A DNA stretch of 36,112 nt from Propionivibrio sp. (GTDB lineage Bacteria; Pseudomonadota; Gammaproteobacteria; Burkholderiales; Rhodocyclaceae), in assembly GCF_016790145.1 (NCBI RefSeq), contig NZ_JAEUOI010000156.1, forward strand, positions 1-36,112, in the 5' to 3' direction. Of this stretch, positions 1 through 36,112 are shown one piece after another (position 1 is the stretch's first letter; every line of letters starts with the position of its first letter). Below the pieces are notes generated by a model. The model made no database searches. It saw nothing but the letters and a program-made list of their open reading frames with translations, and was not told the origin of the DNA. The translations under genes and the position numbers were made by a program.

Positions 1-47
1 TGTGCAGCCTTATCGCGCAGCGTCAGGTGGACCGATGGGTTGGGCGT

Positions 48-578
48 CTACGAGCAGACATCGCACATCCGCTCATTGGCCCGAACAGGAAACTGCTCGC
101 CACATTTCTCGCAAACTCGGCGAAGCTCGGCCTCACAGTGACCGGAGAGTTGGCAGCGCTCGTGAATCCCGACAAATATTTTATTCAGAAATCGCATAGC
201 GAATTCTGTTGGAGTACTGTCCTCATGAAGCTCGACGTGAACAATGCCTTCTGACTGGGCCACCTTCTCGGCACCGGATTGAAAGCCTAACGGGCTCACC
301 AAAATTCCGGCCTGGGCACATGTGTCAATAATTCGATAAGCAAGGCCATCGAGTTGTTCTTGATCCTGCTTCGAGGTAGTGTGTCTTCGGCACTCGATAA
401 TCACAAACGCTTCAGTGCCCTGACATATTCCTTTTGCGTCAATCGTCCAATCAGTTCCCGAGCGTACTCCGGGGATCGACTGCTTTCCCTCCACCCGCGA
501 TAAACCGAAATGCTCCGAAAAATTGCCAAGCAAGTACGCTGCGACTTCCTCGTAGGTTTGCCACTTCGAATCAGCCAT
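48..578 (-). CDS. Mrr/PD-(D/E)xK nuclease-like protein with C-terminal zinc ribbon
   Basis: This is a 176-residue protein. The middle part reads like a restriction-endonuclease (Mrr-type) fold: an acidic residue in a DWTIDAKG segment, then EAFVIIECRRHT, which fits the D...(D/E)xK pattern with R in place of K. The C-terminus carries two CxxC pairs (CEKC and CDVC) and is probably a zinc ribbon. I start it at the ATG at 578 because AGGAAA lies 8 nt upstream. A longer frame reaches 650 but runs through a repeat-like tag (about 641-670), so that extension is doubtful. No methylase or other restriction partner is visible in the window, so it may be an orphan. The fold assignment rests on motif resemblance only, and the substrate is unknown. 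Confidence 0.6.
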   Translation of the reverse strand: MADSKWQTYEEVAAYLLGNFSEHFGLSRVEGKQSIPGVRSGTDWTIDAKGICQGTEAFVIIECRRHTTSKQDQEQLDGLAYRIIDTCAQAGILVSPLGFQSGAEKVAQSEGIVHVELHEDSTPTEFAMRFLNKIFVGIHERCQLSGHCEAELRRVCEKCGEQFPVRANERMCDVCS

Positions 579-1063
579 ATCGCGTTTCCTGAGACGCACA
601 ACGTAAAATTGAGGGGCAGCCCGCTTCTGTGGGGTAATGGGGGACAGCATCGCACAGTATTTCTCACAAGCAAGAATGCGAAGCTGAACCTTTTAGCTCT
701 GTTCGGGATTCACGGATCGCCGTAAGGCGAGACTTGAACAATCCCCGCGGAGGTTTGTGGAATTTCACAAGAAAATCCGTGCTTGGCACCTTTGATTCCG
801 CGTAATTGAGCCTGGCCCTTTTTTGCTTTTTTGTAAGCGATTGCCGTGCTTCAGTATTCTGTCTTGACTATGTGGTCCACTTTACTTATTATGGCATTGG
901 GTTTAAGTTGAACTGACCGATTGACACTCGGAATGGGGCGCAACGTCTTCTCCTCCGGCCTTTGGCGCGAACAGGAAGCCGCCTTTTGCGCGCAATGCCT
1001 CATGGCTGTCAACAAAGAAGTATTTGCCGCGAAATTGATCCAGGACACACGGAAGGGAATACC
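579..1063. other. Intergenic region with REP-type tag, sigma70 promoter and leader of the PEP-CTERM gene
   Basis: No convincing gene is seen in this stretch between the nuclease-like gene and the PEP-CTERM gene. At about 641-670 it holds a tag (dyad-poor, GGGGGACAGCATCGCACAG) that recurs in similar form at about 3546-3572. A T-rich stretch lies at 819-832. The sigma70-type promoter at 864-892 and a leader of about 160 nt follow. Within the leader, GCGCAA (938-943) can pair with TTGCGC (986-991). Confidence 0.5.
864..892 (+). promoter_or_regulatory. sigma70-type promoter of the PEP-CTERM gene
   Basis: TTGACT at 864-869 and TATTAT at 887-892 are separated by exactly 17 bp, and each hexamer differs from consensus at one position. 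The expected start of transcription is near 899, giving a leader of about 165 nt before the ATG at 1064. No other gene lies between, so this promoter most likely drives the PEP-CTERM gene. Confidence 0.6.
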
Positions 1064-1795
1064 ATGTTGCGCAAGACACTTGCTTGTTGCCTGCTGTGTG
1101 CGGTTGCTCCAGTTCACGCTGCAACTTCCTACGCAATCGACCCGGCACACAGTTATGTCAGCAGCTATGCTCCAGTTTGGACAAACGAGGGTCCAGCCGA
1201 TGCCGGCGTGGTCTCGTTGCCGGGAGAAGTCGTTGTGCCTTTGGCCTACTATTGGCGGTTGGACTGGCAACCTGTCAATCACAACATTTCCGGGTCCTTC
1301 GAGGCTGAGGTCATCTATTCGCCGTTCCACCCGGAGCTTAGTCGGCTCCAGTTAAGCAATATCAAGGTAGTCACCGACGCGCCGACTGCTGCGGGTTTCA
1401 GCTTGCCATACCAGTTGTCGATAACGGGCGGGGGTGCACTGCACATTTCCAATCGCGTCTGCGATGACGATGGCTTCTACTCGCCCGGCTATGCCTCTTG
1501 TTCAGGCGGTAACATCGGTCCCGTAACCACTCATTCGGGTACATTTGGCGCTGGCCAAATTGCGATGACCGGGGGAAAGCCCCCTGATTTGATGCTTACC
1601 AGTCTGACCCGGAGTGCCGAAATGCCGCCAGCGGTCACAGACTATTCGCCGGTCGCCGGAGCCTACGCCTACTCCATTCAAGCCACCGCGGTTCCGGAAC
1701 CGGGAAGCGGCTTGATGATGCTCGGCGGCTTGGGTGTCCTTGCGTTGTACCTGCGTCGTCAGACGAATAGGGAGCGGCAACAGGCAATCTGTTGA
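1064..1795 (+). CDS. PEP-CTERM sorting domain-containing protein
   Basis: This is a 243-residue exported protein. Residues 1-20 form a signal peptide (MLRKTLACCLLCAVAPVHA, then A). The C-terminus from about residue 210 is a typical PEP-CTERM tail: VPEPGSG, a hydrophobic helix (LMMLGGLGVLALYL) and a basic end (RRQTNR). Such tails are recognised by exosortase EpsH/XrtA-type systems that work together with exopolysaccharide production, and no exosortase is in this window. The middle section begins with an AIDPAHSYV segment and is otherwise without recognisable motifs. The start at 1064 is chosen because GGAAGGGA precedes it and the signal peptide begins there; a longer frame from 962 has no such features. 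It converges on hoxC and is functionally unrelated to it. Confidence 0.85.
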   Translation: MLRKTLACCLLCAVAPVHAATSYAIDPAHSYVSSYAPVWTNEGPADAGVVSLPGEVVVPLAYYWRLDWQPVNHNISGSFEAEVIYSPFHPELSRLQLSNIKVVTDAPTAAGFSLPYQLSITGGGALHISNRVCDDDGFYSPGYASCSGGNIGPVTTHSGTFGAGQIAMTGGKPPDLMLTSLTRSAEMPPAVTDYSPVAGAYAYSIQATAVPEPGSGLMMLGGLGVLALYLRRQTNRERQQAIC

Positions 1796-1808
1796 GTCAC
1801 ATGCCATT

Positions 1809-1826
1809 GGGGTCAGGGACATTTCC
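1809..1826 (+). repeat. REP/RAYT-type tag, copy 1
   Basis: The string GGGGTCAGGGACATTTCC lies just after the PEP-CTERM stop codon. The last 17 bases recur exactly, in the same orientation, at 18643-18659. Tags of this kind are familiar as scattered intergenic sequences next to REP-associated (Y1) transposase genes in proteobacteria; that association is from memory. No transposase remains here. The rest of 1796-2018 contains nothing else I can identify, and no clear terminator for either convergent gene. Confidence 0.55.
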
Positions 1827-2018
1827 TTTTCCATTTCCGTTTGCCTCCTGAAATCCAAGAAAAGTAATTTACATTGAAATCTTTTTCCCCCTGTAAATCC
1901 TTGCGTTGAATCCATCAGCAGGAAGTGCCTCAAGGCCTTTCCAAGACTGCGTTTTACCGATTTATCACCAGATTTTTACCAGTCAGTTTTCATGCGGCTG
2001 GTTTTGCAGGAATTTCCA

Positions 2019-3464
2019 TCAATGCACCGTACACACCATACATGGATCGAAACTGCGCACCACATGATGAACTACCGCCGGTATAGCCTCGTCGGCGGTG
2101 GCCGGCAAACCGGCGAGTGCCTGTTCCAGCGCGCCCGCCTGCCCCTGCGCGTCGCGCGGTGAAAAATTCCAGGTGGTGGGCGCGATGATCTGGTAGCTGT
2201 GGATGCGTCCGCGCCTGACGCTCAGCCAGTGGCCGAGCGATCCGCGGGCGGCTTCGACGAGGCCGGCGCCGGTGCTTTCATCGGCGGGATTTCCGGGAAT
2301 GCACCACGGCTCGCCGGGGGTGATTTCGCTTAGCCAGCGCTCCATCGCCGGGATCACCAGCGCCAGTTCGAGCAGGCGCGCGACCACCCTGGCGGCGACG
2401 CTGCCGCCGACGACCTGCACCATGTCGCGGGCGAGCGGATGGGCGGCGACCATCTGCCGCGCCAGCGCACCGGTTTCAACGACCTGCCCTGCCAGACGCG
2501 GCGCCTTGCACCAGGAGTAGGCCCCCGGTTTCTCGGCCATCGGCAGGGTGCCGCCGCTGGCCGGATGTTGCGGCAAAGCGGCGGCAATATACCAGGCATG
2601 CGAGATGTCTTCGCTGATCGCGCCGGAGTCGAACGGCAGGAGTTGTCCATCCCACAACCCGGCAGGAAACAGGCGTCCCGCCGTCTCCGGGTAACAGCCG
2701 TAGCTCATGAAAAGCTCGGTGCCGCGCCCCAGATGCCACAGGTCGAGATCGTCGGCGATGCGCAGGAAAAGGCGCAGATCGCCGCCGCCGGAACGCTGCT
2801 GCCAGGCACTTAGTTCGTTCCGGCTGGACAAGCCGGCCACCTCTACAAGCGTGCTGCCAAAGGTCACGTTTTCGAGAAAGTTGCGGAAGTCGCGCAGGAT
2901 GCGATGCAGGCGGAAAATCTCCGTGCTTTGCAGCGGGCGCGTTGAACCACCGGGCTGAACGGCCAGGGTATGCGGCCATTTGCCGGCGAGCAGACCCATC
3001 ATCTGCATGAAACGCGCGCGCGCCGGCAGCATTTCGTTCGGCGCCGTGCCGACGGTGGCGCGAAAGCGCTCGACGGTAGCCGCATGCCAGGCTTTGCCGG
3101 CATAGTCGCCCCGCGCAAAATCCGGCATGAAAAATAGATAGAAGTGCGTCAGATGGTCGGCCAGGTTCTCGGTGGCCAGCGTCAGATTGGCGGCCAGGCG
3201 GCCGTTGGGCGGCGCGACGATTCCCGCCGCATCGGCCAGCGCCAGTGCCGACGCCGCCGACTGGGCCACCGAGCAGATGCCGCAGATGCGCGGCACCAGC
3301 GTCAGGGCATCGGCTGGCATCTTGCCCTGCAAAATCTGTTCGAAGCCACGGTACAGCGGGGAGTTGACGTAGGCGGCGGCAATCCGGCCGGCTTCGATGT
3401 CAAGGGTGATTTCAAGATCGCCCTCGACCCGGTTGAAGGGCCCCACGACGCGCCGCGTGTTCAT
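2019..3464 (-). CDS. hoxC: Regulatory (H2-sensing) [NiFe] hydrogenase large subunit HoxC/HupV
   Basis: This 481-residue cytoplasmic subunit binds the NiFe site of the H2 sensor. The N-terminal RICGICS motif (about residues 59-65) and the C-terminal DPCMVC motif supply the four nickel-ligand cysteines. The protein ends at ...DPCMVCTVH with the stop directly after His. It therefore lacks the cleavable C-terminal peptide of catalytic enzymes, which is diagnostic for the HoxC/HupV/HyaB-sensor group. Ile63 in CGIC and Phe110/Phe111 in HFYLFF correspond to the bulky gas-channel residues known from O2-insensitive sensors. The start at 3464 follows the family and lies in a duplicated hoxB/hoxC junction, where TGA of a 25-residue hoxB remnant overlaps ATG. 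The gene is separated from its partner hoxB by an inserted toxin-antitoxin segment. A longer frame to 3566 is junction sequence. Confidence 0.95.
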   Translation of the reverse strand: MNTRRVVGPFNRVEGDLEITLDIEAGRIAAAYVNSPLYRGFEQILQGKMPADALTLVPRICGICSVAQSAASALALADAAGIVAPPNGRLAANLTLATENLADHLTHFYLFFMPDFARGDYAGKAWHAATVERFRATVGTAPNEMLPARARFMQMMGLLAGKWPHTLAVQPGGSTRPLQSTEIFRLHRILRDFRNFLENVTFGSTLVEVAGLSSRNELSAWQQRSGGGDLRLFLRIADDLDLWHLGRGTELFMSYGCYPETAGRLFPAGLWDGQLLPFDSGAISEDISHAWYIAAALPQHPASGGTLPMAEKPGAYSWCKAPRLAGQVVETGALARQMVAAHPLARDMVQVVGGSVAARVVARLLELALVIPAMERWLSEITPGEPWCIPGNPADESTGAGLVEAARGSLGHWLSVRRGRIHSYQIIAPTTWNFSPRDAQGQAGALEQALAGLPATADEAIPAVVHHVVRSFDPCMVCTVH

Positions 3465-3537
3465 TTGCGGCCACGCTTGACGGGCGGCGTACGCTTCAGA
3501 TGGTCGGCCCTGGCGTTCTCGCGCACGCGCGCCGGTG
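3419..3537. repeat. 119-bp direct repeat, copy A (hoxB 3' end / hoxC 5' end)
   Basis: This copy matches 4674-4792 at a constant offset of 1255 with about 7 mismatches in 119 positions (about 94% identity). Read on the minus strand it holds the last 25 codons of hoxB (ending VKRGRK), the TGA/ATG overlap and the first 15 codons of hoxC. Here the hoxC part continues into the intact gene, while the hoxB part is an orphan remnant cut at its 5' side. Beyond 3537 the two copies diverge completely. Confidence 0.9.
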
Positions 3538-3545
3538 AGATAAAT

Positions 3546-3572
3546 GGAGTCAGCATCGCACAGCATCTCTCA
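3546..3572. repeat. Tag resembling the sequence at 641-670, at the left insertion junction
   Basis: CAGCATCGCACAG at 3551-3563 is shared exactly with 645-657. The flanks are similar (GGAGT here, GGGGA there; ATCTCTCA here, ATTTCTCA there). It sits exactly between the truncated hicA and direct repeat copy A, so it may be a remnant of the event that cut hicA. The match is short and could be coincidental in part. Confidence 0.4.
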
Positions 3573-3689
3573 AAAGAAATAATTGCGTCCCATGACTACG
3601 TGACTGCCTGACTGGCGAAGTTTCTCGAACCCCAAGCGCTCCAGCGCCTTGACGATTGCAAGGCCCGAAATGTAGGGTAGCTTAGGCAT
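3570..3689 (-). pseudogene. hicA: Truncated HicA toxin
   Basis: The ATG at 3689 overlaps the hicB stop. Residues 1-33 (MPKLPYISGLAIVKALERLG, then FEKLRQSGSHVVM) match the N-terminal half of HicA mRNA interferases, including the catalytic His in the GSHxx motif. After that the frame runs into unrelated sequence (GRNYFF, then TGA). Normal HicA is about 60-80 residues, so the second half of the double-stranded-RNA-binding fold is missing. The break is at about 3590, next to the tag at 3546-3572 and the duplicated hoxB/hoxC junction. The fragment is too short for the usual gene-length cut-offs. It is expected to be non-toxic. Confidence 0.75.
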
Positions 3690-3888
3690 GGGCAGGTACG
3701 CTAAACGTGGTTACCAGCGGATGACCTTGAAAATGGATCGGGAACTCTGTCAGATAAAGCGCCGTGGCTTCTTGCAAATTTGAGATAGCTTCCTCGACGG
3801 TTTCACCCTGGGTAGTGGTACCAGTTTCAGGGTTCAACGCGATATAGCCCCCTTCTTCGGCGGGAGTAAGTACTGCGGTCAATTCCAT
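3682..3888 (-). CDS. hicB: HicB-type antitoxin
   Basis: This 68-residue protein has the HicB N-terminal domain (RNase H-like partial fold): MELTAVLTPAEEGGYIALNP, a GETVEEAISNLQEATALYL helix, and a short C-terminal strand. It would neutralise HicA. The start at 3888 is preceded by AAAGGA with good spacing. The order hicB-hicA with overlapping stop and start is the reversed arrangement seen in part of the family. It has no C-terminal DNA-binding domain, so autoregulation is not evident. Its toxin partner is truncated, leaving an orphan antitoxin. The module lies inside the interruption between hoxB and hoxC. Confidence 0.8.
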   Translation of the reverse strand: MELTAVLTPAEEGGYIALNPETGTTTQGETVEEAISNLQEATALYLTEFPIHFQGHPLVTTFSVPAHA

Positions 3889-3934
3889 TATGAATTCCTT
3901 TCAGAAAGTGCCATTGTCGCGCGTTTCGGCCTAG

Positions 3935-4010
3935 GGTGCCCATCGTTCAAGGCGAGGGACGCGAAGCGGCTTTATCGCACGGCGCCCCCTGCACCGCAGG
4001 GTTGGGCACC
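3935..4010. repeat. 76-bp imperfect palindrome, attC-like, between higA and hicB
   Basis: GGTGCCCA (3935-3942) is an exact inverted match to TGGGCACC (4003-4010). Read on the minus strand, it begins 3 bp after the higA stop and contains GCCCAAC, a perfect integron R'' core (RYYYAAC). It ends with CGCCTTGAACGATGGGC, a near match to an L'-R' end (GTTRRRY has one mismatch). The inner arms pair poorly. A degenerate integron attC site is possible because toxin-antitoxin genes are common cassettes, but an ordinary intergenic repeat is equally possible. Confidence 0.35.
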
Positions 4011-4013
4011 TCG

Positions 4014-4313
4014 TCAGCCATGACCAGCTTCGGCATGCAACTTCAGCCCAAGTGCACCGATGACTTTAAGGATGGTGTCGAAGTCAGGGCTACGATCACC
4101 GGAGAGCGCTTTGTAAAGACTTTCGCGAGACAGTCCGGCATCGCGCGCGACCTGTGACATGCCCTTGGCACGAGCAATATCGCCAAGTGCTTTGGCAATG
4201 AATGCAGCATCCCCGTCGGCCTCTTCAAGGCAGGCTTCAAGATAAGCGGCCATTTCCTCTGGGGTTCTGAGGTGCTCGGCGACGTCATAGCGAGTGGTAA
4301 GGGTCTTGGTCAT
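4014..4313 (-). CDS. HigA/HI1420-type antitoxin (addiction module antidote)
   Basis: This 99-residue protein reads like the XRE-type antidote that follows HI1419-type killer proteins. It has an N-terminal YDVAEHLRTPEEMAAYLEAC helix region, then a helix-turn-helix around residues 50-90 (ARAKGMSQVARDAGLSRESL, SPDFDTILKVIGALGLKL). It binds the toxin and represses the operon. The order toxin-antitoxin and the 5-bp gap to the toxin stop fit the family. GGAG stands about 7 nt before the ATG at 4313. The likely operator is the palindrome at 4623-4640. Its toxin is frameshifted, so this antitoxin may now serve only as a repressor or be decaying. Confidence 0.82.
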   Translation of the reverse strand: MTKTLTTRYDVAEHLRTPEEMAAYLEACLEEADGDAAFIAKALGDIARAKGMSQVARDAGLSRESLYKALSGDRSPDFDTILKVIGALGLKLHAEAGHG

Positions 4314-4318
4314 GGTTG

Positions 4319-4614
4319 CTACTCCGAAAGATTACGTGCGAGGCGCAATGCTGCATTGATGTCCTTGGCTTGGGTAGTCTTGTCTCCACCAGCCAACAGA
4401 ATGATCAGCTCTCGCCCCCGCTTCTTGAAATACACCCGGTAACCGGGACCGTAGTCGATTCGCAACACCGAGAAACCTTCGCCAACCGACTCGACATCTC
4501 CGGGGTTTCCAGCGGCGAGCCGTTCGATCCTTACCGGACGCGCGCTCTCGCCTGGAGGTCGCGCAAGTCGTCGAGCCACCGAACGAAGAGAACGGTATTG
4601 CGAATTTCAATCAC
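4319..4614 (-). pseudogene. Frameshifted HigB/HI1419-type toxin
   Basis: The family protein (RelE/HigB-like, about 100 residues) is present in two frames. From GTG at 4614 one frame reads VIEIRNTVLFVRWLDDLRDL, then QARARVR, then stop. The next frame continues with VRIERLAAGNPGDVESVGEG, then SVLRIDYGPGYRVYF, GRELIILLAGGDKTTQAKDI, ending at 4319. Adding one base near 4533-4538 restores an uninterrupted alignment of family length (98 residues), so this is a single-base deletion or a sequencing error. A shorter frame from GTG 4579 exists, but its first 15 residues are out of the family frame. Confidence 0.75.
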
Positions 4615-4620
4615 GGCGCA

Positions 4621-4649
4621 AATGTAGCCCAATGGCTACACCTTGTCAA
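4621..4649 (-). promoter_or_regulatory. higBA promoter with an 18-bp palindromic operator
   Basis: On the minus strand TTGACA (4649-4644) and TACATT (4626-4621) are spaced 17 bp. Between and overlapping them is the perfect dyad TGTAGCC-N4-GGCTACA (4623-4640), a good candidate for the binding site of the HigA-type repressor. The predicted transcription start (about 4614) coincides with the GTG start codon, so the toxin mRNA may be leaderless. Confidence 0.6.
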
Positions 4650-4673
4650 TGCCATAGGCGCCGCCCTCAGGAC

Positions 4674-4792
4674 CGCCCTCGACCCGGTTGAAGGGCCCCA
4701 CGACGCGCCGCGAGGTCATTTTCGGCCACGCTTGACGGACGGCGTACGCTTCAGATGGTCGACCCTGGCGTTCTCGCGAACGCGTGCCGGTG
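4674..4792. repeat. 119-bp direct repeat, copy B (hoxB 3' end / hoxC 5' end)
   Basis: This copy is joined to the intact hoxB. It contains the last 25 codons of hoxB, the ATGA overlap at 4719-4716, and the first 15 codons of a hoxC remnant (MTSRRVVGPFNRVEG) cut off at 4674. Compared with copy A, the hoxC part differs by N/T and T/S, and the hoxB part by A/V and P/S plus silent changes. Confidence 0.9.
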
Positions 4793-5708
4793 TTGCCGAC
4801 TTGGAGAGGGCGGCAAGCGCCACGAACCAGGCCTTCGGCATATCGGAGGGCAGGCCGATGGGAATGCCGGCAATCTTCGGGGTGGTTTCAAAAGGATGGC
4901 CGGGCTCCTCAAAACCCGGATCGGTACAGCGGATGCAGGCAAAACCGCCACGCAGGCAGGAGCCCTGGCCATTCCACAGCCGCTGGTTGCAATCGGCATG
5001 GGCTTGCGTTCCCTTGCAACCCAGTTGCTCCATCAGGCAGCCCTGGTCGGAGTGCTTGCCCGCGCTGGCCTTGTACTCGTAATACTCGTTGCGCGGGCAG
5101 CCGTGATGCACCAGTTGGTCGGCATAAAAACGCGGCCGCCCGTAGTCGTCGAGATCGAGCGCGCCAAGCTGGCCGTGCGCCAGTAGCGCCAGCGTTTCGG
5201 TGATCCAGTCCGGATGCGGCGGACAGCCGGAAATGTTGATTACCGGCAGTCCCGAGGGATCGCGAAAGTGGGGGCCGAGCAGGCCGCCGTCGAGTTCGCC
5301 ATCGTATTGCAGGCCACAGGCATCGGTCGGATTGACACCGGCCGCGGTGACCCCGCCATAAGCCGAACAGGTGCCGACGGCAACGACATGCCGCGCCCGT
5401 CCGGCGATCTGCCGGACCCACTCGGCCATCGACTGGCGACCACCGCCAAAGCGATGATAAGCACCGCTGCCCTGCGGCCCGCGCAGCAGCGAACCTTCGA
5501 CGCACAGGACATCGACGGCACGGCGACCGTCGGCACACTCGGCGATCAACTCGCGCGCCTCGTCGACTCCGGCTTCGGAAACGCTGGGATGCCAGAGCAG
5601 CTCGACCCCCTCGTCGGCCAGCACCTGGAACAGCGGGCCATGCTCGTAACCGAGCCAGGACAGTGTGCAGCCGCCACAGCCGCCCGATTGCAACCAGAGC
5701 AGATTCAT
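4716..5708 (-). CDS. hoxB: Regulatory (H2-sensing) [NiFe] hydrogenase small subunit HoxB/HupU
   Basis: This 330-residue iron-sulfur subunit of the cytoplasmic H2 sensor has no Tat signal and begins directly with MNLLWLQSGGCGGCTLSW. This distinguishes it from the exported HybO. Cysteines for the proximal cluster are in CGGC (11, 14), GTCSAYGG and ISGCPPHP. The C-terminal half carries the medial and distal cluster ligands (HHGCPRNEYYEY, DQGCLMEQLGCKG, CLRGGFACIRCTDPGF). The electron relay lets HoxBC signal through a kinase (HoxJ/HupT). The ATG overlaps the hoxA stop (ATGA), so the two are translationally coupled. Its stop at 4716 overlaps the start of a hoxC remnant; the real hoxC now lies 1.25 kb further on, behind toxin-antitoxin genes. 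Confidence 0.95.
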   Translation of the reverse strand: MNLLWLQSGGCGGCTLSWLGYEHGPLFQVLADEGVELLWHPSVSEAGVDEARELIAECADGRRAVDVLCVEGSLLRGPQGSGAYHRFGGGRQSMAEWVRQIAGRARHVVAVGTCSAYGGVTAAGVNPTDACGLQYDGELDGGLLGPHFRDPSGLPVINISGCPPHPDWITETLALLAHGQLGALDLDDYGRPRFYADQLVHHGCPRNEYYEYKASAGKHSDQGCLMEQLGCKGTQAHADCNQRLWNGQGSCLRGGFACIRCTDPGFEEPGHPFETTPKIAGIPIGLPSDMPKAWFVALAALSKSATPARVRENARVDHLKRTPSVKRGRK

Positions 5709-7138
5709 GCTTCCTCCAGTCCAAGACGCGTCAGCTTCATGCGCAAGCCGAGGCGGGTCAGCCCCAGTTCGTCGGCGACGCGCGTCTTGTTGCCCTTGTG
5801 CCGCGCCATCGCAGCGCGGATGAGCTGCTCCTCAAGGCGTTCCAGTTGATGCTTGAGCAAACCGGACTCCCCCTCAAGGTTAGCCGTCGGCTGGGCGGGA
5901 GATTTCACCGGCAGGCGTAGCCGGAGTGAAAGCAGTTCGGCACCCAATACGGGGCCGTCGCCGAGCGCCTGCGCCCGGCGCACTTCGTTTTGCAGCTCGC
6001 GTACATTGCCTGGCCAGGCATAAGCGAGCAGGCACTGCATCGCCTCGTCCGATAGCCGCTGCTCGCTCTGCGCCGATCTTTTGAGCAGTTCGTCGGCAAT
6101 CAGCGGGATGTCCTGTGGCCGTTCGCGCAACGCCGGCATATACAGCGTCATGCCGGCGATGCGGTAATACAGATCCTCGCGGAAGCGGCCGCTGGCGACA
6201 TCGGCATCCAGATCGCGATTGGTGGCGGCGATGATACGCACGTCCACGGCGACCGGTCGCGGGCTGCCGAGCGGGCGGACCTCGCCTTCCTGCAGGGCGC
6301 GCAGCAGCTTGACCTGAAACGCCGGCGAGGTCTCGCCGATTTCATCGAGGAACAGCGTGCCGCCGTCGGCTTGCTGAAACAGCCCGATGCGATCTTCGGT
6401 GGCCCCGGTAAAGGCACCGCGTTTGTGGCCGAAGAGCTCGCCTTCGAGCAGTGTGTCGGGCAGCGCGCTACAGTTTTCCACCACGAAAGAACGTTCCGCA
6501 CGCGGGCTCGCGTAGTGAATGGCACGCGCCAGCAATTCCTTGCCGGTACCCGAATCGCCGGTGATCAGTACCGACAGGTCGTGTCGGGCGATTTTTTTTG
6601 CCAGCTCGCAGACCTCGTTCAGCGGACTGTCGGCAGCACGCGTCAGGCGCTCGAAACCGGCCTGCGCCTTGGCCTGGATGCGCCGGCCGGCGACCTGGCG
6701 CGCCAGATATTCGGGGCTGTCGCGCAGTTCCAGCGACAGACGCTGATTCTCCTGCTGCAGGCGCCACAGGTCGGCCGCACTCTTCAGGGTCAACAGCAAC
6801 TGGTCGGCATGCCAGGGCTTCATCAGGTATTGCCAGATGCCGGCTTCGTTGATTCCGGCGATGATGTCTTCGGCATCGGTATACCCCGACAGAATCAGAC
6901 GCACGGTGTCCGGCCACTGGTCGCGCACCGAACGCAGGAAGTCCACCCCGGAGGTGCCGGGCATGCGCTGGTCGGAGAGCACGATGTGCACGAACTCGCG
7001 TTCCATCACGGCAATGCCCTCCTCGGCCGAGGCGGCGGTGAATACCGTGAAGTCTTCTTCCAGCGTGCGCCGCAGCGTTTCCTGCGAGCGCGGTTCGTCG
7101 TCGACCACCAGAACGGACAAGGGGGCGCGCAGGGTCAT
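5705..7138 (-). CDS. hoxA: sigma54-dependent response regulator HoxA/HupR
   Basis: This 477-residue NtrC-type activator controls the hydrogenase genes. The receiver domain occupies residues 7-120, with acidic DD at 13-14, phospho-acceptor Asp56 (VLSDQRMPG) and Lys107 (LMKPW). The AAA+ domain has Walker A GDSGTGKE and the sigma54-contact loop GAFTGA. A C-terminal Fis-type helix-turn-helix (NKTRVADELGLTRLGL) ends the protein. The start at 7138 precedes the receiver domain and overlaps the hoxX stop. In well-studied relatives the unphosphorylated form is active and the kinase HoxJ/HupT inactivates it. No such kinase is present here. The sigma54 promoter at 25562-25577 is its obvious target. Confidence 0.93.
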   Translation of the reverse strand: MTLRAPLSVLVVDDEPRSQETLRRTLEEDFTVFTAASAEEGIAVMEREFVHIVLSDQRMPGTSGVDFLRSVRDQWPDTVRLILSGYTDAEDIIAGINEAGIWQYLMKPWHADQLLLTLKSAADLWRLQQENQRLSLELRDSPEYLARQVAGRRIQAKAQAGFERLTRAADSPLNEVCELAKKIARHDLSVLITGDSGTGKELLARAIHYASPRAERSFVVENCSALPDTLLEGELFGHKRGAFTGATEDRIGLFQQADGGTLFLDEIGETSPAFQVKLLRALQEGEVRPLGSPRPVAVDVRIIAATNRDLDADVASGRFREDLYYRIAGMTLYMPALRERPQDIPLIADELLKRSAQSEQRLSDEAMQCLLAYAWPGNVRELQNEVRRAQALGDGPVLGAELLSLRLRLPVKSPAQPTANLEGESGLLKHQLERLEEQLIRAAMARHKGNKTRVADELGLTRLGLRMKLTRLGLEEA

Positions 7139-8832
7139 GGGATGCTCCAGCCGAGTTCGCGATGTCGCGCCAGATGACGCGGCGTCCACGACGCTGGCGT
7201 CTTGCGAACGAAATGATGGCGGGCGATGTGATAACTCGGGTCAAAGCCGTAAAAATTGCGCCGCATGTGCGACAACTCCTCCTCGCGATAGGCGGCCAGC
7301 GGCTTGGCCGCTTCGTCGCGCGCCCGTGCCGCGCACTTCGCGGAGATCTTCGCGGCAAAGTCAGGGGCGGCCGCGAGTTCGGCGGCACGACGTTCCACTT
7401 CCTTACGAAAGGCTGGTATGTCACCGGCCAGGCAGGCATCGGTTAAGCCAATCTCCAGCGCCCGCTGTGCGGTCAGAGGTTGCCGGTCGCGCATGATGGC
7501 GCCTGCCGCATCGGCACCGACCCGGCGCGGCAGCAGGTAGGTCCAGTATTCCGAGCCAAAGAGATTGCCCATGTTCTTGTAATGCGGATTGAGTATCACC
7601 GCCGCGCGCGCCCAGACGAAATCGGCTGCCCGCGCCAGGAAGCAGCCGCCGGCACCGGTGTTGCCGCCGAGCGCGGCGACGGTGAGCTGCTGCCCGCTGC
7701 CAATCAGTTCGAGTGCCAGATCGTTCATGGCGTTGATGTTACGCCAGGATTCGTCGGCTGCCGAGCCCTCGCCCAGACTGGCGGCCTCGATCACGTTGAG
7801 GTGGATGCCGTTCGACCAGAAATCGGCACCGCCCATGAGCACCAGAATCCGCAGCGGACGCTGCCTGGCCCACACCAGCGCCGAACGCAAGCGTTGGCAG
7901 TGCGCGGTGGACATCGCGCCATTGTAGAACTCGAAATGCAGGAAGCCGACGGCACCACTTTCTTCGTAGGCGATGTCCTGCCAGGTAGCAGAACCGGCGC
8001 GCCACCAGCTTTCCAGCGGCGCCTCCGGCACTGACCTGGATTCGCTGTCGAAGGCCAGGGTCGCCGGCAACTTGATGCTGCCGGCACGCTTGACGTGGCC
8101 GATCCACACGGCGCCATCGCGCGTTGCCCGCAGCAGGGCCGTCTCGCGGCGGGCGATGACGGCGCCCGGCTCGCCGCGCAGGGTGGCCTCCGGCCAGGCG
8201 TCGAATAAATGGCATGGCTGACCAAACAGGCTGTCGGCGACACCGGGGAATCCGTCGGCGGCAGCGATCTTGCGCAATACCGTCGTGCTGTCGTCATGAC
8301 GCCAGTCAATGGCGCGCCCGGCCTGCGGCAGCAGCGGCCGCCACTGGCTGACTAGGGGACGTTGCGGCTGGAAGCCAGATTGCGCTACGCGCTGTACCGC
8401 CTGCAAGACCGCAGTGCACGCGGCCTGCGTCACTTCGTTGCGGTAAATGCTCGATTTCTTTGCCGCCCGCATCGGAAAACTGGCGCTGGCCCACACCGGG
8501 CCGGCATCCATTTCCGCCTCGGCCTGCAGCACGGTGACTCCCCACTCAGCAACGCCGGCCTGAATCGCCCAGTCGAGCGCCGAGGGGCCGCGGTCGCCGA
8601 CGACGCCGGGATGAACGATGAGGCACAGGTGCCGCGACCAGACAGATTCGGGGATCGCCCGGCGCAGGTAGGGCGCAACGATCAGCTCCGGTCGAAACAG
8701 CATCACCGCTTCCTCGGTGACCGTATCGGCGATATCGAATTCGATGGATATGTCATGCCCGCGCAGCCGCAGTTCGGCGGCAAGACGTTGCGTCAGGCTG
8801 TTGAAGGCGTGCGTGAGCAGCAAAATACGCAT
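7135..8832 (-). CDS. hoxX: HoxX/HypX, CO-ligand synthesis enzyme for hydrogenase maturation
   Basis: This 565-residue two-domain protein makes the CO ligand of the NiFe site from formyl-tetrahydrofolate under aerobic conditions. The N-terminal half resembles formyltransferases (HPGVVGDRGPSALDWA) and the C-terminal half an enoyl-CoA hydratase/isomerase (GGNTGAGGCFLARAADFVWA). Family knowledge is that formyl is moved to CoA and then decarbonylated. The start at 8832 (MRILLLTHAFNSLTQRL) matches the family; upstream in-frame codons belong to the end of hypE. It lies 10 nt after hypE and its stop overlaps the hoxA start, which makes it part of the hyp operon. Its presence suggests that hydrogenase is assembled while O2 is present. 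Confidence 0.92.
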   Translation of the reverse strand: MRILLLTHAFNSLTQRLAAELRLRGHDISIEFDIADTVTEEAVMLFRPELIVAPYLRRAIPESVWSRHLCLIVHPGVVGDRGPSALDWAIQAGVAEWGVTVLQAEAEMDAGPVWASASFPMRAAKKSSIYRNEVTQAACTAVLQAVQRVAQSGFQPQRPLVSQWRPLLPQAGRAIDWRHDDSTTVLRKIAAADGFPGVADSLFGQPCHLFDAWPEATLRGEPGAVIARRETALLRATRDGAVWIGHVKRAGSIKLPATLAFDSESRSVPEAPLESWWRAGSATWQDIAYEESGAVGFLHFEFYNGAMSTAHCQRLRSALVWARQRPLRILVLMGGADFWSNGIHLNVIEAASLGEGSAADESWRNINAMNDLALELIGSGQQLTVAALGGNTGAGGCFLARAADFVWARAAVILNPHYKNMGNLFGSEYWTYLLPRRVGADAAGAIMRDRQPLTAQRALEIGLTDACLAGDIPAFRKEVERRAAELAAAPDFAAKISAKCAARARDEAAKPLAAYREEELSHMRRNFYGFDPSYHIARHHFVRKTPASWTPRHLARHRELGWSIP

Positions 8833-8842
8833 CACATGCTCA

Positions 8843-9916
8843 TCAGCAGATACGCGGCAACTGATCGCCGACCAGCCAGTCGACAATGCGCCGGCCGCCA
8901 AAGGCGGTGGTCAGTTGCACGAAATGATGCGCGTCGTCGATCACCTCGCCGATCAGCGCCGCATCGCGCCCGAGCGGATGCGCGTGCATCGTCGCCAGCA
9001 GGCGTTCGCCATCGGCAGCGGCACAGATGGCAATCAGCTTGCCCTCGTTGGCCACGCAGAGCGGATCGAGACCAAGAAATTCGCAGGCGGCGGCAACCAC
9101 CGGTTTCAGCGGAATCGCCTTCTCGTGCAACATCATGCCGACGCCCGACTGGCTGGCGATTTCATTCAGCGTCGCCGCCAGGCCACCGCGTGTCGGGTCG
9201 CGCAGGCAGCGAATGTCGGCCCCGGTGGCCAGCAAGGCGGCGATCAGGCCATGCAGCGCGGCACTGTCGGATTCGATCGCGGCGTCGAAAGAAAGATTCT
9301 CGCGCTTGCTCATGATCGCCACGCCGTGATCGCCGAGCGAGCCGGAAACCAGCACCCGGTCACCGGGCCGCGCCCGGCTGCCGCCGAGTTGAAGACCATC
9401 CGGCAGGACACCGACGCCGGTGGTGGTGATGAACACACCGTCGCCCTTGCCGCGCTCGACCACCTTGGTATCGCCGGTCACCACCGGCACGCCCGCCGCG
9501 CGCGCCGCGTTGGCCATCGATTCGACGATACGCGCCAGATCGTTCAGCGCAAAGCCCTCTTCGAGGATAAAGCCCGCCGCCAGATAAAGCGGGGTGGCGC
9601 CCATCACCGCCACGTCGTTGATCGTGCCATGCACCGAGAGGCTGCCAATGTCGCCGCCCGGAAAGAACAGCGGCGACACCACATGGCAATCGGTGGACAT
9701 CACCAGCCGGCCGGGCTTGCCGGCAATGCTCGGCACCGGCAGGACGGCACCATCGTTGCCCTGGCCGAGATACTCGTTGCCGAGATGCCTGGCAAACAGT
9801 TCGGCGATCAGTTGCACCATCGCCCGCCCACCCGACCCATGCGTCAGATCGACGCGGCCATGCTTCAGATCAAGCGGGCGGACGTAGGCGCTTCTGATTT
9901 CTCTGACTTCGCCCAT
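8843..9916 (-). CDS. hypE: Hydrogenase maturation protein HypE
   Basis: HypE (357 residues) dehydrates the thiocarboxamide made by HypF on its C-terminal cysteine, giving the cyanide ligands for iron. The protein ends in PRIC, the required C-terminal Cys. The N-terminal part has the PurM-like ATP-binding features (DLTHGSGGRAM, GNDGAVL, VVTGDTKVVERGKGDG), and RDPTRGGLAATLNEIA is the typical mid-protein signature. AGGAG stands upstream of ATG 9916. The 69-bp gap to hypD contains a perfect 7-bp hairpin. Confidence 0.96.
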   Translation of the reverse strand: MGEVREIRSAYVRPLDLKHGRVDLTHGSGGRAMVQLIAELFARHLGNEYLGQGNDGAVLPVPSIAGKPGRLVMSTDCHVVSPLFFPGGDIGSLSVHGTINDVAVMGATPLYLAAGFILEEGFALNDLARIVESMANAARAAGVPVVTGDTKVVERGKGDGVFITTTGVGVLPDGLQLGGSRARPGDRVLVSGSLGDHGVAIMSKRENLSFDAAIESDSAALHGLIAALLATGADIRCLRDPTRGGLAATLNEIASQSGVGMMLHEKAIPLKPVVAAACEFLGLDPLCVANEGKLIAICAAADGERLLATMHAHPLGRDAALIGEVIDDAHHFVQLTTAFGGRRIVDWLVGDQLPRIC

Positions 9917-9933
9917 CAGTTCATCTCCTGGTA

Positions 9934-9952
9934 GCGCTGGTTCTTCCAGCGC
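9934..9952 (-). other. Perfect 7-bp hairpin between hypD and hypE
   Basis: GCGCTGG and CCAGCGC are separated by five bases. There is no T-run, so it is not a standard terminator. It sits only about 18-36 nt before the hypE start and just before its ribosome binding site. A role in mRNA processing or stability between the two cistrons is possible but unproven. Confidence 0.55.
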
Positions 9953-9985
9953 AATGTGACTGAAAGGAATGCAGGGTACTCTGGC

Positions 9986-11125
9986 TTACACCGAAACCTG
10001 CCCGGTTTCCCTGAAGCGGCCGTAGCTGTAATGCGCAGCGCATGCCCCCTCGCTGCTCACCATGCAGGAGCCGACCGGATTCTCCGGGGTGCATACCGTG
10101 CCGAAAATCTTGCAATCCTGCGGCCGCTTGACGCCGCGCAGAATGGCGCCGCATTCGCAGGCCTTGTTGTCGGGCACCGAGCGGTAGTCGAGTTTAAAGC
10201 GCCGCTCGGCGTCGAATTGCGCATAGTTCCGGCGAATCCTCAGCGCCGAATAGGGCACCACCGAAAGACCGCGCCATTCAAACTCGCGACGCAGCTCAAA
10301 GACCTCGGCGACGCGATCCTGCGCCTTGAGATTGCCCTCGCGAGTGACGGCCCGCGAGAATTCGTTTTCCACCTCGGCACGCCCTTCATTGACTTGACGC
10401 ACCAACATCAGGATCGCCTGCATGACGTCGAGCGGCTCAAAACCGGCAATCACCACCGGCTTGCGATACTCCTCGGCAAAGAACTCGTAGGGCCGGCTGC
10501 CAATCACCGTAGACACATGCGCCGGACCGATGAAGCCGTCGATCGGCACGCTTCCCCACTGCCGTACTTCGGGCGATTCGAGAATGGTACCGATGGCCGC
10601 CGGCGTCAGCACATGGCAGCACAGTACGCTGAAATTGCCAAGCTGTTCGCGCTGCGCCTGCTGGATCGCCAGCGCCGTCGGCGGCGTCGTGGTTTCAAAG
10701 CCGATGGCAAAGAAGACCACTTCACGCTGCGGGTTGTCACGCGCGATCTGCAGGGCGTCGAGCGTCGAGTAGACCATGCGGATATCCCCTCCACGAGCCT
10801 TGGCCTTCATCAGCGAAAGGCCGTCGGAAGCCGGCACGCGCAGTGTGTCGCCGTAAGTACACAGAATCACTTGCTGCTGCAAGGCCAGATTGATCGCCAT
10901 ATCTACACGCCCGATCGGCAGCACGCAGACCGGACAGCCCGGCCCATGCACTAGGCGCACGCTATCCGGCAGCAAGTCGCTCAGGCCATAGCGCGAGATA
11001 GCGTGGGTATGGCCGCCGCAGAACTCCATGAAGCTGTAACGGCGAAACGGTTCAACGAGTGCCGAAATCTTGCCGGCCAGCGTTTGCGCAAGCTCGCCAT
11101 CGCGGAATTCGTCAATGAATTTCAC
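9986..11125 (-). CDS. hypD: Hydrogenase maturation protein HypD
   Basis: HypD (379 residues) is the [4Fe-4S] scaffold that, with HypC, carries Fe(CN)2CO to the large subunit. Key motifs are MEFCGGHTHAI (catalytic Cys and FCGGHTH), HGPGCPVCVLP (CPVC), GFETTTPPTA, FIGPAHVS and the C-terminal cluster cysteines (CECG, CKIFGTVCTPENPVGSCMVS). The ATG at 11125 overlaps the hypC stop (ATGA), matching their joint function. Length and motifs are normal. Confidence 0.97.
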   Translation of the reverse strand: MKFIDEFRDGELAQTLAGKISALVEPFRRYSFMEFCGGHTHAISRYGLSDLLPDSVRLVHGPGCPVCVLPIGRVDMAINLALQQQVILCTYGDTLRVPASDGLSLMKAKARGGDIRMVYSTLDALQIARDNPQREVVFFAIGFETTTPPTALAIQQAQREQLGNFSVLCCHVLTPAAIGTILESPEVRQWGSVPIDGFIGPAHVSTVIGSRPYEFFAEEYRKPVVIAGFEPLDVMQAILMLVRQVNEGRAEVENEFSRAVTREGNLKAQDRVAEVFELRREFEWRGLSVVPYSALRIRRNYAQFDAERRFKLDYRSVPDNKACECGAILRGVKRPQDCKIFGTVCTPENPVGSCMVSSEGACAAHYSYGRFRETGQVSV

Positions 11126-11355
11126 GACGCCGCCAGCTCGCTCTCATCGATCGCTGCAAAAAGCGCCAGCGTCTTCTCCGCCTCGTCGGGGTCGAGTTTC
11201 GACAGCGCATAGCCGACATGCAGGATCACAAAATCGCCGATGTTCACCTCATCGAGCAGCGCCAGCGATATTTCCTTGCGCACTCCACCGAGATCGACAA
11301 TGGCCGTATCGCCGGCACCGAGTTCAATGACTTTGACGGGGAGAGCAAGGCACAT
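11122..11355 (-). CDS. hypC: Hydrogenase maturation chaperone HypC
   Basis: This 77-residue chaperone begins MCLALPVKVIEL; after removal of Met the exposed Cys binds the iron intermediate and the precursor large subunit. The start at 11355 is required for the N-terminal Cys, so the longer frame to 11412 is wrong. It begins one base after the hypF stop and overlaps hypD. A second member of the same family (hybG) lies in the structural operon. This copy probably serves the general HypD complex and perhaps the sensor large subunit. Confidence 0.96.
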   Translation of the reverse strand: MCLALPVKVIELGAGDTAIVDLGGVRKEISLALLDEVNIGDFVILHVGYALSKLDPDEAEKTLALFAAIDESELAAS

Positions 11356-11356
11356 T

Positions 11357-13672
11357 TCACGACTCCAAGGATTCAATCGCCACCCAGGCTTGCCCAAGAG
11401 CGATGCCAGCATCGCCGGGTGACAGGCTTAGCGGCGCAAGCACGATCATACCGCGTTGCTCAAGGCTTTGCCGTAGTCCGGCGAATAGCAGGGCATTAAA
11501 AAAACAGCCGCCGCCAAAAGCCACCGTGCTCAGGCCGCTCGATTGTGCGGCTTTCCCAACCCACTCGGCCAGGGCGGCCACCAACGTGGCATGAAAACGG
11601 GCCGCCTGCAGGTCGACCTCGTCCGCGCCCTCCAGTTGCGCCAGGACAGGCAGCAGATCGAGCTGCCCTTCCTGGCCAATTATCCAGCCGCCGTCAAGCG
11701 CGGGCGGCCAGCCCTGCCTCTCGATGTGGCGCGTTGCCGCCTGTTCCAGCAGGATCGCCGCCTGCGCCTCGTACTGCATGTGCGTACATAGGCCGAGCAA
11801 GCCGGCGGCGGCATCGAAGACGCGGCCCATGCTCGAGGTGCGCGGGCAATTGATGTTGCGTTCGAGCATGGTGGCCAGCGTGTCGGCAGCGGCTCCCGGG
11901 AAGCGTGCACCGATTTCGGCCTGGCGGCCCTGCGCATGCAGGACGGCGGTCGCCATGCGCCAGGGTTCGCGGGCGGCACGATCGCCGCCGGGCAAAGGCA
12001 AGAGCCGCAGATGACCCAGGCGCTGGCAATGCGCGCCCTGCACCGATAACAATTCGCCGCCCCACGCCGTGCCATCCGGCCCGAGACCGACGCCGTCAAG
12101 GGCCAGACCGAGCAGCGGGGCACGCCGGCCATGCTCGGCGCAGACGGCGGCGATGTGGGCATGATGATGCGCGACGGCGACGCTCGGCAGTACGTGCCTA
12201 GCGGCAAAGGCAATCGCGGCGCGCGTGCTGTAGTAATCCGGATGCAGGTCGTGCGCGACGACATCCGGTTTGACTTCCAGCAGGTCGAGCATTCGCTCAA
12301 GCGTTTCGTCGAAGAAGTCGCAGGTTGCGGCATTATCGAGATCGCCGATGTGCGGCGACAGGAACGCTTCGTTGCCACGGGTGACGCAAATGCTGCTTTT
12401 CAGATGCGCACCGAAGGCCAGCACTGAAGGCCCGGCGTGTGCCAGCGGGATCGCTGCCGACGAGTAACCCCGGCTGCGCCGGATGAATTGCGTTGTCTGT
12501 CCCTGAGTGCGCAGCACGCTGTCGTCACAGCGGCAAACGATGTCGCGATCATGATCGAGAATGGCATCGGCAATTCCGGCCAGACGGGTCCGGGCTTCGG
12601 CACCGGTGCGCACGATCGGCTCGTCGCCAGGGTTGGCGCTGGTCATCACCAGAAGCAGATCCTGCGCTGCCGCCAGCCACTCGCTGCCGCCCGGCCGGCC
12701 TGCCGCTTCATGGAAGAGCAGAAAGTGGATCGGTGTCGTCGGCAACATGGCGCCCAGCCAGAGCAGACTGGGAGCCACCCCCGGCAAAGCAGACGCGCCT
12801 GCCGGCTGAGTGCGCAGCAGCACGACCGGGCGCTCGCGGCTTTCCAGCAGCGCCTGTTCCTGAAGCGAACTTATGGCGTAGGGCGCCAGACTGGCGACGT
12901 TCGCTGCCATCACGGCAAAGGGCTTGGCTTCGCGGTTCTTGCGCCAGCGCAATTGTTCCACCGCTTCGGCGTTGCGCGCGTCGCAGGCGAGATGGAAGCC
13001 GCCGAGACCCTTGATGGCGACGATTGCTCCCGACTGCAACAGGTGCAGGGTCGCCGCAATCGGGTCGCCGGCGATGGCCTCTCCGTGCGCATCGAGCAGC
13101 GACAGGCGGGGGCCGCAGAGCGGGCAACAGGTGGTTTCGGCATGAAAGCGACGGTTGGCCGGCGAGCCGTATTCAATGGCGCAGTCAGGACAAAGCGGGA
13201 ACGGCGCCAGACTGGTTTGCGGCCGGTCGTAGGGCAGCGCACGGGTCACCGTATAGCGCGGGCCGCAGTGCGTGCAGGTGATGAAGGCATGGCGCCAGCG
13301 GCGACCCGCCGGGTCGAACAGTTCGGCAAGGCAGTCGGCGCACACCGCGACGTCGGGGCCGATAGCCGTCGTGGCCCCGGTGACTGAATTTCCGTAGCTC
13401 TCGGCGATGAAAAAGTTGATGAGACCGGCGGGCGCGAGCGCTTCGGCATGCACCGTGTCGACGCGGGCCAGCGGCGGCGCCTCGGCGCGTAGGCGGTGCA
13501 GCAGTGTATCGACCTGGACCGGCGCGCCTTCGCTAACAATCTCGACGCCTTCGGCATCGTTGCGCACCCAGCCGGCAAGCTTCAACTCCTGCGCCAGACG
13601 CCAGACAAACGGTCGGAAACCGACGCCCTGGACAATCCCGGCAACCCGGATGCGACGAGCGATGCGATCCAA
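11357..13672 (-). CDS. hypF: Carbamoyltransferase HypF
   Basis: HypF turns carbamoyl phosphate into the thiocarboxamide precursor of cyanide on HypE. The domains run in order: acylphosphatase-like (GIVQGVGFRPFVWRLA), four CxxC-type zinc sites (CADC, CTHC, CPDC, CPLC), a YrdC-like ATP-binding domain (AIKGLGGFHLACDA), and a Kae1-like domain with VAHHHAHIAAV. There is no ATG near the expected N-terminus. I place the start at TTG 13672, 8 nt after the hypB stop, which gives 771 residues of family size. The alternative ATG at 13801 would add 43 residues overlapping hypB and lacking family features. The start is uncertain; the rest is sure. Confidence 0.93.
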   Translation of the reverse strand: MDRIARRIRVAGIVQGVGFRPFVWRLAQELKLAGWVRNDAEGVEIVSEGAPVQVDTLLHRLRAEAPPLARVDTVHAEALAPAGLINFFIAESYGNSVTGATTAIGPDVAVCADCLAELFDPAGRRWRHAFITCTHCGPRYTVTRALPYDRPQTSLAPFPLCPDCAIEYGSPANRRFHAETTCCPLCGPRLSLLDAHGEAIAGDPIAATLHLLQSGAIVAIKGLGGFHLACDARNAEAVEQLRWRKNREAKPFAVMAANVASLAPYAISSLQEQALLESRERPVVLLRTQPAGASALPGVAPSLLWLGAMLPTTPIHFLLFHEAAGRPGGSEWLAAAQDLLLVMTSANPGDEPIVRTGAEARTRLAGIADAILDHDRDIVCRCDDSVLRTQGQTTQFIRRSRGYSSAAIPLAHAGPSVLAFGAHLKSSICVTRGNEAFLSPHIGDLDNAATCDFFDETLERMLDLLEVKPDVVAHDLHPDYYSTRAAIAFAARHVLPSVAVAHHHAHIAAVCAEHGRRAPLLGLALDGVGLGPDGTAWGGELLSVQGAHCQRLGHLRLLPLPGGDRAAREPWRMATAVLHAQGRQAEIGARFPGAAADTLATMLERNINCPRTSSMGRVFDAAAGLLGLCTHMQYEAQAAILLEQAATRHIERQGWPPALDGGWIIGQEGQLDLLPVLAQLEGADEVDLQAARFHATLVAALAEWVGKAAQSSGLSTVAFGGGCFFNALLFAGLRQSLEQRGMIVLAPLSLSPGDAGIALGQAWVAIESLES

Positions 13673-13680
13673 GTCGGCAG

Positions 13681-14649
13681 TCAGGTCGGCGAGCCTTGCA
13701 GCTTCGCTTCCAGCGCGGCAATCTGTCGCTTGAGGCTGTCGACCGTTTGTCGTTTCGCGGCGATCGCGCTGCTCAGCCCGTCGCGCAGAAAGGCCAGCCA
13801 TTCGCCCAGGCCCTCGCCGCTGGTGGCGGAAACGCGAATCACCCGAATTGCCGGGTTGACCCGGCGCGCATAAGCGATGGCGGCATCGACGTCAAAATCG
13901 ACGTAGGGCAACAGGTCGATCTTGTTCAGCAGCATCAGGCTGGCGGCGCGGAACATGTCCGGGTATTTGATCGGCTTGTCTTCGCCCTCGGTGACCGACA
14001 GGATGGCCACCTTGTGTGCCTCGCCAAGATCGAAGGCCGCCGGGCAGACCAGATTGCCGACGTTTTCGATCAGCAGCAGGGAATCCTCGGCCAGGCCCAG
14101 CTTTTCTATGGCGTGGCCGACCATGTGGGCGTCAAGATGGCAGCCCTTACCGGTGTTGATCTGGATCGCCGGGGCACCGCTCGCACGAATGCGCTCGGCA
14201 TCCCGACTGGTTTGCTGGTCGCCTTCGATGACGGCCACCGGCTCGCCGTCAAGCAGCGCGATGGTCTTGCACAACAGCGTGGTTTTGCCCGAGCCCGGAC
14301 TGGACACCAGATTCAGGGCAAAGATGCCGCGCTCAAGCAGACGCTCGCGGTTCTGTGCCGCGTAGGCATTGTTCTTGGCCAGAATATCCTGCTCGATCTG
14401 CACCATGCGCCGGGCGTCGAGACCGGGGGCATGGGAATGCACGGGCGTGTAACGGTGGCTGTGTTCATGGGTGCGCTCTTGGCTGTGCTGATGGGCATGC
14501 CCCTCGTCATGGGAATGATCGTGGCGATGGCTCGTTCCGTCTGCATGCACATGATCGTGCTCGTGTCGATGACCCGCTGCCGTTTCGTGATGCACATCGG
14601 CGCCATCGATTTTCACTTCACCGCTAGCGCAGCCGCAGGTTGTACACAT
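13681..14649 (-). CDS. hypB: Hydrogenase nickel incorporation GTPase HypB
   Basis: HypB (322 residues) delivers nickel with HypA. The N-terminus has the high-affinity CTTCGCA motif, followed by an extended His-rich stretch at about residues 20-73 that can store nickel or zinc. The GTPase domain follows: P-loop [47 protein letters not shown], and LNKIDLLPY for guanine specificity. AAGGAG precedes ATG 14649, just after the hypA stop. The His-rich insert suggests a nickel-storage role in addition to insertion. Confidence 0.97.
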
Positions 14650-14660
14650 GCCGATCTCCT

Positions 14661-15002
14661 TTATCCGACCTCAAGTTCCTTGACTCTCATTTCCGTACCG
14701 CCGGTCACCTGCACCTGATATGAACCACACTGCGGACACTCACCGAATGCCTCGCTCATGGCGACGCTCGTCGAACAGCCCAAGCACCAGCCGGTCCCCG
14801 GTGTCGAGATGATCTCCAACTGCGCACCTTCCGCCACGCTACCCCGCGTCACGGCGTCGAAACAGAAGCGCATGGCCGCAACCTCGACCCCGGCGAGCTG
14901 ACCGATTTCCAGCCAGACCGTGGTGACCTTCGAGAATTCCTGCTGACGCGCGGTGTCTTCAATCAACTGCAATACGCCTTCAGCCAGAGACATTTCATGC
15001 AT
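14661..15002 (-). CDS. hypA: Nickel metallochaperone HypA
   Basis: HypA (113 residues) binds nickel through the N-terminal MHE motif, as seen in [18 protein letters not shown]. It binds zinc through two CxxC pairs in the C-terminal half (CLGC and CPQC). The start at 15002 is fixed by the MHEMS N-terminus; the longer frame upstream is not family sequence. It is the first gene of the hypABFCDE-hoxXABC run. A promoter is not obvious in the 123 bp before it, so transcription could start there or read through from upstream. Confidence 0.95.
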
Positions 15003-15087
15003 GGAAAAGAGTCTATCACTGATACGGCCAAACTCTTGCGCTCCCGACGGCCAAGCGCTGGCCATACGCAGCAAGGACGTCTTTACA

Positions 15088-15114
15088 GGCTATCGGGAGT
15101 CTCACCCGACAGCC
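15088..15114 (-). terminator. Hairpin after the hemerythrin gene, possible terminator
   Basis: On the minus strand GGCTGTCGGG pairs with CCCGATAGCC across a 7-base loop (one G-U pair). It begins 12 bp after the hemerythrin stop and before hypA. There is no clear T-run, so it may only weaken transcription between the two genes. Confidence 0.45.
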
Positions 15115-15125
15115 CTGTTCGGCGC

Positions 15126-15536
15126 CTATTTCACGCCGCGCAAGAAGTCGGCAAAGCGCTGGTCGCGGGTGGCGATGTGCAGCTTGATGAATTTGAGAAT
15201 GGATTCTGCCTGGCCGGCAACAAGCACTGATTTTCCCGACGCTTGAGACGCTGCAATTTCATCCAGTGCATCCAGCATTCGAACGTGGTCGCTGACATGG
15301 TCTTCATAATCGTCATAACTCATTTGCCGCATCAGCAGTTCTTCCGACAGGAAATGCGCCTTGCTGTAGTCAACGAGTTGCTGAAAAATATCGCTGATCA
15401 CTGTCGGCGGGGAATTTTTCCGCACCGCTTCGCACAATTCGTTCAGTAGTTCGACCTGAATCCGATGCTCTGCATCGGTTTCGTCATGGGATTTTTGATT
15501 GAAATCGGAAATTTTTGACATGGTTTCTGTTGACAT
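15126..15536 (-). CDS. Bacteriohemerythrin
   Basis: This 136-residue protein is a single hemerythrin domain that binds O2 at a di-iron site. The ligand pattern is visible: DAEHRIQVELL (His), KAHFLSEE (His and Glu), YEDHVSDH (HxxxH) and KLHIATRDQRFADFL (HxxxxD). The N-terminal residues MSTETMSK may include an alternative start at the second Met. It stands alone between the accessory genes and hypA. O2 storage, sensing or delivery are the usual suggestions. A link to protecting the hydrogenase is only inferred from position. Confidence 0.88.
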   Translation of the reverse strand: MSTETMSKISDFNQKSHDETDAEHRIQVELLNELCEAVRKNSPPTVISDIFQQLVDYSKAHFLSEELLMRQMSYDDYEDHVSDHVRMLDALDEIAASQASGKSVLVAGQAESILKFIKLHIATRDQRFADFLRGVK

Positions 15537-15732
15537 GGTATCGCCTCGCTGTGGTCTGCCGGTTAATAATAGCCTTCAATACAAGCCCTTCCTTCAGATG
15601 TTAGTATGTTGGGGGTGATCTGGCCAGTATTGTTTGAGCACCCGTGCGTATTATTCGTCGCAGAAGGTTTGCGGAGCGGAAAGGCAAAAACTTGGGAACT
15701 CCCTGTGGAACGACCTGGAACCGACCACGGAT

Positions 15733-15999
15733 TCACTCACCGGATACCGTAGCAGGCTCCGGCGGCGGCAGTTCGAACACCTCCCAGAGCGGCACCTGAA
15801 GACCGTCCAGCCGTTCAAAAACGAGTAACTCGTCGCAGGCGAACACCATACCCTTGTCGTAACCGTCGTTGGTCAGCAGAAATCGGATCGCATGGTTTTC
15901 AAGCGGATCGACCAGCACGTATTCGAGCACGCCACTTTTCTCGTACTGCGCCTTTTTCTCGCGCAGATCGCGGCTTGAGGTCAGCGGCGACAACACCTC
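15733..15999 (-). pseudogene. 5'-truncated Uma2-family endonuclease
   Basis: The last 89 or so codons of a Uma2 (DUF820, PD-(D/E)xK-like) gene remain. They start at EVLSPLTSSRDLREKKAQYE and continue with YVLVDPLENHAIRF to the stop at 15733. Intact members are about 180-200 residues and carry the catalytic Asp/Glu in the lost N-terminal half and in the EVLSP strand. The homology begins precisely where the DUF2189 gene ends (16002), so the upstream gene appears to have been joined onto it. The gene is expected to be non-functional. The 196 bp from 15537 to 15732 show no other gene. Confidence 0.65.
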
Positions 16000-16001
16000 G
16001 T

Positions 16002-16805
16002 TCAGGGCTTGGCGGTTTCGACCGGCGGCACATCCGCTGCGACCATGTCGCGAAAGGCGTGCCAGGTGGTATGCCCGACCACTGGCATGGTCACGATCAG
16101 ACCGATAAAGAACGTTGCAAAACCGATGACGGCGAGGAGTGCGATGCATGCGGCCCAGAGCAGCATCGGGCCGGGGTTGCGGGCACAGGCGATGAGGCTG
16201 GCGATGGCCGCCGTAACCGCATCGGTTTTGCGCTCAACCATCAGTGGAACGGCAATCACACTGATACAAAAAACCAGGGCGGCGAAGAATCCACCCACGG
16301 CAAAATATACGATTGTAAATTCGGGTTGTTCGAAACTCACGACAGCAAGCACGACTTCGGCAAAACTCGGAAATCCCCCGGCGAAAAGCAGAGCAAAAAT
16401 AACGATTGATGCGCGTGCCCAGATCAGCATGACAACGACCAGCAGCGCGGCAAACAGCCCGACATTGGCCAGGTTGGGACGCCAGGTAGCGAGACTGGGG
16501 GCCAGTCTGGGCGGCTCCCCGCGTTCGATTTGCCGACTCAGATCATACATCCCCATGGTCAAGAACGGGCCGAGTAACAGGAAGCCTGTTGCCAGCCCGG
16601 CAAAGAGCGCGTAAGCCTTGGCAAACACCAGCAGCATCAGCCAGCCGGAAGCAGCAAAACTAACGCCGTAGAACAGGCTGGCCCGCCCGCCCCTACGAAA
16701 GTCTTGCCAGCCTCCACGCAGCCAGCGGGGGACGGCGTTAACCTCGACACGGCGTATTACCGGGAAGGAACTGGCAGTACTTTCGCTGGCTGGGGTTTCG
16801 CTCAT
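16002..16805 (-). CDS. DUF2189 domain-containing membrane protein
   Basis: This 267-residue inner-membrane protein has about six hydrophobic segments at roughly residues 45-65, 68-85, 115-140, 165-190, 215-235 and 235-250. It has the DUF2189 opening (VIRRVEVNAVPRWLRGGWQDFRRGG). Similar proteins are common in proteobacteria, often near cytochrome oxidase or respiratory genes; no biochemical function is established. The final residues (PVETAKP) lie at the junction with the truncated Uma2 gene, so the extreme C-terminus may not be ancestral. Confidence 0.85.
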   Translation of the reverse strand: MSETPASESTASSFPVIRRVEVNAVPRWLRGGWQDFRRGGRASLFYGVSFAASGWLMLLVFAKAYALFAGLATGFLLLGPFLTMGMYDLSRQIERGEPPRLAPSLATWRPNLANVGLFAALLVVVMLIWARASIVIFALLFAGGFPSFAEVVLAVVSFEQPEFTIVYFAVGGFFAALVFCISVIAVPLMVERKTDAVTAAIASLIACARNPGPMLLWAACIALLAVIGFATFFIGLIVTMPVVGHTTWHAFRDMVAADVPPVETAKP

Positions 16806-17170
16806 GGTGTGGACCTTTCTGAGATTTGTTTGCTCTTCGATTCCGGTGTGGCCTTAGTAGATCGATAGGTGTTATACATAGCGTCTTAAATATTGGCGCA
16901 TTAATCAGCCACGTTTGACCTTTACCTTATCGTTTGCGAAAGACTATGCGCCATTATTTAAGTCGCTATGTATAGCATCGGAGCAGCATCGTGCAATTCT
17001 GAATTTGGCAAGGGAAAACAACACGATGTTGACACCTTTGAATCTATGCCCTTTAAATCACTATCATTTTCGGGATACTTCCACAATTAATATTTTTACA
17101 GGAGTTTCGACCGTGGGATTCAGGGAATAGGTTCGTCCAACAAACGGTTCAGACTTTGTCTTCGCAAAAT
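16806..17170. other. 365-bp AT-rich gene-free region
   Basis: I see no credible gene here; a 71-codon frame at 16915-17130 has no family features. The region is AT-richer than its surroundings and contains the 103-bp palindrome at 16872-16974. TTGACA at 17027 has only a weak -10 element 17 bp downstream and no gene behind it. Confidence 0.5.
16872..16974. repeat. 103-bp palindromic element with 30-bp arms
   Basis: The left arm (16872-16901) and the right arm (16945-16974) are inverted copies with 3 differences in 30 positions. Both read TATACATAGCG-N-CTTAAATA-N-TGGCGCAT on opposite strands, around a 43-bp centre. This is the structure of a miniature inverted-repeat element or a pair of insertion-sequence ends. 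I see no clear target-site duplication and no transposase. Confidence 0.7.
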
Positions 17171-17434
17171 CTAACCTTGTTCGTCAGGCGCAGTTGATTC
17201 CACAGGCAGCATTTTAGATAGCAGGGTTTCCGGGGCGATGTCCTGTTCATTGGGCCACGTTACTGCGCCAAACTGAATGCCTACCCGATTAAAATAATGT
17301 ACGTCCCGAAGCTCACGAAAAACGCCGTGGTCGAGATAAGGGTTCAAGTCGAAAATGCCCTTGCGACCGTCCTCAATCTCGACATAAATGCGGAAGTCCG
17401 GCAGCGGTTTAACTGTTTTTACATCCCAATACAT
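17171..17434 (-). CDS. DUF2442 domain-containing protein
   Basis: This 87-residue protein has the DUF2442 pattern: MYWDVKTVKPLPDFRIYVEI, then GRKGIFDLNPYL, FRELRDVHYFNRVGIQFGAV and TWPNEQDIAPETLL. Function is unknown. In many genomes it is paired with a DUF4160 gene, as here (7 bp gap), and such pairs are often suspected to be toxin-antitoxin-like. The start at 17434 is chosen because family similarity begins at MYWD; the frame continues to 17476 without it. Confidence 0.82.
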   Translation of the reverse strand: MYWDVKTVKPLPDFRIYVEIEDGRKGIFDLNPYLDHGVFRELRDVHYFNRVGIQFGAVTWPNEQDIAPETLLSKMLPVESTAPDEQG

Positions 17435-17441
17435 GGCGGCC

Positions 17442-17711
17442 TCACAGCGGTTCGATTTTGTAGGGGGTCTCACCACTGGCGGCGAGTTCCCAATCTGCCA
17501 TTAGTTCGTCGCGATGGAGTTCTATCCACGCCTGCACCAGACGCAATTGCTTGCGCGGCAAAACGCCGGCGAGAATCTCACCGTCTTCGAGGCCAATAGA
17601 TGCTTCGAACTCGGCGTATTTGGCGTGAATGTGAGGCAGGTTGTGGTGCTGGTTGTCGATCAAGTACAGGCGGATGATGATGCCGTAGAACATGGAAATG
17701 ATTGGCATATT
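17442..17711 (-). CDS. DUF4160 domain-containing protein
   Basis: This 89-residue protein shows the DUF4160 pattern: MPIISMFYGIIIRLYLID, then HNLPHIHAKYAEFEASIGLE, GEILAGVLPRKQLRLVQAWI and HRDELMADWELA. It precedes and nearly touches the DUF2442 gene. Function is unknown; a role as partner of the DUF2442 protein is inferred from their recurrent adjacency. GGAG lies just upstream of ATG 17711. Confidence 0.82.
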   Translation of the reverse strand, partial: NMPIISMFYGIIIRLYLIDNQHHNLPHIHAKYAEFEASIGLEDGEILAGVLPRKQLRLVQAWIELHRDELMADWELAASGETPYKIEPL

Positions 17712-17796
17712 GCTCTCCTTGTGATCTGGCAAATGTCGGTAGTTTAGGCGTAGGGCATGCCTTTCGCAAAAAACGGCGCTGGTGAGACACCGGAAA

Positions 17797-17860
17797 TCGT
17801 GGTCTGACCCCGATTAACGCCTCGCCGATTAACGCCTGACCTCGATTAACGCCTGAATCT
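17797..17860. repeat. Tag with three short tandem units
   Basis: The segment contains GTGGTCTGACCCCGATTA, another REP/RAYT-type tag by resemblance, followed by three units of CGATTAACGCCT with slightly varying spacers. It sits in the 185-bp gap between the DUF4160 gene and the CSD-DUF1294 gene. It is probably a relic of a small mobile repeat. Confidence 0.5.
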
Positions 17861-17896
17861 GTTTTCACTCAGGTTCGTTGGAATGATGGATAGCCC

Positions 17897-18511
17897 TCAC
17901 ACTGCACCAAAAATGGAACGAAATCCTTCGGCACCGGAGGACCAGAATAGCCAACCGAGAGCACCGCAATTTAGAATGACAGTAACCCAAAACTGGATTT
18001 GAAAAGCCTTCTTCTTGGTCTTGTGGCGAAGTAGCCTTTGTGCGGCTAATGCGCCAGGCCAACCACCGACCAATGCAAAGAGGTGCAAGGTGCTCTCTGA
18101 TATTCGCCACGTATCGTTTTTTGCGGCCAACTTGTCGAGTTTATAGGCGAAAAATGCGACAGCGCTGGCAACGAGATAGAGCACAAGGACAAACAACGGC
18201 AACTTATGGGTAAAAACCAACCCCGCTACAAAAATGAGAAAGGCAGCAGCCAGAATGAAGGGTGTATTGCTATACCCAGATGAAGATGCAGAAGGCGAAC
18301 GTTCGCCGACGAATACAACACTTTGAGCTTGCGCACGACCCTTGGCGTCGGTCTTGATTTCATAGGTTACGATTTCGTTTCCCTCTGGCCTTCTTTGGCG
18401 GTTCGCAAAAGACTTTATATGAACGAAAACTTGTGTTCCAGTCCCGTTCGGGGTGATGAATCCAAAACCTTGTTCATCTTTCCAGTTAGTTATTTTTCCT
18501 TGATAACGCAT
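17897..18511 (-). CDS. Cold-shock domain and DUF1294 membrane protein
   Basis: This 204-residue fusion begins with a cold-shock nucleic-acid-binding domain (residues 1-65; GKITNWKDEQGFGFITP and QVFVHIKSF contain the RNP-like motifs). Two hydrophobic segments follow (about 83-102 and 105-122). The C-terminal DUF1294 region contains the signature FALVGGWPGALAAQRLLRHK and a last membrane helix. CSD-DUF1294 fusions are widespread in proteobacteria; a biochemical role is not established. The protein probably sits in the inner membrane with the CSD in the cytoplasm. It has no visible connection to the hydrogenase genes. Confidence 0.88.
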   Translation of the reverse strand: MRYQGKITNWKDEQGFGFITPNGTGTQVFVHIKSFANRQRRPEGNEIVTYEIKTDAKGRAQAQSVVFVGERSPSASSSGYSNTPFILAAAFLIFVAGLVFTHKLPLFVLVLYLVASAVAFFAYKLDKLAAKNDTWRISESTLHLFALVGGWPGALAAQRLLRHKTKKKAFQIQFWVTVILNCGALGWLFWSSGAEGFRSIFGAV

Positions 18512-18642
18512 ACTGATTATTCGCGAGGGCTAACGTGTGGACATCACTTGTCGAACAAACAGATTATTGGCTTGACCAATAATCTAGCCCAAAGGTAGCC
18601 AAAAGGTAGCGAAAAAGAGCCCGAACCAAAAGGAGCCAAAAA

Positions 18643-18659
18643 GGGTCAGGGACATTTCC
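18643..18659 (+). repeat. REP/RAYT-type tag, copy 2
   Basis: GGGTCAGGGACATTTCC repeats the tag at 1810-1826 in the same orientation, 16.8 kb away. It lies between the CSD-DUF1294 gene and hybE, at the border of the accessory interval. Upstream (18588-18640) are short irregular repeats of CCAAAAGG type. Nothing else is recognisable in 18512-18799. Confidence 0.55.
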
Positions 18660-18799
18660 ATCTTACAAGGTAAACAGCTATCGAGTTAGTTGGCCAAAAA
18701 TTGTCAAATAAATATTAGCACTGTTGTCAGGGGTTTCGGAGTGTTGGCTGGTAAACCCTGCTCTCTTCCAGTTTAGCCCGAGGATTTTCCCTGCACCAT

Positions 18800-19294
18800 T
18801 CAACCCTTGGCCCTTGTTCCCAGCGCCAGAAAACGTCGACGTGAAAGCGAGGGTTCACCAGGGTGTTTCTCGGCCTCGGGCGGCGTGGGCACAGCGAGCA
18901 AACCAAGCATGGCGGCACGCGCGGTCATCACGGCCTCGGACTGCGTTGCAAACTTGTCCATGGGTGAAAAAAGGGGGCAACTCTGATATTCGCCCAGCTC
19001 CGGTTCATCGCTGCCGAGAAAGGCGAAATCGCCGGCGGGGAAATTGATGAATCGACGCTTGTTCTCACCGGTGGAGACCCAGTCACTGTCGCTGCCCGGC
19101 ACCAGGAGCAGGCTCATGCACCAGGGCGTGACGACGATCCCCAGCCAGTGCCCTCGCCAAGGTTGGAAATCGATTGCCTCGACGGCCAGTGCCGGGTTGA
19201 GCATCGGCACCCCGGCCATGCGCTCGTGCTGGATGCGAAAGAAGGCTGCCTCAACCGCATCCGCCGGACTGGCGGGATGGACACGAAACGTCAC
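18800..19294 (-). CDS. hybE: Hydrogenase assembly chaperone HybE/HoxT
   Basis: This 164-residue chaperone of the HybE/HupJ family assists export-competent assembly of the small subunit. Visible features are VEAAFFRIQHERMAGVPMLN near the N-terminus, WLGIVVTPWCMSLLLVPG in the middle, and a GDFAFLG...GEYQSCPLFSPM segment. I choose GTG at 19294 because it overlaps the hybG stop (GTGA) and the family begins near here. A TTG at 19309 would add five residues. It is the last gene of the hyb operon. The C-terminal RRRFLALG resembles a Tat-like stretch but is at the wrong end to be a signal. Confidence 0.9.
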   Translation of the reverse strand: MTFRVHPASPADAVEAAFFRIQHERMAGVPMLNPALAVEAIDFQPWRGHWLGIVVTPWCMSLLLVPGSDSDWVSTGENKRRFINFPAGDFAFLGSDEPELGEYQSCPLFSPMDKFATQSEAVMTARAAMLGLLAVPTPPEAEKHPGEPSLSRRRFLALGTRAKG

Positions 19295-19545
19295 GCGACG
19301 TGTCCCCAACGACGTTCATCGTCGCCCTTTGCGACGAGTTCGGCCATCAGTGCCAGCGCCTCCTCGGCGCGCTCGGCTTCGACCCGTTCGAAGGCAAAGC
19401 CACCGGCCTGGATGAGCAGATAGTCACCGACCACTACTTCATCGTCCAGCAGCAGCAGGCTGACTTCGCGCAATTGTCCAAAACACTCGGTGAGTGCGGT
19501 GCCCTCCCGAACTTCAAGGACGCGCGACGGCGCAGCGAGGCACAC
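19291..19545 (-). CDS. hybG: HypC-family chaperone HybG/HoxL
   Basis: This 84-residue member of the HypC/HybG/HupF family uses a GTG start at 19545, which restores the obligatory M-C-L-A-A-P beginning. The exposed Cys2 binds the iron intermediate and the large-subunit precursor. GGAGG lies upstream, and the GTG comes one base after the hybD stop. Position in the structural operon suggests it is dedicated to HybC, while hypC at 11122-11355 serves the general pathway. The longer frame to 19587 is not family sequence. Confidence 0.92.
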   Translation of the reverse strand: MCLAAPSRVLEVREGTALTECFGQLREVSLLLLDDEVVVGDYLLIQAGGFAFERVEAERAEEALALMAELVAKGDDERRWGHVA

Positions 19546-19546
19546 C

Positions 19547-20038
19547 TCAGGCCTCCGTCTCGGCAAGCGCTTCAAGCAGATAACCACGCTGGGCGAGTTC
19601 CCCGGCAGCCATCGCGACCAGTTGCGGTATGCGTGCCGCCACCGTGGCGGTCATCTCCATGCCGAGTTCGAGCGAGATCGGCTCAACGCCGAGCACAATG
19701 ATTTCCCTGGGCATAGTGTCGAGCAGTTCGAGACTGGCCAGCACATCCGAGAGGCCGATCTGGTGCGGTGACAGTTTGTTGCGGAAGAACACCGGGATAT
19801 CCTCGCCGGCGATCCTGACCACGTTACCCGGTGCGGCGCCGGTCTTGACGACATCGACGACAATCAGGAAATCGAGACTGGAAAGATCTTCGATCATCTC
19901 CATGCCCGAAGTACCGCCGTCGATGAGCAGCACGTTGGCGGGCACTTTGTAGGCCTTTTCCAGTGCCTCGACAACGCGCACGCCAGCGGCCTCGTCGGTC
20001 AGGATGGTGTTGCCGATACCGAGAACTACTGCACGCAT
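19547..20038 (-). CDS. hybD: Hydrogenase maturation endopeptidase HybD/HoxM
   Basis: This 163-residue nickel-dependent protease removes the C-terminal peptide of HybC after nickel insertion. Metal-binding and specificity motifs are present: VLGIGNTILTDEAAGVRVVE (Glu/Asp ligand), LIDGGTSGMEM (Asp) and KLSPHQIGLSD (His). The start at 20038 (MRAVVLGIGN) fits the family better than the ATG three codons upstream. Only the catalytic subunit hybC has the substrate peptide; hoxC does not. Confidence 0.93.
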   Translation of the reverse strand: MRAVVLGIGNTILTDEAAGVRVVEALEKAYKVPANVLLIDGGTSGMEMIEDLSSLDFLIVVDVVKTGAAPGNVVRIAGEDIPVFFRNKLSPHQIGLSDVLASLELLDTMPREIIVLGVEPISLELGMEMTATVAARIPQLVAMAAGELAQRGYLLEALAETEA

Positions 20039-20134
20039 TGAGCACAATCCGTCAAGTGGAGGGGTGGGAATGGTGAATTGCCAGATGGTCAGTTATCAAT
20101 AAATGCTCGACCGATGAATAATACCAACAAAATT

Positions 20135-20216
20135 GGCCCTCACCCCGGCCCCTCCCGCGGGAGAGGGAGAAAAACGGAGCTCTCTCCAGCGGGTGTGCGG
20201 CAGCGCGGTGAGGGCC
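20135..20216. repeat. 82-bp palindromic element between hybC and hybD
   Basis: GGCCCTCACC (20135-20144) and its inverse GGTGAGGGCC (20207-20216) bracket an internal region that has its own CCTCCCGCGGGAGAGG-type dyad. This resembles the widespread CCCTCACCC...CTCTCCC intergenic repeats. It lies inside the operon, in the 255-bp hybC-hybD gap, and may act on mRNA stability. Related G-rich strings appear at 22075-22096. Confidence 0.55.
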
Positions 20217-20293
20217 GGTGGGCATAGGCTAACCGTATGGCCAATCATTACACCGCGCCGGGCAAATGCACATGGCTGCAAGCTGACGGTCGG

Positions 20294-22000
20294 CTAGACC
20301 ACCTTGACGCTTATGGCGGTGTCGTTTTCCTTGTCGGTCAGGTGGATGGCGCAGGCAATGCAGGGATCGAAGGAGTGAATGGTACGCAACACTTCCAGCG
20401 GCTTTTGCGCATCGGCAATCGGAGTGTTGAGCAATGAAGCCTCGTACGGTCCCGGTTCGTCCTTGTCGTTCCTTGGGCAGGCATTCCAGGTTGAGGGCAC
20501 CACGCACTGGTAGTTCTTGATCTTGCCGTTGTCGATGACCACCCAGTGCGACAGCACGCCGCGCGGAGCCTCGTGGATGCCGACGCCCATGACTTCGCCC
20601 TTGGGAAACACCGGCTTGTTGAAGGTCGCCATATCGCCCTTGCCCATATTGGTGAGCAATGCCGTCCATTGCTCGTTCAGCAGATCGACGTTGAGACAGC
20701 AGGTGATGGCGCGAGCGGCATGACGGCCGATGGTCGAGTGCATGGCGTCGAGCCCGACCTTGGTCTTGGCCAGCGTGGAGACCAGATCAAGAGTGGCCGT
20801 GGCGTACTTCGTTGTGGGCTCATGACCGGCCGCCAGGCCGTTCAGCACCCTGGCCAAGGGGCCAACTTGGCAAGTCTGGCCGTAGAACGTCGGCGACTTC
20901 AACCAGGAATACTTTTCGTCGGGCTTGAAGTCGGTGTAGTTCGGCACGGTCTGGCCCTGGTAGGGATGCAGGGCGCCGGCCTTGTCGTAGTTGTACCATG
21001 AGTGCTTGACGGCCTCTTCGACGCCCTTGATCCAGTATTCATCATTGAACGAGTTGATCGGCTTGCGCTTGGCCAGATCGCCGGCTTCAATGTAGCCGCC
21101 GGGAAAAGCGAACTGCGTTCCCTTGCCATCGAGCGGAATATCCGGCACCGAAAGGTAATTGGTAACCCCTTTGCCGATCGCCGTCCAGTCGGCGTAGAAC
21201 GCGCCGACGGCAGCAACATCGACCAGATAGACGTTCTTGACGAAGTCATCCAGTTCATCGATCCAGGCCTTGATCGTCATCAGACGTTCGACGGTCAGCA
21301 CGGCCGGCGAGTCGGTGGCCAGAGGGTTGGCGACACCGCCGACGGCCACGTTCTGGATGTGCGGAGTCTTGGAGCCAAGAATGGAAACAATCTTGTTCGC
21401 CTTGCGCTGCACTTCCAGGGCTTGCAGGTAATGCGCCACGGCCATCAGGTTCACCTCCGGCGACAGCTTCATCGCCGGATGCCCCCAGTAGCCATTACTG
21501 AAGATGCCCAGTTGCCCGCCATTGACAAAATGCTTGAGCCGCTCATGGACGCGCCGCATCTCGGCCTTGCTGTTCAGATGCCAGGACGACAGGCTTTCAG
21601 CCAGCAACGCGGCTTTGTCCGGATCGGCCTTGAGCGCCGAGGTCACATCGACCCAGTCAAGCGCCGACAGATGATAGAAATGTACGATGGCGTCATGCAC
21701 CGCGTGCGCCGTGATGATGATGTTGCGGATATATTGCGCGTTGACCGGAATCTCCATCTGTAGCGCATTTTCAACGGAGCGCACCGAGGCGATGGCGTGC
21801 ACCGTGGTGCACACGCCGCAGATACGCTGGGTGATGGCCCAGGCATCGCGTGGATCGCGTCCGAGCAGGATCAGCTCGACGCCCCGCCACATCTGGCCGG
21901 AGGACCAGGCTTTCTTGATCCGGCCTTGATCAATATCGACATCAATGCGCAGGTGGCCTTCAATACGTGTGATCGGATCAATTGTTATGCGCTCGGACAT
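20294..22000 (-). CDS. hybC: Uptake [NiFe] hydrogenase large subunit HybC
   Basis: This 568-residue catalytic subunit oxidises H2 at the NiFe(CN)2CO centre. RICGVCTTVH near residue 60 and DPCIACAIH at the C-terminus carry the four nickel-ligand cysteines. The sequence continues for 15 residues after the His (LTDKENDTAISVKVV), the peptide removed by HybD. The gas-channel positions are Val (CGVC) and Leu (HFYHLSALDW), as in standard enzymes. GGAG lies before ATG 22000. The arrangement hybO-A-B-C matches Hyd-2-type (group 1c) enzymes. A hairpin (22031-22046) lies in the 147-bp gap after hybB. Confidence 0.97.
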   Translation of the reverse strand: MSERITIDPITRIEGHLRIDVDIDQGRIKKAWSSGQMWRGVELILLGRDPRDAWAITQRICGVCTTVHAIASVRSVENALQMEIPVNAQYIRNIIITAHAVHDAIVHFYHLSALDWVDVTSALKADPDKAALLAESLSSWHLNSKAEMRRVHERLKHFVNGGQLGIFSNGYWGHPAMKLSPEVNLMAVAHYLQALEVQRKANKIVSILGSKTPHIQNVAVGGVANPLATDSPAVLTVERLMTIKAWIDELDDFVKNVYLVDVAAVGAFYADWTAIGKGVTNYLSVPDIPLDGKGTQFAFPGGYIEAGDLAKRKPINSFNDEYWIKGVEEAVKHSWYNYDKAGALHPYQGQTVPNYTDFKPDEKYSWLKSPTFYGQTCQVGPLARVLNGLAAGHEPTTKYATATLDLVSTLAKTKVGLDAMHSTIGRHAARAITCCLNVDLLNEQWTALLTNMGKGDMATFNKPVFPKGEVMGVGIHEAPRGVLSHWVVIDNGKIKNYQCVVPSTWNACPRNDKDEPGPYEASLLNTPIADAQKPLEVLRTIHSFDPCIACAIHLTDKENDTAISVKVV

Positions 22001-22030
22001 TTTCTGTCTCCATCCTTATGTTAACGTGAC

Positions 22031-22046
22031 AGTCGCGCCAGCGACT
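22031..22046 (-). other. 6-bp hairpin between hybB and hybC
   Basis: AGTCGC and GCGACT are separated by four bases, about 31 nt before the hybC start. No T-run follows, so termination is unlikely. The surrounding 22001-22147 also contains GGGTGAGGGTGAGGG strings and a T7 tract on the minus strand. It is a possible processing site within the operon. Confidence 0.4.
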
Positions 22047-22147
22047 CTCGAATCTCCCCTGCCCTATGACGGAGGGCTCGGGTGAGGGTGAGGGTAAAAA
22101 AACGGGGATTACTTAAAGTATCGGGATTAGTTCCAGAGCCATGCCGG

Positions 22148-23332
22148 CTAGTGGGCCAACTGGGCGTTTTCCCCCGGCAATACCGGGGTTTCTTCCCTCG
22201 GCAACACCGGGAAACGACGGGTGATGATGATGTAACCGAGCACATTGGCGGCGAAAATGCCGAGCGTAACTAGCATTTCCGGCACTGACGGGAAGTAGCT
22301 CCAGCCCGGCCCGGTGTCGAAGGCGATCAGGAAACCGTTCAGTCGCAGCATGATTCCGCCGAGCATCACCGCCAGACCCGCCACGAACAGCCGCGCCGGA
22401 TTACGCCGTGCCTCGACCGTGCCGATGAGCAGGAAAGGTGCAATGAAGCAGGCGTTCTCGATCCAGAAAGTCAGTGCGGCGGCGTTGAGCTGGAAGGCGT
22501 AGCCAAGTACACCACGCACCAGCAGGTCGGTAAAGCGCACCACCAGATACAAGGCCATGATGCCGAGCATGACCCTAGCCATTGGATTGAGCAGCGGCAC
22601 CTCGATTTGCCTGCGGTAAGCCGATGCGGCAACGCAGGACTCGAAGAGGATGACGCCGTAGCCGAGCGTGATCGCCGAGAGCAGGTAGATCAAGGGCTGC
22701 ATCGGAGTCTGCCAGAGCGGATGAACCTGGCCGCCCATGACCACCAGCATCGTTCCCAGCGAAGCCTGGTGCATCATCGGTAGGACGATACCGAGGGCGA
22801 TGAAGAAGAACAGCACCTTGTTGAGTTTCTTGCGCGTTTCACGCAGACCCATTTTCTCCAGGAAAACTGGCGAGAACTCGATCCACATGACGATGATGTA
22901 CAGGGTGATGCAGGCCGCGACTTCGAACATCACCGAGTGGACGTTGAAGTAGCCCGGCCAGAAAATATGCCAGAAGTTCCACCAGCGCCCAAGATCGACG
23001 GTGATGGCGGCACCCGCCAACGTATAGCCGAAAAGACTGCTGAGCAGTGCCGGGCGCACCAGCGGATGGTACTTGCCCTTGTTGAAAATATAGACCAGCA
23101 GTGCCATGCAGAAGCCGCCGCAGGCGAGCGCCGAACCGATGAAGACGTCGACCACCACCCAGATGCCCCAGGAATAACCATCGTTGACGTTGGTCGTCGA
23201 GGCCAGACCAAAAAACATGCGGATCAGAATGATTGTTGCCATGACGGCAATCAGCACGCCACAGGTAAATGTGGTGGTATTTAGCAGGCTGCCGCCGACC
23301 GGCGCCGGTACGGTATGTTGATCTGTGCTCAT
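22148..23332 (-). CDS. hybB: Hydrogenase membrane subunit HybB (NrfD/PsrC family)
   Basis: This 394-residue integral membrane protein has about ten hydrophobic segments. It anchors the enzyme and passes electrons from HybA to quinone without heme. NrfD-family features include VVDVFIGSALACGGFCMALL, LGRWWNFWHIFWPGYFN and MHQASLGTMLVVMGG. Its start overlaps the hybA stop by four bases. Use of this subunit instead of a HupC-type cytochrome b is a key reason to call the enzyme Hyd-2-like. Confidence 0.95.
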   Translation of the reverse strand: MSTDQHTVPAPVGGSLLNTTTFTCGVLIAVMATIILIRMFFGLASTTNVNDGYSWGIWVVVDVFIGSALACGGFCMALLVYIFNKGKYHPLVRPALLSSLFGYTLAGAAITVDLGRWWNFWHIFWPGYFNVHSVMFEVAACITLYIIVMWIEFSPVFLEKMGLRETRKKLNKVLFFFIALGIVLPMMHQASLGTMLVVMGGQVHPLWQTPMQPLIYLLSAITLGYGVILFESCVAASAYRRQIEVPLLNPMARVMLGIMALYLVVRFTDLLVRGVLGYAFQLNAAALTFWIENACFIAPFLLIGTVEARRNPARLFVAGLAVMLGGIMLRLNGFLIAFDTGPGWSYFPSVPEMLVTLGIFAANVLGYIIITRRFPVLPREETPVLPGENAQLAH

Positions 23333-24324
23333 GATCGATCCTTCCCTGGCTTGTCCGCCGGTTCATCGTCGTCATGATGAACGTTGCGTTTGGCCACATA
23401 GGTCATTCCGGCGAGCACGGCAAAGGGCATGATCAGCCCGCCGTAAAGTGCATTCTGGATGTTTTCGGACGTCGCCGCTGCGGCTTCAGGCTTCAGATCG
23501 GGCATGCCGACCTTGGCGAAGGTCACCGCCGAAAGCTTCAGAACCTGGGTGCCACCGTATTCGGTCTCGCCATACACATGCTGGAGATAATTGCCGACCG
23601 GCCCCTCGTAGCTCTGATCTGGTCCGCCGAGCTTTCCGCGCGGATAGACGGTCATGCTCCCCGGCGCCAGCGCGATGCGTCGCTTGGCTTCGGCGAGCAG
23701 ATCGGAGGTTCTGCCATACAGCGTGGCGCCAGTCGGGCAGACTTCGGCGCAGGCCGAATAATGCCCGTCCTCGTAGCGATGGCGACACAACTCGCACTTG
23801 CCGATCTTGCCGGTCGGCGAGTCATACTGATACTTGGGAATGCCGAAGGGACAGGCGACGACGCAATAGCGGCAGCCGACGCAGGCATCGGGGTCGTAGG
23901 ACACAATGCCGGTGACCGGATCCTTGACCATCGCCGTGACCGGGCAGGCCGAGACACACGAGGGATCGGCGCAATGCATGCAAGAGGTCTTCATGAAGGC
24001 AAAGCCGTTGACTTCGGCGTCCTTCGTTTCCATCGTGCCGTTGCGGTACATCTTGATAATGTTGAAGGTATACCCCGAAGTATCGAGCGGCGTATCCCAC
24101 AGATGATCGTCGGTGGAAAACACCGGCGGATTGTCGTTCGCCGCCTTGCAGGCGGATACACAGGCCTTGCAGCCAACGCACAAGGTGGCGTCATAGAGCA
24201 AGCCAAGCGCCTCGGGAGGACGCGATCGCGTTTCCCGCGCACACACGGGCGGAGCAATCGCGGCACCGGTCACTGCGGCACCGCTGGCGAGAGCGCCTTT
24301 CAGGAAATTTCGCCGGGTTGTCAT
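23329..24324 (-). CDS. hybA: Periplasmic iron-sulfur subunit HybA
   Basis: This 331-residue ferredoxin-type subunit has a Tat signal (TTRRNFLKGALASG). Four cysteine groups bind [4Fe-4S] clusters: CVGCKACVSACKAAN, CMHCADPSCVSACP, CVGCRYCVVACPFG and CELC...CAEVCP. A C-terminal hydrophobic segment (LYGGLIMPFAVLAGMTYV) anchors it to the membrane. It links HybO to HybB. The gap to hybO is 2 bp and it overlaps hybB, so the genes are co-translated. Length and motifs are normal. Confidence 0.96.
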   Translation of the reverse strand: MTTRRNFLKGALASGAAVTGAAIAPPVCARETRSRPPEALGLLYDATLCVGCKACVSACKAANDNPPVFSTDDHLWDTPLDTSGYTFNIIKMYRNGTMETKDAEVNGFAFMKTSCMHCADPSCVSACPVTAMVKDPVTGIVSYDPDACVGCRYCVVACPFGIPKYQYDSPTGKIGKCELCRHRYEDGHYSACAEVCPTGATLYGRTSDLLAEAKRRIALAPGSMTVYPRGKLGGPDQSYEGPVGNYLQHVYGETEYGGTQVLKLSAVTFAKVGMPDLKPEAAAATSENIQNALYGGLIMPFAVLAGMTYVAKRNVHHDDDEPADKPGKDRS

Positions 24325-24326
24325 GA

Positions 24327-25508
24327 TTACATCCCCTCCTTCTCTTTCGCCTTGCTGGCTTCCTTGGCGCGCTGGGCCTCCTCGGCCGCGTGCGACAAAC
24401 CCAGGTTACGGGTGAGCATTGCCGCCGCTCCCGCTGCCGCCGCCGCGAGGGCAGTCAGCGCTGCGGCCGAAGCGAAGGTTGCGCCCTGGCCCTGCTCTTC
24501 GACAATACGCGGGTATTGCAAGGGCGGTGCGACATTGAGCATCCTGGCGACCTGATGGATCGGCTTGGTGAAACCCACCCCCTTCTCCGTACATCCGATG
24601 CACGGATGTCCACAGCCCACCGGCCAGTTATTCTCCCCGGCATCGCCAAAACCCAGCGTCGGACAATTGGCGTAGGTTTCCGGCCCCTTGCAACCGAGCT
24701 TGTAGAGACAGTAACCCTGGCGATGTCCCGAATCGCCGAACTCCATGGCAAAGCGACCGGCATCGAAGTGTGCCCGGCGCTCGCAGTTTTCATGAATCAG
24801 GCGAGAATAGGCAAACTTTGGACGTCCCAGCTTATCGACGTCGGGAAGTTTGCCGAAAGTCAGAAAATGGACGACGCTGGCGAGAAAGTTGTAGGGATTC
24901 GGCGGACAGCCGGGAATCGTCACCACCGGTTTGCCAAGTACTTCACCCAGGCCGGTCGAGCCGGAGGGATTGGGGCCGGTTGACGGCATGCCACCCCATG
25001 AGGCGCAGGATCCAATGGCAATCACTGCCGCCGCATCCACCGCGCATTCCTTGACCATATCGATCGCCGTTTGCCCGCCAATCTTGCAATAAATACCATT
25101 TTCCTTGACCGGGATGGCGCCTTCGACGACCAGGACATACTTGCCCTTGTTGGCTTTCATGGCGTCCTTGCGTGCGGCCTCGGCCTGGTGGCCGGCGGCG
25201 GCCATCAGGGTCTCGTGGTAGTCAAGAGAAATGACATCCAGGATCAGCTTCTCCAGAGTGGGGTGCTCGGCGCGCAGAAGCGACTCGGAGCATCCTGTAC
25301 ATTCCTGGAAGTGCAGCCAGATGACCGACGGGCGTTTGGCATTTTCTATCGCTTTGGCGATCGCCGCCTCGGCGCCGCTTGGTAAACCCATCGCAACCGC
25401 CAGCGTCGAGCAAAACTGAAGAAAATCGCGGCGCGACATGTCAAGGCGCTGTACGACGTCGTGCAAGGTCTTGCGCTCCAGATCAAAAATTTCATTCAGA
25501 TCGCCCAT
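24327..25508 (-). CDS. hybO: Uptake [NiFe] hydrogenase small subunit HybO
   Basis: This 393-residue subunit carries three iron-sulfur clusters. A Tat signal (MSRRDFLQFCSTLAVAMG) begins at residue 24. The proximal cluster motif is ECTGCSES and GSCASWGG, so Gly stands where O2-tolerant membrane-bound enzymes have the two additional cysteines. ISGC-type and distal-cluster motifs follow (HENCERRAHFD, GYCLYKLGCKG, CGHPCIGCTE). A C-terminal alanine-rich helix and charged tail end the protein. AGGAGG precedes ATG 25508. The sigma54 promoter lies about 55 nt upstream. It is the first gene of the structural operon. Confidence 0.96.
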   Translation of the reverse strand: MGDLNEIFDLERKTLHDVVQRLDMSRRDFLQFCSTLAVAMGLPSGAEAAIAKAIENAKRPSVIWLHFQECTGCSESLLRAEHPTLEKLILDVISLDYHETLMAAAGHQAEAARKDAMKANKGKYVLVVEGAIPVKENGIYCKIGGQTAIDMVKECAVDAAAVIAIGSCASWGGMPSTGPNPSGSTGLGEVLGKPVVTIPGCPPNPYNFLASVVHFLTFGKLPDVDKLGRPKFAYSRLIHENCERRAHFDAGRFAMEFGDSGHRQGYCLYKLGCKGPETYANCPTLGFGDAGENNWPVGCGHPCIGCTEKGVGFTKPIHQVARMLNVAPPLQYPRIVEEQGQGATFASAAALTALAAAAAGAAAMLTRNLGLSHAAEEAQRAKEASKAKEKEGM

Positions 25509-25561
25509 CGCTTGTCTCCTCCTGGTGTCTGGCCGCGTCCGGACCGAATGGGAGTAAGCAG

Positions 25562-25577
25562 TGCAAGTCGCGTGCCA
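25562..25577 (-). promoter_or_regulatory. Consensus sigma54 (-24/-12) promoter of the hyb operon
   Basis: On the minus strand the sequence is TGGCACGCGACTTGCA, a complete match to TGGCACG-N4-TTGCW with the correct GG-to-GC spacing. Transcription should start near 25551, about 43 nt before the hybO ATG. HoxA/HupR in this window is the expected sigma54 activator. The only upstream dyad I noticed is TTGC-N6-GCAA at 25625-25638; its use by HoxA is inference. Confidence 0.88.
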
Positions 25578-25768
25578 CCCCGGACGATGATTTTCAATTC
25601 CGCCAATTCAATGACTTAGCTGTGTTGCGGCGCAGCAATGAGAGCAAAAATCGATTATCTTGTAACCATCTGACTAACCAGTTTTCAATCCGGCTTGAGT
25701 ACCATCCGATGTAAAAATATATCGTTTCACTGTTTCATCATCCGAAGCACCGCGTCTGAATTGAACTT

Positions 25769-25795
25769 GTATGATATATTTCAAAAAAATCATAG
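25769..25795. promoter_or_regulatory. NikR-like dyad before the nickel transporter
   Basis: GTATGA (25769-25774), 15 bp, then TCATAG (25790-25795). The E. coli NikR box is GTATGA-N16-TCATAC, so this is one base short in spacing with one mismatch in the last position. As a dyad it is TATGAT-N13-ATCATA. It lies 35 bp before the transporter start codon. No nikR gene is in the window. Confidence 0.4.
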
Positions 25796-25829
25796 GCTCG
25801 TAATTCGAACCCCACCTGAGGTGCCGCTC

Positions 25830-26648
25830 ATGGATTTGCCCAACGACTGGTTTACTCTTCTCGCCCTGGTATTTGTCTTTGGCGCCAAACACGGGCTCGA
25901 CGCCGACCACTTGGCGACCATCGATGGGCTGACCCGTTACAACCTGCGGCAGGCGCCGTCTCGGGCGCGCTGGTGCGGGTCGCTGTTCTCTCTGGGCCAT
26001 GGTGCCGTGGTGATGATCATTGCGCTCGGCGTCGGCGTCGCTTCGACCCAGTGGCAGGTACCGGAGTGGATGGAAAATGTCGGCACCTGGATCTCCATCG
26101 TCTTTCTCACGCTGCTTGGTCTGCTCAATCTGCGGGCGGTACTACTGACCGCGCCGGATGCCGTGGTGTCCCCGGTAGGTCTCAAGGCCGGGTTGCTCAC
26201 GCGCTTGCAGTCGGCATCGCATCCATTGGCGATTGCCGCAGTCGGCGCCCTCTTCGCCCTGTCGTTTGACACCATGAGCCAGGCCGCGCTATTTGCCGTC
26301 ACGGCAACTCAGCACGGCGGCATTGCCCATGCCCTGATCCTCGGGCTGGCCTTCACCGGTGGCATGCTGGTAATGGATGGCATCAATGGCTTGTGGATTG
26401 CCCGCCTGCTGCGTCGCGCCGATCAACGTGCCCGCATGGCCTCGCGGGTGATGGGCCTGCTGGTTGCCCTGATCAGCCTCTCGGTGGCGGCATTTGGCCT
26501 AGCGCGCTGGTTGCACTCCGACGTCGCCGTCTGGTACGAAGGCAAGGAACTCGGGCTCGGCATCGGCGTAATCGTGTTGCTGGCCCTTGCTTTCATTGCC
26601 ACCCAGGGACTCACCCGCCCACCGCTCGCAACCAACAGCGCACGCTGA
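25830..26648 (+). CDS. Nickel/cobalt transporter, HoxN/NicO-like
   Basis: This 272-residue inner-membrane protein has about six to eight hydrophobic segments. Near the N-terminus, AKHGLDADHLATIDGLTRYN contains the HX4DH-type metal-binding motif of the NiCoT/HoxN superfamily (HGLDADH). A second conserved segment is GALFALSFDTMSQAALFAV. It is expected to import nickel for the hydrogenases. The start at 25830 is chosen because hydrophobic family sequence begins there; the frame runs back to 25695 through the AT-rich regulatory region. It is divergent from hybO. The choice between nickel and cobalt is inferred from context. Confidence 0.85.
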   Translation: MDLPNDWFTLLALVFVFGAKHGLDADHLATIDGLTRYNLRQAPSRARWCGSLFSLGHGAVVMIIALGVGVASTQWQVPEWMENVGTWISIVFLTLLGLLNLRAVLLTAPDAVVSPVGLKAGLLTRLQSASHPLAIAAVGALFALSFDTMSQAALFAVTATQHGGIAHALILGLAFTGGMLVMDGINGLWIARLLRRADQRARMASRVMGLLVALISLSVAAFGLARWLHSDVAVWYEGKELGLGIGVIVLLALAFIATQGLTRPPLATNSAR

Positions 26649-26652
26649 AAAC

Positions 26653-26695
26653 CGGATATTCCAGGCGTTGTCGACCCCCCAGAGTCGACTATCCG
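26653..26695 (+). terminator. Hairpin after the nickel transporter gene
   Basis: CGGATA (26653-26658) pairs with TATCCG (26690-26695), and inside it GTCGAC (26670-26675) pairs with GTCGAC (26684-26689), with an 11-base bulge on the 5' side. Only a weak T-rich stretch follows. It begins 5 bp after the stop codon, so transcription termination is plausible. Confidence 0.45.
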
Positions 26696-26839
26696 CTTTC
26701 GCATCCCCCTTGAAAATGCAGGTATTCAGGTCGCTGCATGGATGAAATATTCTCATGCATCGAGTGAGATTTTATCGTTTGCCGCAACTCCATCGACTAA
26801 TTACATTAAAGCCGGATAAACAAGTTGAAGGAGAATGAA

Positions 26840-26986
26840 ATGGGAACGGAAATCTCGGTACTTGGCGCTGGTTTTGCTATCGTGTTTATGGTTTCGTGCC
26901 TGGCCTCACCCGCCATCGGTCTGGTTGTTGATTGGGTCGCACGCCATCGGAAACATCTGCCCGAGGTCTATCATTCAGGGATCTAG
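26840..26986 (+). CDS. Small single-span membrane protein, 48 residues
   Basis: The protein is MGTEISVLGAGFAIVFMVSC, then LASPAIGLVVDWVARHRK and HLPEVYHSGI. One membrane helix (about residues 6-30) is followed by a short basic, His-containing tail. AAGGAG at 26828-26833 lies 6 nt before the ATG, which is why I prefer this frame to the one starting at ATG 26835. A possible promoter (TTGCCG-N17-TACATT, 26779-26807) precedes it. It lies in the gap between the transporter and lolD. I do not recognise the family. Its three His could suggest metal handling, but this is speculation. Confidence 0.5.
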   Translation: MGTEISVLGAGFAIVFMVSCLASPAIGLVVDWVARHRKHLPEVYHSGI

Positions 26987-27142
26987 CCTGATTTGCTTGG
27001 CAGGTTTCAAGGCCCTCGCACTCCAGGGGCGTAGCAAGAGACAAATCACCGCTACTGGCGAGGAGTCAGGTTTTTATCTGAAGCCCCGATTGGAATAGCG
27101 GTGTGCTTGGCCCCCGCTGATATCAGCACGCTGAGTGTCCGC

Positions 27143-27856
27143 TCATTCGGCGCTCCCCAGGAAAGACCCGTCGCGCAGCGTCAATATCCGGTCTGCGCGC
27201 CCGGCCAGTCCCGGATCGTGAGTGACGATCACGAAACTCGTCTGCCGCGAGCGATTGAGCGCCAGCATTAACTCGAACACACCCTCGGCGGTTTGCCGGT
27301 CAAGGTTGCCGGTCGGTTCGTCGGCCAAAACACAGGCCGGCTCGGTAACCAGCGCTCGGGCAATTGCCGCCCTTTGCCGTTCGCCGCCGGAAAGTTCCGA
27401 TGGCGTATGATCGAGCCGGTGCGATAGTCCGACATCTGCAAGCACCGCCGCCGCACGTTGCTCGGCCTCGGCTTTCGGCAGACGCCGGATGATCAAGGGC
27501 ATGGCGACGTTTTCAAGTGCCGTGAATTCAGGCAGCAAATGGTGAAATTGATAGACGAATCCAAGATGTCGGTTGCGCATGACACCACGTTCGGCGTCGC
27601 TGATCTGTGAAAGATCGCGCCCCATCAACTGGATTTTGCCGGCGCTGGCGGAGTCCAGTCCGCCGAGCAGATGCAGCAGGGTACTCTTGCCCGAACCTGA
27701 GGCTCCGACCACCGCGACCCGCTCGCCGGCCACGATCTGCAGATCGACACCGGTCAGCACCGGCACTTCGGCACCCTCGCCGGTGCCCTGCCGGTAAATT
27801 TTCTTCAGTCCCTGACAGGCCAGCACGACTGGCCTGGAGTCGCACGCATCATTCAT
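27143..27856 (-). CDS. lolD: Lipoprotein-releasing ABC transporter ATPase LolD
   Basis: This 237-residue ATPase powers release of outer-membrane lipoproteins from the inner membrane. Walker A is [10 protein letters not shown], the signature is [15 protein letters not shown], Walker B is [12 protein letters not shown], and the H-loop is VIVTHD. The start at 27856 ([19 protein letters not shown]) overlaps the 3' end of lolC by 8 bp. The longer frame to 28057 is lolC sequence in another frame. The 156-bp stretch 26987-27142 downstream holds no gene. Confidence 0.94.
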
Positions 27857-29096
27857 AGCGCAGCGCCTCCGCCGGATTGACTCGCGAGGCACGCCAGCTC
27901 GGATAAATCGTCGCCACCAGCGAAAGCACGAAGGACACACTGGTGATCGTAGTAACGTCTTTCCACTGCAATTCGGACGGCAGGTTGGAGATGTAATAGA
28001 CCTCCTTGGACATGAACTGCGTACCGAGCAGACGCTCAATGAAGGGCACAACGACATCGATATTGAGCGCCAGCGTCACGCCGCCGGCAATGCCGAGGCC
28101 AAGGCCGATGAAGCCGATCAGCGCACCCTGCACCATGAAGATGGCCATGATGCTGCCCGGACTGGCCCCGAGTGTGCGCAGGATGGCGATGTCGGCCTGC
28201 TTGTCGGTGACCGCCATGACCAGTGTCGACACAATGTTGAAGGCGGCGACGGCAACGATCAGCGAGAGGATGATGAACATCATGTTCTTCTCGATCTGCA
28301 CGGCGCGAAAAAAGTTGGCGTGACTTTTGGTCCAGTCGCTGATGTAGGCGGCGGTATCCAGACGGTTGGCCAATTGTCGGGCAAGGGCCGGGGCCTTGAA
28401 CAGGTCGTCAAGTTTGAGGCGCACGCCGGAGACGCGGTCTTCCATGCGGTACAGTCGTTGCGCATCTTCCATGCGGATCAGCGCCAGCCCGCTGTCGTAC
28501 TCGAACATCCCGACCTCGAACAGACCGCTGACGGTAAAGGTTTTCAGGCGCGGGATGACGCCGGCCGGCGTCACCACGCCTTGCGGCGCGATGACCGTTA
28601 CCTTGTCGCCGACGAAAATACCGAGCGCACGCGCCAGTTCGCTACCGAGAACGATATTGAAGGAATCCGGTGCCAGTGAATCGAGACTGCCTTCCTTCAT
28701 GTGCGTACGGAAATCGACGACCTTGTCTTCGAAATCGGGCAGGATACCGCGCACCATCGCACCGCGCACCGATTGCCCGAAAGACAGCATGCCCTGCGCC
28801 TGCACGAAGGGCGCTGCCGCCAGCACCCCCGGCTGCCTGGCGGCCTGCTCGGCGACATGCTGCCAGTCGGCCATCTCGCCGCTGGCACCGCTGATCTGTA
28901 CATGGGAGACGACGGCCAGAATACGCCCGCGCAGCTCGGTCTGGAAGCCATTCATCACCGAGAGGACGACGATCAGCGCCGCGACACCCAGCGCAATGCC
29001 GAGCATCGAGATCATTGAAATGAAGGATATAAAGTGGTTGCGCCGTTTGGCGCGCGTATAGCGCAGGCCGATCAGCAATTCGTAAGGTAGGGCCAT
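27849..29096 (-). CDS. lolC: Lipoprotein-releasing ABC transporter permease LolC/E
   Basis: This 415-residue permease has the typical LolC/LolE start ([40 protein letters not shown]). There is one N-terminal membrane helix, a large periplasmic MacB-like domain (about residues 45-270), and an FtsX-type region with three helices in the C-terminal third. Only one permease gene is present with lolD, an arrangement common in betaproteobacteria where a LolF-like homodimer may serve both roles. It could therefore be called lolF. It diverges from the phosphomutase-like gene. Confidence 0.92.
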
Positions 29097-29430
29097 CAGT
29101 GGCAGATTCTATTCTTGTGGTTGGTAAAATCCAAGAAACCGCTTTCAACGCAGAGAGCGCAAAGGCGTAAAGGACGCAGAGAAACCAGAGTATCATCCAG
29201 GCGATTTCCCTGAACGCCCCATATGAAACGCGTTTGGGACGAAGGCAAGTCCAATCCTGCAAAGTTGCCATGGTACACTCATTCGCGACAGGTTTTGCCC
29301 GCCTGCCAAACTTGGTGCAAGCCGAGCAGCGACACAAGCAACTATTTCCTTTTCTCTCCGCGCGCTCTTCGTCTCTGCGCACTCTGCGTTAAACGCGTTT
29401 TACGGTTTAATCACCGTGCCTCGATAGCCC
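29097..29430. other. Divergent intergenic region between lolC and the phosphomutase-like gene
   Basis: No gene is seen in these 334 bp. Most of it is taken up by the palindromic element at 29131-29411. The promoters of both divergent genes must lie in or beside that element, but I cannot place them. Confidence 0.5.
29131..29411. repeat. MITE-like element with imperfect terminal inverted repeats
   Basis: The left end (about 29136-29183) reads AAACCG, a few bases, then AACGCAGAGAGCGCAAAGG and CGCAGAGAAA. The right end (about 29350-29411), read in reverse, gives AAACCG, a few bases, then AACGCAGAGTGCGCAGAG and further GAGAGAAAAGG. These are about 50-bp imperfect inverted repeats around a centre of roughly 165 bp. 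CGCAGAG-type repeats are common intergenic elements in proteobacteria. No transposase is present. Confidence 0.55.
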
Positions 29431-30498
29431 ATGCAAATTACCCTGCTCGTCCCCGAACTCATCTGGCCCGAACCTGATGACCGCGACACCCTGGAGGGTC
29501 TGGTCTGTCCGGCACTGAACACCTTGCTTGCCCGCAGCCGTCTCACACACCGCCCGCCACAATCGCTCGAAGCCACGTTGACCGACGCTTTCGGCCACCC
29601 GGAAGGCACGCCCTATGCGGCATTTCGTTTGCTCGGCGAGCTTGAAAAGCGAATTGATCCCGCCAATGACTACTGGATTGCTGCCGACCCCGTGCATCTG
29701 CGCTTTCATCAGGATCGCCTGATACTCGCCGACAGCGGCAGCTTTGGCATTTCACTTGAGGAAGCACGGGCACTTGCCGACGAGCTGAACACTCAGCTTT
29801 CCGATGTCGGCCGCTTCCATGTCGCTAGCGCCGAGCGCTGGTATCTGCAACTTGCCGAAAGCGCCGGTCTGGATGCCGCTGCGCTGTCCGGTTTTGACGT
29901 TCCGCCGCTTTCTGCCGTTGCCGGGCGCCGCATCGAACGACTACTGCCCGAAACAGCGCAGGCCAGTGAACTGCGCAAGCTGCTCAACGAAGCGCAGATG
30001 ATTCTGCACACCCACGCGATCAACCAGCAACGCGAGAACGAGGGGCGGTTGCCGATCAACAGCCTGTGGCTGTGGGGCGCCGGCAGCTTGCCGCCACGCA
30101 GCGCATCAAAGTTTGACGGAGTGTGGAGCAGCAACCCGCTGGCACGGGGCCTCGCCGGCGCTGCGGGTGTCCCGACGCATCCGCTGCCGCTCGACGCTGC
30201 GACCCTATTTGATCACGCCGCAGCGCGAAACAGCCCTCTTGTTGTACTCGACGACCTGCTCGGGCCGGCACAATACGAAAACGGCGAGGCCTACCGCGCA
30301 GGAATAACCGGGCTCGAATGCCGCTGGTTCGCACCACTGCGCACAGCGCTGGCCAGAGGCCGGATCGGGCAATTGCGTATCGAAGCTTCAACCGCCTACG
30401 CCACGCTGGCCTGGGAGAGCCGACGCCGCGACCAGTGGAAGCTGTGGCGCCGCCCACAGCCAATGGCCCTGCTGGCTAAAGAATTGGCCAAAGGATAG
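29431..30498 (+). CDS. Conserved protein, cofactor-independent phosphoglycerate mutase-like annotation
   Basis: This 355-residue cytoplasmic protein has no signal peptide or membrane segment. Its pattern (ITLLVPELIWPEPDD..., PANDYWIAADPVHLRFHQDR, LPINSLWLWGAGSLPP) matches a conserved betaproteobacterial family found just upstream of recJ. That family is often labelled a regulatory or phosphoglycerate-mutase-like protein of the alkaline phosphatase superfamily. I see no obvious metal-binding motif of a true mutase, so enzymatic activity is doubtful. It is 6 bp from recJ and most likely co-transcribed with it. Confidence 0.7.
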   Translation: MQITLLVPELIWPEPDDRDTLEGLVCPALNTLLARSRLTHRPPQSLEATLTDAFGHPEGTPYAAFRLLGELEKRIDPANDYWIAADPVHLRFHQDRLILADSGSFGISLEEARALADELNTQLSDVGRFHVASAERWYLQLAESAGLDAAALSGFDVPPLSAVAGRRIERLLPETAQASELRKLLNEAQMILHTHAINQQRENEGRLPINSLWLWGAGSLPPRSASKFDGVWSSNPLARGLAGAAGVPTHPLPLDAATLFDHAAARNSPLVVLDDLLGPAQYENGEAYRAGITGLECRWFAPLRTALARGRIGQLRIEASTAYATLAWESRRRDQWKLWRRPQPMALLAKELAKG

Positions 30499-30504
30499 TA
30501 TTAA

Positions 30505-32220
30505 ATGACCCACCTCAAAGCCCGTAGCATCCCGCCGCGCATTCAATGGCAGCTTGAGCAGCAGGGGCTGCATCCGTTGCTTGCCCGTCTCTATGCGGCA
30601 CGCGGCATCCAGACGCGCAGCGAACTCGACTACGAACTCAAATCCCTGCTGCCGCCTGCGTTGCTGACTCACGCCGCCGAGGCGGCGATCCTGCTCGCCG
30701 ACGCCGTCGAGGCGCAAGCAAAAATCCTCATCGTTGCCGATTATGACTGCGACGGCGCCACCGCCTGTGCCGTCGGCATCCGGGCGCTGCGGGCGATGGC
30801 CAGCGACACAGGCGCCACGGTTGACTATCTGGTGCCCAACCGTTTTACCTACGGCTATGGCCTGACGCCGGAGATCGTCGAACTAGCCGCAACGCGCTCG
30901 CCCGACCTTATCGTCACCGTCGACAACGGCATCGCCAGCCATGAAGGCGTCGCCCGCGCCAACGAACTGGGCATCGCCACACTGATCACCGACCACCATC
31001 TGCCTGCCGCCGAATTGCCGGCGGCGGACTGCATCGTCAACCCGAACCAGCCGGGCTGCGGCTTCCCGAGCAAATGCATCGCCGGTGTCGGCGTCATGTT
31101 CTACGTCATGCTCGCGCTGCGTGCCGAACTGCGCGAGCGTGGCTGGTTTGCCGAAGGCAGCGGACGCAATGAACCGAACCTCGCTGCGCTGCTCGACCTC
31201 GTTGCGCTGGGCACGGTGGCCGACGTCGTGCAACTCGACCGCAACAACCGCATTCTGGTCAATCAAGGGCTGAAACGCATGCGCGAAGGCAAGCTGACGC
31301 CTGGCCTGCGTGCCATCTTCCGCGCCGCCGGACGCGATCCGTCCAAGGCCACAAGTCTCGATCTCGGCTTCATCGTCGGCCCGCGCCTGAACGCCGCCGG
31401 GCGACTCGCCGACATGTCGCTCGGTATCGAATCGCTGATCACCGATGATCAAGCGCGTGCCCTGAACATCGCGCAACAGCTTGATGCGCTCAACCGTGAA
31501 CGCAAGGCCATCGAATCCGGAATGCAGGATCAGGCGCTGATCCACCTTGAAACGCTGGACACCGGCGAAGGGGCCGGCGTCGCGTTGTTCGATCCAGAAT
31601 GGCATCAGGGTGTTGTCGGCATCCTTGCCGCGCGCATCAAGGAGAAACTGCATCGCCCGGTGTTCGCCTTCGCGCGCGGAGAGAATGGTGAAGTCAAGGG
31701 CTCCGGTCGCTCGATCCCGGGCCTGCATCTGAGAGATGCGCTCGACCTCGTTGCCAAACGAGCGCCGACCATGCTGCTGCGCTTTGGCGGCCACGCCATG
31801 GCCGCTGGCGCGACGATCAGGGAAGCCGATTTTCCGTACTTCCGCGAACTGTTCGCGCAGATCGCCGAGGAACTCCTGTCACCGGCCGACCTGACGCGCA
31901 CGCTCGAAACCGACGGTGGGCTGGAATCTGGCTACGTCTCGATCGCTACCGTGAGCCTGCTGGAAAACGAGGTCTGGGGACAAGGCTTTCCGGCGCCGAT
32001 TTTCGAGGACGAGTTCGTCGTCGAAAACCAGCGCGTGCTCAAGGAAAAGCACCTCAAGCTGCGCCTGCGCAAAGGCCAGCAGCACCTTGATGCGATCCAG
32101 TTCAACTTCAGTGCAGCGCCCGGCAACACCATCCGCGCAGCCTACCGGCTGGCGATCAACGACTACAACGGCGTGCAGACACCGCAGTTGATGATCGAGC
32201 ACATCGAGAATATCGGATAA
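30505..32220 (+). CDS. recJ: Single-stranded-DNA-specific exonuclease RecJ
   Basis: This 571-residue 5'-3' exonuclease of recombination and repair has all DHH-family motifs: VADYDCDGATA, TVDNGIASHEG, LITDHHLP and LVALGTVADVV. The DHHA1 domain follows with GRSIPGLHLRDAL and RFGGHAMAAGATI, and then a C-terminal OB-type domain. An AAAGGA-type ribosome binding site lies before ATG 30505. The length is normal for the family. The 110 bp to the convergent beta-helix gene hold no clear terminator. Confidence 0.96.
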   Translation: MTHLKARSIPPRIQWQLEQQGLHPLLARLYAARGIQTRSELDYELKSLLPPALLTHAAEAAILLADAVEAQAKILIVADYDCDGATACAVGIRALRAMASDTGATVDYLVPNRFTYGYGLTPEIVELAATRSPDLIVTVDNGIASHEGVARANELGIATLITDHHLPAAELPAADCIVNPNQPGCGFPSKCIAGVGVMFYVMLALRAELRERGWFAEGSGRNEPNLAALLDLVALGTVADVVQLDRNNRILVNQGLKRMREGKLTPGLRAIFRAAGRDPSKATSLDLGFIVGPRLNAAGRLADMSLGIESLITDDQARALNIAQQLDALNRERKAIESGMQDQALIHLETLDTGEGAGVALFDPEWHQGVVGILAARIKEKLHRPVFAFARGENGEVKGSGRSIPGLHLRDALDLVAKRAPTMLLRFGGHAMAAGATIREADFPYFRELFAQIAEELLSPADLTRTLETDGGLESGYVSIATVSLLENEVWGQGFPAPIFEDEFVVENQRVLKEKHLKLRLRKGQQHLDAIQFNFSAAPGNTIRAAYRLAINDYNGVQTPQLMIEHIENIG

Positions 32221-32330
32221 AGCTGAAAATCTTATTCCCCCGTTGCTCAGGTTTTGGCCAGCAGGGACTAAACCGAGCAAGGGCGTGGATACTTGTGTCG
32301 GAATTTGAATCTGACGTCTGGGTCACGGCT

Positions 32331-35300
32331 TTATCCGGCAAGCTCACCGATTGCACATCCACGCGAATCGACACCGGCACCGGCCGCTGTTCTTGGGCAT
32401 AGATCCTGACTATCACCAATCCCATCGCCATCGGTATCGATCAAGATATCTCCAAGAGAATATATGATCTGCGTTTCAAGCGGCGCAAGCGTATAGGGAA
32501 AGATGATCGGATTCCCGTCTGTGATACGGACGTAACTACTGCAATACGCACCCGCATCCGCTCCCGAGTCCGGACAGTCCGCCGTAGTCGTGAGGTGAGA
32601 CGAATTCATCAGAATGTTTGTTCGAATCGGCAAACCAGCTGGCAATGCCGGGACGATTTCAATATTGGCCAACCAAAGCGATTTGCCCGGGCTGACGCCG
32701 ACGAAGTCCAGGCGCGCCCCAAGATCCAGCGTCAGCGGGTCGCCGGCTTTAACGGTCTTGGTCGCCTGGAAATAGACTACGTAGCGTTTCCATGTGGGCG
32801 AAGCATTGATCGCGCTGATCCCGCTCATGAGCCACTCGTAGCCATTGGAGCCGCCACCGCTACGTTGAACGCCGACGAAAATCGGCAACCCGTCGACACT
32901 GGCCTTCATATCGAAGGCCATGCGGTACCACGTCCCCCCAACTACAGAAAAATAGGAACTCAAGACGAGCCCGGAAGTGGCACCTGCGCTGTACCTGAGG
33001 CACGGCCCAACACTGCAGGTCTCTAGCGTTTGCACGCCCAGAGGTGCAGTATCGTTCCAGGAAACCCAGCCAGCGAGACCAAGTGCAAACTTTCCGTTCG
33101 GCACGATGCTCGCCCCGTTGACGCGGTAGTGAGCCCCAGTAACAGCCGGCGCCTGACGAGCCAGTGCATCAAGGTTTCGGGGTAAACCACCAGCAGTCTT
33201 CGCCGCCTGCCATTGCGCTAAAGTGAGGTAGGAATTGCCATTGGCAGTTTCCTCCGCCGCAACCAGTGGAGACAACAATGTTGAATAAATGTTGGAGTCA
33301 TACGTGGAGAACTGGTCGGCGGTCGTAAAATTGCTTCGGTGATAGACCGAAGCGCCGACACTGGAGGGCACCATCGTGTTCCCACTGACGCGGTTTCCTC
33401 TGACATCGCCGCTCGGAAAAATCACCTTGCTGTCTTCCTCAAGCCATAGCTGGTAGCGACGATTACCGTAGAGCTTGTTGTTCTGGATTACGTTGTTGGC
33501 CCCATTGTGGACATGAAAACCGTATTCTGCGTCGATGACGGTATTTCCGGAAAGGGTCACACCGCTGCCAAGTTCGTCGATGTATATCCCCTGCCCTCGC
33601 GAGTTGTTGGTCGGTTTGCCCTCCACGGCACCCGGAACATGAAACACCACGTTGTTGCTGACAATCGAGTTGTTGTTCGTGCCGCCGAGGTAAATCGCCC
33701 CACCGTCGTCCAAGACCATGCTGGCGTTTTCGATGTAATTGTTTTCTACCCTGGAATTCGATCCTGGAAGAATCCCGTTGTATCCGGTATTGATGATGGT
33801 GTTGCCGGAAACAAGCGCATTATTGCCCGAAAGAATGGCACCAAAAGATTTAACCGGCAAGCTTACGATCTGTCCGTTGCTGACACGTACGCCACTGTCC
33901 ACGATTCGGTTTCCGACGACCTGAAGACCGGTAGCCATATGCCCGGTGACAATGTCAATGCCGAAAATGGCATCGCGCCCGGTCCGAGCGAACGAATTTC
34001 CGGTAAGCGAACTATTGGTTGAACCCGCCACATCGGCACCCTGGTCGATAGTATCGGCGACGGTGGTGTTACGAAGCGTCACTTTGGCGGATCCGCGCAT
34101 GCCGACCCCCAACCTGATATTGCGCATCGCGAGTCCATCGACAACGATGTTCGATTTTCCCGCAAGATCGATGCCCGCATCGACGCGTGAAACAGCCACC
34201 CGGTTACCGGGGGGGCTCCCATCTGGCATCCATGCGTAAAGATAACCAGTTGTCGAGTCGTAATGCCACTCGCCTGGACTGTCCAGCATCCACAGGGCGC
34301 CTTCAAAGAGATAACCCCAACCAGCCTTTAGAACAAAGCTTGTAGGCGAGGACAACGTCAGCCGGTTGCCGGCAATTGACGCGATATTGCGCTCGTCGAC
34401 CGTCCAGGCATTTGTCCGGATGCGTACCCGCATGCCGGGCAAGAGAGTCGCGCCTGACGGCAACTGCAGATCGCTCCCGGTCGTAATGAATGTGCTTCGA
34501 TAGGCACCGTTCACCAGTGTCTGGTCGGCATCCTGCACATTCAGGAAATAAGGAGACTGCGGTCGCACCGAATTGAATCCAATATTCGGATGGCGGGCTG
34601 GGGTCATCTGCAACCCGTCGGCAAGCAATTGCCTGGGGGAACCGACGACAACCTCGACGGCGACATTGTCGAGGCTGACCGCGACTTTGGCTGGAACTTC
34701 AATGTCCAAGCGAGCATTGGCGAGAGCCACTGTTCCCCTGAATGGAAACGAGTAGGTTTGCCAAGAACCGGTTCCAGTGATCGACTGGTTTAATCCCACC
34801 GAATCCCATGGAGACACTGTTCGCCTGACTATCATCCGAATGACAGAACCTGCAGGCGCCTTGATGCTGATGGTGGCCTGATAAACCATCGGAAGTAACT
34901 TAAACTCCTTACTGACCACCAGGCTGTTGCCGGGACCAGTTCCAGCAACAAAGTTAAGGCAACTGCTGGAGTTGGCAGCACAGTTCGTGCCTTGACTCAA
35001 GACGGAATCATTGCTGGGAGACCAGTTGTACCAACCAGTAATCCCCGCATCAAAGGTGCCGTCACCTGTCAAGCTTACAGGAAGGCGAGCCCGGTAAATC
35101 TGGCCGCTGTAAAGCGTCCAGTTGTCTGCGGGGATGGCCACCGCCCCATCGATGAGCGGTGCTGTGGAACAAGCCCCCGGATAAGTGCCGATGTTGATCG
35201 AATTGGCAGCCGTACCTGAACTGGTAAGCTTCAGTGATTCGTACCAGGTCTGACCGCAACGCAGGAGAACGGAGTCGCCCGGCTGCAGCGCGGTAGCACT

Positions 35301-35504
35301 GACCTTGGCCAGCGATAACCAAGGCCCATCGGCAACAGGCGATGAAACAGGGTCGGCCTTGGTTCCTGACCAGGTGTCGCTGCCCGTCGCAGCATTCACG
35401 TAGTAGGTGGCGGCGATTGCTGTCGACATTGACAGCACCGACATGGTTGCCAGAAACAGGAGCCTTGCAGAAATCAGCCTTGGCTGGAAATGGACGAAAA
35501 TCAT
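32331..35504 (-). CDS. Secreted right-handed parallel beta-helix repeat protein
   Basis: This is a 1057-residue exported protein. A signal peptide spans residues 1-31 (ending STAIAA). After a YYVNAATGSDTWSG opening come: a jelly-roll carbohydrate-binding-like domain (about 150-285; GDGTFDAGITGWYNWSPSND and ARLDIEVP); a long beta-helix (about 435-700) of irregular repeats such as NSSLTGNSFARTGRDAIFG and NNSIVSNNVVFHVPG; a second jelly-roll-like domain (about 805-960; PNGKFALGLAGWVSWND); and a calcium-binding thrombospondin-type-3 motif near the end (DTDGDGIGDSQDLCP). It probably binds or cuts a polysaccharide at the cell surface; no catalytic residues can be fixed by eye. A c-di-GMP riboswitch precedes it. 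Confidence 0.85.
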   Translation of the reverse strand: MIFVHFQPRLISARLLFLATMSVLSMSTAIAATYYVNAATGSDTWSGTKADPVSSPVADGPWLSLAKVSATALQPGDSVLLRCGQTWYESLKLTSSGTAANSINIGTYPGACSTAPLIDGAVAIPADNWTLYSGQIYRARLPVSLTGDGTFDAGITGWYNWSPSNDSVLSQGTNCAANSSSCLNFVAGTGPGNSLVVSKEFKLLPMVYQATISIKAPAGSVIRMIVRRTVSPWDSVGLNQSITGTGSWQTYSFPFRGTVALANARLDIEVPAKVAVSLDNVAVEVVVGSPRQLLADGLQMTPARHPNIGFNSVRPQSPYFLNVQDADQTLVNGAYRSTFITTGSDLQLPSGATLLPGMRVRIRTNAWTVDERNIASIAGNRLTLSSPTSFVLKAGWGYLFEGALWMLDSPGEWHYDSTTGYLYAWMPDGSPPGNRVAVSRVDAGIDLAGKSNIVVDGLAMRNIRLGVGMRGSAKVTLRNTTVADTIDQGADVAGSTNSSLTGNSFARTGRDAIFGIDIVTGHMATGLQVVGNRIVDSGVRVSNGQIVSLPVKSFGAILSGNNALVSGNTIINTGYNGILPGSNSRVENNYIENASMVLDDGGAIYLGGTNNNSIVSNNVVFHVPGAVEGKPTNNSRGQGIYIDELGSGVTLSGNTVIDAEYGFHVHNGANNVIQNNKLYGNRRYQLWLEEDSKVIFPSGDVRGNRVSGNTMVPSSVGASVYHRSNFTTADQFSTYDSNIYSTLLSPLVAAEETANGNSYLTLAQWQAAKTAGGLPRNLDALARQAPAVTGAHYRVNGASIVPNGKFALGLAGWVSWNDTAPLGVQTLETCSVGPCLRYSAGATSGLVLSSYFSVVGGTWYRMAFDMKASVDGLPIFVGVQRSGGGSNGYEWLMSGISAINASPTWKRYVVYFQATKTVKAGDPLTLDLGARLDFVGVSPGKSLWLANIEIVPALPAGLPIRTNILMNSSHLTTTADCPDSGADAGAYCSSYVRITDGNPIIFPYTLAPLETQIIYSLGDILIDTDGDGIGDSQDLCPRTAAGAGVDSRGCAIGELAG

Positions 35505-35574
35505 GATGCCCCCACAAGAAATGAGTGAAACGCAAACTTGCGAAAATCGGGGGATGCATTACCAGGGGGGAATT

Positions 35575-35606
35575 TGCCGAAGCAGGTAAACTGGGTCGTT
35601 TCGGCA
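35575..35606 (-). promoter_or_regulatory. Alternative hairpin of the riboswitch expression platform
   Basis: TGCCGAA, the 3' end of the aptamer (35606-35600), is a perfect complement of TTCGGCA at 35581-35575. If it pairs there, the aptamer's closing helix is lost. This gives a simple switch between ligand-bound and free states. There is no T-run directly after it, so control of translation or of downstream folding is as likely as termination. Confidence 0.55.
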
Positions 35607-35692
35607 GTTCCGCTGTCATCGGCGTCTGAAAGACACCATTAGATCGGTAACATTGCGTCCCCGCCTTTCGGTCGGGTTTGCCTTTTCGTACG
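35597..35692 (-). ncRNA. Cyclic-di-GMP-I (GEMM) riboswitch
   Basis: On the minus strand the aptamer reads AAAAGGCAAACC, CGACCGAAAGGCGG (GAAA tetraloop stem), GGGACGCAA, then UUACCGAUCUAA, a variable hairpin (GGUGUC/GACGCC), GAUGACAGC and GGAACUGCCGAA. This order and these invariant blocks match the GEMM-I consensus (GGCAAACC, GAAA, GGGACGCAA, CUAA, AUGACNGC, GCCGAA). It lies about 93 nt before the beta-helix start codon. Boundaries are approximate. By family knowledge, binding of c-di-GMP controls expression of surface and exopolysaccharide functions; the direction of control here is unknown. Confidence 0.9.
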
Positions 35693-35772
35693 TCAAGCAA
35701 AAACAAACTCAACATAAGCCGGTAGCCGGCCAGTGTCAACCTATTTCAAGAAAATTTCAAAAAAATACTTCA

Positions 35773-35802
35773 ACAGAAATTTCTCTCACAGAAACTTCTC
35801 TC
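35773..35802 (+). repeat. Two tandem 15-bp units
   Basis: ACAGAAATTTCTCTC is followed directly by ACAGAAACTTCTCTC, with one mismatch. It lies upstream of the riboswitch transcript in an AT-rich flank. Its meaning is unknown. Confidence 0.6.
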
Positions 35803-36023
35803 ACCGTGGCACCGCTCTTACAGCGCAGTATACACACCAGCCTGCCGCTGACCCAGGGCACGGAGTACGGTATTAGCTCCACAAACAATAGAGCAAACTT
35901 AAGCATAAGATGGGTTTTGCGCATTGGTCGGGAATGTCTGAGTCCCGGATTTGCGGGGCCACTCATGGTCGAGATGTCGCTCGTTATTGAGGGCTTTACC
36001 TCCATCGACAGAGAAGCTCAGCA

Positions 36024-36112
36024 ATGACCAGAAAGTCGCGCAGTTGGCTCGTTCGTATTGCTTTCGAACCGAATCGATTCTCCTCTGAGCAGTTGAAGCA
36101 GGTTTACGAGCA
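36024..36112 (+). CDS. Partial small protein at the window edge
   Basis: An open frame begins with ATG at 36024, overlapping a TGA (ATGA). It reads MTRKSRSWLVRIAFEPNRFS, then SEQLKQVYE, to the end of the window. It resembles small uncharacterised proteins that I recall near integrases and other mobile genes, but this is from memory and cannot be confirmed here. Confidence 0.35.
   Translation, partial: MTRKSRSWLVRIAFEPNRFSSEQLKQVYE

Follow-up and report, generated by a model that had tools for sequence, protein, structure and literature searches.

A direct repeat of the hoxB/hoxC junction flanks probable integron-cassette debris in a Propionivibrio genome

Introduction

Three kinds of described event each resemble, in part, the arrangement reported here. 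In single-crossover insertion in Escherichia coli, as presented in the extract of PMC3240628 on which we draw, foreign DNA lies between direct homologous copies of approximately 100–950 bp and there is no transposase. When small plasmids entering by conjugation were cut in the recipient, that extract gives a duplication PCR product in 56 of 60 Lac- clones, and duplications of 109–950 bp in 14 sequenced clones, ascribed to one crossover with a circle short of homology. Those were laboratory plasmids with cloned homology, whereas the copies described below are 6% apart and no donor was found for them.

Chromosomal integron cassettes, in the portion of PMC11023631 used here, share with our locus an attC site, adjacent toxin–antitoxin genes and integron integrases elsewhere in the genome. 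Unlike them, the insert described below has no adjacent integrase, only one attC, both ends cut and broken toxins, and it lies inside a host operon. The variable segments ascribed to illegitimate recombination in the excerpt of PMC2884548 are likewise short, lineage-specific inserts, 10–18% of which are flanked by repeats; most of those repeats are <30 bp, compared to 119–126 bp here.

Methods

The genome (4.05 Mb) is in 239 contigs, and the window, meaning the whole stretch of 36,112 nt that was analysed, is one of these (C47). The window was compared with itself on the same strand (approximately 6.4e8 pairs of 119-mers, spacing of at least 130 bases). ORFs of at least 50 aa in the insert were read and four of its frames or pieces were searched by family. 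A covariance model was built from nine attC sites, one of which is the window's, and 150 of 1,483 first-look candidates were scored with it. Flanking direct repeats were surveyed in 16 stretches besides the window (13 from this genome and three from related genomes).

Loci for comparison came from named genomes (the best 80 of 591 from a contig scan) and from a search of 297 genomes of the family, 170 of which contain HoxB relatives, distant ones included; 30 of these family loci were taken, one being the window's own. The set comprises 109 loci in other genomes (80 named and 29 family), approximately 95 of them distinct, as 14 of the 29 duplicate sequences in the named set.

Results

The repeated junction and the hox genes

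An ungapped direct repeat with an offset of 1255 matches at 117 of 126 positions (Table 1). Its core, which the preliminary description had put at 119 bp and about 94% identity, is identical at 112 of 119 positions (94.1%), far above chance, the next-best same-strand 119-mer pair in the window matching at 73 of 119. The copies are unlike at 7 of the 119 sites and are never identical over more than 39 consecutive bp. What is repeated is the junction between the end of hoxB and the start of hoxC. As had been proposed, copy 1 leads into an intact hoxC and copy 2 into an intact hoxB, both genes being complete and matching the expected Pfam families; their products are 85% (HoxC) and 91% (HoxB) identical to those of another Propionivibrio locus, L032. 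An insert does separate the copies, though the earlier figure of about 1.14 kb needs correction: the last residue of HoxB and the start of hoxC are 1,254 nt apart, and the non-repeated insert is 1,129 bp.

Beside hoxB, at 5705–7189, a family search found a response regulator with a sigma-54 domain, as expected for hoxA. Hence, the small and large [NiFe] subunits adjoin a HoxA-type regulator, as is required of a regulatory hydrogenase HoxBC. HypD, HypF and a CobW/HypB-type protein are encoded farther along the window, where a scan of ten ORFs also revealed another [NiFe] hydrogenase, accompanied by NrfD and iron-sulphur proteins.

Table 1. Features at the hoxB/hoxC locus (positions in the window)
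Feature	Position	Strand	Basis
hoxC, large subunit, complete, 481 aa	2019..3464	-	PF00374
Junction copy 1 (core 3419–3537), hoxB-tail remnant and working hoxC start	3412..3537	-	
31-codon frame of repeat DNA and hoxB tail, stop overlapping hoxC start	3461..3556	-	predicted
Insert, very probably decayed integron-cassette DNA	3538..4666	.	
REP-like dispersed repeat, truncated, directly abutting copy 1	3538..3584	.	copies elsewhere in genome
HicA toxin fragment, ending inside the REP-like repeat	3570..3689	-	PF07927 positions 4–25 of 58, then stop
HicB-like ORF, 68 aa	3682..3888	-	DUF7387 just below cut-off (27.0 vs 27.9 bits)
attC-like integron recombination site, GCCCATC...GTTGGGC	3938..4007	+	75 bits, covariance model including the window copy
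Antitoxin (HI1420-type, HTH), intact, 99 aa	4014..4313	-	PF21716, TIGR02684
RelE/ParE (HI1419-type) toxin gene, frame broken	4319..4614	-	DNA alignment with L008, L009 and L010; start 4614 by eye
Junction copy 2 (core 4674–4792), working hoxB end and 27-codon hoxC-like start	4667..4792	-	
hoxB, small [NiFe]-hydrogenase subunit, sensor type, complete, 330 aa	4716..5708	-	Pfam Oxidored_q6 and NiFe_hyd_SSU_C

Comparison with other hoxBC loci

The gap between hoxB and hoxC is −7 to 297 nt in all 109 other loci (the named ones being the best 80 of 591), compared to 1,254 nt in the window, and the relatives examined lack the insert. The two genes had been called normally overlapping, which is true of the nearest relative, L032, but among the best 80 of 591 named loci only 33 have a gap of 0 or less, with 1–50 nt in 29 and 51–297 nt in 18; the gap is likewise 0 or less in 14 of the 29 other family loci. 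No second junction copy like the window's was found in the 109 loci (named ones again the best 80 of 591). Additional matches of at least 50 bp to the junction query occur in four of the 109, inverted in L035, L081 and L085 and direct in L063, at 70–75% identity and to the part of the query beyond the end of hoxB. The 115-nt gap of the Sulfuritalea type (L035, L039, L043 and L121) was considered as an intermediate and rejected, as the DNA there is different and palindromic in L035, L039 and L043 and includes no junction copy. Within the genus, hoxB is present in two of 28 genomes, the window's genome counted. The arrangement is real, unusual and absent from the relatives examined; its components, and the kind of event that assembled them, are already known.

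Content of the insert

The insert is very probably decayed integron-cassette DNA, and all of its genes lie on the hox strand. The preliminary description had treated it as a working toxin–antitoxin segment, a claim that does not hold, as the HicA piece is cut short by a stop and the RelE/ParE frame is broken, leaving no complete toxin frame beside an antitoxin frame as in a type II system. The in-frame piece of the RelE/ParE toxin, 4319–4576, matches TIGR02683 only from profile position 27 onward; intact 98-aa relatives are found in L008 and in L169 of genome G009, and the ORF list of L009 shows no 98-aa toxin frame. The antitoxin gene has four window-private changes in 300 positions, one of which alters a residue. 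The 68-aa ORF has no NCBIfam match of note and is called HicB-like because of the adjacent HicA fragment. Each module therefore consists of an antitoxin or antitoxin-like frame with a broken toxin, which makes addiction unlikely, and no present function of the insert is evident.

The dispersed repeat next to copy 1 has four further matches in the genome at E<=2.3e-4 (in C187, C1 and C90, and at 629–677 of the window), and its other copies look palindromic, for which reason we presume it to be of the REP type. In line with the preliminary description, no transposase was seen among the insert ORFs of at least 50 aa, and the duplication, at 119–126 bp, is not short as that of an insertion sequence or transposon would be.

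Short stretches of the insert recur in the genome and genus, which is how the attC family was recognised; some have what we take to be the textbook attC form, GCCCAAC...GTTGGGC. Homologous sites are found in L015, L019, L021, L022, L024 and L026. The genome contains at least 23 attC-like matches at E<=0.01, the window's included, several of them 0.7–1.6 kb apart, and a second, cut attC opens the window at 1–45. We counted the R''/R' boxes of the window's site as present, though one reads GCCCATC where RYYYAAC is expected. Folding energy is no better than that of shuffled sequences (z of -0.57 for the window site and -1.97 for that of L022). Two integron integrases, on other contigs (C25 and C92), score above the curated cut-off; 14 control genomes also have integron integrase matches, all of them under it.

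Within 3501–4700, the only GTTRRRY is the one in the attC, at 4001, and the only occurrence of its complement, RYYYAAC, is at 3832. The internal border of the attC is consistent with a cassette end at the G/TTRRRY crossover point, and neither end of the insert is. Hence, the insert is cassette-derived but not an intact cassette.

The same cassette elsewhere in the genus

Relatives of the antitoxin/toxin cassette are found at 92, 88 and 82% in three members of the genus. The genomes concerned are G001, G009 and G026. In G009 (L169), direct copies of a 55-bp sequence flank the cassette (2912–2966 and 4102–4156, 85%, offset 1190). When G009 was searched with either copy, these two were the only strong matches, the next best having an E value of 0.004. 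The right copy immediately precedes a gene that is conserved in the genus and was matched in other genus genomes, and the 55-bp repeat is absent from the stretches matched there. The G001 cassette has no flanking repeat and that of G026 only a 23-bp match (E 0.007), so that, of the four sites known in the genus, two have diverged direct repeats around them (that of the window and that of G009).

The wider survey does not support a general habit of cassettes copying the DNA beside them, as cassette-flanking direct repeats were seen in only one of the 16 stretches, L169. It also recorded a direct repeat away from the cassette in L168 (8120/9811, 78% of 96), a tandem repeat at 451–774 of L171, a direct repeat in L175 (3421/8270, 77% of 87) and three palindromes.

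Discussion

The preliminary description had offered either insertion through a duplicated junction or recombination with a divergent hoxBC allele. That the insert is bounded by two junction copies stands; the route is a matter of judgement between two models, which we consider close rivals that the data do not separate. Our tentative preference, at nearly even chances, is that a circularised fragment with a slightly divergent junction integrated by a single crossover. A small fragment consisting of cassette DNA and the hoxBC junction of a somewhat divergent strain would have circularised and entered the chromosome via one crossover inside the junction, which would have duplicated the junction while keeping each gene intact, hoxB at one side and hoxC at the other. 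Because both genes stay whole, the insertion could be tolerated. Such a route requires an incoming molecule in which cassette DNA and a hoxBC fragment were already linked.

One crossover between chromosome and circle is expected to leave the insert flanked by direct copies of host DNA, and a circle bringing the junction of another strain would explain the 6% difference between copies at once. Compared to L032 and seven further relatives, derived bases are found at four sites in copy 2, at two in copy 1 and at one in both. Such private bases fit two alleles, though this polarity would fit duplication in place followed by divergence equally well. The copies differ from each other at 7 of 119 sites and from L032 at 18 and 20 of 119, which points either to an old event, roughly one-third as old as the split from L032 under even rates, or to a well-separated donor strain.

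According to the extract of PMC3240628, homology-facilitated illegitimate recombination proper leaves deletions and not duplications, which counts against the crossover model. Nor did the searches yield a donor, or a strain of this lineage whose site is empty; hoxB is present in two of 28 genus genomes, the window's own counted. A larger donor tract was also considered and rejected, as hoxB and hoxC are equally far from L032 (81.9 and 80.8% nucleotide identity) with no step in identity across them. Phage records gave no match to the region. Plasmid records gave 96 matches, none covering 80% of the query; among the 15 listed, three are to a toxin–antitoxin pair and 12 to hoxBC-like DNA in which the two flanks lie within approximately 340 bp.

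A possible alternative, to which we give a somewhat lower probability, is an event in place. Here, a staggered or resected break, or the space between tandem copies that had formed first, would have received the cassette DNA, the 119–126 bp junction being duplicated from the same chromosome and its two copies diverging afterwards. Both copies share bases absent from L032 while each has derived changes of its own, the broken toxins would suit an old insertion, and the repeat around the G009 cassette could be a second local duplication. That repeat removes one argument against duplication in place and shifted the odds slightly in its favour. Against this alternative, the non-working halves of the copies show no relaxation, with four derived changes compared to four in the working parts (a test of low power), and the G001 and G026 sites lack such repeats.

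The G009 case raises a further reading, in which entry of this cassette may tend to leave flanking copies and the mode may recur. In its full form, the cassette would repeatedly enter host DNA in a way that copies the point of entry, the hoxBC copy would have been retained since it saved hoxB and hoxC alike, and a short leader frame (3461–3556) provided by the hoxB tail of copy 1 would now couple hoxC translation; we regard this as improbable.

Slightly more doubtful again is a site-specific integrating element, now reduced to a remnant, that used an attachment site resembling the hoxBC junction and left attL and attR as the two repeats. Direct repeats that restore target genes are typical of such elements, and prophage e14 in icd is an example of an attachment site mimicking the target gene. 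However, no integrase was seen among the insert ORFs of at least 50 aa, none of the 109 other loci (named ones the best 80 of 591) has a hoxBC insert of >297 nt that would indicate recurrent use of the site, and a search of viral contigs with one exact degenerate hoxC-start pattern gave no match, just as the region was unmatched in phage records. An assembly or binning artefact is very unlikely: though the assembly is fragmented, an artefact would require two separate novel joints, and no stretch of identity between the copies exceeds 39 bases. Least probable of all is placement of cassettes at a secondary (attG-type) site by an integron integrase, for which the attC and the two above-threshold integrases could be cited (the controls having only matches below the cut-off), but with the insert ends off attC cores integrase-driven insertion is unlikely, and the 119-bp target copy would be left unexplained. 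To our knowledge, integration of the attG type does not copy 119 bp of target.

The coupling of hoxC to hoxB itself has been lost. The earlier claim that translational coupling is broken is correct to that extent, but the loss need not be total, as copy 1 retains 44 open codons of the hoxB frame, including an ATG at 3556, and this stretch runs into hoxC with the same ATGA overlap. Inspection by eye showed no clear ribosome site for hoxC within copy 1. Translation of hoxC would start at the old ATGA site, possibly after the short hoxB-tail frame, and re-initiation from that frame may occur. As the insert genes point the same way as the hox genes, read-through transcription from hoxA-hoxB may still reach hoxC, which might alternatively be transcribed from promoter-like sites in the insert. 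In 3300–5000, the hox strand has two promoter-like sites where 0.7 would be expected and three terminator-like sites where 1.5 would be expected, numbers too small to support a conclusion; one of the terminator-like sites, at 4447–4435, is inside the insert and does not favour read-through. Recombination between the copies could possibly restore the ancestral order.

Conclusions

With one case, one assembly and one weaker parallel, the reach of these observations is modest. Integron-cassette debris is found here inside a host operon, and a tightly packed operon can host foreign DNA in the overlap of two genes and keep both, because the overlap is present twice.

Cassette DNA outside the insert

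A cut attC-like site at the contig end lies with an adjoining ORF at the start of the window, on the hoxC side, and together they suggest that cassette DNA is also present beyond hoxC. Their positions are listed in the table below, together with those of integron integrases of the same genome, G000.

Features at the contig start and integron integrases of G000
Feature	Location	Remarks
attC-like site, cut	window 1-45	at contig end; 31.7 bits
ORF adjoining the cut attC-like site	window 48-650	weak Mrr-type match, below cut-off
Integron integrase, full-length	G000:C25:216-1160	near contig end
Integron integrase, full-length	G000:C92:18720-19661	near contig end

A second REP-like repeat in the window (629-677) shares 78% identity with the copy at 3538-3584. 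Matches to Y1 transposases over the cut-off were found on four G000 contigs (C1, C19, C233 and C238), and such transposases were also matched in five of 14 control genomes. Elsewhere in G000, a stretch of contig C187 (L175) carries an attC-like site (97-166) and a REP-like repeat (803-851) whose order relative to each other matches that in the insert. The approximately 640 bp between them include an ORF which, as named by eye, is antitoxin-like.

The antitoxin/toxin cassette was also examined in other genomes of the genus. In G026 (L009, around 1304-2203), it directly abuts the end of another host gene, half an attC remains, and the toxin is absent as a single open frame from the ORF listing. 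In G009 (contig C72, L169), the cassette is flanked by a diverged 55 bp direct repeat (2912-2966 and 4102-4156), of which a search of that genome returned no further strong match.

Other separations of hoxB and hoxC

The hoxB and hoxC genes are 115 nt apart in four Sulfuritalea-type loci of other genomes (L035, L039, L043 and L121). In the three of these whose gap was inspected (L035, L039 and L043) the gap DNA is similar and palindromic, and this palindromic DNA is a second way to separate hoxB from hoxC.
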